A stretch of 64,000 nt of DNA from Anoxybacteroides tepidamans (GTDB lineage Bacteria; Bacillota; Bacilli; Bacillales; Anoxybacillaceae). Both the position numbers and the translations under genes were made by a program. The stretch is from NCBI RefSeq assembly GCF_014201465.1, contig NZ_JACHEP010000005.1, positions 62,001 to 126,000 of the forward strand. The letters run 5' to 3'. The first letter of the stretch is position 1. The number at the start of each line of letters is the position of its first letter. The notes below the pieces were generated by a model. It was not told the DNA's origin. It did no database searches and saw nothing but the letters and a program-made list of their open reading frames with translations. Positions 1 through 64,000 of the stretch are shown here, piece by piece.

Positions 1-1
1 A

Positions 2-1087
2 GGGGCACTTGTCGTGAAAGAAACGTTAAAACGGGCAGGAAACTATGAAGGGAATATTGACGATTTAATTATCGGTTGTGCGATGCCGGAAGCGGAACAA
101 GGATTAAACATCGCCCGCAACATCGGAGCGTTAGCTGGACTTCCGTACACCGTTCCAGCGATTACGATCAATCGTTATTGCTCATCAGGATTACAAGCGA
201 TTGCTTACGCTGCGGAGCGGATTATGCTTGGGCATTCGGATACAGTAATTGCCGGCGGCGTCGAATCAATGAGCCTTGTACCAATGATGGGGCACGTCGT
301 ACGTCCAAACGTGAAAATCGCTGAAAACGCGCCGGAATATTACATGTCGATGGGGCATACGGCTGAGCAAGTGGCGATGAAATACGGCGTTACGCGCGAA
401 GATCAAGATGCGTTTGCCGTACGCAGCCATCAACGGGCGGCAAAAGCAATTCGCGAAGGAAAATTTGTCGATGAAATCGTTCCGGTTGAAGTAACGATTC
501 GCAAAATCGAGAACAACAAAGTTATTGAAAAAACGGTATTGTTTTCTGAAGATGAAGGCGTGCGCCCAGATACGAACATGGAAACGCTCGCGAAACTGCG
601 TCCGGCGTTTGCTGTCGACGGAACGGTCACGGCTGGAAACGCTTCGCAAACGAGCGACGGCGCCGCAGCGGTCATGGTCATGGATCGTGAAAAAGCGGAA
701 TCGTTAGGCTTAAAACCGCTCGGGAAGTTCCGTTCGTTCGCGGTGGCTGGGGTACCGCCGGAAGTGATGGGCATTGGTCCGGTCGCAGCCATCCCGAAAG
801 CGTTGAAGCTTGCGGGGTTGGAACTTTCTGACATTGGGTTATTTGAACTCAACGAAGCGTTTGCTTCCCAATCGATCCAAGTCATTCGCGAGCTTGGCTT
901 AGACGAAGAAAAAGTGAATGTCAACGGCGGAGCGATTGCGCTCGGTCATCCGCTTGGCTGTACTGGCGCGAAATTGACGTTATCGCTTCTTTATGAAATG
1001 CGCCGCCGCAACGAACAGTTTGGCATCGTTACGATGTGCATCGGCGGCGGCATGGGCGCAGCAGGTGTGTTTGAATTAATCGACTAA
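2..1087 (+). CDS. fadA: Acetyl-CoA C-acyltransferase (3-ketoacyl-CoA thiolase), 5' end outside window
   Basis: Last step of fatty-acid beta-oxidation: thiolytic cleavage of 3-ketoacyl-CoA. The reading frame is open to the left edge of the window, and the codons before the first GTG still read as thiolase sequence (GALVVKE), so about 30 N-terminal residues are missing. Visible thiolase hallmarks are the nucleophile Cys in [10 protein letters not shown], the [12 protein letters not shown] block with the active-site His, and the C-terminal [10 protein letters not shown] block with the second catalytic Cys. It is followed after 61 nt by fadE, as in the B. subtilis fadN-fadA-fadE operon. The assignment is secure; only the start is unseen. 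Confidence 0.95.
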
Positions 1088-1097
1088 CAAGCGGTGC

Positions 1098-1116
1098 GGG
1101 CGGTATTTTTCCGCCC
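1098..1116 (+). other. Intercistronic hairpin between fadA and fadE
   Basis: GGGCGG and CCGCCC form a 6-bp stem around a T-rich loop. No U-run follows, so it is more likely an RNA-processing or stability element than a terminator. Confidence 0.4.
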
Positions 1117-1148
1117 CATCTGTTCAACAATAAGGGGGAGGAATAACG

Positions 1149-2933
1149 ATGACAAAAGCAGCAGAGCAAGTAGTAAAAGGCGGCAGCTTTTTGATTGAAG
1201 ATGTTTCTTGTGAGCGTGTGTTTACGCCAGAAGATTTTACGGATGAACAAAAAATGATTGCGAAAACGACCGAAGAGTTCGTTGTGAACGAAGTTCTTCC
1301 GCAGTTGGAGCATTTGGAAAACCATGAATTTGACCGTTCTGTGAAACTATTAAAACAAGCAGGTGAGCTTGGATTGTTAGGAGCGGACGTTCCAGAAGAG
1401 TACGGTGGATTAGGGCTTGATAAAATCAGCTCCGCGCTCATTGCCGAAAAAATGTCACGCGCCGGCGGTTTTTCGATTTCTCATGGAGCGCATGTCGGGA
1501 TCGGTTCGCTTCCGATCGTTCTATTCGGTACGGAAGAACAAAAACAAAAATATTTACCGGCATTAGCGACAGGAGAAAAAATTGCCGCATATGCGTTAAC
1601 GGAGCCTGGATCCGGTTCGGACGCATTAGGAGCGAAAACGACAGCAAAACTGAACGCTGAAGGCACGCACTACATTTTAAACGGAGAAAAACAATGGATT
1701 ACGAACGCTGGATTTGCCGATGTATTTGTCGTTTATGCGAAAGTGGACGGCGAACATTTCTCAGCGTTTATCGTCGAACGTGACTTCCCAGGCGTATCGA
1801 CAGGTGCAGAAGAAAAGAAAATGGGCATTAAAAGCTCTTCGACGCGTACATTAATTTTACAGGATGCGCTCGTTCCGAAAGAAAACTTGCTTGGCGAAAT
1901 CGGCAAAGGCCATGTCATCGCTTTCAATATTTTAAACATCGGCCGCTATAAATTAGGGGTTGGTGCGGTCGGCGGCGCGAAACGCGCGCTAGAAATTACG
2001 ATTCAATACGCGAACCAACGTCAACAATTTAAAACGCCAATTTCAAAATTTACGTTAACACAAGAAAAGTTTGCGACCATGGCGTCGAAATTGTACGCAG
2101 CGGAAAGCTCCGTCTACCGCACGGTTGGCTTATTTGAAGAGCGGATGAGCCAACTAGACGCGGAACAAGCAAAAGACGGCAAAGAAATCGCGAAATCGAT
2201 TGCCGAATATGCCATCGAATGCTCGCTCAACAAATTCTTTGCGACGGAAGTATTAGATTACATCGTCGATGAAGGCGTGCAAATTCATGGCGGTTACGGC
2301 TTTATGCAAGAGTATGAAATCGAGCGCGCGTACCGTGACTCGCGCATTAACCGCATTTTCGAAGGAACGAACGAAATTAACCGTCTCCTTGTGCCAGGTA
2401 CGTATTTGCGTAAAGCGATGAAAGGAGAATTGCCGCTCCTTCAAAAAGCGCAACAATTGCAAGAAGAATTGATGATGTTAATGCCGGAAGAAGTGGGCGA
2501 CGGCGTGCTTGAGCAAGAGAAATATTTAGTGCGCAATGCGAAGAAAATTGCGTTGCTAACGGCTGGGTTAGCTGCACAAAAATTCGGTCCGAAATTAGAA
2601 AAAGAGCAAGAGATTTTAGTAAATATCGCCGACATCGTCAGCAACATTTATGCAATGGAGTCCGCTCTTCTTCGCACCGAAAAAGCAATCCAAACATCCG
2701 GTGTCGAGAAAAACAAACAAAAAGTTCTTTACACTGAAATTTTCTGCCAAGAAGCGTTTAATGAAATTGAAGCACATGCAAAAGAAACGATTGTTGCGGT
2801 GGAACAAGGTGATATGTTGCGCATGATGTTATCGGCATTGCGTAAACTTACTCGCCATACGCCAATTAATGTGATCGCGAAAAAACGCGAAGCAGCAGCG
2901 GCGTTAATTGAAGCGGAGCGTTATATTGTGTAA
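1149..2933 (+). CDS. fadE: Acyl-CoA dehydrogenase
   Basis: FAD-dependent oxidation of acyl-CoA to trans-2-enoyl-CoA, the first step of beta-oxidation. The 594-residue length matches the long bacillar FadE (YusJ) type, which has a C-terminal helical extension beyond the roughly 380-residue ACAD core. ACAD features are the central AYALTEPGSGSDA segment and the IFEGTNEINR segment near the end of the core, where the family carries active-site residues. The ATG start has an AAGGGGGAGG ribosome site. It sits directly downstream of fadA and belongs to the same operon. Regulation by FadR is known in B. subtilis, but the operon promoter lies outside this window. Confidence 0.95.
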   Translation: MTKAAEQVVKGGSFLIEDVSCERVFTPEDFTDEQKMIAKTTEEFVVNEVLPQLEHLENHEFDRSVKLLKQAGELGLLGADVPEEYGGLGLDKISSALIAEKMSRAGGFSISHGAHVGIGSLPIVLFGTEEQKQKYLPALATGEKIAAYALTEPGSGSDALGAKTTAKLNAEGTHYILNGEKQWITNAGFADVFVVYAKVDGEHFSAFIVERDFPGVSTGAEEKKMGIKSSSTRTLILQDALVPKENLLGEIGKGHVIAFNILNIGRYKLGVGAVGGAKRALEITIQYANQRQQFKTPISKFTLTQEKFATMASKLYAAESSVYRTVGLFEERMSQLDAEQAKDGKEIAKSIAEYAIECSLNKFFATEVLDYIVDEGVQIHGGYGFMQEYEIERAYRDSRINRIFEGTNEINRLLVPGTYLRKAMKGELPLLQKAQQLQEELMMLMPEEVGDGVLEQEKYLVRNAKKIALLTAGLAAQKFGPKLEKEQEILVNIADIVSNIYAMESALLRTEKAIQTSGVEKNKQKVLYTEIFCQEAFNEIEAHAKETIVAVEQGDMLRMMLSALRKLTRHTPINVIAKKREAAAALIEAERYIV

Positions 2934-2938
2934 TAATG

Positions 2939-2976
2939 GAAGTACCAGACTATGGTCTGGTACTTTCGTTATTTGA
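2939..2976 (+). terminator. Hairpin after fadE
   Basis: An 11-bp near-perfect stem (AGTACCAGAC paired with GTCTGGTACT, loop TATG) directly follows the fadE stop. The following sequence is only moderately T-rich, so termination is probably partial and yusI may be read through. Confidence 0.65.
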
Positions 2977-2985
2977 GGTGATGAG

Positions 2986-3345
2986 ATGGTAACGTTTTAT
3001 TGGTACCCAAAGTGCGGCACGTGCCGGAAAGCGAAAAAATGGCTCGATGAACACGGTGTTGCGGTGAATGAAGTACATATTGCCGAATACCCGCCGGCAA
3101 AAGAAGAATTAAAAGAACTTTATCAAAAAAGCGGCCTGCCGTTAAAAAAATTTTTTAACACAAGCGGACAGAAATACCGTGAACTTGGATTGAAAGATCG
3201 GATCCGTACCGCTTCGGACGAGGAATTGTTGGATCTTTTAGCGTCGGACGGCATGTTAATCAAACGGCCGGTTTTAACGGATGGGACGCGTGTCGTCATC
3301 GGCTTTGACGAGCAACTGTACGAAAAATTTTTTGGACAAGCTTAA
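2986..3345 (+). CDS. yusI: ArsC/Spx-family protein (YusI)
   Basis: A 119-residue thioredoxin-fold protein of the ArsC/Spx family. The CxxC motif is C10-G-T-C13 (WYPKCGTCRKA), and the family's LKKFFNTSG segment is present. Members are either thiol reductases or, like Spx, RNA polymerase-binding regulators; the substrate of YusI is not known. The ATG start at 2986 lies 5 nt after GAGGTG. The position after fadE and before gcvH is as in B. subtilis. Confidence 0.85.
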   Translation: MVTFYWYPKCGTCRKAKKWLDEHGVAVNEVHIAEYPPAKEELKELYQKSGLPLKKFFNTSGQKYRELGLKDRIRTASDEELLDLLASDGMLIKRPVLTDGTRVVIGFDEQLYEKFFGQA

Positions 3346-3419
3346 GGAAGGACAGTCGAGTTTTTCGAAAAAATCAGTTATGATTAAAAAGAATACATTT
3401 GCAGTTGGAGGGACTTGAA

Positions 3420-3803
3420 ATGAACACGCCAAAAGAATTACGTTATTCTGAAGAACATGAATGGGTACGTGTAGAAGGAGACAAAGTTCGAGTAGGTATT
3501 ACGGATTTTGCTCAATCCGAATTGGGAGATATCGTTTTTGTTGAACTTCCGGAAGTCGGAACGGAAGTAACAGCAAACGAACCGTTCGGCAGCGTGGAAT
3601 CAGTAAAAACGGTTTCGGAACTATACGCGCCGATCAGTGGAAAAGTGGTGGAAGTGAATGAAGAGTTAAACGATAACCCTGAATTTGTGAACGAATCTCC
3701 GTATGAAAAAGCATGGATGATCATCATCGAGCCGTCTGATGTAAGCGAACTTGACAATTTATTGACAGCCGAGCAATACGAAGCAATGATTAACGAAGAA
3801 TAA
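3420..3803 (+). CDS. gcvH: Glycine cleavage system H protein
   Basis: Lipoyl-carrier protein that shuttles the aminomethyl group in the glycine cleavage system. In Bacillus it is also the protein on which lipoate is first assembled before transfer to the 2-oxoacid dehydrogenases. The lipoylated lysine is K63 in [15 protein letters not shown]. At 127 residues it has the normal length. An upstream in-frame TTG would add seven residues, but the ATG at 3420 has GGAGGG at the right distance and gives the usual N-terminus [15 protein letters not shown]. The other glycine cleavage genes are not in this window, whereas lipA is about 17 kb downstream. Confidence 0.96.
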
Positions 3804-3817
3804 ATAGGTGTGCACGA

Positions 3818-3849
3818 AGCAATGGCCGTCTGCGTCATTGCTTTGTTTA
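3818..3849 (+). terminator. Terminator after gcvH
   Basis: AAGCAATG pairs with CATTGCTT, followed by a T-rich stretch (TTTGTTTA). It lies 15 nt after the gcvH stop. Confidence 0.7.
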
Positions 3850-3919
3850 ATAATGGAGGAGAAACAAGCAAACGTATAGAATACTATAATAAGGTGATCT
3901 TTGTTATTAGGTGATGATT

Positions 3920-4261
3920 ATGACGGAAATTGAAAAAGTAATTATTGTCGAAGGACGCTCCGATAAGAAAAAAATCGAAAGTTTAGTAAAAGAACCGGTA
4001 GAAATTATTTGCACGAACGGGACGATTAGCCGCGCCAAATTAGACGAATGGATTGAAGCGCTTTATAATAAAGAGGTGTTTATCTTAGTGGATGCCGATG
4101 AAGCTGGAGAGAGATTAAGGAAACAATTGCGCCGCGAATTTCCGGAAGCGGAGCATTTATATATTGATCGTATGTACCGTGAAGTCGCCGCTGCGCCAAG
4201 GCGGCATATTGCGGCCGTATTGCTAGGGGCGAATATTGATGTGTATGCGGATGATTTGTAA
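3920..4261 (+). CDS. yusF: Toprim-domain protein (YusF)
   Basis: A small stand-alone Toprim protein of about 113 residues. The metal-binding Toprim motifs are the VIIVEGRSDKK segment (conserved Glu) and ILVDADEAG (the D-x-D motif). Toprim folds coordinate Mg2+ in topoisomerases, primases and small nucleases such as RNase M5, but the activity of this short family is not established. Start codons occur at 3911 (GTG), 3914 and 3920. I chose 3920 because AGGTGA sits 5 nt before it. A TATAAT sequence lies at 3885-3890 without a clear -35. Confidence 0.8.
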   Translation: MTEIEKVIIVEGRSDKKKIESLVKEPVEIICTNGTISRAKLDEWIEALYNKEVFILVDADEAGERLRKQLRREFPEAEHLYIDRMYREVAAAPRRHIAAVLLGANIDVYADDL

Positions 4262-4281
4262 AAAGTTTGGACGGTGCGAAG

Positions 4282-4587
4282 ATGAAAGAAGTAACAGCTA
4301 AGCGGCTAGACGAACTGATTCAACAGGAGACCTTCGTCTGTTTATATGTATATACACCGATGTGCGGAACATGTCAGTTGGCTCAGCGCATGGTCGACAT
4401 TGTGGAGCAACTATTTCCTCATATCACATTTTGCAAAACGGATATTAATTATATGCCTGAACGTGCGGCTTTATGGGAAATCGAAAGCGTTCCTTGTTTG
4501 CTTTTGTTTCAAAATGGAAGTCAAAAGAAAAAGATATATGCATTTCATTCCGTGCCTCACTTATACGAGGTCATCCAACAAGTGTGA
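4282..4587 (+). CDS. yusE: Thioredoxin-like protein (YusE)
   Basis: A thioredoxin-fold protein of 101 residues with the redox motif C28-G-T-C31 in YTPMCGTCQLA. The cis-Pro position is visible as ESVPCLLLF. It is a predicted cytoplasmic thiol-disulfide protein with unknown partner. A TTG at 4267 would add five residues, but the ATG at 4282 gives a more usual N-terminus; neither has a strong ribosome site. It starts 20 nt after yusF, so the two are probably cotranscribed. A terminator follows. Confidence 0.82.
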   Translation: MKEVTAKRLDELIQQETFVCLYVYTPMCGTCQLAQRMVDIVEQLFPHITFCKTDINYMPERAALWEIESVPCLLLFQNGSQKKKIYAFHSVPHLYEVIQQV

Positions 4588-4617
4588 AAACATCGTCATC
4601 GTTGGCGATGTTTTTTT
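4588..4617 (+). terminator. Terminator after yusE
   Basis: Stem AAACATCG / CGATGTTT followed by a run of T residues, directly after the yusE stop codon. Confidence 0.85.
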
Positions 4618-4768
4618 GCATGAATAGACGCTTTTTGACATATTTCTCGGGAAATGTGAAGAATTTTGTTTGTTTTGCTTGTGATTTGTCGAGAAGTTTA
4701 TAAAGGATTAGCGCCTCTTTTGATGGAAATCAATGAGAGAAAAGGAAAATGGAGAGGCGGGGGGAATA

Positions 4769-5116
4769 ATGAGTATTCATGAATTAGTGAAACAGTTTAT
4801 CGAACGGGTAAACGCGTTGAACCATTTGTTACCGATTTTACCGGAAGAGTCGCTATATGTTTGTGTGGAATGTGAGGAGGAAACGATTACTTTTTCACTT
4901 TCCAAATACGGGATTCAGCACGATATGGAGAGGGAAGAACAAAAAACCGTCACAGTTTGCGGATCAAAAGAAGTGCTAAAAAGCTTGTTTTATGGAGAAC
5001 TCAAGTTGCAGCAGCTGCTCCGTCTAAAAGAGGTAGCGGTTTTCGGAAGTTTCCGCCATATGTTGTTATTAGAATCACTTCTTCATTTAGCCAAACCATA
5101 CCGATATGCCTCTTAA
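4769..5116 (+). CDS. yusD: YusD-like conserved protein
   Basis: A 115-residue protein at the position of B. subtilis yusD. I recognise it mainly from context and length; the family is sometimes linked to SCP-2 sterol-carrier folds, which I cannot confirm here. It has a hydrophobic helical C-terminus (MLLLESLLHLAKPY) and no signal peptide. An in-frame ATG at 4733 lies upstream, but the start at 4769 is preceded by a G-rich ribosome site (GGCGGGGGGA). Function unknown. Confidence 0.6.
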   Translation: MSIHELVKQFIERVNALNHLLPILPEESLYVCVECEEETITFSLSKYGIQHDMEREEQKTVTVCGSKEVLKSLFYGELKLQQLLRLKEVAVFGSFRHMLLLESLLHLAKPYRYAS

Positions 5117-5376
5117 AAGAAGCAAAATTATTGTCATGGATGAAATGATAGTTTTATTATTCTGAAAAATAATATAATTTCATAACTTTTATCAAGGATG
5201 ACTGAGGGGTGGCTCGATGAAGCCCTGCAACCGGTTTGTTACGGTGTTGATTATAGCAGATTTGGTTGCTCTAAAAGAGAAGAAAAGCTACAGAAACTCG
5301 ATGATCTCACATCTTTTGTACTTGAGTTGCGATGTTTCATTCCAAAATATAACATATATATTAGAAAAATTTTTTG
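5117..5376 (+). promoter_or_regulatory. Degenerate S-box-like leader (5186-5287) in a gene-free stretch
   Basis: This stretch between yusD and the metN promoter has no gene. From 5186 to 5287 it aligns to a SAM-I riboswitch: it starts TTTTATCAAG, carries GATGAAGCCC and TGCAACC, then a GGTG(N)8AGCA segment equivalent to the J3/4-P4 junction. Short P1 (CTTTT/AAAAG), P3 (CCG/CGG) and P4 (AGCA/TGCT) helices can still form, but the P2 kink-turn pairing is weakened. A TATAAT (5173-5178) lies just upstream. No rho-independent terminator and no coding region follow. It is either a decayed duplicate of the downstream riboswitch or a divergent second aptamer. Confidence 0.6.
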
Positions 5377-5406
5377 TTGACACTTTCCTTATAACGATGA
5401 TAAAAT
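5377..5406 (+). promoter_or_regulatory. Sigma-A promoter of metNPQ
   Basis: TTGACA (5377-5382), an 18-bp spacer and TAAAAT (5401-5406). It lies about 75 nt upstream of the complete S-box aptamer. Confidence 0.65.
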
Positions 5407-5481
5407 CACATTCGTAATTTAATTAAAAATGACTCTTGAATGCATTAAAGCTTTAATTGAATAAATGAGCGTGTTGCTGCT

Positions 5482-5640
5482 CTTATCAAGAGAGGTGGAG
5501 GGATGTGCCCAATGAAACCCGGCAACCGTCAGCAGGAGCTGAAATGGTGCCAATTCACACAAAGCAGTTGCTTTGAGAGATAAGAGACAGAAATGGGGAA
5601 ATATGACCTTTCTGTTCTCTTAAGCAGAAAGGTTTTTTAT
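5482..5640 (+). ncRNA. SAM-I (S-box) riboswitch with terminator
   Basis: Canonical S-box leader. P1 is CTTATC (5482-5487) paired with GATAAG (5579-5584). The conserved core includes the AGAGGTGGAGGGA kink-turn strand, CAATGAAACCC and GGCAACC. The expression platform is a perfect 9-bp terminator (5606-5614 with 5625-5633) followed by T6. Family knowledge: SAM binding stabilises P1, blocks the antiterminator and stops transcription, so the downstream methionine importer is expressed when SAM is low. Confidence 0.95.
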
Positions 5641-5667
5641 TTGTCGTAAAAGGAAGGTGAGATGTGA

Positions 5668-6693
5668 TTGATCACATTAGAACATGTGACGAAAGTGTAT
5701 CCGTCGAACCGCGGAGAAGTGACAGCGGTTAATGACGTCAGTTTGCATATTCAAGAAGGAGAAATTTTCGGAATCATTGGTTACAGCGGTGCGGGAAAAA
5801 GCTCGCTTATTCGCCTGTTAAACGGATTAGAAAAGCCGACGAAAGGAAATGTGATCGTCGCTGGTCGGAATATCGCCAATATTAAGGGGAAAGAACTGCG
5901 CCAAGCCCGCCAAGAAATCGGCATGATCTTTCAGCATTTCAATTTACTTTGGTCGCGGACGGTGCGTGAAAATATTGCGTTTCCGTTAGAAATTGCCGGC
6001 GTTCCGAAAGAAGAGCGATTGAAACGGGTGGATGAGTTGATTCAGCTTGTCGGTCTTGAAGGCCGGGAGCATGCTTATCCATCGCAGTTAAGTGGGGGAC
6101 AAAAACAGCGTGTCGGCATTGCGCGGGCGCTGGCGAACAATCCGAAAGTGTTATTGTGTGATGAAGCGACTTCCGCCTTGGATCCGCAAACAACCGATTC
6201 GATTTTAGATTTATTAGTGGATATTAATAAGCGTCTAGGATTAACGATTGTGTTAATTACGCATGAAATGCACGTCATTCGCAAAATTTGCGATCGGGTG
6301 GCGGTGATGGAAAACGGGAAAATTGTCGAAGAAGGAGAAGTATTGCACGTCTTTCGCCAGCCGCAGCAAACGATCACAAAACGGTTTGTTCAACAAATCA
6401 CAGAACCGGAAGAAACGAAAGAAACGATTGCTCATTTGCTTCAGCAATATTCGACTGGGAAAGTCGTTCAATTAACATTTGTCGGTGAAGCCGCCGAGCA
6501 ACCGCTCATGACCAAGCTTATTCGTCAATTTCAGCTAAACATTAACATTTTGCAAGGAAAAATTTCGCAAACGCATCACGGTTCATATGGCGTGTTGTTT
6601 ATCCATATGGATGGATCAGACGAAGACATCGAGCGAGCGCTCGCTTTCATTCGTCAGCAACAAGTCGAAGTGGAGGTGGTGACGAATGAATAA
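5668..6693 (+). CDS. metN: Methionine ABC importer, ATP-binding protein
   Basis: ATPase of the D/L-methionine importer. Walker A is GYSGAGKS (residues 39-46), the ABC signature LSGGQKQR starts at 141, and Walker B is VLLCDEATSALD (161-172). The C-terminal part, from about residue 265, is the regulatory NIL domain typical of MetN. The total of 341 residues is normal. The start is TTG at 5668 after AAGGAAGGTGAG; no in-frame ATG gives the usual MITLEHV N-terminus. It overlaps metP by 8 nt, and expression is controlled by the preceding S-box. Confidence 0.96.
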   Translation: MITLEHVTKVYPSNRGEVTAVNDVSLHIQEGEIFGIIGYSGAGKSSLIRLLNGLEKPTKGNVIVAGRNIANIKGKELRQARQEIGMIFQHFNLLWSRTVRENIAFPLEIAGVPKEERLKRVDELIQLVGLEGREHAYPSQLSGGQKQRVGIARALANNPKVLLCDEATSALDPQTTDSILDLLVDINKRLGLTIVLITHEMHVIRKICDRVAVMENGKIVEEGEVLHVFRQPQQTITKRFVQQITEPEETKETIAHLLQQYSTGKVVQLTFVGEAAEQPLMTKLIRQFQLNINILQGKISQTHHGSYGVLFIHMDGSDEDIERALAFIRQQQVEVEVVTNE

Positions 6694-7351
6694 CTTGTTT
6701 CCAAACGTTCAGTGGGAAACGATTTGGGCGGCGACATCTGAAACGCTTTATATGACAGGAGTTGCAGTTGCTGCGACGTTTGTGCTCGGCCTCATTCTTG
6801 GGTTGCTGCTGTTTTTAACATCGAAAGGGAACATTTGGGAAAATAAAATCGCCAATACCGTCATTTCGGCATTCGTCAATATTTTTCGTTCGATTCCGTT
6901 CATCATTTTAATTATTTTGCTGATTCCATTTACAAAACTCATTGTCGGCACAATTCTCGGGGCGAATGCGGCGTTGCCAGCGCTCATTATCGGGGCCGCA
7001 CCGTTTTATGCGCGCATGGTAGAAATCGCCTTGCGAGAAATCGATAAAGGTGTCATTGAAGCGGCGAAAGCGATGGGGGCGACGACAGCACAAATTATTT
7101 GGAAAGTGCTTATCCCAGAATCACTGCCAGCGCTTATTTCTGGTATTACGGTCACCGCGATTGCCCTTGTTGGGTATACGGCAATGGCGGGAGTTGTCGG
7201 TGCGGGCGGTCTTGGAAACTTAGCATATTTAGAAGGATTTCAGCGCAACCATAACGACGTAACATTTGTCGCGACTGTGCTCATTTTAGTCATCGTGTTT
7301 ATCATTCAGTTTATTGGTGACTTTGTCACTTCTAAAATAGATAAAAGATAA
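6686..7351 (+). CDS. metP: Methionine ABC importer, permease
   Basis: Membrane permease (MetI/MetP) of the methionine importer, 221 residues with about five transmembrane segments. The EAA loop that contacts the ATPase is visible in the segment AAKAMGATTAQIIWKVLIPES. The start overlaps metN by 8 nt, indicating translational coupling. metQ follows after 19 nt, completing the S-box-controlled operon. Confidence 0.95.
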   Translation: MNNLFPNVQWETIWAATSETLYMTGVAVAATFVLGLILGLLLFLTSKGNIWENKIANTVISAFVNIFRSIPFIILIILLIPFTKLIVGTILGANAALPALIIGAAPFYARMVEIALREIDKGVIEAAKAMGATTAQIIWKVLIPESLPALISGITVTAIALVGYTAMAGVVGAGGLGNLAYLEGFQRNHNDVTFVATVLILVIVFIIQFIGDFVTSKIDKR

Positions 7352-7370
7352 AAAAGAGGAGGAAAACAGC

Positions 7371-8198
7371 ATGAAAAAATGGATTGCATTATTGACGGTT
7401 GCGTTTGTGTTGGTGCTTGCGGCGTGCGGCGGCAAAAACAATGCCGGCGGCGAAAAAGAAACAGGAAAACTCGTTGTTGGCGCCTCAAACGTACCTCATG
7501 CGGAAATTTTAGAGAAAGCAAAACCGATTTTAAAAGAAAAAGGAATTGATTTAAAAATTGTGACATTCCAAGATTACATTTTGCCAAACAAAGCATTGGC
7601 GGACAAAGAAATTGATGCAAACTATTTCCAGCACATTCCTTATTTAGAATCCCAGAAAAAGGAATACGGCTATGATTTCGTCAATGCAGGCGGCATTCAT
7701 ATCGAGCCGATCGGCATTTATTCAAAAAAATATAAAAGCCTTGAAGAACTTCCAGAAGGCGCAACGATTATTATGAGCAACTCGGTTGCCGATCACGGCC
7801 GCATTTTATCGATGTTGCAAGAAAAGGGTCTCATTAAATTAAAAGACGGTGTCGATAAAACGAAAGCAACCGTTCAAGACATTGTAGAAAATCCGAAAAA
7901 ATTAAAATTTAAAACAGATGTAGACGCAGGTCTTTTACCGCAAATTTATAAAAACAACGAAGGCGATGCCGTCGTTATTAACGCGAACTATGCGCTCGAT
8001 GCCGGCTTAAATCCGGCAAAAGACCCAATTGCAGTGGAATCGCCAAAAGATAATCCGTATGTGAATATCATCGCTGTACGCAAAGGCGACGAAAACCGAA
8101 AAGAAATTAAAACGCTTGTCGAAGTGTTGCAATCAAAAGAAATTCAAGACTTTATTAAAGAAAAATATAAAGGTGCTGTCATTCCAGCAGCGCAATAA
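7371..8198 (+). CDS. metQ: Methionine-binding lipoprotein
   Basis: Extracytoplasmic substrate-binding lipoprotein of the methionine importer (NlpA/MetQ family), 275 residues. The signal peptide ends in the lipobox LAAC with the acylated Cys at position 19, followed by a GGKNN linker. The mature part contains the family segments VGASNVPHAEIL and DANYFQHIPYLE. It has a good AGAGGAGG ribosome site. It is the last gene of the operon and is closed by a strong terminator. Confidence 0.96.
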   Translation: MKKWIALLTVAFVLVLAACGGKNNAGGEKETGKLVVGASNVPHAEILEKAKPILKEKGIDLKIVTFQDYILPNKALADKEIDANYFQHIPYLESQKKEYGYDFVNAGGIHIEPIGIYSKKYKSLEELPEGATIIMSNSVADHGRILSMLQEKGLIKLKDGVDKTKATVQDIVENPKKLKFKTDVDAGLLPQIYKNNEGDAVVINANYALDAGLNPAKDPIAVESPKDNPYVNIIAVRKGDENRKEIKTLVEVLQSKEIQDFIKEKYKGAVIPAAQ

Positions 8199-8200
8199 AA

Positions 8201-8237
8201 AAAGAGAACGGAAGCACGAGTGCTTCCGTTCTTTTTT
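8201..8237 (+). terminator. Terminator after metQ
   Basis: Perfect 12-bp stem (8206-8217 with 8220-8231) with a 2-nt gap and T6. Confidence 0.92.
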
Positions 8238-8519
8238 AACGACAGTATAATCCAAGGAAAGAACTATTCACAAGCGCGCGCAATTCAGATGTTTAATCGC
8301 ATTTTTGTGAAACATACTAACATTGATGGAAAAGAGTCATGTTTTGCTTACATACTTTCAAAACTTTTTTATTTAAAAAGTATCGTAATAAGGTTAAATG
8401 GTTGATAATACATTTCATTTGTTATAAGATTGTAATGAGAATAAAATGAGAATAAAATAAGTGTGTGAAATCAGTCAATGAGATATGCAAATTTTTTGTG
8501 AAAATTGGAGGTATTTTTC
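8238..8519 (+). promoter_or_regulatory. suf operon upstream region with candidate promoter and tandem 11-mers
   Basis: There is no credible gene in this AT-rich stretch. A weak sigma-A-like promoter is TTGATA (8402-8407), 17 bp, TAAGAT (8425-8430). Exactly where transcription would begin, two perfect tandem copies of AATGAGAATAA lie at 8434-8444 and 8445-8455, followed by a partial third. This is a plausible operator for an iron or Fe-S responsive regulator, but it is not a clean Fur palindrome. SufC begins at 8520 after GGAGGT. Confidence 0.4.
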
Positions 8520-9299
8520 ATGGCAGTGTTGACGATTCGAGATCTCCACGTATCGGTGGAAGGAAAAGAAATTTTAAAAGGGGTCAATTTAGAGGTAAAA
8601 GGCGGCGAGATCCACGCCATCATGGGACCGAACGGAACCGGTAAATCGACGTTATCTTCGGCCATTATGGGCCATCCAAAATATGAAGTAACAAAAGGAA
8701 GCATCACGTTAGACGGACAAGACGTATTGGAAATGGAAGTAGATGAGCGTGCCCGCGCAGGCCTTTTCTTAGCGATGCAATATCCGAGCGAAATTAGCGG
8801 AGTAACGAACGCCGATTTCTTGCGGACAGCGATTAATGCTCGTCTTGGGGAAGGAAACGAAATTTCCTTAATGAAGTTCATCCGCAAATTGGACGAGAAA
8901 ATGTCATTTCTCGAAATGAATCCGGACATGGCGCACCGCTACTTAAACGAAGGATTTTCCGGCGGTGAAAAAAAGCGTAACGAAATTTTGCAACTGCTGA
9001 TGTTGGAACCGAAAATCGCCATTTTGGACGAAATCGACTCCGGTCTTGATATTGATGCATTAAAAATCGTTTCTAAAGGCGTAAACGAAATGCGCAGCAG
9101 CGACTTCGGCTGTTTGATCATTACCCACTATCAACGTTTGCTAAACTACATTACACCAGACTACGTGCATGTGATGATGCAGGGGCGCATTGTGAAATCA
9201 GGAGGGCCGGAGTTGGCACAACGCTTGGAAGCAGAAGGATATGACTGGATTAAGAAAGAACTCGGCATCGAAGACGAAACGGTTGAGCAAGAAGTGTAA
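8520..9299 (+). CDS. sufC: Fe-S cluster assembly ATPase SufC
   Basis: Cytoplasmic ABC-type ATPase of the SufBCD scaffold that assembles Fe-S clusters. Walker A is GPNGTGKST at residues 36-44, the signature is the Suf-type FSGGEKKR, and Walker B is IAILDEIDSGLD. Length is 259 residues. The ATG at 8520 has GGAGGT 7 nt upstream; an in-frame TTG at 8505 is not supported. It is the first gene of sufCDSUB, in the same order as in B. subtilis. Confidence 0.97.
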   Translation: MAVLTIRDLHVSVEGKEILKGVNLEVKGGEIHAIMGPNGTGKSTLSSAIMGHPKYEVTKGSITLDGQDVLEMEVDERARAGLFLAMQYPSEISGVTNADFLRTAINARLGEGNEISLMKFIRKLDEKMSFLEMNPDMAHRYLNEGFSGGEKKRNEILQLLMLEPKIAILDEIDSGLDIDALKIVSKGVNEMRSSDFGCLIITHYQRLLNYITPDYVHVMMQGRIVKSGGPELAQRLEAEGYDWIKKELGIEDETVEQEV

Positions 9300-9319
9300 G
9301 CGTTAGGAGGATTATTTAT

Positions 9320-12277
<2,958 letters not shown>

Positions 12278-12306
12278 GTGGCTTGTAAAAAAGGAGGCGA
12301 ATAGTA

Positions 12307-13704
12307 ATGGCGAAAAAAATGCCGGAAATCGGTGAATATAAGTATGGCTTTGCGGATAAAGACGTTTCTGTATTCCGCGCCGAACGCGGTTTGACGCGAG
12401 AAATTGTCGAAGAAATTTCGCGCATGAAAAACGAGCCGCAATGGATGCTCGAATTCCGCTTGAAAGCGTTAGATATTTTCTACAGCATGCCGATGCCGCA
12501 ATGGGGCGGCGATTTGTCGAGCCTAAATTTCGATGAAATTACGTATTATGTAAAGCCGTCGGAAAAATCAGGCCGTTCTTGGGATGAAGTGCCGGAAGAA
12601 ATTAAAGCAACATTTGACAAACTAGGAATTCCAGAGGCGGAACAAAAATATTTAGCAGGGGTATCAGCGCAATACGAATCTGAGGTCGTCTACCACAACA
12701 TGAAAGAGGACCTTGAAAAATTAGGGGTTATTTTCAAAGATACGGATTCGGCGTTAAAAGAAAATGAAGATATTTTTCGTGAGCATTGGGCAAAAGTTGT
12801 ACCGCCAACGGATAACAAATTTGCGGCGCTTAACTCGGCTGTCTGGTCGGGCGGATCGTTCATTTACGTGCCAAAAGGCGTGAAAGTCGATACGCCATTG
12901 CAAGCGTATTTCCGCATTAACTCGGAAAATATGGGGCAATTTGAACGGACATTGATTATCGTCGATGAAGGGGCGCACGTCCATTATGTTGAGGGCTGTA
13001 CAGCGCCGGTGTATACGACGAACTCGCTTCATAGCGCCGTCGTTGAAATTATCGTGAAAAAAGGTGCTTACTGCCGTTATACAACGATTCAAAACTGGGC
13101 GAACAACGTCTTTAACCTTGTGACAAAGCGCGCCGTTTGTGAAGAAAATGCGACGATGGAATGGATTGACGGCAACATCGGTTCGAAGTTAACGATGAAA
13201 TATCCGGCCGTGATTTTAAAAGGAGAAGGCGCACGCGGTTTGACGCTTTCGATCGCAATTGCCGGCAAAGGACAGCATCAAGACGCGGGTGCGAAAATGA
13301 TTCACCTTGCGCCAAATACATCTTCCACGATTGTTTCCAAATCGATTTCAAAACAAGGCGGTAAAGTCACGTACCGCGGCATCGTCCACTTCGGGCGCAA
13401 AGCGTCTGGTTCGCGTTCAAACATTGAATGTGACACATTAATTATGGATAATCAATCGACGTCCGATACGATTCCATACAACGAAATTTTAAACGACAAT
13501 ATTTCGCTTGAGCACGAAGCGAAAGTGTCGAAAGTATCGGAAGAGCAATTGTTCTACCTCATGAGCCGCGGCATTTCCGAACAGGAAGCGACAGAAATGA
13601 TCGTTATGGGCTTCATCGAGCCGTTTACAAGAGAGCTTCCGATGGAATATGCAGTAGAAATGAACCGTCTCATTAAGTTCGAAATGGAGGGTAGTATTGG
13701 GTAA
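12307..13704 (+). CDS. sufB: Fe-S cluster assembly protein SufB
   Basis: Core scaffold subunit of SufBCD on which the nascent Fe-S cluster is built; 465 residues. The C-terminal half is the SufBD domain with conserved blocks such as [17 protein letters not shown] and [22 protein letters not shown]. The start is ATG after AAGGAGGCG. It is the last gene of the suf operon and is followed by a strong terminator. Confidence 0.97.
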
Positions 13705-13705
13705 T

Positions 13706-13746
13706 AAAAAGCCGATTGTTCGCCACGAGCGAATAATCGGCTTTTT
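13706..13746 (+). terminator. Terminator after sufB
   Basis: Long stem (AAAAGCCGATT..TTCGC with GCGAA..AATCGGCTTTT) and T5, directly after the sufB stop. Confidence 0.92.
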
Positions 13747-13784
13747 GTCGTAAGGTTGTGGTAAGATAGTAGTAGGTGATGATG

Positions 13785-14633
13785 ATGATTTATGTCGGTT
13801 TAACGGGATGGGGGGATCATCCGAGTCTGTATCCATCGCATGCGGCATCGAAAGATAAATTGCTCGCCTATGCAGCGCATTTTCCAACGGTAGAAGTTGA
13901 TGCGTATTTTTATGCGATTCAGCCGCAAAAAAACGTTGAAAAGTGGGTGATGGAAACGCCCCCTTCGTTTCAATTTATCATTAAAGCCTATCAAGGAATG
14001 ACGGGACACCAACGCGGCGACATTCCGTACAAAAGTAAAGATGAGATGTTTGCTGCCTTTTTACAGTCGATTCAACCGTTTATGGAAACAAACAAGCTCG
14101 CGATGGTGTTATTTCAATTTCCGCCGTGGTTTGATTGTAAAAAAGAGCATGTGCGTTACTTAAGATGGTGTCGAGAAAAAATGGGGGAAGTTCCGGTCGC
14201 GCTTGAATTTCGCCATCGATCCTGGTTTTCGCCAATGTTTTACGACAAGACGTTGCAGTTTATGGAAGAAGAGCGGTGGATTCACAGCATTTGCGATGAG
14301 CCGCAAGCAGGGGAAGGATCCATTCCGACCGTTTTGTATCCGACGAACCGAGAAAAAACGCTCATTCGCTTTCATGGCCGCAATGTGCACGGATGGAATA
14401 AGGCGACAAACGGAGAAAATTGGCGAGCGGTTCGCTATTTATATCGTTACGGTAAAGAAGAATTGCTTGAATGGGTTGAGCATATTCGAAAACTTGAGGC
14501 GAAAACGAACAATATTTACGTATTATTTAATAATAATTCTGGTGGTGATGCGGCGGATAATGCCAAACAGTTTATTGGCTTACTTGGTATTGAATATATC
14601 GACTTAGCACCGAGGCAATTAGACTTATTTTAA
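13785..14633 (+). CDS. yunF: DUF72 family protein (YunF)
   Basis: A 282-residue DUF72 (YecE-like) protein with a predicted TIM-barrel fold and unknown reaction. Family features are the N-terminal IYVGLTGWGDH, KWVMETPPSFQF and VALEFRHRSWF. Several in-frame start codons cluster at 13776-13785; I chose the last ATG because AGGTGATG precedes it. Its stop overlaps a possible ATG of the next gene, so yunF and yunE are probably cotranscribed. Confidence 0.85.
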   Translation: MIYVGLTGWGDHPSLYPSHAASKDKLLAYAAHFPTVEVDAYFYAIQPQKNVEKWVMETPPSFQFIIKAYQGMTGHQRGDIPYKSKDEMFAAFLQSIQPFMETNKLAMVLFQFPPWFDCKKEHVRYLRWCREKMGEVPVALEFRHRSWFSPMFYDKTLQFMEEERWIHSICDEPQAGEGSIPTVLYPTNREKTLIRFHGRNVHGWNKATNGENWRAVRYLYRYGKEELLEWVEHIRKLEAKTNNIYVLFNNNSGGDAADNAKQFIGLLGIEYIDLAPRQLDLF

Positions 14634-14647
14634 TGGAGATGGGGATT

Positions 14648-15466
14648 ATGGAATACGGATTGCTTATATTGGTCGGTTTTGTAGCAGGCACGATCGGCAG
14701 TTTAGTCGGCTTAGGCGGAGGTGTCATTATCGTACCGTCGCTTTTATTTTTGGGGGCATCGCATTGGCTGCCGTCCGTTTCACCGCAAATGGCGGTTGGA
14801 ACGTCGCTTGTTGTCATTATTTTTAACGGTCTTTCTTCGACATTGTCTTACATGAAAGATAAAATGGTCGATTATCGAAGCGGGTTGCTTTTTTTTATCG
14901 GGAGCGGACCGGGGGCGATCTTCGGTGCATGGGTAAATCAAGCGTTAAGCTTCTCGCATTTCTCTCTTTATTTTGGTCTTTTTCTGATTTCCGTTTCGTT
15001 TTTGTTAATGTTGATGAAAAATTCGTCTGAACGAGCAAAACAAAAGAATTTTGCCATTACTCGTACATATATAACGAATGAAGGAGAAACGGTGACGTAC
15101 GGTTACCATCCTGTAACTGCCATCGCCATTGCATTTATTGTCGGCTTTTTTGGCGGGCTTTTCGGCATTGGAGGCGGCTCGCTCATGGTTCCGGCGATGA
15201 TTTTATTATTTTTGTTTCCGCCACATGTGGCAGTCGCTACATCGATGTTCATCGTCTTTTTATCATCGCTTGTTAGCTCTGTCACGCATATGGCGATGGG
15301 CAACGTACAATGGTCGTTCGCTCTTGCGCTTATTCCGGGCGTTTGGTTTGGCGCGAAAACGGGGGCGTGGATGAACAAAAAATTAAAAAGCAAAACAATT
15401 GTACTTGTATTACGGATTGTGCTTATTCTTCTCGGCGTTCGCCTCATGATTCAAGGCATTTCGTAA
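14648..15466 (+). CDS. yunE: TauE/SafE family sulfite/anion exporter (YunE)
   Basis: Integral membrane protein of about 272 residues with eight predicted transmembrane segments. The two glycine-rich repeats of the TauE/SafE family are visible as GSLVGLGGGVIIVPSLL and GGLFGIGGGSLMVPAM. Members export sulfite, sulfoacetate or related organic anions; the substrate here is unknown. An ATG at 14633 overlapping the yunF stop is an alternative start, but GGAG at 14635-14638 favours 14648. Confidence 0.88.
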   Translation: MEYGLLILVGFVAGTIGSLVGLGGGVIIVPSLLFLGASHWLPSVSPQMAVGTSLVVIIFNGLSSTLSYMKDKMVDYRSGLLFFIGSGPGAIFGAWVNQALSFSHFSLYFGLFLISVSFLLMLMKNSSERAKQKNFAITRTYITNEGETVTYGYHPVTAIAIAFIVGFFGGLFGIGGGSLMVPAMILLFLFPPHVAVATSMFIVFLSSLVSSVTHMAMGNVQWSFALALIPGVWFGAKTGAWMNKKLKSKTIVLVLRIVLILLGVRLMIQGIS

Positions 15467-15481
15467 AAGAGGTGTTGATCG

Positions 15482-16861
15482 TTGAAGCAAATGATTTATA
15501 TTTATCATACGAACGATGTGCATAGCCATTTTGAAAATTGGCCGAAAATCGCTGCATTTTTGCAAGAAAAAAGAAACGAGCATGAACGAAAGAACGAAAC
15601 GATACTTTTGTTCGATATCGGAGATTTTATCGATCGCTTTCATCCGATTACTGAGGCGACGAGAGGAAAAGCAAACGTACAGCTTCTAAACGATTTGCGC
15701 TATAATGCCGTGACGATCGGCAATAACGAAGGCATTACGCTCGATCATGAAGAGTTAAACTCTCTTTACCAAGACGCGCAGTTTCCAGTTTTGGTTGCCA
15801 ATTTGTTTCAAAAAAATGGCCAGCAGCCTGATTGGCTCCAACCATATACCATCATTCCGATTTCTGATACATTTCGCATCGGTGTGATCGGGGTCACGGT
15901 TCATTTTATAAAATTTTATGAATTGCTCGGTTGGATGATTGTTTCTGCGTTTGACATATTAAAGGAGCTTGTAGCGGAAGTGCGAAAACAAGCCGATTTT
16001 GTGATTTTGTTATCTCATTTAGGAGTTAGTGACGATGAGCTGCTTGCCGAGACGATACCTGGCATTGATCTCATTATCGGGGGGCATACGCATCACATAT
16101 TGCCAAATGGCAAATGGGTGAACGGCACGCTATTATGTGGTGCCGGAAAATACGGACAATACGTGGGCGCTGTAGCGGTCGATATCGATGGAAAAGCGAT
16201 CGAAGCTTCGTTAGTTGATGTATCTACATTTCCAGAGTGCGAACGAACAAAGCAAAAATTAATGGAACTTGAGCAGAAAAGTTTACACCAGCTTGAGAAA
16301 GAAGTCGTTGTCGAACTTCATGAAGATTTGCCGTTGCAATGGTTTGCACCTTCTCCGTTCGCACAATTATTAGCGTCTGCTTTAAAAGAGTGGTGCGATG
16401 GCGACATCGGCATGGTCAATGCCGGGGTGCTGTTAGAACCGCTTTATAAAGGAGTCGTCACGAAAAAAGATTTGCATCGCATTTGTCCGCATCCGATCAA
16501 TCCGTGCAAAGTGTATTTGCGAGGCGATGAATTAAAGGAAGTTATTTTGCAAGCCCATACAGAAAAGATGAAACATCTTTCTGTTCGGGGATTCGGATTT
16601 CGCGGGAAGGTAATGGGACAGATGGTGTACGAAGGCGTTGAGTTAGAAATAGAAATTATGTCCGATGGCTCGGAACATATTCGCCGCATTTTAATTCACG
16701 GCAAAGAGATCGATGCGAATGAAACGTATGCGGTGGCAACGATCGATATGTTTACGTTTGGGCATTTTTATCCAGAAATTCACCGTGCACCGAACAAAAT
16801 TTACTACATGCCGGAATTTTTGCGCGATCTATTGGCGTGGAAGCTAGCGCAGTGCCAATAA
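15482..16861 (+). CDS. yunD: 5'-nucleotidase/2',3'-cyclic phosphodiesterase-like metallophosphatase (YunD)
   Basis: A 459-residue two-domain protein: an N-terminal metallophosphatase and, from about residue 270, a C-terminal 5'-nucleotidase domain. Metal motifs are YHTNDVHSHF, FDIGDFIDR, SHLG and GGHTHH. The usual GNHE motif reads GNNE here. There is no signal peptide, so it is cytoplasmic, unlike secreted UshA-type enzymes. TTG start with AGAGGTG 7 nt upstream; an ATG three codons later is possible. It lies 15 nt after yunE, likely in the same operon. Confidence 0.85.
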   Translation: MKQMIYIYHTNDVHSHFENWPKIAAFLQEKRNEHERKNETILLFDIGDFIDRFHPITEATRGKANVQLLNDLRYNAVTIGNNEGITLDHEELNSLYQDAQFPVLVANLFQKNGQQPDWLQPYTIIPISDTFRIGVIGVTVHFIKFYELLGWMIVSAFDILKELVAEVRKQADFVILLSHLGVSDDELLAETIPGIDLIIGGHTHHILPNGKWVNGTLLCGAGKYGQYVGAVAVDIDGKAIEASLVDVSTFPECERTKQKLMELEQKSLHQLEKEVVVELHEDLPLQWFAPSPFAQLLASALKEWCDGDIGMVNAGVLLEPLYKGVVTKKDLHRICPHPINPCKVYLRGDELKEVILQAHTEKMKHLSVRGFGFRGKVMGQMVYEGVELEIEIMSDGSEHIRRILIHGKEIDANETYAVATIDMFTFGHFYPEIHRAPNKIYYMPEFLRDLLAWKLAQCQ

Positions 16862-16917
16862 GCACACTTTTTTCCCTTTTTCATACATTAAATAGGGGAA
16901 GGAGTGTGGTCAGTTCA

Positions 16918-17220
16918 ATGATTACGGTAAAGCCTATTATCATCGATAACTATCCATTTATGGCGATTTCTGTTCAATTGCCCAAAACGAATTTGCTGGC
17001 GGTGGCAAGCGATAAAGGATATATTATGTGCGGGGCGCTAGATGTGATGTTATTGAACGAAAAGTTGCAAGACCGCGGAATTATTGCGGGAAGGGCGGTT
17101 GGTGTCCGCACGATCGAGCAATTGTTAGAAGCTCCGCTTGAATCGGTGACGATTGCGGCGGAAGAAGCAGGAATTACCGTTGGAATGACAGGAAAAGAAG
17201 CTTTACTGAAAATGCGATAA
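16918..17220 (+). CDS. yunC: DUF1805 protein (YunC)
   Basis: A conserved small protein of 100 residues (DUF1805) with no assigned function. Typical family sequence is KGYIMCGALDVMLLN followed by AGRAVGVRTIEQLL. The ATG at 16918 gives the family N-terminus MITVKPI; a longer in-frame ORF from 16837 runs through the yunD end and is rejected. The ribosome site GGGGAAGGAG is 13 nt away, which is long. Confidence 0.82.
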   Translation: MITVKPIIIDNYPFMAISVQLPKTNLLAVASDKGYIMCGALDVMLLNEKLQDRGIIAGRAVGVRTIEQLLEAPLESVTIAAEEAGITVGMTGKEALLKMR

Positions 17221-17240
17221 AAAAATAACAAAAGTCCCTT

Positions 17241-17273
17241 CTTTACAGCATACATATAGCTTGTAAAGGGGGG
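17241..17273 (+). promoter_or_regulatory. Hairpin covering the yunB ribosome site, with sigma-E-like -10
   Basis: CTTTACA (17241-17247) can pair with TGTAAAG (17262-17268), and the 3' arm runs into the yunB Shine-Dalgarno AAAGGGGGG (17265-17273). The loop holds CATACATA (17249-17256), which resembles a sigma-E -10 box, though the -35 is not clear. Confidence 0.35.
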
Positions 17274-17280
17274 ATTTTGT

Positions 17281-18024
17281 TTGGGGCGTTGGCCGAAAAG
17301 GGGACCGCTTCCTTTTCGTTATTTATTTTTATTGACGTTTGTACTTTTTATGATGTCAACAGCAGTGAGCCTTTGGATTATTAATAAAGGGATTGAACCG
17401 ACATTAATGCGGATTGCTGAAAAAGAAACGAAACGAATCGCAAATCTTGTCATCAACAGTGCAATTAATCAACAAATTACGGAAGACGATTTAGATGTCA
17501 AAGATTTAATTACCGTCCAGCAAGACACGTATGGAAATATTTCTTCCATTGATTTCAACGGTGCGGTTGTAAGCCGAATTCTTGCGAAAACAACTAACCG
17601 TGTGCAAAAAAATTTAAAAGCCGCATCACAAGGAAAATTGCACGAACTTGAAGTTCCTGATATAGAAATTGAAACAAATGGACTAAAAAACGACGGAATT
17701 ATTTATTATATTCCAATTGGCCAGGCGACAAATAATGCGTTGCTCGGCAACCTTGGTCCACGTGTCCCAGTTCGTTTTTATGTCATTGGTGACGTCATTT
17801 CCGATGTCAAAAAAACGATTCAACCATTTGGTATTAACAATGCGCTCGTTGAAATTGCTGTTCATATTGAAGTAAACGTTCAAGTCGTTATTCCGTTTGC
17901 GACAAAGCCAGCGACCGTATCGACCGATATTCCGATTGCGATGCGCATCATTCAAGGAGAAGTGCCGAATTTTTATAATAACGGCGGCAACTCTGATCCG
18001 TCATTTGAAATCCCTCTCAACTAA
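17281..18024 (+). CDS. yunB: Sporulation protein YunB
   Basis: A 247-residue protein of the YunB sporulation family, known in B. subtilis as a sigma-E-dependent gene needed for normal spore formation. It has one N-terminal membrane segment (about residues 13-33) and a mostly soluble rest, so it is probably anchored in the mother-cell or forespore membrane. TTG start at 17281, 7 nt after a G-rich ribosome site. Confidence 0.88.
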   Translation: MGRWPKRGPLPFRYLFLLTFVLFMMSTAVSLWIINKGIEPTLMRIAEKETKRIANLVINSAINQQITEDDLDVKDLITVQQDTYGNISSIDFNGAVVSRILAKTTNRVQKNLKAASQGKLHELEVPDIEIETNGLKNDGIIYYIPIGQATNNALLGNLGPRVPVRFYVIGDVISDVKKTIQPFGINNALVEIAVHIEVNVQVVIPFATKPATVSTDIPIAMRIIQGEVPNFYNNGGNSDPSFEIPLN

Positions 18025-18114
18025 ATAAAAAATAAATGCATGAATGAGTGTATTTACAACAGAAAAAGTTGTTATATTACAATCGGGTTCAAAAATTTTT
18101 TGATATTATGTTAG

Positions 18115-18146
18115 CTTCCTCTAAACAGAGGAAGAGGATTTTTTGT
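18115..18146 (+). terminator. Terminator-like hairpin upstream of the NSS transporter
   Basis: Perfect 8-bp stem CTTCCTCT / AGAGGAAG with loop AAAC, followed by AGGA and T6. It lies 90 nt after the yunB stop and before the next promoter, so it probably ends the yunB transcript. Confidence 0.7.
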
Positions 18147-18186
18147 TTAAAATATTAAAAAAGTATTAAAATTTGAAAATATTATT

Positions 18187-18215
18187 TTGACATTTAAAAA
18201 AAGGGTTATTATACT
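18187..18215 (+). promoter_or_regulatory. Sigma-A promoter of the NSS transporter
   Basis: TTGACA (18187-18192), 17-bp spacer, TATACT (18210-18215). This near-consensus promoter also shows that the longer ORF starting with TTG at 18187 is not the real gene start. Confidence 0.85.
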
Positions 18216-18279
18216 CGTAGTATATATAGAAAATTCAAAATATCATTTTTTATCATTTTTGCTTCATGGAGGGATTGAC

Positions 18280-19788
18280 ATGGAAAATCGACAGCAGTGG
18301 GGAACGCGTGCCGGTTTTATTTTAGCAGCAGCCGGTTCAGCGATCGGTTTAGGAAACATTTGGCGATTTCCTGCGGTTGCTTATGAAAACGGTGGAGGTG
18401 CCTTCTTTTTTCCGTATTTATTTGCGTTATTAACCGCAGGAATTCCGCTTTTAGTATTGGAATTTATCATCGGTCATAAATATCGCGGCTCAGCGCCGTG
18501 GTCGTTTTCGCGCATTCATAAAAAAGCGGAGTGGCTTGGCTGGTGGCAAGTAGCCATTTCATTTATTATTTCAACGTACTATTCTGTCGTCATTGCGTGG
18601 GCGCTATCGTACACAGTGTTTGCATTTAACTTGAAGTGGGGAAACGATACGGAGAAATTTTTATTCGGCCATTATTTAAAGCTAGCTGAAACACCTGGAC
18701 AGTTCGGTGGCATCGTGCTAAGTGTGTTCATTCCGTTAGCACTTATTTGGATTATTAATTTAAGCGTGTTGTATAAAGGTGTTAAAAAAGGGATAGAAGC
18801 GGCGAATAAAATTTTCTTACCAACGCTTGTTGTTTTGTTTTTAATTATTGTGATTCGTGCAGTCACTTTAGATGGAGCGGTAGAAGGTTTGAACGCCTTC
18901 TTCAAACCGGATTGGGATAAAATTGCCGATGGAAAAGTATGGATCGCAGCATACAGCCAAATTTTCTTCAGTTTATCGATCGCGTTTGCGATTATGATTA
19001 CGTATTCAAGTTATTTACCAAAAAAATCAGATTTAACGAACAACGCATTTATTACCGGTTTTGCGAACTCTGGATTTGAATTGCTAGCCGGGATCGGTGT
19101 ATTTAGCGTATTAGGATTTCTTGCTCAGCAAGAAGGTGTTCCGGTAAGCGAAGTTGTTAAAGGCGGCGTTGGGTTGGCGTTTGTCGTGTTTCCAAAAATT
19201 ATTAACGAATTTCCAGCATTTAATGCATTTTTTGGAGTATTATTTTTCTTATCGTTAACATTGGCCGGATTAACGTCGCTCATTTCGATTTCAGAAACGT
19301 ATGTGGCAGGTATTCAGGATAAATTTGGAATAAAACGGGAAAAAGCGGTATTTATTGGCGGCGGCATAGCGGCGCTTTTATCGCTCATTTTCGCTTCAAA
19401 CGGCGGATTATATTTCTTAGATGTTGTCGACTATTTTATTAACAGTTTCGGTGTTGCGCTCGCCGGATTAGCAGAAGTAGTTATAATTGCATGGATTGTT
19501 CGTGAATTAAACCAATTCCAATCTCATGCCAACAGCGTATCCGACATTATGCTCGGTGCATGGTGGAAAATTTGCCTGAGCATCATTACGCCGCTTGTAT
19601 TAGGATATATGATGATTGATAACATTCGCACGAATTTAAAACAAAATTACGGTGGATATGAAACTTGGTTTGTCACGTCATTCGGTTGGGCGGTTGCGGC
19701 GCTTGTCATTTTCATTGGCATTGCGTTCTCATTGAAGCGTTGGAACACGCCGGCAGGGTCTACTCAAGAAAGCAGCAAGGGGGTTTAA
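18280..19788 (+). CDS. Sodium-dependent (NSS/SNF family) amino-acid transporter
   Basis: A 502-residue neurotransmitter:sodium symporter family protein with about 11-12 transmembrane helices. The family signature GSAIGLGNIWRFP in helix 1, with the unwound sodium/substrate site, is clear, as is NGGGAFF. Bacterial relatives transport amino acids such as tyrosine, tryptophan or methionine; the substrate cannot be read from sequence. ATG at 18280 with GGAGGG. The next ORF, 5 nt downstream, is a small MetS-type partner. Confidence 0.93.
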   Translation: MENRQQWGTRAGFILAAAGSAIGLGNIWRFPAVAYENGGGAFFFPYLFALLTAGIPLLVLEFIIGHKYRGSAPWSFSRIHKKAEWLGWWQVAISFIISTYYSVVIAWALSYTVFAFNLKWGNDTEKFLFGHYLKLAETPGQFGGIVLSVFIPLALIWIINLSVLYKGVKKGIEAANKIFLPTLVVLFLIIVIRAVTLDGAVEGLNAFFKPDWDKIADGKVWIAAYSQIFFSLSIAFAIMITYSSYLPKKSDLTNNAFITGFANSGFELLAGIGVFSVLGFLAQQEGVPVSEVVKGGVGLAFVVFPKIINEFPAFNAFFGVLFFLSLTLAGLTSLISISETYVAGIQDKFGIKREKAVFIGGGIAALLSLIFASNGGLYFLDVVDYFINSFGVALAGLAEVVIIAWIVRELNQFQSHANSVSDIMLGAWWKICLSIITPLVLGYMMIDNIRTNLKQNYGGYETWFVTSFGWAVAALVIFIGIAFSLKRWNTPAGSTQESSKGV

Positions 19789-19792
19789 AATA

Positions 19793-19900
19793 ATGGAAAC
19801 AAGCGCACTTGTGATGATGGTTGTCGGCATGGTCGTAATCTGGGGCGGGCTTGTTGCGAGCATCGCCCATGCAATAATGAAAACAAAACAAAGAGCGTAA
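19793..19900 (+). CDS. MetS-family small subunit of NSS transporter (35 aa)
   Basis: A 35-residue single-pass membrane protein that begins METSALVMM and ends with the basic tail MKTKQRA. The ribosome site AAGGGGG lies 9 nt upstream, and the gene starts 5 nt after the NSS transporter stop. Short hydrophobic proteins in this place are known as MetS-type small subunits; in Corynebacterium glutamicum MetP needs MetS for methionine uptake. Size, topology and position match; the identity of the substrate is inferred at best. Confidence 0.75.
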   Translation: METSALVMMVVGMVVIWGGLVASIAHAIMKTKQRA

Positions 19901-19908
19901 GCGAAAAG

Positions 19909-19944
19909 AAGGGGGGCGGATTAGTTCCGCCCTCCTTGTTTTTT
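19909..19944. terminator. Bidirectional terminator between the NSS operon and lytH
   Basis: A 12-bp stem with one G-T pair (19909-19920 with 19926-19937). On the plus strand a T6 run follows. The lytH stop codon lies in the loop, so the same hairpin closes the convergent gene. Confidence 0.75.
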
Positions 19945-20928
19945 CTTCATCTTTTCTGCGCGTTCCCACATTTTTAAGTGGGGGTATGGATCAAACGACC
20001 ACTCGGTATAACCGTTGTCTTTGTACATGCCGTAATGGAGGTGTGGGGGGAATTTTCCGGCCGTACCGGGTGGACCGTATCCGGAGCTGCCAACCGATCC
20101 GATGATCGTACCAGGTTCCACGATTTGGCCTTGCCGCAAGTTGCTAGTAAATCCATTTAAATGAGCAAAATAGTGGTACGTATTGTTAATATCGCGAATG
20201 CCGACACGCCATCCCCCATATTTATTCCATCCTTTGAGCTCAACGATTCCGTAGCACGTCGAACGTACAGGAACCCCATAATGGGCAAAAATATCGGTTC
20301 CTTCATGAATCCTTCTTCCTCCCCATCCTCTCGCATCGCCCCATGTGTTTTTATAACTGTAATTCGCGTAAAGCGGGAGCGGAAATACGTGATCATCAAG
20401 TTGAAGCGTCCCGTATTTTTTATAAATTTTTATTTTCCCTAAAATGAGATCGACCGTTTTGCTTCGTTGGTAATAATCCCATAAGGCGATTTTTAGATGT
20501 TTATGATCGGTTCCGTACGTTTGCAGATAACGGGCCATCGCAAAAATGACGTCTTCATCGTTATTCCGATCTGCTACTCCATCTCCGTTTCCATCGATGC
20601 CAAATCCGCCAAATTGTGAAATGGTGAGCGGGTTCGTATCATTTTGATTTCGATTGAGCGGTCCCGCCCATATTTCCGGCTTGATGTAAATGCCAAGCAC
20701 TCCTTGTGCTTCCGGAAGATCGCGGCGCACAAGACGTACATTTCGTTCGTACTGATCGATTGCTGCAAAATAATACCAAGGGATCAACGAAACCGCTTCT
20801 GCTTTTTTATACAGTTCCATGCGCCGCTCATATATATCTTCGTCTTTTAGTATTTCTTTTCCAAAAACATGTAAGGATGTGGCGGCGAAAAATAAAATGG
20901 TTGCTATCAAACAAATGAGTGTACGCAC
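19921..20928 (-). CDS. lytH: Spore-cortex peptidase, M23 family (LytH/YunA-like)
   Basis: A 335-residue exported protein with an N-terminal signal segment (about residues 1-23), a middle domain resembling lytic transglycosylase-like regions (WYYFAAIDQYERN..), and a C-terminal M23 metallopeptidase domain. Zinc-site motifs are RIHEGTDIFAHYG (H..D) and PHLHYG. LytH in B. subtilis is an L-Ala-D-Glu endopeptidase that makes single L-alanine side chains of the spore cortex. The position next to yunB and lipA supports the orthology. It is convergent with the transporter operon. Confidence 0.88.
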   Translation of the reverse strand: MRTLICLIATILFFAATSLHVFGKEILKDEDIYERRMELYKKAEAVSLIPWYYFAAIDQYERNVRLVRRDLPEAQGVLGIYIKPEIWAGPLNRNQNDTNPLTISQFGGFGIDGNGDGVADRNNDEDVIFAMARYLQTYGTDHKHLKIALWDYYQRSKTVDLILGKIKIYKKYGTLQLDDHVFPLPLYANYSYKNTWGDARGWGGRRIHEGTDIFAHYGVPVRSTCYGIVELKGWNKYGGWRVGIRDINNTYHYFAHLNGFTSNLRQGQIVEPGTIIGSVGSSGYGPPGTAGKFPPHLHYGMYKDNGYTEWSFDPYPHLKMWERAEKMKKKQGGRN

Positions 20929-21031
20929 ATTTTTTACTCCTTTCCGCGAATCTCATATCATTAGTTTGAGAAGATGGAGGATTTTCATAAATGTTAAAAA
21001 TCGGTAGGTCGAGCGGTTGTGACAATTTTCT

Positions 21032-21060
21032 TTGAGTTCATTCCATCTTTTTTTTATAAT
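21032..21060 (+). promoter_or_regulatory. Sigma-A promoter of lipA
   Basis: TTGAGT (21032-21037), 17 bp, TATAAT (21055-21060), about 30 nt before the lipA ribosome site. Confidence 0.75.
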
Positions 21061-21095
21061 AATAAGTGTGTAAATAAAATACTGGAGTGTGGAAA

Positions 21096-21992
21096 ATGGC
21101 TACGAATGAAGAACGCGTTCGAAAACCGGAGTGGTTAAAAATAAAGTTAAATACAAACGCGAATTATACCGGATTAAAAAAAATGATGCGCGAAAAGCAA
21201 TTGCATACCGTCTGTGAAGAAGCGAAATGTCCGAACATTCACGAATGTTGGGCGGTGAGAAGAACAGCGACGTTTATGATTTTAGGCGATATTTGTACGC
21301 GCGCTTGCCGTTTTTGCGCAGTAAAGACAGGATTGCCGACAGAGTTGGATTGGCAAGAGCCAGAGCGCGTAGCTGATTCGGTGCGCATCATGAATTTAAA
21401 GCATGTCGTGGTAACAGCGGTCGCCCGCGATGATTTAAAAGATGGGGGCGCTGCTATATTTGCGGAAACGGTGCGGGCGATTCGCCGCAAAAATCCGTTG
21501 ACGACGATTGAAGTGCTTCCTTCCGATATGGGCGGCATATATGAAAATTTAAAAACATTGATGGATGCACGCCCTGATATTTTAAATCACAATATTGAAA
21601 CGGTTCGCCGCCTCACTCCGAGAGTGCGCGCCCGCGCCACATATGAACGTTCTCTCGAATTTTTGCGCCGTGCGAAAGAATTGCAGCCGGATATCCCGAC
21701 AAAATCAAGCATCATGATCGGATTAGGTGAAACGAAAGAAGAAATTATCGAAGCGATGGACGATTTGCGGGCGAATCACGTCGATATTTTAACGATCGGC
21801 CAATATTTGCAGCCGACAAAAAAACATTTAAAAGTTGAGAAATATTACCACCCGCATGAATTTATGGAGCTGAAAGAAATTGCCTTAAGCAAAGGATTTA
21901 GCCATTGCGAAGCTGGTCCACTTGTACGCTCGTCTTATCATGCTGATGAACAAGTGAATGCGGCCGTTCAGCAAATGGGCAAAGAAGCGTAA
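21096..21992 (+). CDS. lipA: Lipoyl synthase
   Basis: Radical-SAM enzyme that inserts two sulfur atoms into protein-bound octanoate, completing lipoate on GcvH and, after transfer, 2-oxoacid dehydrogenases. The auxiliary cluster ligands are C40, C45 and C51; the radical-SAM CX3CX2C motif is C67, C71, C74. The 298-residue length is normal. The ATG at 21096 has CTGGAG 8 nt upstream; a GTG at 21087 is less likely. It depends on Fe-S supply, which the nearby suf operon could provide, and acts on GcvH, also encoded here. Confidence 0.97.
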
Positions 21993-21997
21993 ATTTG

Positions 21998-22029
21998 AAG
22001 GTCCTGTTTTTAGAAAACAGGACCTTTGT
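21998..22029 (+). terminator. Terminator after lipA
   Basis: Perfect 13-bp stem (21998-22010 with 22014-22026) with a 3-nt loop, ending in TTTGTC. Confidence 0.85.
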
Positions 22030-22042
22030 CGTCACAGGCGTG

Positions 22043-22205
22043 TTGGTTAACCAATAAAAACTAGTTTAGATAGCTTTATTCCCGGCGTTGCTGCCGGAGT
22101 CGGCTAAGCTCAACTTGCCAACTCGGCATGCGTATAGCATGCCCTCCTCGAACAATGAACGCTTTGCGGATAAATAAATTTGCCCGCTGGCGTTCTTGTT
22201 CGAGG
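22043..22205. other. Palindrome and four consecutive stem-loops in the lipA-yutC gap
   Basis: The 258-nt gap between convergent lipA and yutC holds no ORF. It begins with the perfect 12-bp palindrome TTGGTTAACCAA (22043-22054). Then follow stems CCGGC/GCCGG (22082-22097), GAGTcGG/CCaACTC (22097-22124), GGCATGC/GCATGCC (22125-22143), and a long stem CCTCGAACA-GAACGC / GCGTTC-TTGTTCGAGG with a one-base bulge (22146-22205), whose loop contains a further GCGG/CCGC. This much ordered pairing suggests a structured RNA or a small palindromic repeat. No known family was recognised. Confidence 0.5.
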
Positions 22206-22287
22206 GATGTGGCAGAAAAGCTTGTGTTCAGCCATACGATTCTGTATTTTTAAGTAAAATAATGGATAATTAACACTCGTGTTGTCG

Positions 22288-22959
22288 TCATCGTTTTGGC
22301 GTACCGTCGTTAAAATCGCGATCTAAATGGTCATTTATTTCGTTAATCATTTCCCCGTTCGCATTTTCGCCATCGCTTAATTTCCGGCCTTGCGGATATT
22401 TCAACATCTCTTTAATCGTTGTATCAATGATTTGGTCAATGTTGCGGCTGTTGGAATCTAATCGGCCAAAGCGCTCGATTTCTTTCATCATGCGCGGATC
22501 ATCTGCCACGTAAACGTGGTAATAGCGCGGTACGACGGAAAGAGCGGTTTTTTTCACTTGATCGGCAGTTTCAAACCGGTTTTTCGTATCGGTATCGTAC
22601 GCAATGAGCACTTCTTCGTCAGTAACGAGCGTTGCAACATCATTTACGTGTGGCAACTGAACGCACAATTTGCTAATTAAATCCGCGACACGCTCGCGGT
22701 TTAACGTCGGTAAAACGCCATAGTTATTCACATCTCCCGCAACCGGGCTTTTTTGATGCCGGACGTAACCGAAATTGTTCATTCGCGAATCGGTGCCGTT
22801 CGGAAGTCCTTGGACATTATATAAATCGTTCCGGTCGGTCACGTTGATTGTATTTCCACTGCGCGGATACAGAGCATCGCGGTTATTTTCCGTCATTTGC
22901 GCACAGCCGACTAGAGAAATCGTTATGCCGGTTGATAAAGCAAGCAACGTTTTTTTCAA
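22288..22959 (-). CDS. yutC: YhcN/YlaJ-family sporulation lipoprotein (YutC)
   Basis: A 223-residue predicted lipoprotein of the YhcN/YlaJ family, whose members are found in spores or forespore membranes. Lipobox LVGC lies shortly after the LKKTLLALSTG signal segment. I chose the TTG at 22959 because it gives MKKTLLAL directly after GAGGGGG; longer frames to 23034 add residues unlike a signal peptide. The C-terminal part is rich in charged residues. It is divergent from yutD. Confidence 0.8.
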   Translation of the reverse strand: MKKTLLALSTGITISLVGCAQMTENNRDALYPRSGNTINVTDRNDLYNVQGLPNGTDSRMNNFGYVRHQKSPVAGDVNNYGVLPTLNRERVADLISKLCVQLPHVNDVATLVTDEEVLIAYDTDTKNRFETADQVKKTALSVVPRYYHVYVADDPRMMKEIERFGRLDSNSRNIDQIIDTTIKEMLKYPQGRKLSDGENANGEMINEINDHLDRDFNDGTPKR

Positions 22960-23015
22960 TGTCAACACCCCCTCGCTTACATCATTCCTTTCTTTCGAAT
23001 GCTTTATAACAGTAA

Positions 23016-23044
23016 TTGATTGGGAGCGTTTCATCGTTTATGAT
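23016..23044 (+). promoter_or_regulatory. Sigma-A promoter of yutD
   Basis: TTGATT (23016-23021), 17 bp, TATGAT (23039-23044), 18 nt upstream of the yutD start. Confidence 0.6.
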
Positions 23045-23062
23045 AAAGGTGAGGTGAGAGAA

Positions 23063-23338
23063 ATGATTTGTATCAACAATACGTGCTATGAGTTAATTGA
23101 AAATGTAAAAAATGGATTTAATGAAGAAGCTTTTCGGGCGCGCTATGCCGATATTTTAAATAAATATGATTACATCGTTGGCGACTGGGGATATAATCAG
23201 CTGCGGTTGCGCGGTTTTTTTGACGATCATAATCAAAAGGCGACATATGATACGAAAATCAGTACATTATCGGAATATTTGTATGAATATTGCAATTTTG
23301 GCTGCGCTTATTTTGTATTGCGGAAAGTTAAAAGGTAA
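23063..23338 (+). CDS. yutD: YutD-like conserved protein
   Basis: A 91-residue conserved cytoplasmic protein of Bacillaceae (YutD, DUF1027). Characteristic segments are YDYIVGDWGYNQLRLRGFF and YLYEYCNFGCAYFVL. Function unknown. The ATG at 23063 follows GGTGAGG; a longer ORF beginning at 22775 overlaps yutC and is rejected. Confidence 0.82.
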   Translation: MICINNTCYELIENVKNGFNEEAFRARYADILNKYDYIVGDWGYNQLRLRGFFDDHNQKATYDTKISTLSEYLYEYCNFGCAYFVLRKVKR

Positions 23339-23380
23339 AAAACGGCTATCTCATTAAAAAATGGTGAGATAGCCGTTTTT
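23337..23380. terminator. Bidirectional terminator after yutD
   Basis: A 12-bp stem ACGGCTATCTCA / TGAGATAGCCGT with A-run before and T5 after, serving both yutD and the convergent gene that ends at 23383. Confidence 0.85.
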
Positions 23381-23382
23381 GC

Positions 23383-23634
23383 TTACTGTTCCCTTTCATT
23401 CGGATCGTCATGCGGAGGATGTGCGCCGGGATCTTGGCGCGGAATGTTTTGATGAAACGCTTTATCTTCATAGTTAAAGGCGCTGTAATAGCGCTGTCCC
23501 CCTTTCCACGGGGTACTTTTATTTTGAACGGGCCCGCCTTTTCTGTTTGGTGAGCCGTATGGTCCCTCGGGAAACTCTTCCGCCGTCAAAAAATCCCGTT
23601 GCTTCTCGACGCTTGAAAAATCGTGGTACCGCAT
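23383..23634 (-). CDS. Small hydrophilic conserved protein
   Basis: An 83-residue protein rich in Pro, Gly, Asp and Glu, with no membrane segment and low-complexity C-terminus (HPPHDDPNEREQ). It resembles short uncharacterised cytosolic proteins of Bacillaceae that begin MRYHDFS and contain TAEEFPEGPYGSP. The ATG at 23634 with GGAAGGTG is preferred over the GTG at 23643, which would abut its own ribosome site. Function unknown. Confidence 0.65.
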   Translation of the reverse strand: MRYHDFSSVEKQRDFLTAEEFPEGPYGSPNRKGGPVQNKSTPWKGGQRYYSAFNYEDKAFHQNIPRQDPGAHPPHDDPNEREQ

Positions 23635-23693
23635 CGTGTTCACCTTCCTTCATGTAAGGGGGCTATTTATAATGTCCCCGACATAAGGAAAGG

Positions 23694-23966
23694 TTATGAA
23701 ATAAACTCATTTAAAAATGAGCGCAAATCGTTGGCATCTTCTTCATTTAAACGGTAAGCATATTCTAAATATCCCGGTTCTTCTAAATCATCGGGGCCGA
23801 TGATCGCAAAACGGTTGCTTTGCATATCGAGCACTAAGTATTTTCCGTAAAAACGGTCGGTTTTTACAATCGCCAAATCAAACCGCTGCCGCTCACCGAG
23901 GAAACTGACAAACCGTGTTTTCGTTTCCGTTGTATCGTCATATAAGAAAAAGCGTTCACTCATCAT
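23694..23966 (-). CDS. DUF3055 family protein
   Basis: A 90-residue (or 89, from the second ATG at 23963) soluble protein matching the uncharacterised Bacillaceae DUF3055 family: acidic, with SERFFLYDDTTETKTRFVSF at the start. GGAGGTG precedes the start codons. It is divergent from yutE and upstream of the small gene ending at 23383 in the same direction. Confidence 0.7.
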   Translation of the reverse strand: MMSERFFLYDDTTETKTRFVSFLGERQRFDLAIVKTDRFYGKYLVLDMQSNRFAIIGPDDLEEPGYLEYAYRLNEEDANDLRSFLNEFIS

Positions 23967-24033
23967 TTACACCTCCCAAAAATCGCTATATCCATCTTAT
24001 CAAACGTTCGTGCAAATGTCTGTTTTCATTTGT

Positions 24034-24044
24034 TATGATACAAT
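24034..24044 (+). promoter_or_regulatory. Extended -10 promoter of yutE
   Basis: TGA-TACAAT (24036-24044) is an extended -10 without a clear -35, 35 nt before the gene. Confidence 0.4.
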
Positions 24045-24078
24045 AAAAAATGACATTGATCATAAGGGGGCGAAAACG

Positions 24079-24516
24079 ATGTACTTTGTCGATCGAAATA
24101 AAATCGAGGAAACGCTGCGTTATATGGAAAAATTGCTGGATCTATACGCGAAGCAATCATCATGGGAAGAGGAAACGGCACAACTTGCTTTCGAACGAAT
24201 TGTCCACGTCTGCATTGAAGCGGTGTTAGATGTCGGCAATGCGATGATTGACGGGTTTATTATGCGCGACCCGGGCAGTTATGAAGATATTATTGACATT
24301 TTAACGGATGAAAAAGTCATTACCGAAACGGATGCACAAGGGTTAAAAGCGATTATTCATTATCGGAAAATGCTTGTCCAACAGTACGCGAATACGAATC
24401 ATTTGGAACTGTTCGAGGCGTTCAAGCGTTCTCTCGCCGCCTTACAGGCGTATCCAACGGCCATTCGCGCGTATTTAGAAAATGAGCTCGGGCCTGTCTC
24501 GGCGTTTCGTAACTAA
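24079..24516 (+). CDS. yutE: DUF86/HepT-like protein (YutE)
   Basis: A 145-residue helical protein of the DUF86 family, which includes HepT RNase toxins. In HepT the RX4-6H motif (R..LVHxY) is catalytic. Here the corresponding place reads R96-K-M-L-V-Q101-Q-Y103, so the His is replaced by Gln. No MntA nucleotidyltransferase antitoxin gene is adjacent. It is therefore probably a housekeeping relative and not a toxin. ATG at 24079 after AAGGGGGCG. Confidence 0.82.
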   Translation: MYFVDRNKIEETLRYMEKLLDLYAKQSSWEEETAQLAFERIVHVCIEAVLDVGNAMIDGFIMRDPGSYEDIIDILTDEKVITETDAQGLKAIIHYRKMLVQQYANTNHLELFEAFKRSLAALQAYPTAIRAYLENELGPVSAFRN

Positions 24517-24592
24517 TTTTCGCAACTTTTTTGTTTAAAAATTGTATAAATGAGGGAAATAGCGTACAATGAGGAAGAGGACGGTGAATGAG

Positions 24593-25228
24593 ATGGATTA
24601 TCAATCCTCTTCCACAAAACAAGAGCTATTAAAATTATTAAAACTGAAAAAGCGATTAACAGCGAGCGAACTAGCGAAACGGCTAGAAATTAGCGAAATG
24701 GCAGTGCGCCGCCATCTACATACATTACAACGCGATGGGCTGATCCGAACGACGCTCGTCCGTCAAGCGATGGGGAGACCGACAAATGTATATGAACTGT
24801 CGGAAAAAGGAGAAGAACAATTCCCGCAACACTATAAACAATTGGCAGTAGAACTGTTGAAAGAGCTTGAAGCGGTAGCGGGAAAAGAAATGGTAGTGGC
24901 GCTTCTTCAAGCGAGAACCGAGCGGATGAAAGAACGGTATGCCCGCGATTTTCAAGAAAAAACGCTAGAAGAAAAAATGAAAAAGCTGTTTGAATTACAA
25001 AACGAGCAAGGATATATGACACAGTTGCGGAAAGATGAACAAGGGGTATATCATTTAATCGCTCATCATTGCCCGATTTCTGAGATTGCCAAACAATACC
25101 GCTCGATTTGTTCATGTGAATTGCAGCTATTTAAACAGCTGCTCAATTCAGAAGTGGCGTTGCAAGCTTGCATGACGGAAGGCGACGATGTTTGCCATTA
25201 TCAAATTAAAGAACAGACGCACAAATAA
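24593..25228 (+). CDS. SufR-like Fe-S-binding HTH regulator
   Basis: A 211-residue regulator with an N-terminal winged HTH (about residues 8-70; SELAKRLEISEMAVRRHLHTL) and a C-terminal cysteine-rich domain. Cysteines sit at 160, 173, 175, 193 and 201; C160-X12-C173 is the spacing seen in SufR-type [4Fe-4S] sensors, and the HHCPI and GDDVCHYQI segments are typical of this family (COG2345). It likely senses Fe-S status. The suf operon lies about 11 kb upstream in this window, so a link is attractive but unproven. ATG at 24593 was chosen over GTG 24584. Confidence 0.78.
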   Translation: MDYQSSSTKQELLKLLKLKKRLTASELAKRLEISEMAVRRHLHTLQRDGLIRTTLVRQAMGRPTNVYELSEKGEEQFPQHYKQLAVELLKELEAVAGKEMVVALLQARTERMKERYARDFQEKTLEEKMKKLFELQNEQGYMTQLRKDEQGVYHLIAHHCPISEIAKQYRSICSCELQLFKQLLNSEVALQACMTEGDDVCHYQIKEQTHK

Positions 25229-25230
25229 CA

Positions 25231-25266
25231 AAAGCGCTTCTGTTGCATCGAGAAGCGTTTTTGTTT
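25231..25266 (+). terminator. Terminator after the SufR-like gene
   Basis: CGCTTCT / AGAAGCG stem followed by TTTTTGTTTT. Confidence 0.8.
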
Positions 25267-25294
25267 TGACATCTTTTATTTTGTGCGATAAAGT
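25266..25294 (+). promoter_or_regulatory. Sigma-A promoter of yutF
   Basis: TTGACA (25266-25271), 17 bp, TAAAGT (25289-25294), directly after the preceding terminator. Confidence 0.6.
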
Positions 25295-25330
25295 GTGTTA
25301 CATAAAACAGAACATAAGGGAGTGCGGCAT

Positions 25331-26101
25331 GTGAAAACGTACGAAGGATATTTAATTGATTTAGACGGCACGATGTATCGTGGAACGGAGTGCATTGCGG
25401 AAGCGCGCGAGTTTGTCAAAGAGCTGCACCGCCGTGATATTCCGTATTTGTTTGTCACGAACAATTCCTCCCGTACGCCGGCGCAAGTAGCAGAGAAGCT
25501 GCAATCGTTCGACATCCCGGCGACCGAACAGCAAGTATTTACGACAAGCCAAGCAACAGCAAACTATATTTTTGAACAAAAACCGGATGCAACAGTTTAT
25601 GTGATTGGGGAAGATGGAATTCGGGAAGCGCTGAAAGAAAAAGGGTTCACGTTTGCGGGGGAAGATGCAGACTTTGTCGTCATGGGCATCGACCGCACGA
25701 TTACATATGAAAAGCTGGCGATTGCTTGCTTAGCTGTCCGCAACGGGGCAACGTTTATTTCGACAAACGGCGATATCGCCATTCCGACAGAGCGGGGATT
25801 ATTGCCAGGTAACGGATCGTTAACGGCTGTTGTCGCTGTCTCTACACAAGTGCAGCCGATTTTTATCGGCAAGCCGGAAAAAATTATAATGGAGCAAGCA
25901 TTAAAAGTGCTCGGCGTTCCAAGAGAGGAAACGTTGATGATCGGAGATTACTATGACACCGACATTAAGGCGGGAATGAACGCAGGAATTGATACGCTGC
26001 TTGTTCATACGGGCGTCACAACGAAAGAATTGTTGAAGCAGTATGAACAACAGCCGACATATACCGTTGACTCGTTAAAAGAGTGGATGGAGAGAATTTA
26101 A
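25331..26101 (+). CDS. yutF: HAD-IIA family phosphatase (YutF, NagD-like)
   Basis: A 256-residue haloacid dehalogenase-like phosphatase of subfamily IIA, related to NagD and p-nitrophenylphosphatases. Motif I is LIDLDGTMYRG (nucleophile Asp), motif II is FVTNNSSRT, motif III Lys is in IGKPEKII, and motif IV is GDYYDTDIKAGMNAG. The substrate is probably a nucleotide or sugar phosphate. GTG start at 25331; the upstream extension to 25295 lacks a ribosome site. Confidence 0.88.
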   Translation: MKTYEGYLIDLDGTMYRGTECIAEAREFVKELHRRDIPYLFVTNNSSRTPAQVAEKLQSFDIPATEQQVFTTSQATANYIFEQKPDATVYVIGEDGIREALKEKGFTFAGEDADFVVMGIDRTITYEKLAIACLAVRNGATFISTNGDIAIPTERGLLPGNGSLTAVVAVSTQVQPIFIGKPEKIIMEQALKVLGVPREETLMIGDYYDTDIKAGMNAGIDTLLVHTGVTTKELLKQYEQQPTYTVDSLKEWMERI

Positions 26102-26176
26102 ATAAAACACGTTGACTCCAATATGTAACATATCGCTTTCTGATCGCTGTTGTGTGTGTGCATATATAATGCCGAA

Positions 26177-26213
26177 GAAGGGTGCCCAATTTTTTGGGAC
26201 ACCTTCCTTTTTA
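26177..26213 (+). terminator. Terminator after yutF
   Basis: GAAGG-GTGCCC / GGGACACCTTC stem followed by CTTTTTATT; its T-run reaches the end of the convergent yutG. Confidence 0.75.
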
Positions 26214-26708
26214 TTCGGTATGGGAAGCGCGGTGTGCCAAGCGGCTTGACGCAGCGGCAGCAATCGCTCCGACAATGTCATCTAAAAATGTATTGCATTT
26301 TCCTGTCGATTTATCGTTTAAGTATTGTAAAATGCCTGGTTTTTGTTTGTCGATGTAGCCGTAGTTCGTAAAGCCGATTGAACCGTATACGTTGACGATC
26401 GACAGCGCTAAAATTTCATCGACGCCATACAGCCCTTCATCGCGGCTAATGATCGTTTGCAACGGTTCATCTAACATTCCTTTTTCCGCCAATATATCAA
26501 GTTGAATGCCTGTAAGAATTGCATTTTGTACTTCGCGTTTCGAAATGACGCGATTGACGTTTTCGATACATTCCTCCATTTGTAAGTTCGGATGGTATTT
26601 CGACTGCAAATAATAGACGAGCTCGGCAATGTCCTCAATTTTTACCCCTCGTTTTTCGAGCCATTGACGTGCCACTTGCTCTAGATTGTTCATAATATAT
26701 TTTTCCAT
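26211..26708 (-). CDS. yutG: Phosphatidylglycerophosphatase A-family protein (YutG)
   Basis: A 165-residue protein of the PgpA family. The acidic active-site segment is seen as TFLDDIVGAIAAA, along with ISRDEGLYGVDEILALSIVNVYGSIG. PgpA enzymes dephosphorylate phosphatidylglycerophosphate; bacillar members like this one lack the strongly hydrophobic membrane segments of E. coli PgpA, so the substrate may differ. ATG at 26708 with GGTG upstream. Confidence 0.8.
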   Translation of the reverse strand: MEKYIMNNLEQVARQWLEKRGVKIEDIAELVYYLQSKYHPNLQMEECIENVNRVISKREVQNAILTGIQLDILAEKGMLDEPLQTIISRDEGLYGVDEILALSIVNVYGSIGFTNYGYIDKQKPGILQYLNDKSTGKCNTFLDDIVGAIAAAASSRLAHRASHTE

Positions 26709-26926
26709 GTTGCTTCACCTATTTCTTTACGTGTTTTGTATTGTATATGTGGGAATGGAGAGAAGCGTGTCACTTTTCTACGTTTGAATGGCGATGGACG
26801 AACGCTTTTTCCACGTTGAACTTATTATAATCAAAAAATGGAAGGTTGTACAAATATTTTGCGCGTTCGTTGTGAAATCGTATACGGCCTATTTCCAGCA
26901 TATATTGGATAGAAAGGAGGGGGATT

Positions 26927-27931
26927 ATGCTTGGTTTTATTGATCAAGAATACGGATTGAAAGCAGAACAGATTGAAAAGTTAGGGCACTATGATACATT
27001 TGTGTGCCAAAATGAGCGGTATATTATTGTCCCGGCTCGGCATCGGACGGAAGTGGAACTAAATGAACTATATCAAATGGGTCTTTATTTAGCGGCAAAA
27101 GGGAATTTATCAGTTGCCACTATCGTTCCGACGAAAAAAGGGAAGATGATGGCAGATGGAAACGGGCAACCGTTTGCGGTTTTTCGTATTTATCCACAAC
27201 TATATACAAGAACTGTACCGATTGGAAAAGAGTTGGCAAAACTTCATGCACACGGTCGGCTTTTTCCGGCACCGGTCGTCCATTGCAAGCGAATTGGACA
27301 ATGGAAAGAACTATGGGGACATCGTTTAGACCAAATGGAGTTATTTTGGAAAGAAAAGGTGCAAACGAAACGGAAGGAAGAATTTGATAATTTGTTCATC
27401 GAATCGTTCCCGTATTATGCCGGCTTAACTGAAAATGCGATTCAATATGTGGCTGACACAGAGCTTGATGAACAGCCGTATGTGGTGGATGCCGCTACGA
27501 TTTGTCACGAGCGGCTGCCTCAGGCGCTATGGGTCGAAGGAAAAGAAATTAAGTTGCCGACGGACTGGGTATATGACCATTGCGCCCGCGATTTGGCGGA
27601 ATGGGTGCGGGCATTGTATATGAGAAACGGTGCGGCCGCTGATGAACAAATGCGCCGTTTTTTTCGCGAATATGAGCGCGTGACGCCGTTGTCCGCGTTT
27701 TCATGGCGGCTCATTTATGCGCGTTTATTGTTCCCGCTTCACTATTTCGAGTGCGTGGAAGGGTATTATTTGACCGAGAGCGAACAAGAAAAACAAACAT
27801 ATGCGCAAATGCTTCGCTCACTTGTCACCCATTCGCGAGAGTACGAGTCTTTTTTAGCTTCTTTTTACGAGCGGTTGGAGTTGGCAAAACGGTTTCAATT
27901 ACCGATTATTCGTTGGCTTTCTTACGCGTGA
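26927..27931 (+). CDS. yutH: Spore coat protein YutH family, kinase-like
   Basis: A 334-residue member of the YutH branch of CotS/CotI-like spore coat proteins, which share a fold with aminoglycoside phosphotransferases. ATP-site motifs are poorly kept, so enzymatic activity is doubtful. Visible family sequence is FAVFRIYPQL and the KELAKLHAHGR segment. Start ATG with a strong AAAGGAGGGGG. A CATATATT near 26900 resembles a sigma-E -10 but lacks a good -35. Confidence 0.82.
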   Translation: MLGFIDQEYGLKAEQIEKLGHYDTFVCQNERYIIVPARHRTEVELNELYQMGLYLAAKGNLSVATIVPTKKGKMMADGNGQPFAVFRIYPQLYTRTVPIGKELAKLHAHGRLFPAPVVHCKRIGQWKELWGHRLDQMELFWKEKVQTKRKEEFDNLFIESFPYYAGLTENAIQYVADTELDEQPYVVDAATICHERLPQALWVEGKEIKLPTDWVYDHCARDLAEWVRALYMRNGAAADEQMRRFFREYERVTPLSAFSWRLIYARLLFPLHYFECVEGYYLTESEQEKQTYAQMLRSLVTHSREYESFLASFYERLELAKRFQLPIIRWLSYA

Positions 27932-28020
27932 CAGAAGAGCGGCGCTGCGCCGCTTTCTGTATCGTGGCAAGCCGCAGATTGTGATAAGATGGAGAGAGAT
28001 CACTGAAAGGGGAGAAGGAA

Positions 28021-29013
28021 ATGGAAAAGCCATACATTTTTATTACGCGAAAACTACCGGAAGAAGTGATTGCGCCGCTTACGGAAATAGGGCAAGTGAC
28101 GATGTGGCCGCACGAAGATGTGCCGGTGGCGCGGGAAGTGTTGCTTGCGGAGGCAAAAAAAGCGGATGCGTTGCTAACGATGTTATCCGATTGCATTGAC
28201 CGTGAAGTGATGGAGGCGGGAACGAACTTGAAAGTGGTCGCTAATATGGCGGTTGGATTTGATAATATTGATGTTCCGGTTGCAACGGAATATGGCGTTG
28301 CGGTTTGCAATACGCCGGACGTGCTGAACAATACGACGGCGGATTTGACGTTTGCGTTATTGCTGGCGACGGCACGACGCTTAGTGGAAGCGGCAGAATA
28401 TATGAAAGCGGGCGAATGGAAAAGCTGGAGTCCGTTTTTGTTGGCGGGCACTGATGTGCACCATAAGACGATCGGTATTGTCGGGCTTGGGAAAATTGGA
28501 CAGGCGGTGGCGAAGCGGGCGAAAGGCTTTGAGATGAGCATTTTATACCATAACCGCACGAGAAATGAAGAAGCAGAACGGCAATTAGGAGCTGTTTATT
28601 GTACGTTTCCAGAGCTGTTGCAAGCCTCTGATTTTGTCGTATGTTTAACGCCGCTCACCGCGGAAACGCGGCATTTGTTTAACCGTCAAGCTTTTCAATT
28701 GATGAAGCGCTCTGCGATTTTTATTAACGCCTCAAGAGGAGCAGTTGTCGATGAAGAAGCGTTATATGAGGCGCTTGTCAACGGTGAAATAGCTGGGGCT
28801 GGCTTGGACGTATTCGCCGAAGAGCCGGTGGATCCGTCTCACCCGCTTTTATCATTGAAAAATGTAGTGGCATTACCACATATCGGAAGCGCTAGTAAAG
28901 AAACACGCGTGAAGATGATGGAGCGAAGCTGTCGGAATATTATCGCGGTGTTAAAAGGAGAAACACCGGAAGCGCTAGTCAACACCGAATGGCTTCAACA
29001 CAAACGCGCATAA
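28021..29013 (+). CDS. D-2-hydroxyacid dehydrogenase (glyoxylate/hydroxypyruvate reductase-like)
   Basis: A 330-residue NAD(P)-dependent D-isomer 2-hydroxyacid dehydrogenase. The Rossmann motif is G155-L-G-K-I-G160; the catalytic Arg lies in INASRGAVVDE, the Glu in VFAEEPVD, and the His in ALPHIGSAS. The closest named activities are glyoxylate/hydroxypyruvate reductase (D-glycerate dehydrogenase), but phosphonate or other hydroxyacid substrates are possible. ATG after GGGGAGAAGG. It is a single gene closed by a terminator. Confidence 0.88.
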   Translation: MEKPYIFITRKLPEEVIAPLTEIGQVTMWPHEDVPVAREVLLAEAKKADALLTMLSDCIDREVMEAGTNLKVVANMAVGFDNIDVPVATEYGVAVCNTPDVLNNTTADLTFALLLATARRLVEAAEYMKAGEWKSWSPFLLAGTDVHHKTIGIVGLGKIGQAVAKRAKGFEMSILYHNRTRNEEAERQLGAVYCTFPELLQASDFVVCLTPLTAETRHLFNRQAFQLMKRSAIFINASRGAVVDEEALYEALVNGEIAGAGLDVFAEEPVDPSHPLLSLKNVVALPHIGSASKETRVKMMERSCRNIIAVLKGETPEALVNTEWLQHKRA

Positions 29014-29015
29014 CG

Positions 29016-29046
29016 CGAGCCTCTTTCAAAAGAGGCTATTTTAAAA
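29016..29046 (+). terminator. Terminator after the 2-hydroxyacid dehydrogenase
   Basis: AGCCTCTTT caa AAGAGGCT stem, followed by ATTTTAAA. Confidence 0.75.
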
Positions 29047-29107
29047 AAAATTATCTGAATTTACTTGATGTTAAGCGCTTCCGAAATATAAGATAAGAAA
29101 ATAATGA

Positions 29108-29136
29108 TTGTAAAAGAAAGGAACATCTTTTATAAT
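29108..29136 (+). promoter_or_regulatory. Sigma-A promoter of hom-thrC-thrB
   Basis: TTGTAA (29108-29113), 17 bp, TATAAT (29131-29136). The predicted leader is only about 50 nt, leaving no room for a T-box. A second candidate lies upstream: TTGATG (29065-29070), 16 bp, TATAAG (29087-29092). Confidence 0.7.
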
Positions 29137-29192
29137 GTCTACTATACAAAAACAAATGTACATACGGGAAATACAAAAAAGAGGTGGAGATC

Positions 29193-30491
29193 ATGACAAA
29201 ACCAATTGCAGTTGGCTTGTTAGGATTAGGAACAGTAGGCAGCGGGGTTGTGAAGATTATCGAAAACCATCAAGATCAACTCGTACATCAAGTAGGTTGC
29301 CCAGTTGTGGTGAAAAAAATTCTCGTTCGAGATTTATATAAAGAACGCGATGTTAAAGTAGATGTATCTTTATTGACAACGAGTGTTGATGACGTGATCA
29401 ATGACCCAGAGATTGATGTCATTATTGAAGTGATGGGCGGAGTCGAAGAAACGAAAAAACATCTTTTACAGGCATTAAAACAAGGAAAACATGTCGTTAC
29501 GGCGAATAAAGATTTAATGGCGTTATATGGATCGGAGTTGTTGGCGGTAGCGACAGAGAACGGCTGTGATTTATTTTATGAAGCGAGCGTCGCCGGCGGC
29601 ATCCCGATTTTGCGCAGTCTTGTCGACGGATTAGCGTCCGACCGCATTACGAAAATGATGGGGATCGTTAACGGAACAACGAACTTTATTTTAACGAAAA
29701 TGTGTAAATACGGAAGTCCTTATGAAGAAGTGCTGGCGGAAGCGCAAGCGCTCGGTTATGCAGAAGCAGATCCGACCGCGGATGTCGAAGGGTTGGATGC
29801 GGCGAGAAAAATGGCGATTTTAGCGCGGTTGGGCTTTTCGATGAACATTGATTTAGATGATGTACAAGTTAAAGGCATTACCGGCATTACAGAAGAAGAT
29901 TTAGATTACAGCAAACGTCTCGGATATACGATGAAGCTGATCGGAATTGCCCATCGTGACGGGGAGAAGGTAGAAGTGAGCGTTCAGCCAACGTTATTGC
30001 CTGATTCGCATCCGTTAGCGTCAGTGAGCGATGAATATAACGCCGTGTATGTGTACGGGGAAGCGGTCGGAGAAACGATGTTTTACGGTCCGGGCGCCGG
30101 AAGCCTTCCGACAGCGACGGCGGTGGTGTCGGATTTAGTGGCGGTCATGAAAAATATGCGGCTCGGGGTAAATGGTCGAAGCGCTGTTGCACCACAATAT
30201 GAGAAAAAATTAAAATCGCCGTCAGAAATTTTTTCGAAATATTTTCTCCGCATTCATGTGAAGGATGAAGTTGGAGCGTTTGCCAAAATTACAGCGATTT
30301 TCTCAGAGCGGGGAGTTAGTTTTGAGAAAATTTTACAGCTCCCATTAAAAGAAAAAGGATTTGCAGAAATTGTCATTGTGACTCACAAAGCGTCGCAACA
30401 AGATTATGAAGACATTTTACAACAGTTGCGTGATCTTGAAATTGTTCATGATGTCAAAAGTTCGTACCGCGTAGAAGGGAATGGAAAATGA
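29193..30491 (+). CDS. hom: Homoserine dehydrogenase
   Basis: NAD(P)-dependent reduction of aspartate semialdehyde to homoserine, the branch point to threonine and methionine. The N-terminal Rossmann motif is [11 protein letters not shown], and the central catalytic domain contains [10 protein letters not shown] and [14 protein letters not shown]. The C-terminal ACT domain (from about residue 355, [16 protein letters not shown]) suggests feedback control by threonine. 432 residues. ATG at 29193 after AGAGGTGG; thrC starts within its stop codon. Confidence 0.96.
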
Positions 30492-31552
30492 TGATGTGGA
30501 GAGGATTGTTATACGAATATCGCGAATTTTTACCAGTGACGGAAAACACGCCGCTTCTTTCGCTTCATGAAGGAAACACGCCGCTCATACGATTAGAGCG
30601 CTTATCGAAACAGCTTGGGATTGAGCTGCATGTTAAAGTCGAAGGGGCAAATCCAACCGGTTCTTTTAAAGATCGCGGGATGGTGATGGCGGTAGCGAAG
30701 GCGAAAGAAGAAGGGAGCCATACGATCATTTGCGCTTCCACCGGAAATACATCGGCGGCGGCGGCAGCGTATGCGGCTCGGGCAGGAATGCGCTGCATTG
30801 TCGTCATTCCTCACGGCAAAATTGCGATGGGAAAATTGGCGCAAGCGGTGATGTATGGAGCAGAAATTTTTGCGATTGAAGGAAACTTTGACGAGGCGCT
30901 CAAAATGGTGCGCCGCCTGAGCGAAATCGCCCCGATTACGCTCGTCAACTCTGTCAACCCATATCGCATTGAAGGGCAAAAAACGGCGGCGTTCGAAATT
31001 TGCGATCAGCTTGGGAAAGCGCCAGACGTATTGGCGATTCCGGTCGGCAACGCTGGAAACATTACCGCATATTGGAAAGGATTTAAAGAGTATCATGAAG
31101 TCAAGCAGACCGGTCTTCCGGAAATGCGCGGCTTTGAAGCGGAGGGAGCAGCCGCAATCGTTCGCAATCAGGTGATTGAACAGCCGGAAACGATTGCCAC
31201 CGCAATCCGCATCGGCAATCCGGCGAGCTGGGACAAAGCGGTGCAAGCTGCTAATGAATCGAAAGGAAAAATCGATGAAGTATCGGATGCAGAAATTTTG
31301 GAAGCATATAAGTTGCTTGCGAGAGAGGAAGGAATTTTTGCAGAGCCGGCTTCATGCGCATCGATTGCCGGAGTCATAAAACAGCGGAAGCGCGGTGAGA
31401 TCAAAGAAGGAAGCACGGTAGTAGCTGTGCTCACCGGAAACGGATTAAAAGATCCAACGATTGCGATGGATGTGGCAGATATTAAGCCGCTTGTGCTACC
31501 AAATGATGAACGTGTCGTGTTTGAACATATTCAAGGGGCTGTTCACCAATGA
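30488..31552 (+). CDS. thrC: Threonine synthase
   Basis: PLP enzyme converting O-phosphohomoserine to threonine. The PLP lysine is in [11 protein letters not shown], and the substrate-binding block [17 protein letters not shown] follows. Three consecutive ATGs (30488, 30491, 30494) can start it; AAGGGA lies 7 nt before the first. Overlaps hom by 4 nt (ATGA) and thrB by 4 nt, so the operon is translationally coupled. Confidence 0.96.
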
Positions 31553-32463
31553 AAGAAGATGAGATGTTAAAGATTGTTGTTCCAGCGAGTACCGCGAATT
31601 TAGGGCCGGGATTTGATTCGCTCGGCCTAGCGGTTTCCCGCTATTTAGTATTAGAAGTGCGCCGGGCGAATGAATGGGCATTTATCCCGCGCTCGGCGGA
31701 GGTACAATCTATTCCGAGCGGAACAGATAATTTAATTTTTCGAGTGGCTGACCATGTTTCCAGCACTTATGGACGGACATTACCGCCTTGCGCGGTTGAT
31801 GTGTACAGCGAAATTCCATTTACCCGTGGATTAGGGAGCAGCGCTGCGGCGGTTGTCGCAGGGATTGAATTAGCGAATGAGCTTGCGGGCTTGTCGCTTA
31901 CAATTGAAGAGAAAGCGCGGTTGGCAAGTTGCTATGAAGGGCATCCGGATAATGTTGGCGCCTCGTTGTACGGAGGGTTGGTCATTGGATGCCATCGTCA
32001 GGAGGAAACGACAATTATTCATGTTCCTAATATAGAATTAGACCTTGTCGCTGTGATTCCAAGCTATGAGCTCGAAACGAAAAAAGCGCGCGGCGTTCTG
32101 CCTAATTCGTTTTCGCGAGAGATAGCCGTAGAAGCTAGCGCCGTCAGCAACGTATTAGTGGCGGCCTTGCTGACGAAAAATTGGGAGCTGGCAGGGAAAA
32201 TGATGGCCGGTGACTTGTTTCATCAACCGTATCGAAAAACATTGATTCCGGAACTATCAAACGTGCAGTCGCTAGCGAAAGAATATGGTGCGTTTGGTGT
32301 GGCGTTGAGCGGAGCAGGGCCAACTGTTCTTTGCTTTGCGGAGCGAGGAAAAGGAGAAATGTTAAAAGAAAAGCTATCTCCTCATTTTCAACATTGCGCT
32401 GTTGAACTTTTAACTGTTGAACAAAAAGGCAGTCACGTATATAAATTGGCGTTAGAAACATAA
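31549..32463 (+). CDS. thrB: Homoserine kinase
   Basis: GHMP kinase that phosphorylates homoserine, feeding ThrC. The GHMP phosphate loop is [13 protein letters not shown], the N-terminal motif is [15 protein letters not shown], and the C-terminal motif is [13 protein letters not shown]. 304 residues. The ATG at 31549 overlaps the thrC stop and gives MKEDEML, similar to the B. subtilis protein. Last gene of the operon, followed by a strong terminator. Confidence 0.96.
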
Positions 32464-32494
32464 GAGCGGTTTCCATTCGGAAACCGCTCTTATG
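32462..32494 (+). terminator. Terminator of the thr operon
   Basis: Perfect 13-bp stem (32462-32474 with 32479-32491) beginning inside the thrB stop codon; only a short T-rich tail follows. Confidence 0.8.
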
Positions 32495-32500
32495 TTTCGT

Positions 32501-32714
32501 TGTCTAGCTTCGGCTCCTAGCTCTCTTGTGCCAAACAACCTTCCTCCGTCGAAGCAAAAAGCGCTTCTCGTCGGAAGAACGTTTGGCTTCGAGAGCTAAC
32601 CAGTCGCTTCGGCTCCTAGCCCCTCAGGACGCTTCGGTCCTGCTGTGGCGGCGACAGCCTCCTCGCAGGCCCTCCAGCGCCTGTCGGGGCTGAGCAGTCG
32701 CCACCGCTTTTCTT
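32501..32714. repeat. Structured dispersed intergenic repeat with nested hairpin (copy 1)
   Basis: A GC-rich, ORF-free element running from TGTCTAGCT to CGCTTTTCTT. It contains two copies of GCTTCGGCTCCTAGC (32507-32521 and 32606-32620) flanking a long imperfect palindrome (arms GCTCTC..GCCAAAC / GTTTGGC..GAGAGC). The outer part, with CCCCTC, CGGTCCTG and GTCGGGGCTGAGCAG blocks, resembles an intergenic repeat seen repeatedly in Geobacillus and Anoxybacillus genomes. Its right end overlaps the stop codon of the convergent yutI by 2 nt. Confidence 0.7.
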
Positions 32715-32958
32715 AGAACACTTGCTCTACTTCAACGATGCCTGGCACTTCTTCTAAAAGTGCGCGCTCAATGCCGGCTTTTAATGTGATTGTCGAGCTC
32801 GGGCAGCTGCCGCAAGCGCCAAGCAAACGCAATTTGACTACGCCATCTTCGACATCGACGAGTTCACAGTCACCGCCGTCACGAAGTAAAAATGGACGCA
32901 GTTTATCTAAAACTTCTTGAACTTGTTCTTTAATTTCTAAATCGCTCATTCTTACCAT
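32713..32958 (-). CDS. yutI: NifU C-terminal-like Fe-S scaffold/carrier protein (YutI)
   Basis: An 81-residue (78 if started at 32949) Nfu-type protein consisting only of the NifU C-terminal domain. The cluster-binding CxxC is in [14 protein letters not shown]. It probably carries Fe-S clusters to target enzymes and complements sufCDSUB and yutM in this window. AAAGGAG lies 3 nt before the first ATG and 12 nt before the second, leaving the start uncertain. It is divergent from yuzD. Confidence 0.9.
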
Positions 32959-33043
32959 CGACTCCTTTCTTTAACTTTATTATAATCGTTATAGTGAAAA
33001 AAATCTAATAACTTTTTTGCCATGGAGAGGAAGATGGAAACGT

Positions 33044-33379
33044 ATGTCATTTAAACAAGTCGAAATATGTGTATACGGTGCAGAGGTCGTTTGTCCCTCC
33101 TGTGTCAATTTGCCCTCTTCGAAAGAAACGTATGAGTGGTTAGAAGCAGCTATTAAACGGAAATATCCGAACCAGCCGTTCGTCATTTCATACATTGATA
33201 TTTTCAATCCACCAGATGATGAGGAAAAGAAAGCCTTTGCAGCAAAGGTGATCGAAGAAGATTTGTTTTACCCGGTCGTTCTTATCGAAGGGACGATTGT
33301 CGGCGAAGGCAATCCGAAACTAAAAGTCATTTATGAGGAAATGGAGAAATACGGATATCAAGCGGCTAAGCAAATTTAA
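33044..33379 (+). CDS. yuzD: YuzD family thioredoxin-like protein (DUF1462)
   Basis: A 111-residue protein with a thioredoxin-like fold and a CPSC motif (C17-P-S-C20), family DUF1462. The redox partner is unknown. Its divergent placement next to the Fe-S carrier yutI is conserved in B. subtilis. The ATG at 33044 gives MSFKQVEICVYGAE; in-frame upstream ATG 33017 is less likely. Confidence 0.82.
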   Translation: MSFKQVEICVYGAEVVCPSCVNLPSSKETYEWLEAAIKRKYPNQPFVISYIDIFNPPDDEEKKAFAAKVIEEDLFYPVVLIEGTIVGEGNPKLKVIYEEMEKYGYQAAKQI

Positions 33380-33381
33380 AG

Positions 33382-33417
33382 AAAACGGGTGATCTAAGTT
33401 AGGTCACCCGTTTTTTA
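33382..33417 (+). terminator. Terminator after yuzD
   Basis: AACGGGTGA..T / A..TCACCCGTT stem followed by T6. Confidence 0.8.
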
Positions 33418-33470
33418 TCACGAAAGGAGAAGCGATCATATTCGCCTTTTATAGCACATAAAAACCGCTC

Positions 33471-33507
33471 AAAACCCGCCCGATTTTTGTTTTGCGGCCG
33501 GGTTTTT
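33471..33507. terminator. Terminator after yutJ (minus strand)
   Basis: AAAACCCG / CGGGTTTT stem in the gap between yuzD and the convergent yutJ, with T residues at the end in both directions. Confidence 0.65.
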
Positions 33508-33520
33508 GGGGGATGATTAT

Positions 33521-34591
33521 TTAATAGCCGTTATGGTATTTATACATCCAAAGCACGCCGGATTTTAAAAGGCGCGGCACTCTTCCCGTTAAAGCGCGGT
33601 CGGCGACAAGGCCGAATCCATGTTTTTTGCCGAGTGAGCCGAGAACTCCTTTTAATTTTATCGGCGGAAATTCGTGTGGCGGCTCTTCACCATGCCAACG
33701 TTTTTGCAACACTTGCACAATTTGTTCCGCCTGCCCTTCTGCTAGCTGTGCGCTTGGGGAATGCGGCAAGCTTGCGCAATCACCGACAACATACACATTT
33801 TCATAGCCAGGGATATAGTGCTGGTTCGTTAAAACGACGCGACCTTGCGCATCTTTTTCAACGTTCAATTCACGAACAACGCGGTTTGGCTGAATGCCCG
33901 CTGTCCATACGATTGCATCACAATGAATCGGTTCATCATGGTTATACAATACGCCCTCTTCCACTTTTGTAATATTAGAACGTCGAATAATATCGATGTC
34001 ATGTTCATGAAACCAGCCTTCGACATATTCGCTCAGCCGTTCTGGAAACATTGGTAAAATCCGTTCCCCGCGATCAAATAGCATAACATGCAAGTCAGGG
34101 CGGCTTTCGGCCAGCTCGCTTGCTAATTCCACGCCGCTTAATCCCGCGCCGACGATGCCGACGACGGAGCGAGGCGGTAAATTGTTTAATGCTTGATACG
34201 TCATCCGAGCTTTATCAATCGATTGAATGCTGTACGTAAATTGTTCAGCGCCTGGAACCCCGTGGTATTTATCTTCACATCCTAATCCGATCACTAAATC
34301 ATCGTATGAAACGGTTGTGTCGTCTTGTAAAAAGACAGTTTGAGCATCTAAATCAATACGGACGACTTCCCCAAAGCGATACGTGAGGCGAGGATGTTCC
34401 GGAAACGGCACACGAATGTCGTGATCGCTAATCGTTCCAGCAGCTAATGCGTAATATTCCGTTTTTAAACAGTGGTATGGGACACGGTCAATGAGCGTGA
34501 TGTGAACGTTATCAGGTAAATGGTTCGGGAGAAGGCGAAGCAAAATTCGCATGTTTCCGTATCCCCCACCAAGCAGAACGAGGTGTCTCAT
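33521..34591 (-). CDS. yutJ: NADH dehydrogenase-like FAD oxidoreductase (YutJ)
   Basis: A 356-residue type-II NADH dehydrogenase-like flavoprotein. The FAD-binding GGGYGN at the N-terminus, the NAD-binding GIVGAGLSGVELASELAE in the middle, and the C-terminal FAD motif VYVVGDCASLP are visible. It lacks an obvious C-terminal membrane anchor. The electron acceptor is unknown. It is one of three related flavoproteins in 7 kb (with yumC and yumB). Its leader carries a hairpin element and its promoter a palindrome. Confidence 0.87.
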   Translation of the reverse strand: MRHLVLLGGGYGNMRILLRLLPNHLPDNVHITLIDRVPYHCLKTEYYALAAGTISDHDIRVPFPEHPRLTYRFGEVVRIDLDAQTVFLQDDTTVSYDDLVIGLGCEDKYHGVPGAEQFTYSIQSIDKARMTYQALNNLPPRSVVGIVGAGLSGVELASELAESRPDLHVMLFDRGERILPMFPERLSEYVEGWFHEHDIDIIRRSNITKVEEGVLYNHDEPIHCDAIVWTAGIQPNRVVRELNVEKDAQGRVVLTNQHYIPGYENVYVVGDCASLPHSPSAQLAEGQAEQIVQVLQKRWHGEEPPHEFPPIKLKGVLGSLGKKHGFGLVADRALTGRVPRLLKSGVLWMYKYHNGY

Positions 34592-34639
34592 GCTAAAATT
34601 CCCCTTTGCGTTGTCTTTTTCAATTGAATGTGTTGAATC

Positions 34640-34725
34640 GCTATCTCAACACCGCCTAGTTCTCTTGTGCTAAAAAAGCCGTTATCAAAATAACAAGCAC
34701 TTTTACTTAGAGGCTAGTTGATGTC
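34640..34725. repeat. Hairpin element related to the nested repeat, in the yutJ leader
   Basis: Outer arms TCAAC / GTTGA and CTAG / CTAG enclose GTGCT / AGCAC and GTTAT / ATAAC. The left part CCTAGTTCTCTTGTGC closely matches CCTAGCTCTCTTGTGC at 32516-32531 in the repeat upstream of yutI, so the two share ancestry. It lies inside the predicted 5' leader of yutJ. Confidence 0.55.
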
Positions 34726-34761
34726 TTTTTATACGCAAAATGTTTACCAAATGCCATTAAA

Positions 34762-34790
34762 AGTATAGCGAAATTGTGACAAAATCACAA
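34762..34790 (-). promoter_or_regulatory. yutJ promoter with overlapping palindrome
   Basis: On the minus strand TTGTGA, 17 bp, TATACT form a promoter. The perfect palindrome TTGTGACAAAATCACAA (34774-34790) covers the -35 and half the spacer. It resembles Rex and Fnr operators but with a 5-bp centre in place of 6 bp between TGTGA and TCACA. Confidence 0.6.
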
Positions 34791-34871
34791 CAATTTTTCG
34801 AAAAAATGATAAAGATATGAGATGATCGAACAATAAATGATGGTGAATATCTCAAAATGGAGTATCACAAA

Positions 34872-34900
34872 TTGACGTTTGCTGAAAAAATCGTTACGAT
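34872..34900 (+). promoter_or_regulatory. Sigma-A promoter of yuzB
   Basis: TTGACG (34872-34877), 17 bp, TACGAT (34895-34900), 26 nt before the yuzB start. Confidence 0.7.
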
Positions 34901-34926
34901 GTTAAACAGTAGAGAGGTGACGAATA

Positions 34927-35166
34927 ATGATTCAGCCCATTATTGAATTTTGCATCAGTAATTTAGCCAATGGTTCACAAAAAGCGTTGGAAATTTTGCA
35001 GAAGGATCCGAATTTGGATATTATCGAGTACGGCTGTTTAAGCTATTGCGGAAAATGCGCCCATTCACTGTTTGCATTAGTAAACGGAGAAATTGTCACA
35101 GGGGAAACGCCGGAGCAACTAGTCGAAAATATTTACAAATTTCTTGAAGAAAATCCGATGTTTTGA
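34927..35166 (+). CDS. yuzB: YuzB family protein (DUF1450)
   Basis: A 79-residue cytoplasmic protein of family DUF1450 with cysteines C9, C37, C41 and C44 (CLSYCGKC). The arrangement suggests metal or Fe-S binding, but no function is established. ATG after AGAGGTG. A terminator follows directly. Confidence 0.82.
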
Positions 35167-35198
35167 GAAAAAAGCGGCGTTGGATCACCGCTTTTTCT
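35167..35198 (+). terminator. Terminator after yuzB
   Basis: AAAAAGCGG / CCGCTTTTT stem and TCTTT, shared with the 3' end of the convergent gene. Confidence 0.78.
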
Positions 35199-35894
35199 TT
35201 ATGATGTAGGAGGAGATTGTTGGCTGCTGCGAATATCTTGCCAACGTTCGTGTGCCATACGGACAATTCCTTTTTCGATCGTTTCCTTTTTTTTTGCAAT
35301 CACTTTGGAAAAATATAAAACTGCTTGTTTTGGTTGATTTAATCGTCTATGTAATTCGCCAATTAAGTAAAGAAGCCGCACTTCCGACATATGCGTACCG
35401 ACGAAGTCGTCTTTGTTGTAGGAAGCGGTATATTCTTCTAGCGCCAGCCGCATAAAACGCACTTCTTGGTCGGGAACTTGGTATGTTCGATATAGCCACG
35501 CTAGCCGCATATATAAGCCGGCAAGGACAATATGTTTTTCACGCTTTAACGTGGCAGAATAAATGCCGAGTTTGTAGGTATTGACCGCTTCTTGAAACGT
35601 TCGCTTTCCGCTGTAATTGTTTCCTTTCCACAATTGGCAAATATTTTTTTGAATCGCCTCCAGCGTATTTGGCGGAAAATAGGAAGAAAACTCTTCCGTG
35701 ACGGAAAAGCCGCAATGAGGGCAGACGCTGACATAATAAAATAACGGGTTTAAGTCTTCAGGCTCATAATATGTGCAAAAATCAGTATCGTGTCTGACGG
35801 GACGAAGAAAATGGGAACGAATTTTTTTCGTCGTATATGATTGATGACAAACAAGACAGCGAACATTTCGGTCATATAATGGATCGATTTGCAT
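35199..35894 (-). CDS. DUF2225 family protein
   Basis: A 231-residue DUF2225 protein. The N-terminus has two CxxC zinc-ribbon knuckles (VRCLVCHQ and VCPHCGFS), and the C-terminal half is helical and TPR-like ([25 protein letters not shown]). Function unknown; the combination suggests a zinc-stabilised scaffold protein. ATG at 35894. A terminator-like hairpin that would act on leftward transcription sits about 70 nt upstream. Confidence 0.8.
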
Positions 35895-35960
35895 GATATT
35901 TCCCCCGTATCGTTTTAAGAATAAAGACCTATTACAAGCCGATTATACAGTGAGTTCCGT

Positions 35961-35994
35961 AAAAAAAGAAGATGCCAAAAAGACATCTTCTTTT
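35961..35994 (-). terminator. Terminator facing the DUF2225 gene
   Basis: GAAGATG / CATCTTC stem (35968-35974 with 35984-35990) flanked by A7 on the left and T4 on the right. The T7 run lies on the minus strand, so it would stop leftward transcription before the DUF2225 start: a leader attenuator or a block against antisense readthrough from dapF. Confidence 0.55.
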
Positions 35995-36027
35995 AAGGTG
36001 TATATGAAAAAACGGGGGATATTTTCA

Positions 36028-36056
36028 TTGTTTCCAAAGCCTATTGCCTTTATACT
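36028..36056 (+). promoter_or_regulatory. Sigma-A promoter of dapF
   Basis: TTGTTT (36028-36033), 17 bp, TATACT (36051-36056), just before the AGGAGG ribosome site. Confidence 0.7.
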
Positions 36057-36087
36057 TATATACAAAAAATTTTTTAGGAGGACCATG

Positions 36088-36942
36088 ATGCAAAAGTTTT
36101 CATTTACGAAAATGCACGGCTTAGGGAATAGTTACATATATGTGAACATGTTTGAAGAAACGATTCCGGAGTCGCTTTTTTCGGAATTGGCGGTGAAAGT
36201 ATCAAATGTGAATACGGGAATCGGTGCAGACGGCATGATTTTGATTTGCCCGTCAGATGTTGCCCCGGTGAAGATGCGAATTTTTAACAGCGATGGATCG
36301 GAAGGGAAAAATTGCGGCAACGGGCTTCGTTGTGTGGCGAAATATGCTTACGAACATCGGTTAGTGACAGAGCCCTCATTTTTGATTGAAACATTATCGG
36401 GGCTTGTGAAGGCGGAAGTGTTTGACGAAAACGGTGTCGTCACGAACGTCACGATCGATATGGGGAAACCTCGACTCAAGCGGAGTGAAGTGCCGATGGT
36501 CGGTGAAGAAGCGGACCAAGTCGTTGCCGAAAAAATCGATATTGCTGGTAAAGCGCATGAAATTACCGCTGTTTCGATGGGGAACCCGCATGTGATCTTT
36601 TATGTGGATGACATCGAGAAAGCGCCGGTGACATCGCTCGGTCCGGTTGTCGAAAAAGATGCGCGATTCCCAGAAGGAGTCAACGTTGAATTTGTGGAAG
36701 TGGTCAATGACTGCGAACTCCATTTTCGCGTGTGGGAGCGCGGATCAGGAGTGACGCAAGCATGCGGTACAGGCGCTTGCGCAGCGGTCGTCGCTTCGGT
36801 GCTGAATGGCAAAACAGCCCGCAACAAAGAAACGGTCGTCCATCTCGCCGGCGGCGATTTAGTCATTACATGGACGGACGAAGGGAATGTGCTTATGACC
36901 GGTCCGGCCGAGACGATTTGTACAGGTGTATATTATTATTAA
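36088..36942 (+). CDS. dapF: Diaminopimelate epimerase
   Basis: Converts LL- to meso-diaminopimelate for lysine and peptidoglycan synthesis. The two catalytic cysteines are C76 ([10 protein letters not shown]) and C226 (TQACGTGAC). 284 residues. The ATG at 36088 is 6 nt after AGGAGG; the very long upstream in-frame extension from 35893 contains no family sequence and overlaps the divergent gene region. Confidence 0.95.
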
Positions 36943-37035
36943 TCATTTGAACGAATTATTATGATATGAATTTTCGAGCAAAAGATAAAACAACACTCAT
37001 GTTTTAAACAAAAAATAGTTCCATCTTTTTGTGTT

Positions 37036-37044
37036 TGGTATAAT
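37036..37044 (+). promoter_or_regulatory. Extended -10 promoter of yutM
   Basis: TGG-TATAAT, an extended -10 with perfect TATAAT (37039-37044); the -35 is weak. It lies in the 176-nt dapF-yutM gap, where nothing else was seen. Confidence 0.65.
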
Positions 37045-37118
37045 TAAAAGTACAAAGGTGCGAAAGAAGTCTTTTCGCAAAAAACACAACAGAAGCCTGA
37101 TCCAAAGGAGGAAAAGCG

Positions 37119-37481
37119 ATGAGTGATGTCATTATTCTTACAGAAGCGGCTGCGTTTCAAATTCAAGATATGATGAAAGAGCACGGTGAAGAAGGTGCGT
37201 ATCTTCGCGTTGGCGTGAAAGGCGGCGGCTGTAGCGGATTATCGTACGGAATGGGATTTGAGCATGAGCGTCATGACGACGATTATGAACTAGAGCAACA
37301 TGGGATTAAAATATTGGTGGATAAAGAAAGTGCCCCGATTTTAAAAGGAACGGTTATTGACTATAAGCAATCGCTAATGGGCGGCGGTTTTACGATCAAC
37401 AACCCGAACGCGATTGCCACATGCGGTTGCGGTTCATCATTTCGCACGGCAACGAATGCAGGTACGCCGGAGGAATGCTAA
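37119..37481 (+). CDS. yutM: A-type Fe-S carrier protein (YutM, IscA/ErpA-like)
   Basis: A 120-residue HesB/IscA-family protein that carries Fe-S clusters from scaffold to apo-enzymes. The three ligand cysteines C38 (GGGCSGLSY), C102 and C104 (ATCGCGSSF) are present. It is likely a partner of SufBCD and YutI in this genome. ATG after AAAGGAGG. Confidence 0.93.
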   Translation: MSDVIILTEAAAFQIQDMMKEHGEEGAYLRVGVKGGGCSGLSYGMGFEHERHDDDYELEQHGIKILVDKESAPILKGTVIDYKQSLMGGGFTINNPNAIATCGCGSSFRTATNAGTPEEC

Positions 37482-37567
37482 CGCTAATGTTTTCAAGGAT
37501 TGTTTCATTAAGAGGGGGGGAAAACAGGGATATAATAAGCTTGTTTTGATGAAAGGTAGGGTGGGGC

Positions 37568-37867
37568 ATGAAAATGCAGTGGAATTTGATATTAGCGATG
37601 TTATTTGCACTAATTATCGCCGTTTTTGCGGTTGTTAATGTGAATGCTGTTTCGGTGAATTATTTATTTGGAAAAACGGAATGGCCATTAATTCTCATTA
37701 TTTTAGGATCGACGGCAATGGGAGGAATCATCGTGGCGTCATTCGGATGGTTCCGTATGTTTAAACTGCAGAGGCAAATCAAAATATTGTCGAAGGAAAA
37801 GGAAGAACTGAAGAAAAAAATAAGCGCATTAGAAGAGAACGAACTTTTGGAACAAGAGCAATCATGA
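37568..37867 (+). CDS. LapA-domain (DUF1049) membrane protein
   Basis: A 99-residue membrane protein with two predicted transmembrane helices (about residues 4-28 and 41-62) and a C-terminal coiled coil (LSKEKEELKKKISALEENE). It matches the LapA_dom/DUF1049 family, known in Gram-negatives for lipopolysaccharide-assembly adaptors; in Firmicutes its role is unknown. ATG at 37568. Confidence 0.78.
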   Translation: MKMQWNLILAMLFALIIAVFAVVNVNAVSVNYLFGKTEWPLILIILGSTAMGGIIVASFGWFRMFKLQRQIKILSKEKEELKKKISALEENELLEQEQS

Positions 37868-37872
37868 TGAAT

Positions 37873-37906
37873 GGAGGGATGTCTGTTTGTCGGACATCCC
37901 TTTTTG
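37873..37906. terminator. Terminator between the LapA-like gene and yumC
   Basis: Perfect GGGATGTC / GACATCCC stem (37876-37883 with 37893-37900) followed by T5; placed between convergent genes. Confidence 0.82.
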
Positions 37907-37907
37907 A

Positions 37908-38900
37908 TTAGAACATGGAAGAAGAGTGCATCGGTTGCACTTTCGCATTCGGATCAATGTATGCTTTTGCGTTGTTGACAGCGGTTGGCGCTTCGCCGAA
38001 GCCGCAAGCAATTAATTTGACTTTTCCTTCGTACGTGCAAATATCGCCAGCTGCATACACGCCAGGAATGTTTGTTTCCATTTTGGAATTCACTTTAATC
38101 GAGTTTTTCTCGATTTCAAGTCCCCATTCTTTAATTGGGCCGAGCGATGAAACGAACCCGTAGTTGACGATGACTGCATCGACATCGATCGTTTCACGCG
38201 ATCCGTCTTTCACACTTTCTAATATGACTTGGCTGATTTTGCTTCCGTCACCGATTAAATCTACCGGCACAAATGGCGTTTTAATGTCTACTTTCGAATT
38301 CATTAAGTTTTCAACGCTATGTTCATGGGCGCGAAACTTATCGCGGCGATGTACGATCATTACTTTTTCAGCGATCGGCTCAAGCATTAACGCCCAGTCT
38401 ACGGCAGAGTCACCGCCGCCGCAAACAAGCACTTTTTGGCCGGCAAATTTATTTAAATCGTCAATGAAGTAATGAAGATTTTTTCCTTCATATTGGGCAG
38501 CACTATCCAACTCTAGACGACGAGGTTGGAACGCTCCGTTTCCTGCGGTAATGATCACCGTTTTCGAGTAGTGAATTTCTTTGTTTGTCGTGAGCTTGAA
38601 AATGCCGTTATCTTGTTTTTCTAGCTTTTCTACCGATTGTTCCAAACAAATAGTCGGATTAAATTTCGCCATTTGTTCCTTTAAGTTGTTAATGAGTTCT
38701 TGAGCACGAATTTTTGGGAATCCAGCGACGTCGTATATGTACTTTTCTGGATAAAGAGCGGATAGCTGGCCGCCCAATTGCGGAAGACTTTCGATAATTT
38801 TCACGCTTGCTTGGCGCATTCCACCATAAAACGCGGTAAACAACCCTGTTGGTCCGCCACCAATGATTGTAATATCGTATACTTTTTGGTCTTCTTTCAT
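37908..38900 (-). CDS. yumC: Ferredoxin/flavodoxin-NADP+ reductase (YumC)
   Basis: A 330-residue thioredoxin-reductase-like ferredoxin-NADP+ oxidoreductase, FAD-containing and soluble. The FAD motif [18 protein letters not shown] and the NADPH motif [13 protein letters not shown] are visible; it lacks the redox CxxC of thioredoxin reductases. The start at 38900 has GGGGGAAGGGATC before it; the longer frame to 38936 adds a non-homologous tail. It is divergent from yumB. Confidence 0.93.
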
Positions 38901-39173
38901 GATCCCTTCCCCCTCAATATCTAAAAATACAGACACTTACATCATAGCATATATAGTTCCTTTGTAAAAAAGAAAAAAATCACTTGAAAACAATCGAAAA
39001 AAAGAATAATATGTTTTTGGATAGATTGTTAAGATTTTTTGACAATTGTTCGGCATTTTTTTGTCTATTTTCGTGAATTTATTCACAAACTTTTTTTCAA
39101 TAAAATGCAACAAAGCGGCAAACGCTAGTTGTAGATCATCGTAAATAAAAATAAAAGGGTGGAAGTGATTCAT

Positions 39174-40388
39174 TTGAAAAAGCCAAATGTTGTAATTTTA
39201 GGTGCAGGTTATGGCGGTTTGATGACAGCAGTTCGTTTGCAAAAATTGGTTGGTGTGAACGAAGCGAACATTACGTTAGTGAACAAAAACGATTATCACT
39301 ACGAAACAACGTGGCTTCATGAAGCGTCAGCAGGAACGCTCCATCATGACCGCGTGCGCTATCCGATCACAGATGTGATCGACCGCAACAAAGTACAATT
39401 TGTGAAAGATACAGTTGTCAAAATTGTTCCACAAGAACAACGCGTCATTTTACAAAATGGCGAGCTTTCTTACGATTACTTAGTTGTAGCGCTTGGCTTT
39501 GAATCCGAGACGTTCGGCATTAAAGGATTAAAAGAATACGCATTTTCGATTGCAAACATTAATGCGGCCCGCCAAATTCGCGAGCATATTGAATATCAGT
39601 TTGCAACGTACAATAACGAGGTAGAAAAACGCGATGAGCGTTTAACGATCGTTGTCGGCGGTGCCGGATTTACAGGCATTGAGTTTCTTGGCGAACTAGC
39701 GAATCGTGTTCCAGAGCTTTGCCGTGAATACGATATCGATCCGAAAAAAGTGCGCATTATTTGCGTCGAAGCTGCTCCGACGGCACTTCCTGGCTTTGAT
39801 CCGGAGCTAGTGGAATATGCGGTTGGGTTGTTAGAGCGCAAAGGGGTAGAGTTTAAAATCGGAACGGCGATTAAAGAATGCACGCCAGAAGGCATTATTG
39901 TTGCTAAAGGAGACGAAACCGAGGAAATTAAAGCGGGTACAGTTGTGTGGGCTGCCGGCGTGCGCGGAAGCTATGTTATCGATGAATCTGGTTTTGAAGC
40001 GATGCGCGGCCGCGTGAAAGTTGATCCGTTCTTACGCGCTCCTAGTTACGACAACGTGTTTATTGTTGGTGACTGCTCGTTAATCATTAACGAAGAGACG
40101 AATCGTCCGTACCCGCCGACAGCACAAATTGCGATGCAGCAAGGGGAAGTATGTGCGAAAAATATTGCGGTCTTAATTCGCGAGCAAGGCGAATTGCAAC
40201 CATTTAAACCGGATATTAAAGGAACGGTATGTTCACTTGGTCACGATGATGCGATCGGTGTCGTATTCGGCAAAAAAATGTGGGGCTCTAAAGCAAGCTT
40301 TATGAAAAAAATGGTCGACAACCGTGCCCTCTATTTAATCGGTGGTCCATCGCTTGTCATGAAAAAAGGAAAATTCAATTTCTTCTAA
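39174..40388 (+). CDS. yumB: Type II NADH dehydrogenase-like protein (YumB)
   Basis: A 404-residue NDH-2 family flavoprotein. The FAD motif [17 protein letters not shown], the NADH-binding [17 protein letters not shown] and the C-terminal FAD segment FIVGDCSLI are clear. NDH-2 oxidises NADH and reduces menaquinone at the membrane without proton pumping. TTG start at 39174 with GGAAG 8 nt away; GTG codons at 39159 and 39165 are alternatives. Confidence 0.9.
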
Positions 40389-40400
40389 AATTATGCACGG

Positions 40401-40430
40401 GGCAAACAAACATTTGTTTGCCCTTTTTAT
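40401..40430 (+). terminator. Terminator after yumB
   Basis: Perfect 10-bp stem (40401-40410 with 40415-40424) followed by T5. Confidence 0.88.
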
Positions 40431-40492
40431 GGTTTGTTTTTAAAAAATTCAAAAAAATAAGATAAATAAAGAAAAAAAGAGCATTCGCTTGA

Positions 40493-40514
40493 TGTATCCG
40501 TTTACATGGATACA
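40493..40514. promoter_or_regulatory. Inverted repeat upstream of yuiA
   Basis: TGTATCC and GGATACA are perfect 7-bp arms around an 8-nt centre, 27 nt upstream of the yuiA -35 box. The spacing suggests an operator; no regulator can be named. Confidence 0.35.
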
Positions 40515-40541
40515 AATCGCCCGAAATCCCCCTTTTCTTTT

Positions 40542-40569
40542 TTGACGAACATTTGATATGATATATTAT
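40542..40569 (+). promoter_or_regulatory. Sigma-A promoter of yuiA
   Basis: TTGACG (40542-40547), 16 bp, TATTAT (40564-40569). Confidence 0.6.
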
Positions 40570-40602
40570 CAGAAAATTAAGAAAAGTTAAGAGGGATGAG
40601 AA

Positions 40603-40725
40603 ATGAAACATGCAGAACAAACAGTTTGCCCATATTGTTCGGGAAACGGATATGTACAGCTGCTTTTAGGCGGTTCAGAAACGTGTTATTGTTGTTTAGG
40701 GAAAGGAACAGAAACAAAAAAATAA
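40603..40725 (+). CDS. yuiA: YuiA family small zinc-finger-like protein (40 aa)
   Basis: A 40-residue protein with two DnaJ-type CXXCXGXG knuckles: C9-P-Y-C12-SGNG and C28-Y-C-C31-LGKG. Together they could bind one zinc ion. The start has GAGGG before it, and the gene lies between yumB and yuiB, as in B. subtilis. Function unknown; DnaJ-like knuckles elsewhere bind unfolded protein. Confidence 0.82.
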   Translation: MKHAEQTVCPYCSGNGYVQLLLGGSETCYCCLGKGTETKK

Positions 40726-40795
40726 CGAATGGCTTTCGTTGACTCTCTGTCATCGATTCAGTACACTTAAGAAGGATGTACTGGAGGTGATGGGG

Positions 40796-41119
40796 ATGGA
40801 AATGAGTATACCCGTTTTGCTCATATCGATGCTGTTATTTTTTGTTTTATTTTTCGGCATCGGTTTTTTATTAAACATGATTTTAAGAATGTCGTGGCTT
40901 CCGGCCATTTTAAGCCCGATTGTCTTCATTTTCATAATTGATGATGTGAGATGGATTGAGTATTTTACGGCACCAAGCGCTTCGTTTGCAGCGCTAAAAC
41001 ATAAAATTATTTCATTGGCGCCGGCTGATTTAATGATTCTCAGCAGCGGGCTTGTCGGAGCGATTTTCTCCGGCATTGCGATTCGTGCATTAAGGGCTAA
41101 AGGATATCAAATGTTTTAA
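40796..41119 (+). CDS. yuiB: YuiB-like membrane protein
   Basis: A conserved membrane protein of about 107 residues with three predicted transmembrane helices (FFVLFFGIGFLLNMIL, AILSPIVFIFII, and a C-terminal one). Function unknown. Candidate starts are 40790, 40796 and 40802; GGAGGTG favours 40796, while 40802 would match the usual family length. It starts 70 nt after yuiA. Confidence 0.75.
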   Translation: MEMSIPVLLISMLLFFVLFFGIGFLLNMILRMSWLPAILSPIVFIFIIDDVRWIEYFTAPSASFAALKHKIISLAPADLMILSSGLVGAIFSGIAIRALRAKGYQMF

Positions 41120-41156
41120 GACTTTCGTCAATGAAGCGAAAGTCTTTTTTTATTTT
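41119..41156 (+). terminator. Terminator after yuiB
   Basis: AGACTTTCG / CGAAAGTCT stem followed by T7. Confidence 0.88.
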
Positions 41157-41225
41157 CTCTTTTCTCCCCGATGAATATTTATTTTTTTCTTTGGAAATAA
41201 ATAGAACCGTGGGAGGAGTGAGAAA

Positions 41226-41927
41226 ATGAATGTGTTTAGACGAATAGTGATGTCGATTTTATTTGTTGGAGCGTTCTTTACTACATTTCAATCGATTTCT
41301 GGAGTAGAAGCGCGAACGATTACGGATTGGCTTTATGATTCACCCTTTTCTCTTTTTCATCGTAGCTATTATTTTTTTCATAATTTTGATATAGAACAAT
41401 ACACATCAGCTGACGATCAATGGATTCAATATGAGGAACGGGTGCAGCCGCAAATTTCATCGGAACAAACGAAAAACGATTCGTTGAGCTTGGAAGAAGC
41501 GGTTGATTGGTCCCAATACCCGTCGGCTACTGTTGTCGCAACCGGCTATACAGCGGGAGTGGAATCAACAGGGAAAACACCGGATCATCCAGGATACGGC
41601 ATTACGTACTCAGGGGTGCGAGTAAAGCGAGATTTATATTCGACGATCGCTGCGGACTTAAACATTTTCCCTATCGGTACGGTTTTGTTCATCCCAGGAT
41701 ACGGGTATGGTGTCGTGGCAGACAAAGGCGGGGCGATTAAAGGACACCGCATCGATTTATATTACGATACGGTAGAAGATGTATATAAATATTGGGGCAA
41801 GAAAACGGTGGAAGTATACATCGTGAAAAAAGGAAATGGAACGCTATCAGAAGATGAACTGACAAAGCTGAACGAAAATGAAACGATGCAAGTATTTCGC
41901 GAGCAGTATTTGAAATCGAAAAGCTAG
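41226..41927 (+). CDS. yuiC: 3D-domain protein (YuiC, Sps/MltA-like)
   Basis: A 233-residue exported protein with an N-terminal signal segment (about residues 1-28) and a C-terminal 3D domain (about 110-205) named for its three Asp residues, here in [19 protein letters not shown] and HRIDLYYD. YuiC-like proteins are short lytic transglycosylases related to MltA that act on peptidoglycan, with roles in spore germination or stationary phase. ATG at 41226 after GGGAGGAG. Confidence 0.85.
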
Positions 41928-41931
41928 AAAT

Positions 41932-41964
41932 AGAGAAGGGCAGATTATTCTAGCCCTTCTTTAT
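41932..41964. terminator. Terminator after yuiC
   Basis: AGAAGGGC / GCCCTTCT stem followed by TTATT; it ends at the convergent gene's stop. Confidence 0.75.
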
Positions 41965-42773
41965 TGATGCAACAAAGGATCTGTGCCGTCGTAAGCAGGA
42001 AACGTATCGGGATGAAGGAGAGAGGCTATCTTTTTTAAGCCGAGCAACAGCCGTGGAGAAGGACGGCAAAAAAGCGCTTCCTCAAGAACGTAAATTCGAT
42101 TCGATTTTACCGCTTCGAGTTGTGCCCATTCCGGCCGTTTTTTCACGATATTTGGATCGATTTTTTCGGTATAGACACCGACCCAAACGAGACAAATATG
42201 GTGAGGATTTCTTTTTTTAATTTCTTCCCAATCAGTTTGCACATTCGCTTGTTCGAGATCGGCAAAAAGATTGGTTCCACCGGCTAGTTCGCTTATTTCG
42301 CTGAGCCAATTCGTTTTTCCCGGGGTAAATACAGGCTTCGGCCACCATTCCCAATAAAGCGTCGTCGGCTGTTTTACTTTTTTAGCTAGCTGAGCATATT
42401 GATTAATGATCGCATAATAACGTTCAACCACTGCTTGTGCCCGTTCCTTTTGCTCGAGAGCTTCTCCTAATCGAAGCAAGTCGTTTGCAATGTCTTGCAG
42501 CGAATGAGGTTGAAAGACGAGATAAGGAATGTTTCGCTTTTCTAGTTCCGTGACGTTCCGTTCCATTCCAGGCACGCTTAAAGAAGCGAGAACAAGGTCT
42601 GGTTTCATCGCTTCGACACTATCCATATCAATGTGTAAATCAGGGCCTACTTTCGGAAGTGTATGGACGGATGAAGGCCAATCGGAATAGTCGTCAACGG
42701 CAACCAGTTGCTCTGTCAAGCCTAAATAAGCGAGAAGTTCTGTATTGCTCGGACAAAGGGAAATGATTTTCAT
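41961..42773 (-). CDS. Cobalamin-binding (BtuF-like) protein without signal peptide
   Basis: A 270-residue periplasmic-binding-fold protein of the BtuF/FhuD (class III) type: IISLCPSNTELLAYLGL, GPDLHIDMDSVEAMKPDLVLA and IYVLEEALFCRPSPRLL. The ATG at 42773, 8 nt after GAGG, gives MKIISLCPS with no signal peptide or lipobox, and the longer frame to 42917 has none either. No BtuCD partners are nearby. It may be a cytoplasmic corrinoid-binding relative; the substrate is an inference from family resemblance. Confidence 0.75.
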   Translation of the reverse strand: MKIISLCPSNTELLAYLGLTEQLVAVDDYSDWPSSVHTLPKVGPDLHIDMDSVEAMKPDLVLASLSVPGMERNVTELEKRNIPYLVFQPHSLQDIANDLLRLGEALEQKERAQAVVERYYAIINQYAQLAKKVKQPTTLYWEWWPKPVFTPGKTNWLSEISELAGGTNLFADLEQANVQTDWEEIKKRNPHHICLVWVGVYTEKIDPNIVKKRPEWAQLEAVKSNRIYVLEEALFCRPSPRLLLGLKKIASLLHPDTFPAYDGTDPLLHQ

Positions 42774-42851
42774 TTGCATCACCTCTTTTTTTCTATTCTC
42801 TTTCGGTTCGTTCTTTTCCTTGTGATATGATGAAAAAAAGGGGGGAGTTTT

Positions 42852-43223
42852 TTGTATCCGCTTGAATATTATGAGTTTTTCGTGAAGTTCAATGAAGGGG
42901 ATTATTATACTTGTCATGACTTATTAGAAGAAATTTGGATGGTTGATAAACGAAATTTTTTTATTAAAGGATTGCTGCAAATGACGGTAGCGCTTTATCA
43001 TTACAGTTACGGCAACGTCAAAGGAACGCGCACGATGATGCAAGCTGCTTATGACTATTTGCAGCCATATCGCCCGTTTTATTGGGGAATGGATGTTGGG
43101 GAAGTATGCGTGTTTATTGAGCGTTGCCTCATGATCATTCCAGCAGATGTTGACAGAGTTGATTTTTCTGAAATCAATCAGTTGCCGCCACTTCCATCGC
43201 TCGTTTTATTTTTGCGCGACTAG
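42852..43223 (+). CDS. DUF309 family protein
   Basis: A 123-residue helical protein of DUF309. The family motif with conserved acidic and histidine residues is GDYYTCHDLLEEIW followed by FFIKGLLQMTVALYHY. Function unknown. TTG start at 42852 shortly after GGGGGAG. The neighbouring minus-strand BtuF-like gene is divergent. Confidence 0.8.
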   Translation: MYPLEYYEFFVKFNEGDYYTCHDLLEEIWMVDKRNFFIKGLLQMTVALYHYSYGNVKGTRTMMQAAYDYLQPYRPFYWGMDVGEVCVFIERCLMIIPADVDRVDFSEINQLPPLPSLVLFLRD

Positions 43224-43290
43224 CCAGATAAGCGAAATATTTTTTGTATAATGAATGGGAGAGATAAAACAAGTAAAAGGGGTGGATTCG

Positions 43291-44784
43291 ATGTTTACGG
43301 TCGTTCGGGAAATGCCTGTTAATGCTAAACATGAAGCGTTGGTCGTTGGGTTGTTTGATAAGCAGCCTCCTTTTAACGGAATGGTTGCCGAATGGAACGA
43401 AAAGTTAAACGGGCAGCTGCTGGAGTTATTCAAGGAAGGAGATCTTTCCGCGAAGAAAAAGCATGTTTCGAAAGTACATACACTTGGGCAAACAAATGTA
43501 AAGCGTCTCTATTTTGTTGGGTTGGGGAAAGAAAGTGAATTGACGTTTGACGCGTTGAGAGAAGTGTTCGGCAAATTGTTTAAAACATTAAAAGGGGTGA
43601 AGTGGACAGAAGTTGCCGTTGCTTTAGACACGTTTACAACGGAACGAATTGATGTGAACGACGCGGCCCATGCGCTTGCTGAGGCGTTCGCCTTGGCGAC
43701 ATATCAGTTTGCTGGCTATAAACAAAAATCAAATGAACCGGAAAAAAAGATCGAGCATATCATTGTCTATACAGAGGCAGACAAAGAAGAAGCGGAAGCA
43801 AGTCTATTGGTCGGTTCAGTTTACGGAAAAGCGACAAACTCGGCTCGCACGCTCGTCAATACGCCAAGCAACTTATTAAAGGCGACCGATTTAGCCGATT
43901 ACGCGGTGGAATTAGCGAAAAAATATGATTTTGAATATGAAATACTTGAAAAAGAGGAGATGGAAAAGCTCGGGATGGGGGCATTTTTAGCGGTCAATCA
44001 AGGGTCAAGCGAGCCGCCAAAAATGATTGTCTTAAAATATCAAGGAAAAGAAACATGGAACCATGTCATTGGTCTTGTTGGAAAAGGAGTGACATTCGAT
44101 ACAGGCGGTTATTCGATTAAACCGAAAGACGGCATCGTTGGCATGAAAACAGATATGGCCGGTGCAGCGGCTGTTCTTGGAGCGATGGAAATTATCGGTG
44201 AACTTCGGCCAGAACAAAATGTAGTGGCGGTCATTCCAGCTACGGATAATATGATTAGTGGCGAAGCATTTAAACCGGATGATGTGATTACATCGATGAG
44301 CGGCAAAACGATTGAAGTTACGAATACAGATGCGGAAGGGCGCCTTATTTTAGCGGATGCGATTACATATGCGAAACATCATGGTGCTAATTATTTGATC
44401 GATGTGGCGACGTTAACAGGAGGAGTAATCGTTGCACTTGGCGTTCACACAACCGGGGCGATGACGAATAACGAAGCATTGTTTGAACAAGTATTAGAAG
44501 CATCTGCAGAAACAGGAGAGTTTATTTGGCGTTTGCCGATTACTGAAAAAGATAAAGAACGTGTGCGCAATAGTCCGATTGCTGATTTAAACAACTCGCC
44601 AGGGCGCGAAGGACATGCGATTATGGGCGGAGCGTTTTTGGCTGAATTTGCGGAAGATACGCCGTGGGTTCACCTTGATATCGCAGGAACATCGGTCACA
44701 TCGAAAGAACACGACCTCGGTCCAGCTGGCGCTACCGGTGTGATGGTGCGCACACTTGCGACATTTATAGAACGTTTTGATTGA
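43291..44784 (+). CDS. pepA: Leucyl aminopeptidase (M17)
   Basis: A 497-residue cytoplasmic M17 aminopeptidase that removes N-terminal residues from peptides. The catalytic C-terminal domain shows [27 protein letters not shown] and the signature [13 protein letters not shown], carrying the metal ligands and active-site residues. The ATG at 43291 has AAAAGGGGTGG upstream; the longer frame to 43255 is rejected. Confidence 0.95.
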
Positions 44785-44789
44785 TTAAG

Positions 44790-44830
44790 AAAAACGAAGC
44801 CGTCATCACTGGCTTCGTTTTATTATTTTA
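44790..44830 (+). terminator. Terminator after pepA
   Basis: AAACGAAGCC / GGCTTCGTTT stem followed by TATTATTTTA. Confidence 0.82.
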
Positions 44831-44880
44831 TCTGAATTGTAAAGGTAATGTAAAATTTATATTAATTTTTTTTGAACATA

Positions 44881-44908
44881 TTGTAAATTTGAAGATTGTT
44901 GATAAAAT
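44881..44908 (+). promoter_or_regulatory. Promoter of the DUF47-pit operon
   Basis: TTGTAA (44881-44886), 16 bp, TAAAAT (44903-44908). No TTAACA-type Pho box repeats were seen in the 175-nt gap. Confidence 0.5.
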
Positions 44909-44959
44909 AAGACAAAGACAGGGCGGCTCACTATTATCACCTAATTGGGGGTTTTTTGC

Positions 44960-45580
44960 ATGTTTTTTTCACCAAAAAAAGATGTGTTTTTCGATTTATT
45001 ATTTACGATTTCAGAAAATGTTAAAGAAGCGGCCCAATATTTTGTTGAGTACAAAATTCATAACATTAGCGATTTAAAAGAATTTGCCCGCGTCATGAAA
45101 GAATATGAAAAGAAAGGCGATTCGTTTATTCATGAACTCGTCGTTGCGCTAAATAAAACATTTATTACGCCGATTGAACGCGAAGACATCCATCAATTAG
45201 CGATGAAAATGGACGATGTGTTAGACGGACTGGAACAATGTTCAGCCCGTTTTGAAATGTTCTCGTTTACGGATATCGACGATCATATGGTGAAGTTTTT
45301 CAACAATATTTATCAAAGCACGATTGAAATTGCAGAAGCGCTCAAATTATTAGCGAGTAAAAAATTGCTAGACATGCGCACACATGCGATTAAAATTAAA
45401 GATTACGAAACAAAATGCGACGAAATTTTGCGCGCCTCAATCAAAAACTTATTTGTCACACAAAAAGATCCAATTAAGCTTATTCAATATAAAGAGTTAT
45501 ACGAGATGTTGGAAGAAATCGCGGACAGCTGTGAGGATGTTGCCAATACGATTGAAACGATTATTATGCGCAACGCGTAA
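44960..45580 (+). CDS. DUF47 family PhoU-like regulator of phosphate transport (YkaA-like)
   Basis: A 206-residue all-helical protein of DUF47, related to PhoU. It is paired with a Pit transporter 17 nt downstream, as is common; DUF47 proteins are thought to modulate Pit. The ATG at 44960 follows TTGGGGG; the TTG at 44945 is itself part of that site. Confidence 0.88.
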   Translation: MFFSPKKDVFFDLLFTISENVKEAAQYFVEYKIHNISDLKEFARVMKEYEKKGDSFIHELVVALNKTFITPIEREDIHQLAMKMDDVLDGLEQCSARFEMFSFTDIDDHMVKFFNNIYQSTIEIAEALKLLASKKLLDMRTHAIKIKDYETKCDEILRASIKNLFVTQKDPIKLIQYKELYEMLEEIADSCEDVANTIETIIMRNA

Positions 45581-45597
45581 AAGGAGATCACGCGTTT

Positions 45598-46596
45598 ATG
45601 GATACAGTATTGATACTTACAGTTTTAGTAGTTATTTTTGCGTTAGCGTTTGACTTTATTAACGGTTTCCACGACACAGCGAACGCGATTGCAACATCTG
45701 TTTCAACAAGAGCGTTAACCCCACGCCAAGCGATTATTTTGGCTGCGACGATGAACTTGCTCGGGGCGTTAACATTTACCGGTGTAGCAAAAACGATTAC
45801 GAAAGACATTGTCGACCCATTTGCATTAGAAAACGGATCGGTTGTCATTTTAGCGGCGTTAATAGCGGCGATTGTTTGGAACATAATTACATGGTATTAT
45901 GGCATTCCGAGCAGCTCGTCTCATGCGCTTATTGGCTCGGTCGCCGGAACTGCCGTTTCAGCTGGTGGGTTTAACATTTTGAATTATGCAGGGTTCTTAA
46001 AAATTTTACAATCATTGATTATTTCTCCGTTCCTTGCCTTCGGGGTAGGATTCGTGATTATGAGCTTGTTTCGATTGATGTTTAAAAATGCAAACCTTTC
46101 CAAAACAACGAAAGGATTTCGGTTGTTCCAAGTATTTACGGCAGCTATGCAAGCCTATACGCATGGAACGAATGATGCGCAAAAAGCGATGGGAATTATT
46201 ACAATGGCTTTAATCGCTGGGAATTATCATACTTCCACAGAAATCCCAGAGTGGGTGCGCATTTCGGCGGCGGTGGCGATGGGACTTGGTACTTCTGTCG
46301 GCGGTTGGAAAATTATTAAAACAGTCGGCGGAAAAATTATGAAAATCCGCCCGGTCAACGGAGCGGCAGCTGATTTGTCTTCTGCGCTTGTTATTTTTGC
46401 GGCTACAACGTTCTATTTACCAGTTAGTACTACTCACGTCGCTTCATCTTCTGTCATGGGAGTCGGTGCAGCACAGCGCATCAAAGGTGTTAAATGGGAT
46501 GTTGCCCGGCGCATTGTCATCACATGGATTGTGACATTGCCGGTTTCTGCACTGATCGCGGGATTTGTGTACCAATTATTTAAACTATTTATGTAA
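45598..46596 (+). CDS. pit: Inorganic phosphate transporter, PiT family
   Basis: A 332-residue membrane protein with about ten transmembrane helices in two inverted PHO4 repeats: FDFINGFHDTANAIATSVSTRAL at the start and YTHGTNDAQKAMGI in the second half. It imports metal-phosphate with protons as low-affinity phosphate uptake. It follows AAAGGAG and the DUF47 gene in one operon. Confidence 0.93.
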   Translation: MDTVLILTVLVVIFALAFDFINGFHDTANAIATSVSTRALTPRQAIILAATMNLLGALTFTGVAKTITKDIVDPFALENGSVVILAALIAAIVWNIITWYYGIPSSSSHALIGSVAGTAVSAGGFNILNYAGFLKILQSLIISPFLAFGVGFVIMSLFRLMFKNANLSKTTKGFRLFQVFTAAMQAYTHGTNDAQKAMGIITMALIAGNYHTSTEIPEWVRISAAVAMGLGTSVGGWKIIKTVGGKIMKIRPVNGAAADLSSALVIFAATTFYLPVSTTHVASSSVMGVGAAQRIKGVKWDVARRIVITWIVTLPVSALIAGFVYQLFKLFM

Positions 46597-46627
46597 AAAG
46601 TGCATGCGAAAAGCATGCACTTTTTTA
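46594..46627. terminator. Bidirectional terminator between pit and bioY
   Basis: AAAAAGTGCATGC / GCATGCACTTTTTT perfect stem with A- and T-runs, between convergent genes. Confidence 0.92.
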
Positions 46628-47218
46628 CGCTACATAGCGATTAAAGGCAGTGAACTTACGGATCGTTGCGTAAAAACGTGGCGAAATAATGCCGGCAATG
46701 ATCGATAAAATCACGTCTTTTGGTAGCGGAACGAGCATCCAGCTCCATGCTATGCTATAAGAAAATCCTTTAGGTGCTTCCGCCCAATATTTATAAGCGA
46801 AATACATCCAATTTGTACCGACAACATAGTTAATAACCATTCCGACTAACGCTGCCGCAATGAAGCGAGCGATCGAAGGCTGTTCACCGCCCTTTTCAAT
46901 GATCCATCCTGTTACATAAGCCGCTAAAATGAAGGAAAAAATAAAGCCGAACGTCGGACCGGCAATCATGCCAAACCCACCGGAAAACTTAGCAAAAACA
47001 GGCGCACCGAAAAGACCGACTAGCATGTATACGACCATCGAAAGCGCACCAAGGCGGCGTCCTAAAATTGCCCCCGCTAAGACGCAGAAAAATGTTTGCA
47101 ACGTAATCGGCACGCCGCCAACGACTAAAAACGGCGCCCACGAAGTAATGTTGGCACCAATCGCCATGAGCGCAGCAAACATGCCGACGAGCGTAATGTC
47201 AAGCGCACGCAATCGCAT
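46625..47218 (-). CDS. bioY: Biotin transporter substrate-binding subunit BioY
   Basis: S-component of an ECF biotin transporter, 197 residues with six transmembrane helices. The family motif is seen in GGVPITLQTFFCVLAGAILGRRLGALS and AGPTFGFIFSFILAAYVTG. The energising ECF module (EcfAA'T) is encoded elsewhere. Promoter on the minus strand with a possible BirA half-site; see the regulatory entry. Confidence 0.93.
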   Translation of the reverse strand: MRLRALDITLVGMFAALMAIGANITSWAPFLVVGGVPITLQTFFCVLAGAILGRRLGALSMVVYMLVGLFGAPVFAKFSGGFGMIAGPTFGFIFSFILAAYVTGWIIEKGGEQPSIARFIAAALVGMVINYVVGTNWMYFAYKYWAEAPKGFSYSIAWSWMLVPLPKDVILSIIAGIISPRFYATIRKFTAFNRYVA

Positions 47219-47240
47219 ATGTAAACCTCCTTTTTTTTAT

Positions 47241-47279
47241 GGTTAACAGAATCGTACCGAACAACGTGTTCAATGTCAA
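47241..47279 (-). promoter_or_regulatory. bioY promoter with GTTAAC site
   Basis: On the minus strand TTGACA (47274-47279), 17 bp, TACGAT (47251-47256). The HpaI-type GTTAAC (47242-47247) and a TTGAACAC half-like sequence flank the start region. BirA operators are GTTAAC-containing inverted repeats with 14-15 bp centres; here the match is only partial. Confidence 0.55.
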
Positions 47280-47353
47280 TGATGTTTTTGCATATTTTCC
47301 CTACTTATCAGGAAAAATAAACGACGTATAGCGTTGAGAAAGGAGGAATCGGA

Positions 47354-47500
47354 ATGGAACGAGAGAACAAAGCAAATGAAATCGAACGTGCCAACCAAAT
47401 GGGGGCAAAGGAAGATTTTGTGCATGTGAGCGAGCGCAAAGAAAGGGATGATTTACGCAATGCAAGGGAAGTAGGATTGAAGCAATTTCATCAAGAATAA
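47354..47500 (+). CDS. Small hydrophilic protein (48 aa)
   Basis: A 48-residue highly charged protein (MERENKANEIERANQM.. at the start) without membrane segments. The very good ribosome site AAAGGAGG, 8 nt before ATG, and clean stop followed by a hairpin support it as a real gene. Small, charged, Asn/Gln/Glu-rich composition recalls minor spore proteins, but no family is recognised. Confidence 0.6.
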   Translation: MERENKANEIERANQMGAKEDFVHVSERKERDDLRNAREVGLKQFHQE

Positions 47501-47523
47501 GCTGTTTGGCGTACCAAACAGCT
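47500..47523. terminator. Hairpin between two convergent small genes
   Basis: Perfect 10-bp stem AGCTGTTTGG / CCAAACAGCT with loop CGTA, spanning the stop codons of both genes. There is no strong T-run on either side except TTTT on the minus strand before it. Confidence 0.5.
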
Positions 47524-47869
47524 AAAAGATGTTCCAACGAAGTCCAATTACTAATTGACAACATCCTGCGGCAGCAGACGACGGTGACAACGTCAAGCGG
47601 ATGCCGTCCGGATTGAAATAAATATCGACTTTTGAACGGATACCTAACGATTGGATCATTTGCTGTACTTGTTTCGTTTTTCCTTCTTGGGCGAGCGACA
47701 TGATGTTTGCGGAAAACGATTTAGATTGGGCGAATTTCGCTAAAATGATGCTCGCGTCTTTCATAAGCAGCTGTGCGGTTGTAGCCGATTGGCTAAATAA
47801 TGCCGGATCGACCGGCGGATATTGGCGAATGTAGTACGGTGTATGGAATACGGGAAGAATGCCGTACAT
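47522..47869 (-). CDS. Conserved hypothetical protein
   Basis: A 115-residue soluble protein with a PPVDPALFSQSA N-terminal segment, a helical middle (LLMKDASIILAKFAQSKSFS), and a CCQLVIGLRW C-terminus. I do not recognise a named family. The start at 47869 is 10 nt after AAGGAG; an upstream ATG at 47878 is too close to that site. No signal peptide. Confidence 0.6.
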   Translation of the reverse strand: MYGILPVFHTPYYIRQYPPVDPALFSQSATTAQLLMKDASIILAKFAQSKSFSANIMSLAQEGKTKQVQQMIQSLGIRSKVDIYFNPDGIRLTLSPSSAAAGCCQLVIGLRWNIF

Positions 47870-47920
47870 TTTTTCCATCACTCCTTGTGAACAGTTTTTT
47901 ATCACTATATGTAAAAAAAC

Positions 47921-47961
47921 AAAAAGAGCGAGCAGGAATTTTTTCCACTCACTCTTTTTTT
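47921..47961. terminator. Terminator-like hairpin after the ArsB/NhaD gene
   Basis: AAAAAGAG-GAG / CTC-CTCTTTTTT imperfect stem with A- and T-runs, suited to both directions. Confidence 0.6.
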
Positions 47962-47963
47962 CG

Positions 47964-49292
47964 TTACATTAGATAACGGAAAAATAAATAGAAATGTGAC
48001 AGCAATAAAGCGACCAAAGTTAACGGTGCCCCGATTTTTAAGAAGTCGATGTAGCTGAATGCGTGACCTTCACGCGACGCAAGGCCAGCCACAATGACGT
48101 TCGCGGAAGCACCGATCAATGTTCCGTTGCCGCCTAAACACGCTCCAAGCGCCAACGCCCACCATAACACGTCGATTTGTGGCGAATCAGGCGATAATCC
48201 CATGCCGACTGCCATATCTTTAATGAGCGGGATCATCGTCGCGACAAACGGAATATTGTCAATCGTCGCTGAAGCAATGCCAGACACCCAAAGGATGAAA
48301 TACGAAGCGACCGAAATATCGCCGCCTGTGACATCGAGCGCTTTTTCCGCCAAGCTTTTAATGAGTCCGATATCAACAAGCCCGCCGACTAACGTAAATA
48401 AGCCGGCAAAAAAGAAAATTGTCACCCATTCGACCGACGCGAACACATCTTCAATTTCATGCTCATGTACACCGATGACCATAAGAATCGTCGCTCCAGT
48501 CATTGCAATGACAGCAGCATCGACATGAATGACGGAGTGGAGAATGAATCCTAAAATCGTTAAGATCAATACCGACACCGATTTTTTCAACAAGAGGGGA
48601 TCTTTAATGTAGTCCCTTTCATTGAGGTTCATCAGCTGCTCGATCAGTTTTGGATCGGATTTTAATTGTCGCCGGTAAAGAAATGCAAGAATCATAACGG
48701 TCACGATCATGATGATAAGTACAATCGGTGTTAGATTGATTAAAAAATCGTTAAAATCTAGATGTTTGTTCGCTGATCCGATCATAATGTTTGGCGGGTC
48801 GCCGATTAATGTCGCTGTTCCTCCGATATTGGAAAACAGGACTTCGGAAATTAAATAAGGTACAGGATTGACATGCAAAATACGGGTAATCGAAAACGTA
48901 ACCGGAACAATTAATAGCACGGTTGTTACGTTATCGAGAAAGGCGGACAACACTGCTGTTAACAAAGACAAAATGATTAAAATGCGCAGCGGCTGCCCTT
49001 TGGCCAATTTGGCCGCTTTAATGGCTACATATTGGAAAAATCCTGATTTGCTTGTGATGCTGACAAGAATCATCATGCCAATCAGAAGCGTAATCGTTCC
49101 CCATTCAATGTGTTGAGTAAACGCTTTTTGCAAATCGACGATGCCGAAAATGACCATGCCTGCAGCCCCAAGCAAGGCGATCACTGCACGATTGATTTTT
49201 TCAGAAATAATAATCGCATATGTTCCTAAAAAGATGGCGATCGCTAAATAATATTGCATATTTGATACTTCTGTTGTTACTGTTTCATGCAA
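47964..49292 (-). CDS. ArsB/NhaD family ion transporter
   Basis: A 442-residue membrane protein of the ion transporter superfamily (ArsB/NhaD/P-protein), about 11-12 transmembrane helices. Conserved segments with an acidic residue pair are AFLDNVTTVLLIVPVTF and SATIDNIPFVATMIPLIKDM, plus SNIGGTATLIGDPPNIMIG. Possible substrates are arsenite, Na+/H+ or di-carboxylates; not determinable here. It begins 14 nt after the stop of the upstream gene ending at 49307, so the two form an operon. Confidence 0.85.
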   Translation of the reverse strand: MHETVTTEVSNMQYYLAIAIFLGTYAIIISEKINRAVIALLGAAGMVIFGIVDLQKAFTQHIEWGTITLLIGMMILVSITSKSGFFQYVAIKAAKLAKGQPLRILIILSLLTAVLSAFLDNVTTVLLIVPVTFSITRILHVNPVPYLISEVLFSNIGGTATLIGDPPNIMIGSANKHLDFNDFLINLTPIVLIIMIVTVMILAFLYRRQLKSDPKLIEQLMNLNERDYIKDPLLLKKSVSVLILTILGFILHSVIHVDAAVIAMTGATILMVIGVHEHEIEDVFASVEWVTIFFFAGLFTLVGGLVDIGLIKSLAEKALDVTGGDISVASYFILWVSGIASATIDNIPFVATMIPLIKDMAVGMGLSPDSPQIDVLWWALALGACLGGNGTLIGASANVIVAGLASREGHAFSYIDFLKIGAPLTLVALLLSHFYLFFRYLM

Positions 49293-49306
49293 CGGTCTTC
49301 ACTCCT

Positions 49307-49729
49307 TTATTGAATTGTTTTGCTGCAAGAAGGGCAATGTAACTGCGGCGGATTTTGAAGTCCTCTTATGTAAAATGCGAACTGGCAATCCGGACAAGTA
49401 AACTCCGTTAACCGGTCGATAAACAATTTATTTGATGCACGTTGCGGAATTGTTGTATCGACGATTTCAACGTGGATATTTTCCCGCGAATCGTCTTCCG
49501 CGATAACGAGCCCTTCCGCGTCTTCTTTTATTCGCCAACCTTGGCCAATTAAATGTTGCTGCAGTTGGCTATGTGAAGAATGCTGAAGCATTTCCTCAGC
49601 TAGTTTCATATATTGCTCGTTTGTTAATGAAGCAAACGGTACGCCGGTTTTTTTCTTTTCCCAAAACGCTTTCAATTGTTCCTCGGTGAAAACGAATGTT
49701 ACAATTTTATGAATAATTACGTTTTTCAA
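49307..49729 (-). CDS. Conserved protein with C-terminal zinc ribbon
   Basis: A 140-residue cytoplasmic protein with a C-terminal zinc ribbon (CPDC..CPSC) and no other recognised domain. It precedes the ArsB/NhaD gene by 14 nt and is likely cotranscribed. TTG start at 49729 after GAGGGGGA. Function unknown. Confidence 0.7.
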   Translation of the reverse strand: MKNVIIHKIVTFVFTEEQLKAFWEKKKTGVPFASLTNEQYMKLAEEMLQHSSHSQLQQHLIGQGWRIKEDAEGLVIAEDDSRENIHVEIVDTTIPQRASNKLFIDRLTEFTCPDCQFAFYIRGLQNPPQLHCPSCSKTIQ

Positions 49730-49744
49730 TCAAAATCCCCCTCG

Positions 49745-49772
49745 TTGACAGTTTGTTCATAAAATTTATTAT
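49745..49772 (+). promoter_or_regulatory. Possible distal promoter for kapD
   Basis: TTGACA (49745-49750), 16 bp, TATTAT (49767-49772). A second, closer candidate is the extended -10 TGA-TATAAT at 49873-49881. Confidence 0.5.
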
Positions 49773-49872
49773 ATCGTCTTTATCATTTGTACTCAAAAAG
49801 ATTTTTGCCGACATATACCGCCGCCTTTTTTTAATATTTTCTGAAAAAAGTAAGTAAAATGATGGAATTTCA

Positions 49873-49881
49873 TGATATAAT
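49873..49881 (+). promoter_or_regulatory. Extended -10 promoter of kapD
   Basis: TGA-TATAAT lies 62 nt upstream of the kapD start, with no clear -35. Confidence 0.5.
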
Positions 49882-49943
49882 GAAAGTACTAGCACTGGCC
49901 GAAATACAAGATGAAAAAAAGTGAAAAGAAAGGAGGGATCGTC

Positions 49944-50567
49944 GTGCAAGGAAAAGATCATCCGTATTTGTTTCTTGATTTTGAATTTACGATGCCTGAA
50001 AACAAAACAAAGCCGAGCGGTTTTTTTCCGGAAATTATTGAAGTCGGTATCGTATCGGTCATCAATGATCAAGTATGCGACCAATTTTCCGCGTACGTTA
50101 AACCGACTCACTTCCCGATTTTAACGGAACGATGTAAGTCATTTTTGAACATTACACAAGAACAAATCGATCAAGGAATTTCGTTTACAGAGCTGATTCG
50201 TTGGTTAAAAGAATACGATCGATTGCGACCGACCGTGATCACATGGGGAAGCATGGACATGAAAGTGTTGCGGCATAATTGTTTACAGTCTAATCTTCCG
50301 TTTCCATTTACAGGTGAGCATCGTGATTTAGCGATGGAATATAAAATGTTTTTCGGGGAACGAAATCAACCGGGGCTGCGTAAAGCTGTTCAAGAATATG
50401 GAAAAGAGGGGGTCGGAAAGCCGCATTGTGCACTCGATGATGCATTTACAACATACAATATTTTTAAACTTGTGGAGAAAGATAAAAAGTATTTATCCAA
50501 ACCGGAGCAGCCGACGATCGGTGAGCGAGTCGATTTTAGCCAACTGTTGAAAAAATTTGCATTATAG
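49944..50567 (+). CDS. kapD: 3'-5' exonuclease-domain protein KapD
   Basis: A 207-residue DEDDh-type exonuclease-fold protein. The first acidic pair is in LFLDFEFTMP, the middle Asp in TWGSMDMKVL, and the last motif in HCALDDAFTTYNIFKL. In B. subtilis KapD is described as an inhibitor of the KinA route to sporulation, and family members act on RNA. GTG at 49944 after AAAGGAGG. Confidence 0.88.
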   Translation: MQGKDHPYLFLDFEFTMPENKTKPSGFFPEIIEVGIVSVINDQVCDQFSAYVKPTHFPILTERCKSFLNITQEQIDQGISFTELIRWLKEYDRLRPTVITWGSMDMKVLRHNCLQSNLPFPFTGEHRDLAMEYKMFFGERNQPGLRKAVQEYGKEGVGKPHCALDDAFTTYNIFKLVEKDKKYLSKPEQPTIGERVDFSQLLKKFAL

Positions 50568-50568
50568 C

Positions 50569-50608
50569 TAGCCAAGTCACGCTGTTTAGTGGTTTGGCTT
50601 ATTTGTTT
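50569..50608 (+). terminator. Terminator after kapD
   Basis: TAGCCAA..CAC / GTG..TTGGCT stem followed by TATTTGTTTTT. Confidence 0.7.
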
Positions 50609-50609
50609 T

Positions 50610-50618
50610 TGCTATAAT
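50610..50618 (+). promoter_or_regulatory. Extended -10 promoter
   Basis: TGC-TATAAT, 42 nt before the small membrane-protein gene at 50660. Confidence 0.55.
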
Positions 50619-50659
50619 AAATAGGTAAATATTTTTAAAGGTGAGAGGTTGACGAAGCG

Positions 50660-50866
50660 ATGATTCATTATATATTGAATTTATTTCTATATTTTCCGGA
50701 AGATAAAAGAGAATATATTCCTGCCGCAATTACGAGTACGCTTTTTTTAATTGCCGCCATTTTGACGATGCGTCTCATTATAAAAATTTCGAAACGTCAA
50801 GAAGAAAAAGCGAAACAGTTTGAAGAGCAGCTGCGGAAAGAAAACATTATTCAAGATGAACAATAG
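50660..50866 (+). CDS. Small membrane protein
   Basis: A 68-residue protein with one transmembrane helix (about residues 22-41, AAITSTLFLIAAILTMRLII) and a charged, coiled-coil-like C-terminal tail. No family is recognised. It lies between kapD and sodC. The ATG is preceded by GAGAGG at a 9-nt distance. Confidence 0.6.
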   Translation: MIHYILNLFLYFPEDKREYIPAAITSTLFLIAAILTMRLIIKISKRQEEKAKQFEEQLRKENIIQDEQ

Positions 50867-50927
50867 CCGTTTGAATGCCTCCCTTTCTGGCGATACTGGA
50901 TAAAAAAGTGTTGCGGAAGGGGATTTT

Positions 50928-51443
50928 ATGTTTAGACGAATTGGTGTATTGCTTACGACAGTTGCGCTTGTCAGCGGCTGTAAAGAATCGAATCCGACTG
51001 AAATAAATGTCAAAATGATCAATAGCGCTGGTGATGTGCTAGGGACGGCAAAACTGTCGGAGCAGCCAAAAGGGGTTAAAATTGCGTTAGATTTGGAGGG
51101 GTTGCCGCCGGGAGAACATGCAATTCATATTCATGAAAAAGCAAGCTGTAAAAAACCGGACTTTCAATCGGCAGGAAGCCATTATAATCCTGATCAGAAA
51201 AAGCATGGTTTGCTACATCCGGAAGGTGCACACGCCGGCGATTTGCCCAATATTATTGTCAAAGAAGACGGAACAGCCAAAGCAGAGCTTACCGCTCCAC
51301 AAGTGACGTTAAAAGAAGGGAAGGGAACGTTGTTGACAAAAGAAGGCACCGCTCTAGTGATTCATGCAGGCAAGGACGACGGAATGACGCAGCCGGCAGG
51401 CGATGCTGGAGAGCGCATTGCATGCGGGGAGATTAAACGATAA
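50928..51443 (+). CDS. sodC: Cu/Zn superoxide dismutase lipoprotein
   Basis: A 171-residue lipoprotein with lipobox VSGC (Cys18), so it is anchored outside the cytoplasmic membrane. All metal ligands of the Cu/Zn SOD family are present: H67, H69, H85, H93, H102, D105 and H146; the disulfide cysteines are C74 and C166. The active-site Arg is in GERIACG. This is more complete than B. subtilis YojM, which lacks a Cu ligand. ATG at 50928 after GGAAGGGG. Confidence 0.9.
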
Positions 51444-51475
51444 AAGAAGGCCTCTAAACGAGAGCCTTCTTTATC
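51443..51475. terminator. Terminator between sodC and patB
   Basis: AAAGAAGGC-CTC / GAG-GCCTTCTTT stem followed by TATC; convergent genes. Confidence 0.78.
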
Positions 51476-51477
51476 AT

Positions 51478-52644
51478 TTATAGTCCTTCAAAAGCAACAG
51501 CCAACCGGTTTAGTGCGTCTTCCAATGTTTTCCGTGTGCAGGCGATGTTGAGGCGAATAAAACCCCGCCCTTCTTCCCCGAATTTGCTTCCCATTTCTAC
51601 GGCAATTTTTCCTTTATGAAGAAGCAGTTGTTTAAGCTGCTGTTCCGTTATTCCGAGTTCGCGGCAATCGATCCAGACAAGATATGTCGCTTCTGGGCGG
51701 ACGGCGCGCAGCTTCTGGATGGACGTGTCGATAAATGAGCACGTCATCTCGATGTTTTTTTGTATATACATGAGGAGAGCATCGAGCCACTCGCCGCCAT
51801 GACGATAAGCAGCTTCTGCGCCAACAACCGCAAAAGTGTTTAACGTAAAAAAGCCTTGTCGCTGTTGCGCGGCATCAAATTGTTTTTTTAACGATCGGTT
51901 TGGAATGATGATGCTTGCACATTGCAAACCCGCTAAATTAAACGTTTTTGTCGGGGCGACGCATGTCACACTCATGTTAGCAAACGCCTCGTCAATGGAG
52001 GCAAACGGCGTATGTTGAAAAGGCGGCAGCGTCAAATCGGCATGAATTTCATCCGATACGACGATGACTCCCTTTTCTAGACACATTGTTCCTAACGTTG
52101 TGAGTTCTTCTTTTGTCCATACGCGTCCTCCGGGATTATGAGGGCTGCATAGCAGCAGCATTTTGGCCCCTTTCAGCTTTTCTTGCAAATCGTCCCAGTT
52201 AATTTCATACCCTTTTTCTGTGAACCGAAGCGGGCATTTGACGAGTTCGCGTCCATTTTTTTGGACAAGCTGGAACAACGGCGGGTACACAGGCGAGAAC
52301 ACGACGATGCGATCATTAGGGGACGTGAACGCTTCAATCGCTGTTGCCAGCGCCGGAACAACGCCTGTAGAAAACGACATCCAATCCGGATGGACCGTCC
52401 ATTGGTGCCGAGTTGTTAGCCACTCACTAAGCGCTTCTTTTAATGAACGGGGAATCGCTGTATAGCCGAACACTCCATGCTCGACTCGTTTGGTCATCGC
52501 TTCGATGACAGCGGGAGGTGCCTGAAAATCCATATCGGCTACCCACATCGGCAAGACATCTTTCACTCCAAAAAATCGTTCCGTTTCATCCCATTTTACT
52601 GAATAAGTATGTCTTCGTTCAATAACGTGGTCAAATGAATACAT
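51478..52644 (-). CDS. patB: MalY/PatB-type cystathionine/C-S lyase
   Basis: A 388-residue PLP fold-type I enzyme of the MalY/PatB branch. The PLP lysine is in APTKTFNLAGLQ, SDEIHADL holds the cofactor Asp, and the N-terminus LPMWVADMDF is typical of cystathionine beta-lyases of this group. PatB in B. subtilis cleaves C-S bonds of cystathionine and related thioethers. ATG at 52644. Confidence 0.9.
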   Translation of the reverse strand: MYSFDHVIERRHTYSVKWDETERFFGVKDVLPMWVADMDFQAPPAVIEAMTKRVEHGVFGYTAIPRSLKEALSEWLTTRHQWTVHPDWMSFSTGVVPALATAIEAFTSPNDRIVVFSPVYPPLFQLVQKNGRELVKCPLRFTEKGYEINWDDLQEKLKGAKMLLLCSPHNPGGRVWTKEELTTLGTMCLEKGVIVVSDEIHADLTLPPFQHTPFASIDEAFANMSVTCVAPTKTFNLAGLQCASIIIPNRSLKKQFDAAQQRQGFFTLNTFAVVGAEAAYRHGGEWLDALLMYIQKNIEMTCSFIDTSIQKLRAVRPEATYLVWIDCRELGITEQQLKQLLLHKGKIAVEMGSKFGEEGRGFIRLNIACTRKTLEDALNRLAVAFEGL

Positions 52645-52726
52645 CGTGAGTCTCCTTTCTTTATTTTGTTCAACGCGATCGCTTATAATTTTGCCATATT
52701 CTCTTTAAGGAAAGGGAGGAATTGCA

Positions 52727-52987
52727 ATGGATATGACAAAAACGAACGGAACATTGCTTGAGACGGTTCAACGTTGGGATCCGTTTCGCTATGGCGCGGA
52801 TGCCTATGAGACAGAAGCGGTTGACGTTGTGCAAGCGGTTCATGAATATGACGATATGGATCGGCTAGCTGAAAAAATTCAAGCTATTTATGAATTCTCT
52901 TTCGAAGAGGTGATTCCTCTTGATGAATGTAGGAAATTGGCCGATTCGTTATTAATGATCAAGCATGAAGAGGGATGCGCATTATAA
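52727..52987 (+). CDS. yugE: YugE-like protein (DUF1871)
   Basis: An 86-residue acidic helical protein at the position of B. subtilis yugE, family DUF1871. No function is known. Start after GGGAGG. TATAAT lies at 52684-52689 without a clear -35. Confidence 0.72.
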   Translation: MDMTKTNGTLLETVQRWDPFRYGADAYETEAVDVVQAVHEYDDMDRLAEKIQAIYEFSFEEVIPLDECRKLADSLLMIKHEEGCAL

Positions 52988-53065
52988 AAAAAATGGATGA
53001 TGGGAAATTTTTTTCGTGCAAATCGATAAAAATTATGTGAAAATTCTTAATAGGGAGGGATTACG

Positions 53066-53566
53066 ATGAAATTAACGGAAAAAGAACTGGAAATCATCGA
53101 AATACTAGAGAATAATGCACGAATACCGCTCGAGACGCTAGCGAAAATGACGTCATTGACGGTAGAGGAGACAGCGGACATTTTAAGAAAATTAGAGGAA
53201 ACGAAAGTGATTGTTCAATATGCCACGATTGTGGACTGGAGAAAAGTCGATGGACATGAAGGGGTGACTGCCATGATTGACGTCAAAGTCACACCGAAGC
53301 GCGGTGTAGGATTTGATGAAGTAGCTGAACGTATTTATCGTTTTCCAGAAGTTAAATCTGTTTACTTAATGTCTGGCGCATATGATTTATCAGTCGTCAT
53401 CGAAGGACGGTCTATGTCAGAGGTGGCGCATTTTGTTTCGGAAAAACTATCCACGCTTGATTCGGTCATTTCAACGACGACACATTTTATTTTGAAAAAA
53501 TATAAACATGATGGCACCGTGTTTGACCAAGGAGAACAAGATCGCCGCATCGTGGTGGCACCATGA
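53066..53566 (+). CDS. alaR: Lrp/AsnC-family regulator AlaR
   Basis: A 166-residue feast/famine regulator. The N-terminal HTH covers about residues 4-50, followed by the RAM (ligand-sensing) domain with GVTAMIDVKVTP and VYLMSGAYDLSVVIEG. It overlaps the alaT start by 4 nt. In B. subtilis AlaR activates alaT and is thought to respond to alanine; the same is likely here. ATG at 53066 after AGGGAGGG. Confidence 0.9.
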   Translation: MKLTEKELEIIEILENNARIPLETLAKMTSLTVEETADILRKLEETKVIVQYATIVDWRKVDGHEGVTAMIDVKVTPKRGVGFDEVAERIYRFPEVKSVYLMSGAYDLSVVIEGRSMSEVAHFVSEKLSTLDSVISTTTHFILKKYKHDGTVFDQGEQDRRIVVAP

Positions 53567-54732
53567 CACACACAACGAAAACGTACGTATCCGAAACGGT
53601 CAATCGTTTGCAGCCATCAGGGATTCGTCGCTTTTTTGATTTAGCCGCAAGCATGGAAGGCGTCATTTCGCTTGGAGTGGGAGAACCGGACTTTGTAACA
53701 TCATGGAGCGTTCGCGAGGCGTGCATTTTATCGCTTGAACAAGGCTATACGTCATATACGGCCAATGCCGGATTGATGGAACTTCGCCAAGAAATTGCGG
53801 CATACTTGTTGCGAAAATTTGCGCTTGAGTATCGTCCGGAAAGTGAGTTGCTTGTAACAGTTGGTGCCAGCCAAGCGCTTGATTTAGCACTTAGGGCGAT
53901 TGTTAATCCGGGCGATGAAGTGATTGTGGTAGAGCCAAGTTTTGTGTCGTACGGGCCGCTTGTGGCATTGGCAGGTGGGATTCCGGTATTTGTTCGAACA
54001 AACGGAGCGGACGAATTTAAGCTTCGTCCGTCACAAATTGAACAAATCATTACTCCAAGGACGAAAGCGCTCATTCTTTGTTCGCCGAACAACCCGACGG
54101 GAACGGTATTAAACCGTGAAGAGCTTGCAGCGATTGCCCATATTGTGAAGAAACATGACTTGCTTGTCATTTCTGATGAAATTTATGCGGAGCTTACTTA
54201 TGACGAACCGTACACAAGCTTTCCGGCCATTGAGGAGATGCGCGAGCGGACGATTTTAGTTTCCGGATTTTCGAAAGGATTTGCGATGACAGGCTGGCGC
54301 TTAGGATTTGTCGCTGCGCCTGAGATGTTATTAAAGGCGATGTTAAAAATTCACCAATATACGATGATGTGCGCGCCGACGATGGCGCAATACGGGGCGA
54401 TTGAGGCATTGAAAAATGGGGAGCATGATGTGGACGAAATGAGAAAAAGCTATCGCCGCCGCCGCAACTATTTCGTACAGTCGTTAAACGAAATCGGCTT
54501 GCGCTGCCATTTGCCGGGAGGAGCGTTTTATGCATTTCCATCGATTCAAGCAACAGGTTTGACTTCTGAACAATTTGCCGAGCGGCTGTTAATAGAAGAA
54601 AAAGTGGCAGTCGTTCCGGGAAGTGTATTTGGAACGAGCGGTGAAGGATATGTCCGTTGTTCGTACGCTTCATCGCTCGAGCAATTGCAAGAAGCGATCA
54701 AACGGATGAAGCGATTTTTATCACGACTATAG
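53563..54732 (+). CDS. alaT: Alanine transaminase AlaT
   Basis: A 389-residue class I/II aminotransferase. The PLP lysine is in SGFSKGFAMTGWR, and the cofactor segments SPNNPTGT and SDEIYAELTYD are clear. With alaR it is involved in alanine synthesis from pyruvate. The start overlaps alaR by 4 nt (ATGA), so the pair is translationally coupled. Confidence 0.92.
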   Translation: MTHTTKTYVSETVNRLQPSGIRRFFDLAASMEGVISLGVGEPDFVTSWSVREACILSLEQGYTSYTANAGLMELRQEIAAYLLRKFALEYRPESELLVTVGASQALDLALRAIVNPGDEVIVVEPSFVSYGPLVALAGGIPVFVRTNGADEFKLRPSQIEQIITPRTKALILCSPNNPTGTVLNREELAAIAHIVKKHDLLVISDEIYAELTYDEPYTSFPAIEEMRERTILVSGFSKGFAMTGWRLGFVAAPEMLLKAMLKIHQYTMMCAPTMAQYGAIEALKNGEHDVDEMRKSYRRRRNYFVQSLNEIGLRCHLPGGAFYAFPSIQATGLTSEQFAERLLIEEKVAVVPGSVFGTSGEGYVRCSYASSLEQLQEAIKRMKRFLSRL

Positions 54733-54743
54733 CGACCGTTTTT

Positions 54744-54773
54744 GTTTCCGCCACTTTTCGAAGTGGCGGAAAC
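54744..54773. other. Perfect 13-bp hairpin between alaT and the XRE gene
   Basis: GTTTCCGCCACTT / AAGTGGCGGAAAC with loop TTCG. No U-run follows on either strand, although it sits at the convergence of the two transcripts. It may stop polymerase or stabilise 3' ends. Confidence 0.6.
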
Positions 54774-54781
54774 GGTTGTAA

Positions 54782-55144
54782 TTATTGGGACTGTCCATAT
54801 TTAATTTCATAAAGCATTTGCATGACGCGTAAAAAATCTTCTTCACTGAACTCCTTTGCTTTTCGTAAAATTAGTTTCGCACGTTTGACCCCTATTTCTT
54901 TCACAAGATGTTCGATTTCTGGATCGATTCCCGAGGAGTTATACATTTCCTGTTCCATCAGTTCCGAAGCAGGGACATCGAGTGCGGTCGAAAGCTTTAA
55001 GATCGTCTGTGTATCGGGGATTTGTTCGCCGGATTCGTATTTTTGAATAGTAGCGGTTCCAACGCGGACTTTTATCGCCAGCTCTTGCTGGCTCATTTTT
55101 CGTTGTTCCCGATACATTTTAATGTTTTCACCAATGGTGCTCAT
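54782..55144 (-). CDS. XRE-family HTH transcriptional regulator
   Basis: A 120-residue regulator with an N-terminal XRE-type HTH (about residues 5-60, MSQQELAIKVRVGTATIQKYESG) and a short helical C-terminal region. The ATG at 55144 is 7 nt after AAGGAGG; the frame to 55222 is a spurious extension. Targets unknown; no phage genes are near. Confidence 0.82.
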   Translation of the reverse strand: MSTIGENIKMYREQRKMSQQELAIKVRVGTATIQKYESGEQIPDTQTILKLSTALDVPASELMEQEMYNSSGIDPEIEHLVKEIGVKRAKLILRKAKEFSEEDFLRVMQMLYEIKYGQSQ

Positions 55145-55250
55145 CCATATGCCTCCTTTTGTTTTTTGTATCTCCATCATACCATGTTTTATTCGTCGGA
55201 AGATGGTTTTCCTCTCACTCATTGAAATGTTGCGGAAATTGTCATAATTT

Positions 55251-55279
55251 TTGCTTCCCTACATTCAGAGTGATATAAT
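55251..55279 (+). promoter_or_regulatory. Sigma-A promoter of yugI
   Basis: TTGCTT (55251-55256), 17 bp, TATAAT (55274-55279) with an extended TGA. Confidence 0.75.
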
Positions 55280-55322
55280 GTAAAATTACATATCCATAAT
55301 TCAAGAAATAGGAGTGTTTTGT

Positions 55323-55685
55323 TTGCCAAAGTTAGAAGCAGGTAGCATTGCCAAAGGAATTGTGACAGGAATTCAACCGTATGGCGCGTTTGTCGCCATT
55401 GGTGAAGACATACAAGGGCTTGTGCATATTTCTGAAGTTTCCCATCAATTTGTAAAGGACATTCGTGATTTTATAAAAGTGGGAGATGAAGTCACTGTCA
55501 AAATTCTTTCAATTGATGAAAAGACGAAGCGGGCGAGTCTTTCAATGCGGGCTGTAAAAGCGGTACCATCAGTGAAAAAGGAAAAACGTCAAGCAGAACT
55601 AAAAACGATGCCGGAGATATCTGCCGGATTTTACACGCTAAAAGAAAAATTGCGAGAGTGGATTGAACAATCCAAGCATGAATGA
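55323..55685 (+). CDS. yugI: S1-domain RNA-binding protein (YugI, GSP13)
   Basis: A 120-residue protein with a single S1 domain (about residues 4-73: GSIAKGIVTGIQPYGAFVAI..QGLVHISEV) and a charged tail. It corresponds to general stress protein 13 of B. subtilis and associates with ribosomes. TTG start at 55323, 9 nt after AGGAGTG. Confidence 0.88.
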   Translation: MPKLEAGSIAKGIVTGIQPYGAFVAIGEDIQGLVHISEVSHQFVKDIRDFIKVGDEVTVKILSIDEKTKRASLSMRAVKAVPSVKKEKRQAELKTMPEISAGFYTLKEKLREWIEQSKHE

Positions 55686-55687
55686 AA

Positions 55688-55720
55688 AGAAGGTGCCCCA
55701 TCACTTGTTGGACACCTTCT
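55688..55720 (+). terminator. Hairpin after yugI
   Basis: AGAAGGTG / CACCTTCT stem with a 17-nt loop; no clear T-run, so termination strength is uncertain. Confidence 0.4.
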
Positions 55721-55778
55721 GCGCTAGATAATGCTATAGTAGTCGCAAACTAAACGATTTTTAAGTTCACTTTTGCTG

Positions 55779-56012
55779 TTACGTGCGGGACATTTTAGGC
55801 TCGGTACGACCTAACTCTTCCGCCGGTTTAAATAAAAGCGCTAAGTTAATTAAACCAGCAATACCGATAATTCCATAGATGATGCGGGAGATCGTCGCGT
55901 TTTGCCCTCCGAAAATAGCTGCCATTAAATCAAATTGAAAGAAGCCAATTAAGCCCCAGTTAATCGCACCGATAATCGTAAGTAATAGTGCAATGCGTTG
56001 AAGTGCACTCAT
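55779..56012 (-). CDS. yuzA: DUF378 membrane protein (YuzA)
   Basis: A 77-residue membrane protein with two transmembrane helices, family DUF378, with the motif IIGAINWGLIGFF. Function unknown; frequent in Bacillaceae. The start has AAGGAGG. Confidence 0.85.
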   Translation of the reverse strand: MSALQRIALLLTIIGAINWGLIGFFQFDLMAAIFGGQNATISRIIYGIIGIAGLINLALLFKPAEELGRTEPKMSRT

Positions 56013-56226
56013 TGAGGATTCCTCCTTATAATTTAAGATCGTTCGCTTATAGATTGCATAATCGTGCTAAAAAATATGCATCATTTTCTTGAAAAGCAAA
56101 TTGCTTTACATGAGAATGGAAAAAGCACCATAATAAAAGTGAAATGCATTTTTATTTCAATGTATTGATGTGTAGCGTTACTCGTCTATTCGATCAACGA
56201 GTAGCGGAAAATAAGGAGGTAAGTCG

Positions 56227-57390
56227 ATGCAAAACTTTATTTTTCAAAACCCGACGAAATTAATTTTTGGAAAAGGGCAAATCGAGCAGTTAAAACAAGA
56301 AGTGCCGCAGTATGGAAAACGTGTATTATTAGTGTATGGCGGCGGTAGCATTAAACGAAACGGATTGTACGATGAAGTGATGAATATATTAAAAGAAGTA
56401 GAGGCAGAAGTATTCGAACTTTCAGGAGTGGAGCCTAATCCGCGTCTGTCCACCGTTCGTAAAGGGGTGGAAATTTGTAAAAACGAGCAGATTGATTTCT
56501 TGTTAGCTGTCGGAGGCGGCAGTGTGATTGACTGCACAAAAGCGGTTGCTGCAGGCGCTAAATATGATGGCGACCCGTGGGATTTTATTACGAAAAAGAC
56601 GACCGTCACCGAAGCGCTTCCGTTTGGTACAGTGTTAACGTTGGCAGCAACGGGATCTGAAATGAACTCCGGCTCTGTCATTACAAACTGGGAGACGAAA
56701 GAAAAATATGGATGGGGAAGCCCGGTGACCTTCCCGCAGTTTTCGATTTTAGACCCAACATACACATTGACCGTTCCGAAAGCTCATACGATTTACGGCA
56801 TTGTCGATATGATGTCACACGTGTTTGAACAATATTTTCATCATACTCCGAACACTCCGCTGCAAGATCGCATGTGTGAGGCGGTGTTAAAAACGGTCAT
56901 CGAAGCCGCACCAAAGCTTGTGAACGATTTAGAAAATTACGAGTTGCGGGAAACAATTTTATATAGCGGAACGATTGCATTAAACGGCTTTTTGCAAATG
57001 GGCGTGCGTGGCGATTGGGCGACACATAACATCGAACATGCGGTATCAGCTGTATACGACATTCCTCATGGGGGAGGACTGGCGATTTTATTCCCGAATT
57101 GGATGAAGCATGTGCTCGATGAAAATGTGGGACGCTTTAAACAGCTGGCCATTCGCGTTTTTGATGTCGAGCCAACAGGAAAATCGGACCGCGATGTAGC
57201 GCTTGAAGGGATTGATAAGCTGCGTGAGTTCTGGTCAAGTATTGGCGCACCGTCCCGCTTAGCTGACTACGGTATCGGGGACGAACATTTGGAGTTAATG
57301 GCAGATAAAGCGATGGCTTTTGGCGAGTTCGGCAACTTTAAAAAATTAAACCGTGAAGATGTATTAGCGATTTACCGTGCTTCGCTATAA
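56227..57390 (+). CDS. yugJ: NADH-dependent butanol/alcohol dehydrogenase (YugJ-like)
   Basis: A 387-residue iron-type (group III) alcohol dehydrogenase related to BdhA of clostridia. The NAD-binding segment is [18 protein letters not shown], and metal-binding histidines lie in [13 protein letters not shown] and in the [19 protein letters not shown] segment. B. subtilis has two tandem copies (yugJ, yugK); only one is present here. ATG after AAGGAGG. Confidence 0.88.
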
Positions 57391-57491
57391 TCATGGCAAT
57401 AAAGCAATTCAAGGAAGCTATTGATGAAGTAGCTTCCTTAACTTTATATAAAAATGTCATAAATGAATCCGTTTTCAATCTGCCGGTCAGC

Positions 57492-57520
57492 TTGATTATC
57501 CTCGCTTGTTTCGCTAAAGT
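57492..57520 (+). promoter_or_regulatory. Sigma-A promoter of pgi
   Basis: TTGATT (57492-57497), 17 bp, TAAAGT (57515-57520), 39 nt before the start codon. Confidence 0.5.
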
Positions 57521-57559
57521 GTAAGAAGGTAAAACTTTTTTACTTGGAGGAACGAGTTT

Positions 57560-58909
57560 ATGACACATATTCGTTTTGATTATTCAAAAGCATTATCTTT
57601 CTTTGGAGAACATGAGCTTACATATTTGCGTGATGCGGTGAAAGTTGCCCATCATTCTTTGCATGAAAAAACAGGGGCAGGCAACGATTTTTTAGGATGG
57701 ATCGATCTTCCAGTTGAATACGATCGTGAAGAATTTGTACGCATTCAAAAAGCCGCAGCGAAAATTCAAGCGGATTCGGACGTATTGCTCGTCATCGGAA
57801 TTGGCGGCTCGTATTTAGGGGCGCGGGCAGCGATTGAAATGTTGCACCATTCGTTTTACAATGCGCTGCCAAAAGAAAAGCGCAACACGCCACAAATTAT
57901 TTTCGTTGGCAACAACATTAGCTCGACATATATGAAAGATGTGATGGACTTATTGGAAGGCAAAGATTTCTCGATTAACGTTATTTCTAAATCAGGAACA
58001 ACGACCGAGCCAGCGATTGCGTTCCGCATTTTCCGTAAGCTGCTTGAAGAAAAATACGGAAAAGAAGAAGCGCGCAAACGCATTTATGCGACAACCGACC
58101 GTGCGCGCGGGGCGTTAAAGACGCTTGCGACGGAAGAAGGCTATGAAACGTTTATTATTCCAGACGATGTTGGCGGACGTTACTCAGTGTTGACAGCAGT
58201 TGGTTTACTTCCAATTGCCGTGAGCGGTGCGAACATTGAAGAAATGATGAAAGGGGCAGCGCAAGCGCGCGAAGACTTCAGCAAATCCGAGCTCGAAGAA
58301 AACCCAGCATATCAATATGCGGCGATTCGCAACATTTTATACAACAAAGGTAAAACGATTGAAATGCTTGTCAACTACGAACCAGCGCTACAATATTTCG
58401 CGGAATGGTGGAAGCAATTATTTGGCGAAAGCGAAGGAAAAGACCAAAAAGGCATTTTCCCAGCGTCAGCTAACTTCTCGACAGACCTTCACTCATTAGG
58501 TCAATATGTCCAAGAAGGCCGCCGCGATTTATTTGAAACGGTATTGAAAGTCGCAACGCCGCGTCATGAGCTAACGATTGAGGCGGAAGAAAACGATCTC
58601 GACGGCTTGAACTATTTAGCTGGAAAAACGGTCGATTTCGTGAATACGAAAGCGTTTGAAGGAACGTTGTTAGCTCATACAGACGGCGGCGTACCGAATT
58701 TAGTCGTGACATTGCCAAAATTGGATGAATATACGTTTGGTTATCTCGTCTATTTTTTTGAAAAAGCGTGTGCGATGAGCGGTTACTTACTAGGTGTCAA
58801 TCCGTTCGACCAACCGGGCGTTGAAGCTTACAAAGTGAACATGTTCGCGCTACTTGGTAAACGAGGGTATGAAGAGAAGAAAGCGGAGTTGGAGAAGCGG
58901 TTAAAATAA
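57560..58909 (+). CDS. pgi: Glucose-6-phosphate isomerase
   Basis: Interconverts glucose-6-phosphate and fructose-6-phosphate in glycolysis. The 449-residue length is the Bacillus-type short PGI. Sugar-phosphate and catalytic segments are [26 protein letters not shown] and [12 protein letters not shown] after CTTGGAGG. Confidence 0.96.
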
Positions 58910-58911
58910 GA

Positions 58912-58944
58912 AAAAGGGCTTTCCAGTGATGGGAAGCCCTTTTA
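58912..58944 (+). terminator. Terminator after pgi
   Basis: AAAAGGGCTTTCC / GGGAAGCCCTTTT stem ending in TTTTAATAT. Confidence 0.85.
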
Positions 58945-58991
58945 ATATCGCTGTTTTTAGGGCAACCTACGAAAAAAGGAGGTTGGTTGCG

Positions 58992-59399
58992 ATGATTGAA
59001 ATTCCATCGACATTAGAAGACAAAACGTTTCGTTTGTATAAGCTTGAGGAAGTGCTGAAACCGCTTGGCTATGTCATTGGGGGAAACTGGGATTATGACC
59101 ACGGTTCATTCGACTACAAAATCGATGACGAAAACGGCTATCAGTTTTTGCGCATCCCGTTTGAAGCAGTAGATGGCCAGCTTGACGCGAACGGGACAAC
59201 GGTAAAACTAGGGCGGCCGTATTTGCTTTCGCACCAATATCAACTCGGGCTTGATGATGACGTCCGTACCGGTAATATTGCTGCGACGTTTAACCAATTT
59301 GCCGAGCCGCAAGATCCAGACGCCCAGTTTCCAGAAAAATATATTAGCGTCGGTCGAGCGCTAGTAAAGCAATTAGAAGATAAGCTGCTTAACGCTTAA
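58992..59399 (+). CDS. yugN: YugN-like family protein
   Basis: A 135-residue protein of the YugN-like family, a conserved soluble Bacillus family of unknown function. The ATG at 58992 is 8 nt after GGAGG; the upstream frame from 58926 runs through the pgi terminator. Its 3' end overlaps yugO by 11 nt. Confidence 0.82.
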   Translation: MIEIPSTLEDKTFRLYKLEEVLKPLGYVIGGNWDYDHGSFDYKIDDENGYQFLRIPFEAVDGQLDANGTTVKLGRPYLLSHQYQLGLDDDVRTGNIAATFNQFAEPQDPDAQFPEKYISVGRALVKQLEDKLLNA

Positions 59400-60369
59400 C
59401 GACAAACAAGCGATCATGAGGAATAAGAACAATATCGGGAGAAGGATTCAGAAGGGATGCTTCTCCCCGTACAATTCCGATCGGAAGAACTCGATCTTCA
59501 ATAAACGCTTGACAGCTTTCGCGAAACGTTCGTCCAATCATTTCATCCGGTACTTCGATGATTTGCAAATAACTTTCTTGCGATGAATGTAAAAACTGTT
59601 CAAACATTGTCGAAAAACCTGGGGATTGGATCGTGTGAATAAACGAAAAGCTTGCCAATGCGTTCGTTTGAATCATTTCGTCTGCACCAGCGCGCTTGGC
59701 GTTGGCGGCTTGTTGCGCCGTCAAAATTTCGACAATAGTATAAAGGGTAGGATGCAATCCTTTCATAGCAACGAGCGTTAAAATGGAGCTCATATCCGCC
59801 TCTGTTTCGTGTTTATGCGGATCAGCTGTAATGACGGCCATTTTCGCTTTCGCTATATTCGCTTTTTGCAAAACAGAATCGTACGTTGGATTTCCTTTGA
59901 TAAAATGGATGTTTTTGTTTGCGATCGGCAATTTAGTAAGCGTTTCATCAATAATGACAAAGGAAGCAAGCGGCTGCCGTTCGGTTAATTGGCGTAACAA
60001 TTCGCGCGTCCGTTCATTCCAACCAACAATGACTATATGTCCTTCTTTCGTATACGGAAGCTCTCCTTCTAGCAGCGTGTTTTCTTTCGATACCGCCGAA
60101 GCAGATAATGCCGCAAAATAGGCAGAAAGAAAACTTGTACCTACTAAAATAAGCGAAATCGCCACTAGTTTCCCCGTAAGTGTTTTTGGGACAAAATCGC
60201 CATACCCAACTGTTGCGGCGGTAACAATTGCCCACCAAACTCCGTCAAAAAATGAGCGATACGTGTTTGGTTCGATCACATGAATGACCCAGCCGAATAC
60301 AACGATCATCAGCCCCCCAATCAGCAACATTCTTGCGACTAAAGGAAGACGGAAATAAACGTATTTCAT
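59389..60369 (-). CDS. yugO: Potassium channel protein YugO
   Basis: A 326-residue K+ channel. Two transmembrane helices flank a pore with the selectivity filter TVGYGD (about residue 53), followed by a cytoplasmic RCK/TrkA-N domain (HIVIVGWNERTRELLRQL). In B. subtilis YugO mediates K+ efflux and electrical signalling in biofilms. ATG at 60369 after GGAGGTG. It is convergent with yugN, with overlapping ends. Confidence 0.92.
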   Translation of the reverse strand: MKYVYFRLPLVARMLLIGGLMIVVFGWVIHVIEPNTYRSFFDGVWWAIVTAATVGYGDFVPKTLTGKLVAISLILVGTSFLSAYFAALSASAVSKENTLLEGELPYTKEGHIVIVGWNERTRELLRQLTERQPLASFVIIDETLTKLPIANKNIHFIKGNPTYDSVLQKANIAKAKMAVITADPHKHETEADMSSILTLVAMKGLHPTLYTIVEILTAQQAANAKRAGADEMIQTNALASFSFIHTIQSPGFSTMFEQFLHSSQESYLQIIEVPDEMIGRTFRESCQAFIEDRVLPIGIVRGEASLLNPSPDIVLIPHDRLFVVKR

Positions 60370-60413
60370 GGTTCACCTCCTGTGGAATAGTTTGTGCTAT
60401 TCTGTCGTTTTTT

Positions 60414-60443
60414 TGCATACTTTTTCCGGACTTGTTCATACTA
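60414..60443 (+). promoter_or_regulatory. Sigma-G promoter of the SASP gene
   Basis: TGCATA (60414-60419), 17 bp, CATACTA (60437-60443). The -10 matches the sigma-G consensus exactly and the -35 nearly, fitting a forespore-expressed small acid-soluble spore protein. Confidence 0.8.
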
Positions 60444-60474
60444 TCAGCGAACGATGAATAAGGGGAGGATTTTC

Positions 60475-60663
60475 ATGGATATGAATCGCGTCAAACAAAT
60501 TGTTTCATCACCAGCGGATATTCCTGTCCATTACCATGGGGTGTCCGTATGGATTGACAGTTATAATGAGCAACGGCAAACAGCAACTGTCCATATGCGT
60601 GACGGTCATCTTCGGGAGACGCGGGAAGTTCCGATCGCCGAATTAGAAGAAGGAAACGCCTAA
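60475..60663 (+). CDS. sspH: H-type small acid-soluble spore protein
   Basis: A 62-residue protein of the SspH (H-type SASP) family, recognised by MDMNRVKQIVSSPADIPV at the N-terminus and VWIDSYNE in the middle. Minor SASPs accumulate in the forespore core. The start at 60475 has GGGGAGG 7 nt before it, and a sigma-G promoter lies upstream. The terminator overlaps the 3' end. Confidence 0.88.
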   Translation: MDMNRVKQIVSSPADIPVHYHGVSVWIDSYNEQRQTATVHMRDGHLRETREVPIAELEEGNA

Positions 60664-60681
60664 TTTGGGCGTTTTTTTTTT
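60655..60681 (+). terminator. Terminator overlapping the SASP stop codon
   Basis: AACGCC / GGCGTT stem with a 7-nt loop and T9; the 5' arm lies inside the coding end. Confidence 0.85.
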
Positions 60682-60754
60682 ATTGTAAAGGAAAGTTTTC
60701 TAGCAATATTGTTTAAAATGTATGATAATACAACTAGGAAAGAGGTGAAAAACG

Positions 60755-62770
60755 ATGGGGAAAGTAGGGCGAAACGATCCTTGCCCATGCGGAAGCGGAA
60801 AAAAATATAAACATTGTTGTGAAAAAAAGCAAGACGTCGTATTTCTCAATGAAGTGATTACTCAAGAAGCGATTCAGTTGCAACAAGAGTTATTTCAGTA
60901 TGCACTAACTAACTACGAAGAAGTATTAGGCGATTTTATCGCGCAACGAATTCGTCATCTGCCCGTCGTTGATGATGAATGGCAAGAAACGTTTATGCTG
61001 TATGTGACGCAATGGACAATATTTTGCGCACCGCTATTGAACGGAAGAACTATTGCGGAGCATTATATGCAGACGCGCGGTTCAAAAATTAAACGTGCAA
61101 GTGTACGCAGCCTTTTACGATCATGGACTAATGAAGTCCCGTCCTTTGCTCGGGTGATGGAACGGGAAAGCTCGGATCTTATCGTGGTAGAAGATATTTT
61201 TACAGGGGAACGGAAACGAGTAACGTTACAGATGGACGATACGGAGATAGAAGTGGGAAATTTAATCGTCGGTTTTCTCGTATCGCTCGGGTCGACGTAC
61301 ACTTTCTTTCTCTCTGTTTTAGAGCTGGAGAAAAGAAAAGCGGAGATGGTTACCAATGTATTGCAAACAAAATACAAAGAGGCAAATCAGCCTGTTCGCG
61401 AGTTTTTAGCTTCTTCGTTCCCTGAATTGTTGCATGAATGTGTTGAACCATTGCTTCCTGATGAGGTGGAAGTAGAAGATCTCCAGTGGGATCACCCGAT
61501 CCATCAACATACAGCACATCTTTTAAAAGAAAATATGGATCGTTTGCATGAGCAACGTCCGTTGACGAACATTGCGCTCATCTTATGGTGCACGTATTGC
61601 AGATTAGTGAATCCGGCGATAAAAAAACCGGAATTGTATGCGGCGGCGCTTCATTATTTAACAGTGGTGACATTTTTCCCGGATAAGGTAGCTACCCAAA
61701 AAGAAATTGCTGAACATTATGGAGTATCAAGCAGCAGCTTGTCAGCGAAATATCGCGAGATGGAAGAAATTCTCGCCGATTTCATGCAACAAATGTATGA
61801 AAAAATGGAAGAGCTTGATCTTGATGATTTCGATTGGGACGACGAAGACGAGTGGGATGACGAATTTGGTTCCTTCTCGCCGTTTCAGCACTCTCGAATA
61901 GAAATGGAACGGGAATTGCGCAAAATTGATCGCATCATGCAAGAAAAAGAGTTTTCATCGATCGAAGAAGCCAATCAATATATCCAATCCGCTCTTAATA
62001 GTGGTGAGACGCCGACCGTGCCCCTTTCGCCAAAAGATGAAGCGCAAGAATTATTATATCAAGCGTTTGAAGAAATGAGCCGCAAAAAGCGGATGGAACT
62101 TGCCCGTCAAGCGTTAAAGCTGTATCCAAATAGCCCAGACGCTTACAACATTTTAGGAGATGAAGCGGCCACGCTCGAAGCGGCTGCTGACTATTACAAA
62201 AAAGGAATGGAAGCGGGCGAAAAAGACCTTGGAAAGCGGTTTTTCCGTGAAAATAAAGGGCATTTTTGGGGAATTGTCGAAACGCGGCCATATATGCGGG
62301 CGAAGGCGAATTATGCGCAAACGCTTTGGCAGTTAGGCGAGAAAGAAAAAGCGGTTGAACAATATGAGCAACTGCTTCAATTAAATCCAAATGATAACCA
62401 AGGCATTCGTTACCTTCTGCTCCCTGCTTATATTGAATTAGGGAAATATGATCAAGCAGAAGAGCTGATTGACCAATACGATGAACCGACGGCGTTAATG
62501 ACTTATAACCGGCTGCTTGTCTCGTATTTGAAATACGGGCTTCATGAGGAATTGGAAGATTTGTTGGATGAAGCGATGATCGCCAATCCGTATGTTATTG
62601 ATTATTTACTGAAAAAGAAGCGTTTGCCGAAAGAAGATCCGCTCTTTTTCGGATTTGGTGACGAAACAGAAGCGGCTATGTATGCAAAAGAGCATTTTCA
62701 TCTATGGCAACAGGAGCGAGAGTTGCTTGATTGGCTGCGGACAATGGCCCGTTCTTTATACAAAAAATAA
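60755..62770 (+). CDS. Large SEC-C / HTH / TPR protein
   Basis: A 671-residue cytoplasmic protein. Residues 6-22 form a SEC-C zinc motif (CPCGSGKKYKHCC), as found at the C-terminus of SecA. Around residues 305-330 there is an HTH-like segment (ATQKEIAEHYGVSSSSLSAKY), followed by a strongly acidic stretch (DDFDWDDEDEWDDE) near 355. The C-terminal third contains TPR repeats (for example AQTLWQLGEKEKAVEQYEQLL). The domain combination suggests a scaffold or regulator, but no function is known. ATG after AAAGAGGTG. Confidence 0.8.
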   Translation: MGKVGRNDPCPCGSGKKYKHCCEKKQDVVFLNEVITQEAIQLQQELFQYALTNYEEVLGDFIAQRIRHLPVVDDEWQETFMLYVTQWTIFCAPLLNGRTIAEHYMQTRGSKIKRASVRSLLRSWTNEVPSFARVMERESSDLIVVEDIFTGERKRVTLQMDDTEIEVGNLIVGFLVSLGSTYTFFLSVLELEKRKAEMVTNVLQTKYKEANQPVREFLASSFPELLHECVEPLLPDEVEVEDLQWDHPIHQHTAHLLKENMDRLHEQRPLTNIALILWCTYCRLVNPAIKKPELYAAALHYLTVVTFFPDKVATQKEIAEHYGVSSSSLSAKYREMEEILADFMQQMYEKMEELDLDDFDWDDEDEWDDEFGSFSPFQHSRIEMERELRKIDRIMQEKEFSSIEEANQYIQSALNSGETPTVPLSPKDEAQELLYQAFEEMSRKKRMELARQALKLYPNSPDAYNILGDEAATLEAAADYYKKGMEAGEKDLGKRFFRENKGHFWGIVETRPYMRAKANYAQTLWQLGEKEKAVEQYEQLLQLNPNDNQGIRYLLLPAYIELGKYDQAEELIDQYDEPTALMTYNRLLVSYLKYGLHEELEDLLDEAMIANPYVIDYLLKKKRLPKEDPLFFGFGDETEAAMYAKEHFHLWQQERELLDWLRTMARSLYKK

Positions 62771-62783
62771 TGTGGTAGAAAAC

Positions 62784-62815
62784 GAAACACAAGCGTCTTT
62801 TGCGTTTCATTTTTT
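62784..62815 (+). terminator. Terminator after the SEC-C/TPR gene
   Basis: GAAAC..CAA / TTG..GTTTC stem followed by ATTTTTTG. Confidence 0.6.
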
Positions 62816-62841
62816 GAAAAGATAGGCAAATCTTAAATCGC

Positions 62842-63012
62842 TGTCTAGCTACAGGCGCCATCAGTGTGATGCGCTCCGCCCCTTCTTTCGGTGGCTAAGC
62901 TTCCTCGATGGCGCTTGTGCGATCTTCGCAGAGCTAGGGCGACGACATTTCGCCGCTCTTCGCAGGACGAGTGCTGCTTTTAGACGAAATTTGGTCGCCT
63001 AGCGCTTTTCTT
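62842..63012. repeat. Structured dispersed intergenic repeat (copy 2)
   Basis: Runs from TGTCTAGCT to GCGCTTTTCTT and shares both ends with the copy at 32501-32714, but with a different middle. Local stems include GGCGCCATC / GATGGCGC. It carries no ORF. Its right end is 1 nt from the stop codon of the convergent MFS gene, the same placement as at copy 1. Confidence 0.65.
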
Positions 63013-63013
63013 G

Positions 63014-64000
63014 CTAATAATATTTGTCTATTTCTCCTTTTTTATTCACTTTGATAAACTGCTTCGTTAATATAAGGGAGCAGACTAAAAACAATATATC
63101 GACAACTCCATATATGGCGCTATATCCGCCGATTTCTAATAACAAACTTCCTACAACTGGTCCGCACGCCATTCCTATATATCGAAAAAAATTATAGACG
63201 CCGATTGCTGTGGAACGATTCGATTGGAACACTTGTGTTAACAACGTTGTTTGCACAGGTAGCGACGTTCCTAAAAATAAACCAAATAACATAATGGAAC
63301 TTATAAGTAAAGGAATCGACACATGGGCAACGAAAAGAAATAGGAAAATTGCCAAAACACTCAAATAAGACGTGATGATCATGACATTTCTGTTTTCAAA
63401 ACGCCCTTGTATTCTTCCTCCTAAAAAACTGCCAACGACAATAAAAAGAGACATAGAAAGAAATACCATTCCTTTTTGTTCAGCTGGAAGTTGATACCGC
63501 TCGCTTAAAATGCTAGGCAAAAATACTAAAAAATTATACAAGGCATAATATTGAATAAAGCCTAATAAAATGATCGATAAGCCGATGCGATTTTTTAAAA
63601 TCGCGACAAAATCACGCAGTTCGAAACGCTCGATTGCCACTGTTTCTGGCTTGGTTTCTTTGAGGAAAATGAAATTGCAGATAAAGATGATGACTCCCAC
63701 CACAACTAGAACAAGAAACACCGCATGAAAATTAAACCTTCCGCCGATAAAGCCGCCCACAATCGGACCGATAACAGGACCAAGCGCAACCATCATTTGA
63801 AACGTGCCCATCGCCTTTCCTCGCTCTTTTCCTTCAAACAAATCTCCGATAACAGTCGCTGCTACTACCGAACCAGCAGCGATTCCGATCGCTTGTATGG
63901 CGCGAAAAATAAGCAACATGTAAATAGAGTGTGAAAAGAAACCGCCAAGCGATGCGAGCATGTAAACGAAAATGCCAAATAAAATGACGTTTCGGCGCCC
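63014..64000 (-). CDS. MFS transporter, 5' end outside window
   Basis: A major facilitator superfamily drug/multi-substrate transporter, C-terminal about 329 residues. The frame stays open to the right edge, where GRRNVILFGIF matches the MFS loop 2-3 signature, so roughly 60-80 N-terminal residues are missing. The segment ALGPVIGPIVGGFIGG resembles motif C of the DHA (drug:H+ antiporter) groups. Substrate unknown. Confidence 0.85.
   Translation of the reverse strand, partial: GRRNVILFGIFVYMLASLGGFFSHSIYMLLIFRAIQAIGIAAGSVVAATVIGDLFEGKERGKAMGTFQMMVALGPVIGPIVGGFIGGRFNFHAVFLVLVVVGVIIFICNFIFLKETKPETVAIERFELRDFVAILKNRIGLSIILLGFIQYYALYNFLVFLPSILSERYQLPAEQKGMVFLSMSLFIVVGSFLGGRIQGRFENRNVMIITSYLSVLAIFLFLFVAHVSIPLLISSIMLFGLFLGTSLPVQTTLLTQVFQSNRSTAIGVYNFFRYIGMACGPVVGSLLLEIGGYSAIYGVVDILFLVCSLILTKQFIKVNKKGEIDKYY

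Follow-up and report, generated by a model that had tools for sequence, protein, structure and literature searches.

A probable fossil of the S-box leader of a lost metY gene upstream of metNIQ in Anoxybacteroides tepidamans

The locus lies in a 64,000-nucleotide stretch of contig NZ_JACHEP010000005.1 (the window), which belongs to a genome assembly of 54 contigs and 99.99% completeness (G000), and all of its features described here are on the plus strand. On the upstream side, an SCP2-like gene (PF02036, 4772-5116; 23.6 bits, cut-off 21.3) serves as syntenic anchor. The downstream side is occupied by metN, the ATPase of a methionine ABC transporter (5668-6693), for which TIGR02314 was the best NCBIfam model although its 398.7 bits missed the cut-off of 499.7; by a permease ORF (6686-7351), probably metI/metP judging by its position; and by metQ, the substrate-binding lipoprotein (7371-8198), for which MetQ models were best, yet below their cut-off. 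The transporter genes are preceded by an S-box (SAM-I riboswitch, RF00162) at 5480-5586, by an intrinsic-terminator-like site of that S-box (5605-5634, from a terminator scan), and, further upstream, by a metN promoter, TTGACA-18-TAAAAT (5377-5406), that matches the consensus at 11 of 12 positions and whose TTGACAC is identical in all seven aligned genomes of the genus. No tRNA was found in a scan of window positions 1-14000.

Between the SCP2-like gene and this promoter, the first-pass annotation had proposed a second, divergent S-box at 5186-5287. Covariance models confirm that it is real. In a cmscan of 901 bases against all of Rfam, 5186-5284 gave a full-length match to RF00162 (model positions 1-108) with 30.7 bits and an E-value of 9.6e-5, as compared to 88.8 bits for the canonical S-box. 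The score falls under the Rfam gathering score of 44.4 bits, and a default scan reports the canonical S-box alone. Over the whole genome, seven S-boxes scored above the cut-off (70.7-100.9 bits), and the sole further match besides the divergent segment reached 15.7 bits. A covariance model specific to the family was trained on 18 intact S-boxes, the segment itself excluded, and run on 28 of the 42 stretches fetched around metN; it gave the segment 40.7 bits (E-value 1.1e-6 in 163 kb). Scores with this model were bimodal, with 32 S-boxes at 107.0-115.6 bits, five relics at 30.7-52.2 bits and an empty gap in between. Together, the RF00162, whole-genome and family-model scores rule out a chance match.

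The S-box sequence elements named in the annotation are present in the segment, and so is the damage it had described, i.e., a broken P2 with residual P1, P3 and P4 pairing. In a manual count on the RF00162 alignment, P1 has 2 non-standard pairs out of 8, P2 has 3 out of 5, P3 has 2 out of 10 and the inner P4 helix has 2 out of 6, versus two in total for the canonical S-box. All four helices of the paired four-way junction are thus hit, P2 most, with P1 and P3 largely retained. Besides its junction and its score, the segment departs from a working SAM-I riboswitch in its conserved core, where it breaks 15 of the 68 columns that do not vary among the 32 intact S-boxes of the family, and in its expression platform, as 5287-5480 contains no terminator-like site. 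The single such site in 4600-5800 is the one at 5605-5634 after the canonical S-box, in agreement with the earlier view that no terminator follows the segment.

A DNA search of seven genus genomes found window positions 4733-5700 contiguous only in G000 and in G004 (Anoxybacillus sp. J5B_2022). A distance of about 1.4-1.9 kb separates the halves in G001, G002, G005 and G006; in G003 they are on two contigs. The DNA of G002 and G005 matches the window from 4733 through the degraded S-box (to 5296 and 5287, respectively) and then continues with metY, followed by the metN S-box. Relatives thus carry an S-box-metY unit at this place and the window does not. The S-boxes at the position of the relic score 94.7 bits in G002 and 98.8 bits in G005 (RF00162), and metY of G005 scores 654.6 bits with TIGR01326 (cut-off 495.1). 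The best metY match in G000 is only 45% identical, across residues 7-226 of 438, versus 90% identity in G001, G002, G003 and G006; presumably the G000 matches are related MetI/MetC-type enzymes. G004 has the arrangement of the window, with a relic of 49.3 bits, and a metY homolog of 63% identity was seen on another of its contigs (L092). Homology to the G002 and G005 DNA stops and resumes across 5288-5371, where we place the deletion by which metY lost its expression platform and its coding sequence; in G002, G005 and G033, a hairpin with a T-run stands directly behind the metY S-box, as judged by eye and by folding. The annotation had considered a fossil from a rearranged met locus, and synteny supports this idea, the rearrangement consisting in the removal of metY from its place between the two S-boxes.

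Ahead of the relic, a TATAAT reported earlier is indeed present (5173-5178), but the promoter scan picks TTGTCA-18-TATTAT at 5131-5160 instead. This consensus match is a candidate remnant of the metY promoter, and its first hexamer aligns with TTGACA in G002 and G005. The same region contains a CodY-box-like site (5156-5170) with three mismatches to the consensus, and its core TTC(A/T)GAAAA is retained in all seven aligned genus genomes. As a CodY box it was rejected, since such sites occur in the window at chance level, with 11 observed and 11.1 expected.

The metY leaders of G001, G003 and G006 (L042:1450-1590, L043:2640-2768 and L044:2860-2995, the latter two on the minus strand) are without an S-box. 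Folding of the G001 and G006 leaders gives a hairpin just ahead of the GGGGGAGAGG ribosome site, in which both sides of one pair have changed between the two genomes (CCCTCTC/GAGAGGG versus CCTTCTC/GAGAAGG). The hairpin arms are also present in G003, where the best fold is different. This element may be a vestige of the former terminator, or else a control element that arose anew.

The survey was extended to the family, all 41 genomes of which gave a match, and the stretches around metN were scored with Rfam models and tblastn. In five genomes (G002, G005, G033, G034 and G037), a full metY stands behind an S-box that exceeds the cut-off (94.7-99.7 bits), and the metNIQ S-box comes next in each case. 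Another five have a decaying S-box at the metY position: G000 (30.7 bits), G004 (49.3), G039 (41.3), G036 (30.3) and G032 (24.6). In G039, metY is present as two overlapping pieces, with no match to its first 118 residues, and in G032 as two short C-terminal scraps. Scraps of metY without an S-box were found in G035 and G038. Eight genomes (G001, G003, G006, G040, G007, G011, G013 and G015) have a full metY adjoining the flank gene with no S-box found; in four (G008, G009, G010 and G012) metY is present with its leader outside the fetched stretch, and the stretch of G014 contains neither metY nor the flank gene. In the remaining 16 of 41 (G030, G031 and 14 genomes of genus g3), the searches found neither metY nor a second S-box. 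A relic and metY scraps in G031 (L059), as well as metY scraps in G036, were recognized by eye only and scored by no search.

The direction of change was read from a tree of three flank genes covering 36 of the 41 genomes (G008, G009, G010, G012 and G014 lacked these genes in their stretch). Because intact S-box-metY units are found on either side of the midpoint root of this tree, which has no outgroup, our informal reading favours an ancestor that carried an S-box-metY unit, which was then lost several times: in G000/G004, in genera g4 and g3, within g6 (G035), within g7 (G036 and G038) and in g8 (G039). In view of the metY genes lacking an S-box, the S-box may also have been gained or lost independently of metY. 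The pairing of G000 with G004 has a support of only 90/64 in this tree. At five invariant columns (3, 19, 77, 79 and 91) both relics carry the same change, and each has private changes besides; since changes of both kinds occur, decay probably began before the two lineages split and continued afterwards.

To follow this decay, columns invariant in the 32 intact S-boxes were compared with the others. The window relic is broken at 15 of the 68 invariant columns; of the 20 other columns, 6 depart from the metY-type consensus (Fisher p 0.55), and so few columns give the comparison low power. The other relics break 11 (G004, p 0.20), 16 (G039, p 0.09, mostly one deletion), 18 (G036, p 0.77) and 18 (G032, p 1.00) of the 68. 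When every intact metY S-box is scored against the remaining four, changes amount to 0 of 340 at invariant and 25 of 120 at other columns, although invariance was defined with their own rows included, which favours zero breaks. In a leave-one-out analysis of 18 intact S-boxes, the five of metY had 0 of 46 breaks each, and three of the other intact S-boxes of G000 broke 3-4 of about 50 otherwise invariant columns. An earlier alignment with sequences added by MAFFT gave 11 of 46 broken invariant columns for the window relic; MAFFT apparently shifted the G004 row, and the model-based count is preferred. Because invariant columns have decayed about as fast as variable ones, the orphaned aptamer appears, within the power of this test, to have decayed without detectable constraint. 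Between G000 and G004, the relic differs by 20 substitutions and one gap in 102 positions, its 3' half being better conserved than its 5' half, versus 5 differences in 107 for the intact metN S-box.

Two other origins or roles had been raised for the segment. The annotation had considered a decaying duplicate, which in its tandem form would derive from the neighbouring metN S-box; the relic lies about 200 bases upstream of it, on the same strand, and is 62% identical to it. Identity is higher, however, to the metY S-boxes of G002 (73%) and G005 (72%), whose homologous flanks enclose the metY S-box, and a metY S-box is the best intact match of all five relics by plain identity. The phylogeny of the S-boxes agrees: 28 of the 42 stretches supplied 37 sequences, S-boxes and relics together, which were aligned to the model from 18 intact S-boxes, and in the resulting tree the 27 metN S-boxes split from the metY S-boxes and five relics with a branch support of 100/100, and forcing the window relic into the metN group was rejected by the AU test (p 0.03), with the long branches of the relics as a caveat. 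By syntenic place and by similarity, the relic belongs with the metY S-boxes in descent, and we consider the probability of a metN duplicate close to negligible. The annotation's second proposal was a diverged but working aptamer that would form a two-input, tandem leader of metNIQ. An upstream transcript would carry both segments, there being no terminator-like site in the interval between them, and SAM-SAM tandem riboswitches have been described upstream of metNIQ in Bacillota (PMC12452182). Against such a leader stand the decay of invariant positions at about the rate of the others, the three non-standard pairs among five in P2, the different P2 positions broken in the sister genome G004, and the conserved metN promoter downstream of the relic, from which the usual transcript should lack it. 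Function as a second input is, on this evidence, extremely unlikely.

The segment could also have been co-opted, for example as an upstream promoter or as the source of a short RNA from the retained promoter. The flanks invite this idea, since identity to G004 reaches 90% in 5117-5185 and 93% in 5288-5371, compared with 67% at fourfold sites of the neighbourhood, and such identity could mean constraint. Yet three other spacers on the contig are 94-95% identical to G004 and others are down to 68%, and a special conservation of 5288-5371 was dropped on account of these spacers and the mosaic of identities. This mosaic suggests recombination, as do the long identical runs; between window positions 1-13700 and L093 of G004, runs of 227, 182 and 149 bases are identical, at 67% identity of fourfold sites overall. 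Moreover, 5288-5365 folds no better than shuffled sequences (z -0.57), and a search of the other 40 genomes of the family with 5240-5376 gave a strong match in G004 only. Co-option of the region is therefore very unlikely, and a similarly low probability applies to the more specific case in which the orphaned leader, together with the conserved sequence that follows it, was retained to control metNIQ from upstream as a second promoter or leader segment. In local alignments of 5288-5376 with 20 possible sources (metY leaders, coding regions, spacers and other relic flanks), the best target was equalled by 19 of 200 shuffles. In a plasmid collection, the 10 listed matches all map to the part of the query that holds the canonical S-box and its terminator.

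We conclude that 5186-5287 is very probably the fossil aptamer of the S-box leader of a lost metY gene that once stood between the SCP2-like gene and metNIQ. The ancestral locus would have consisted of the SCP2-like gene, the S-box with metY (O-acetylhomoserine sulfhydrylase), and metNIQ. Because the arrangement and part of the relic changes are common to G000 and G004, we infer that the common ancestor of A. tepidamans and Anoxybacillus sp. J5B_2022 had already lost metY together with its terminator. The relic probably does nothing now. Judged from sequence, the metN S-box and its terminator look intact; most likely, this S-box controls metNIQ and the promoter at 5377-5406 drives its transcription. 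As the conserved metN promoter is located downstream of the relic, the simplest reading leaves the relic out of the main metN transcript; any RNA still started at the older promoter would enter the metN S-box and be controlled there.

Compared with SAM-I leaders of metY and metNIQ (RF00162), the relic matches over the full length, keeps the order of elements and appears to descend from a metY S-box, but it scores below gathering, has a broken P2 and core, and possesses neither a terminator nor a gene of its own. With the tandem SAM-SAM riboswitches before metNIQ surveyed in PMC12452182, it has in common two SAM-I-like segments in a row; here, the first segment is left over from the leader of a different gene, and the metN promoter separates the two. 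A degraded aptamer beside an intact one is also found in singleton glycine riboswitches, whose ghost aptamers, according to PMC6944388, keep P1 for tertiary contacts with the partner; in the present relic, no constraint was detected. Among the matches listed in the open-licence literature, no title concerned SAM-I relics of lost genes.

The existing knowledge of S-box function is unchanged by these results, and the fossil reflects ordinary evolution. Such relics can enter counts of tandem riboswitches, as illustrated by the relic of G004, which passes the Rfam cut-off. For the family, the locus provides a clear example of riboswitch death after gene loss, since across 41 genomes the S-box at this one syntenic position ranges in stages from intact to entirely lost.
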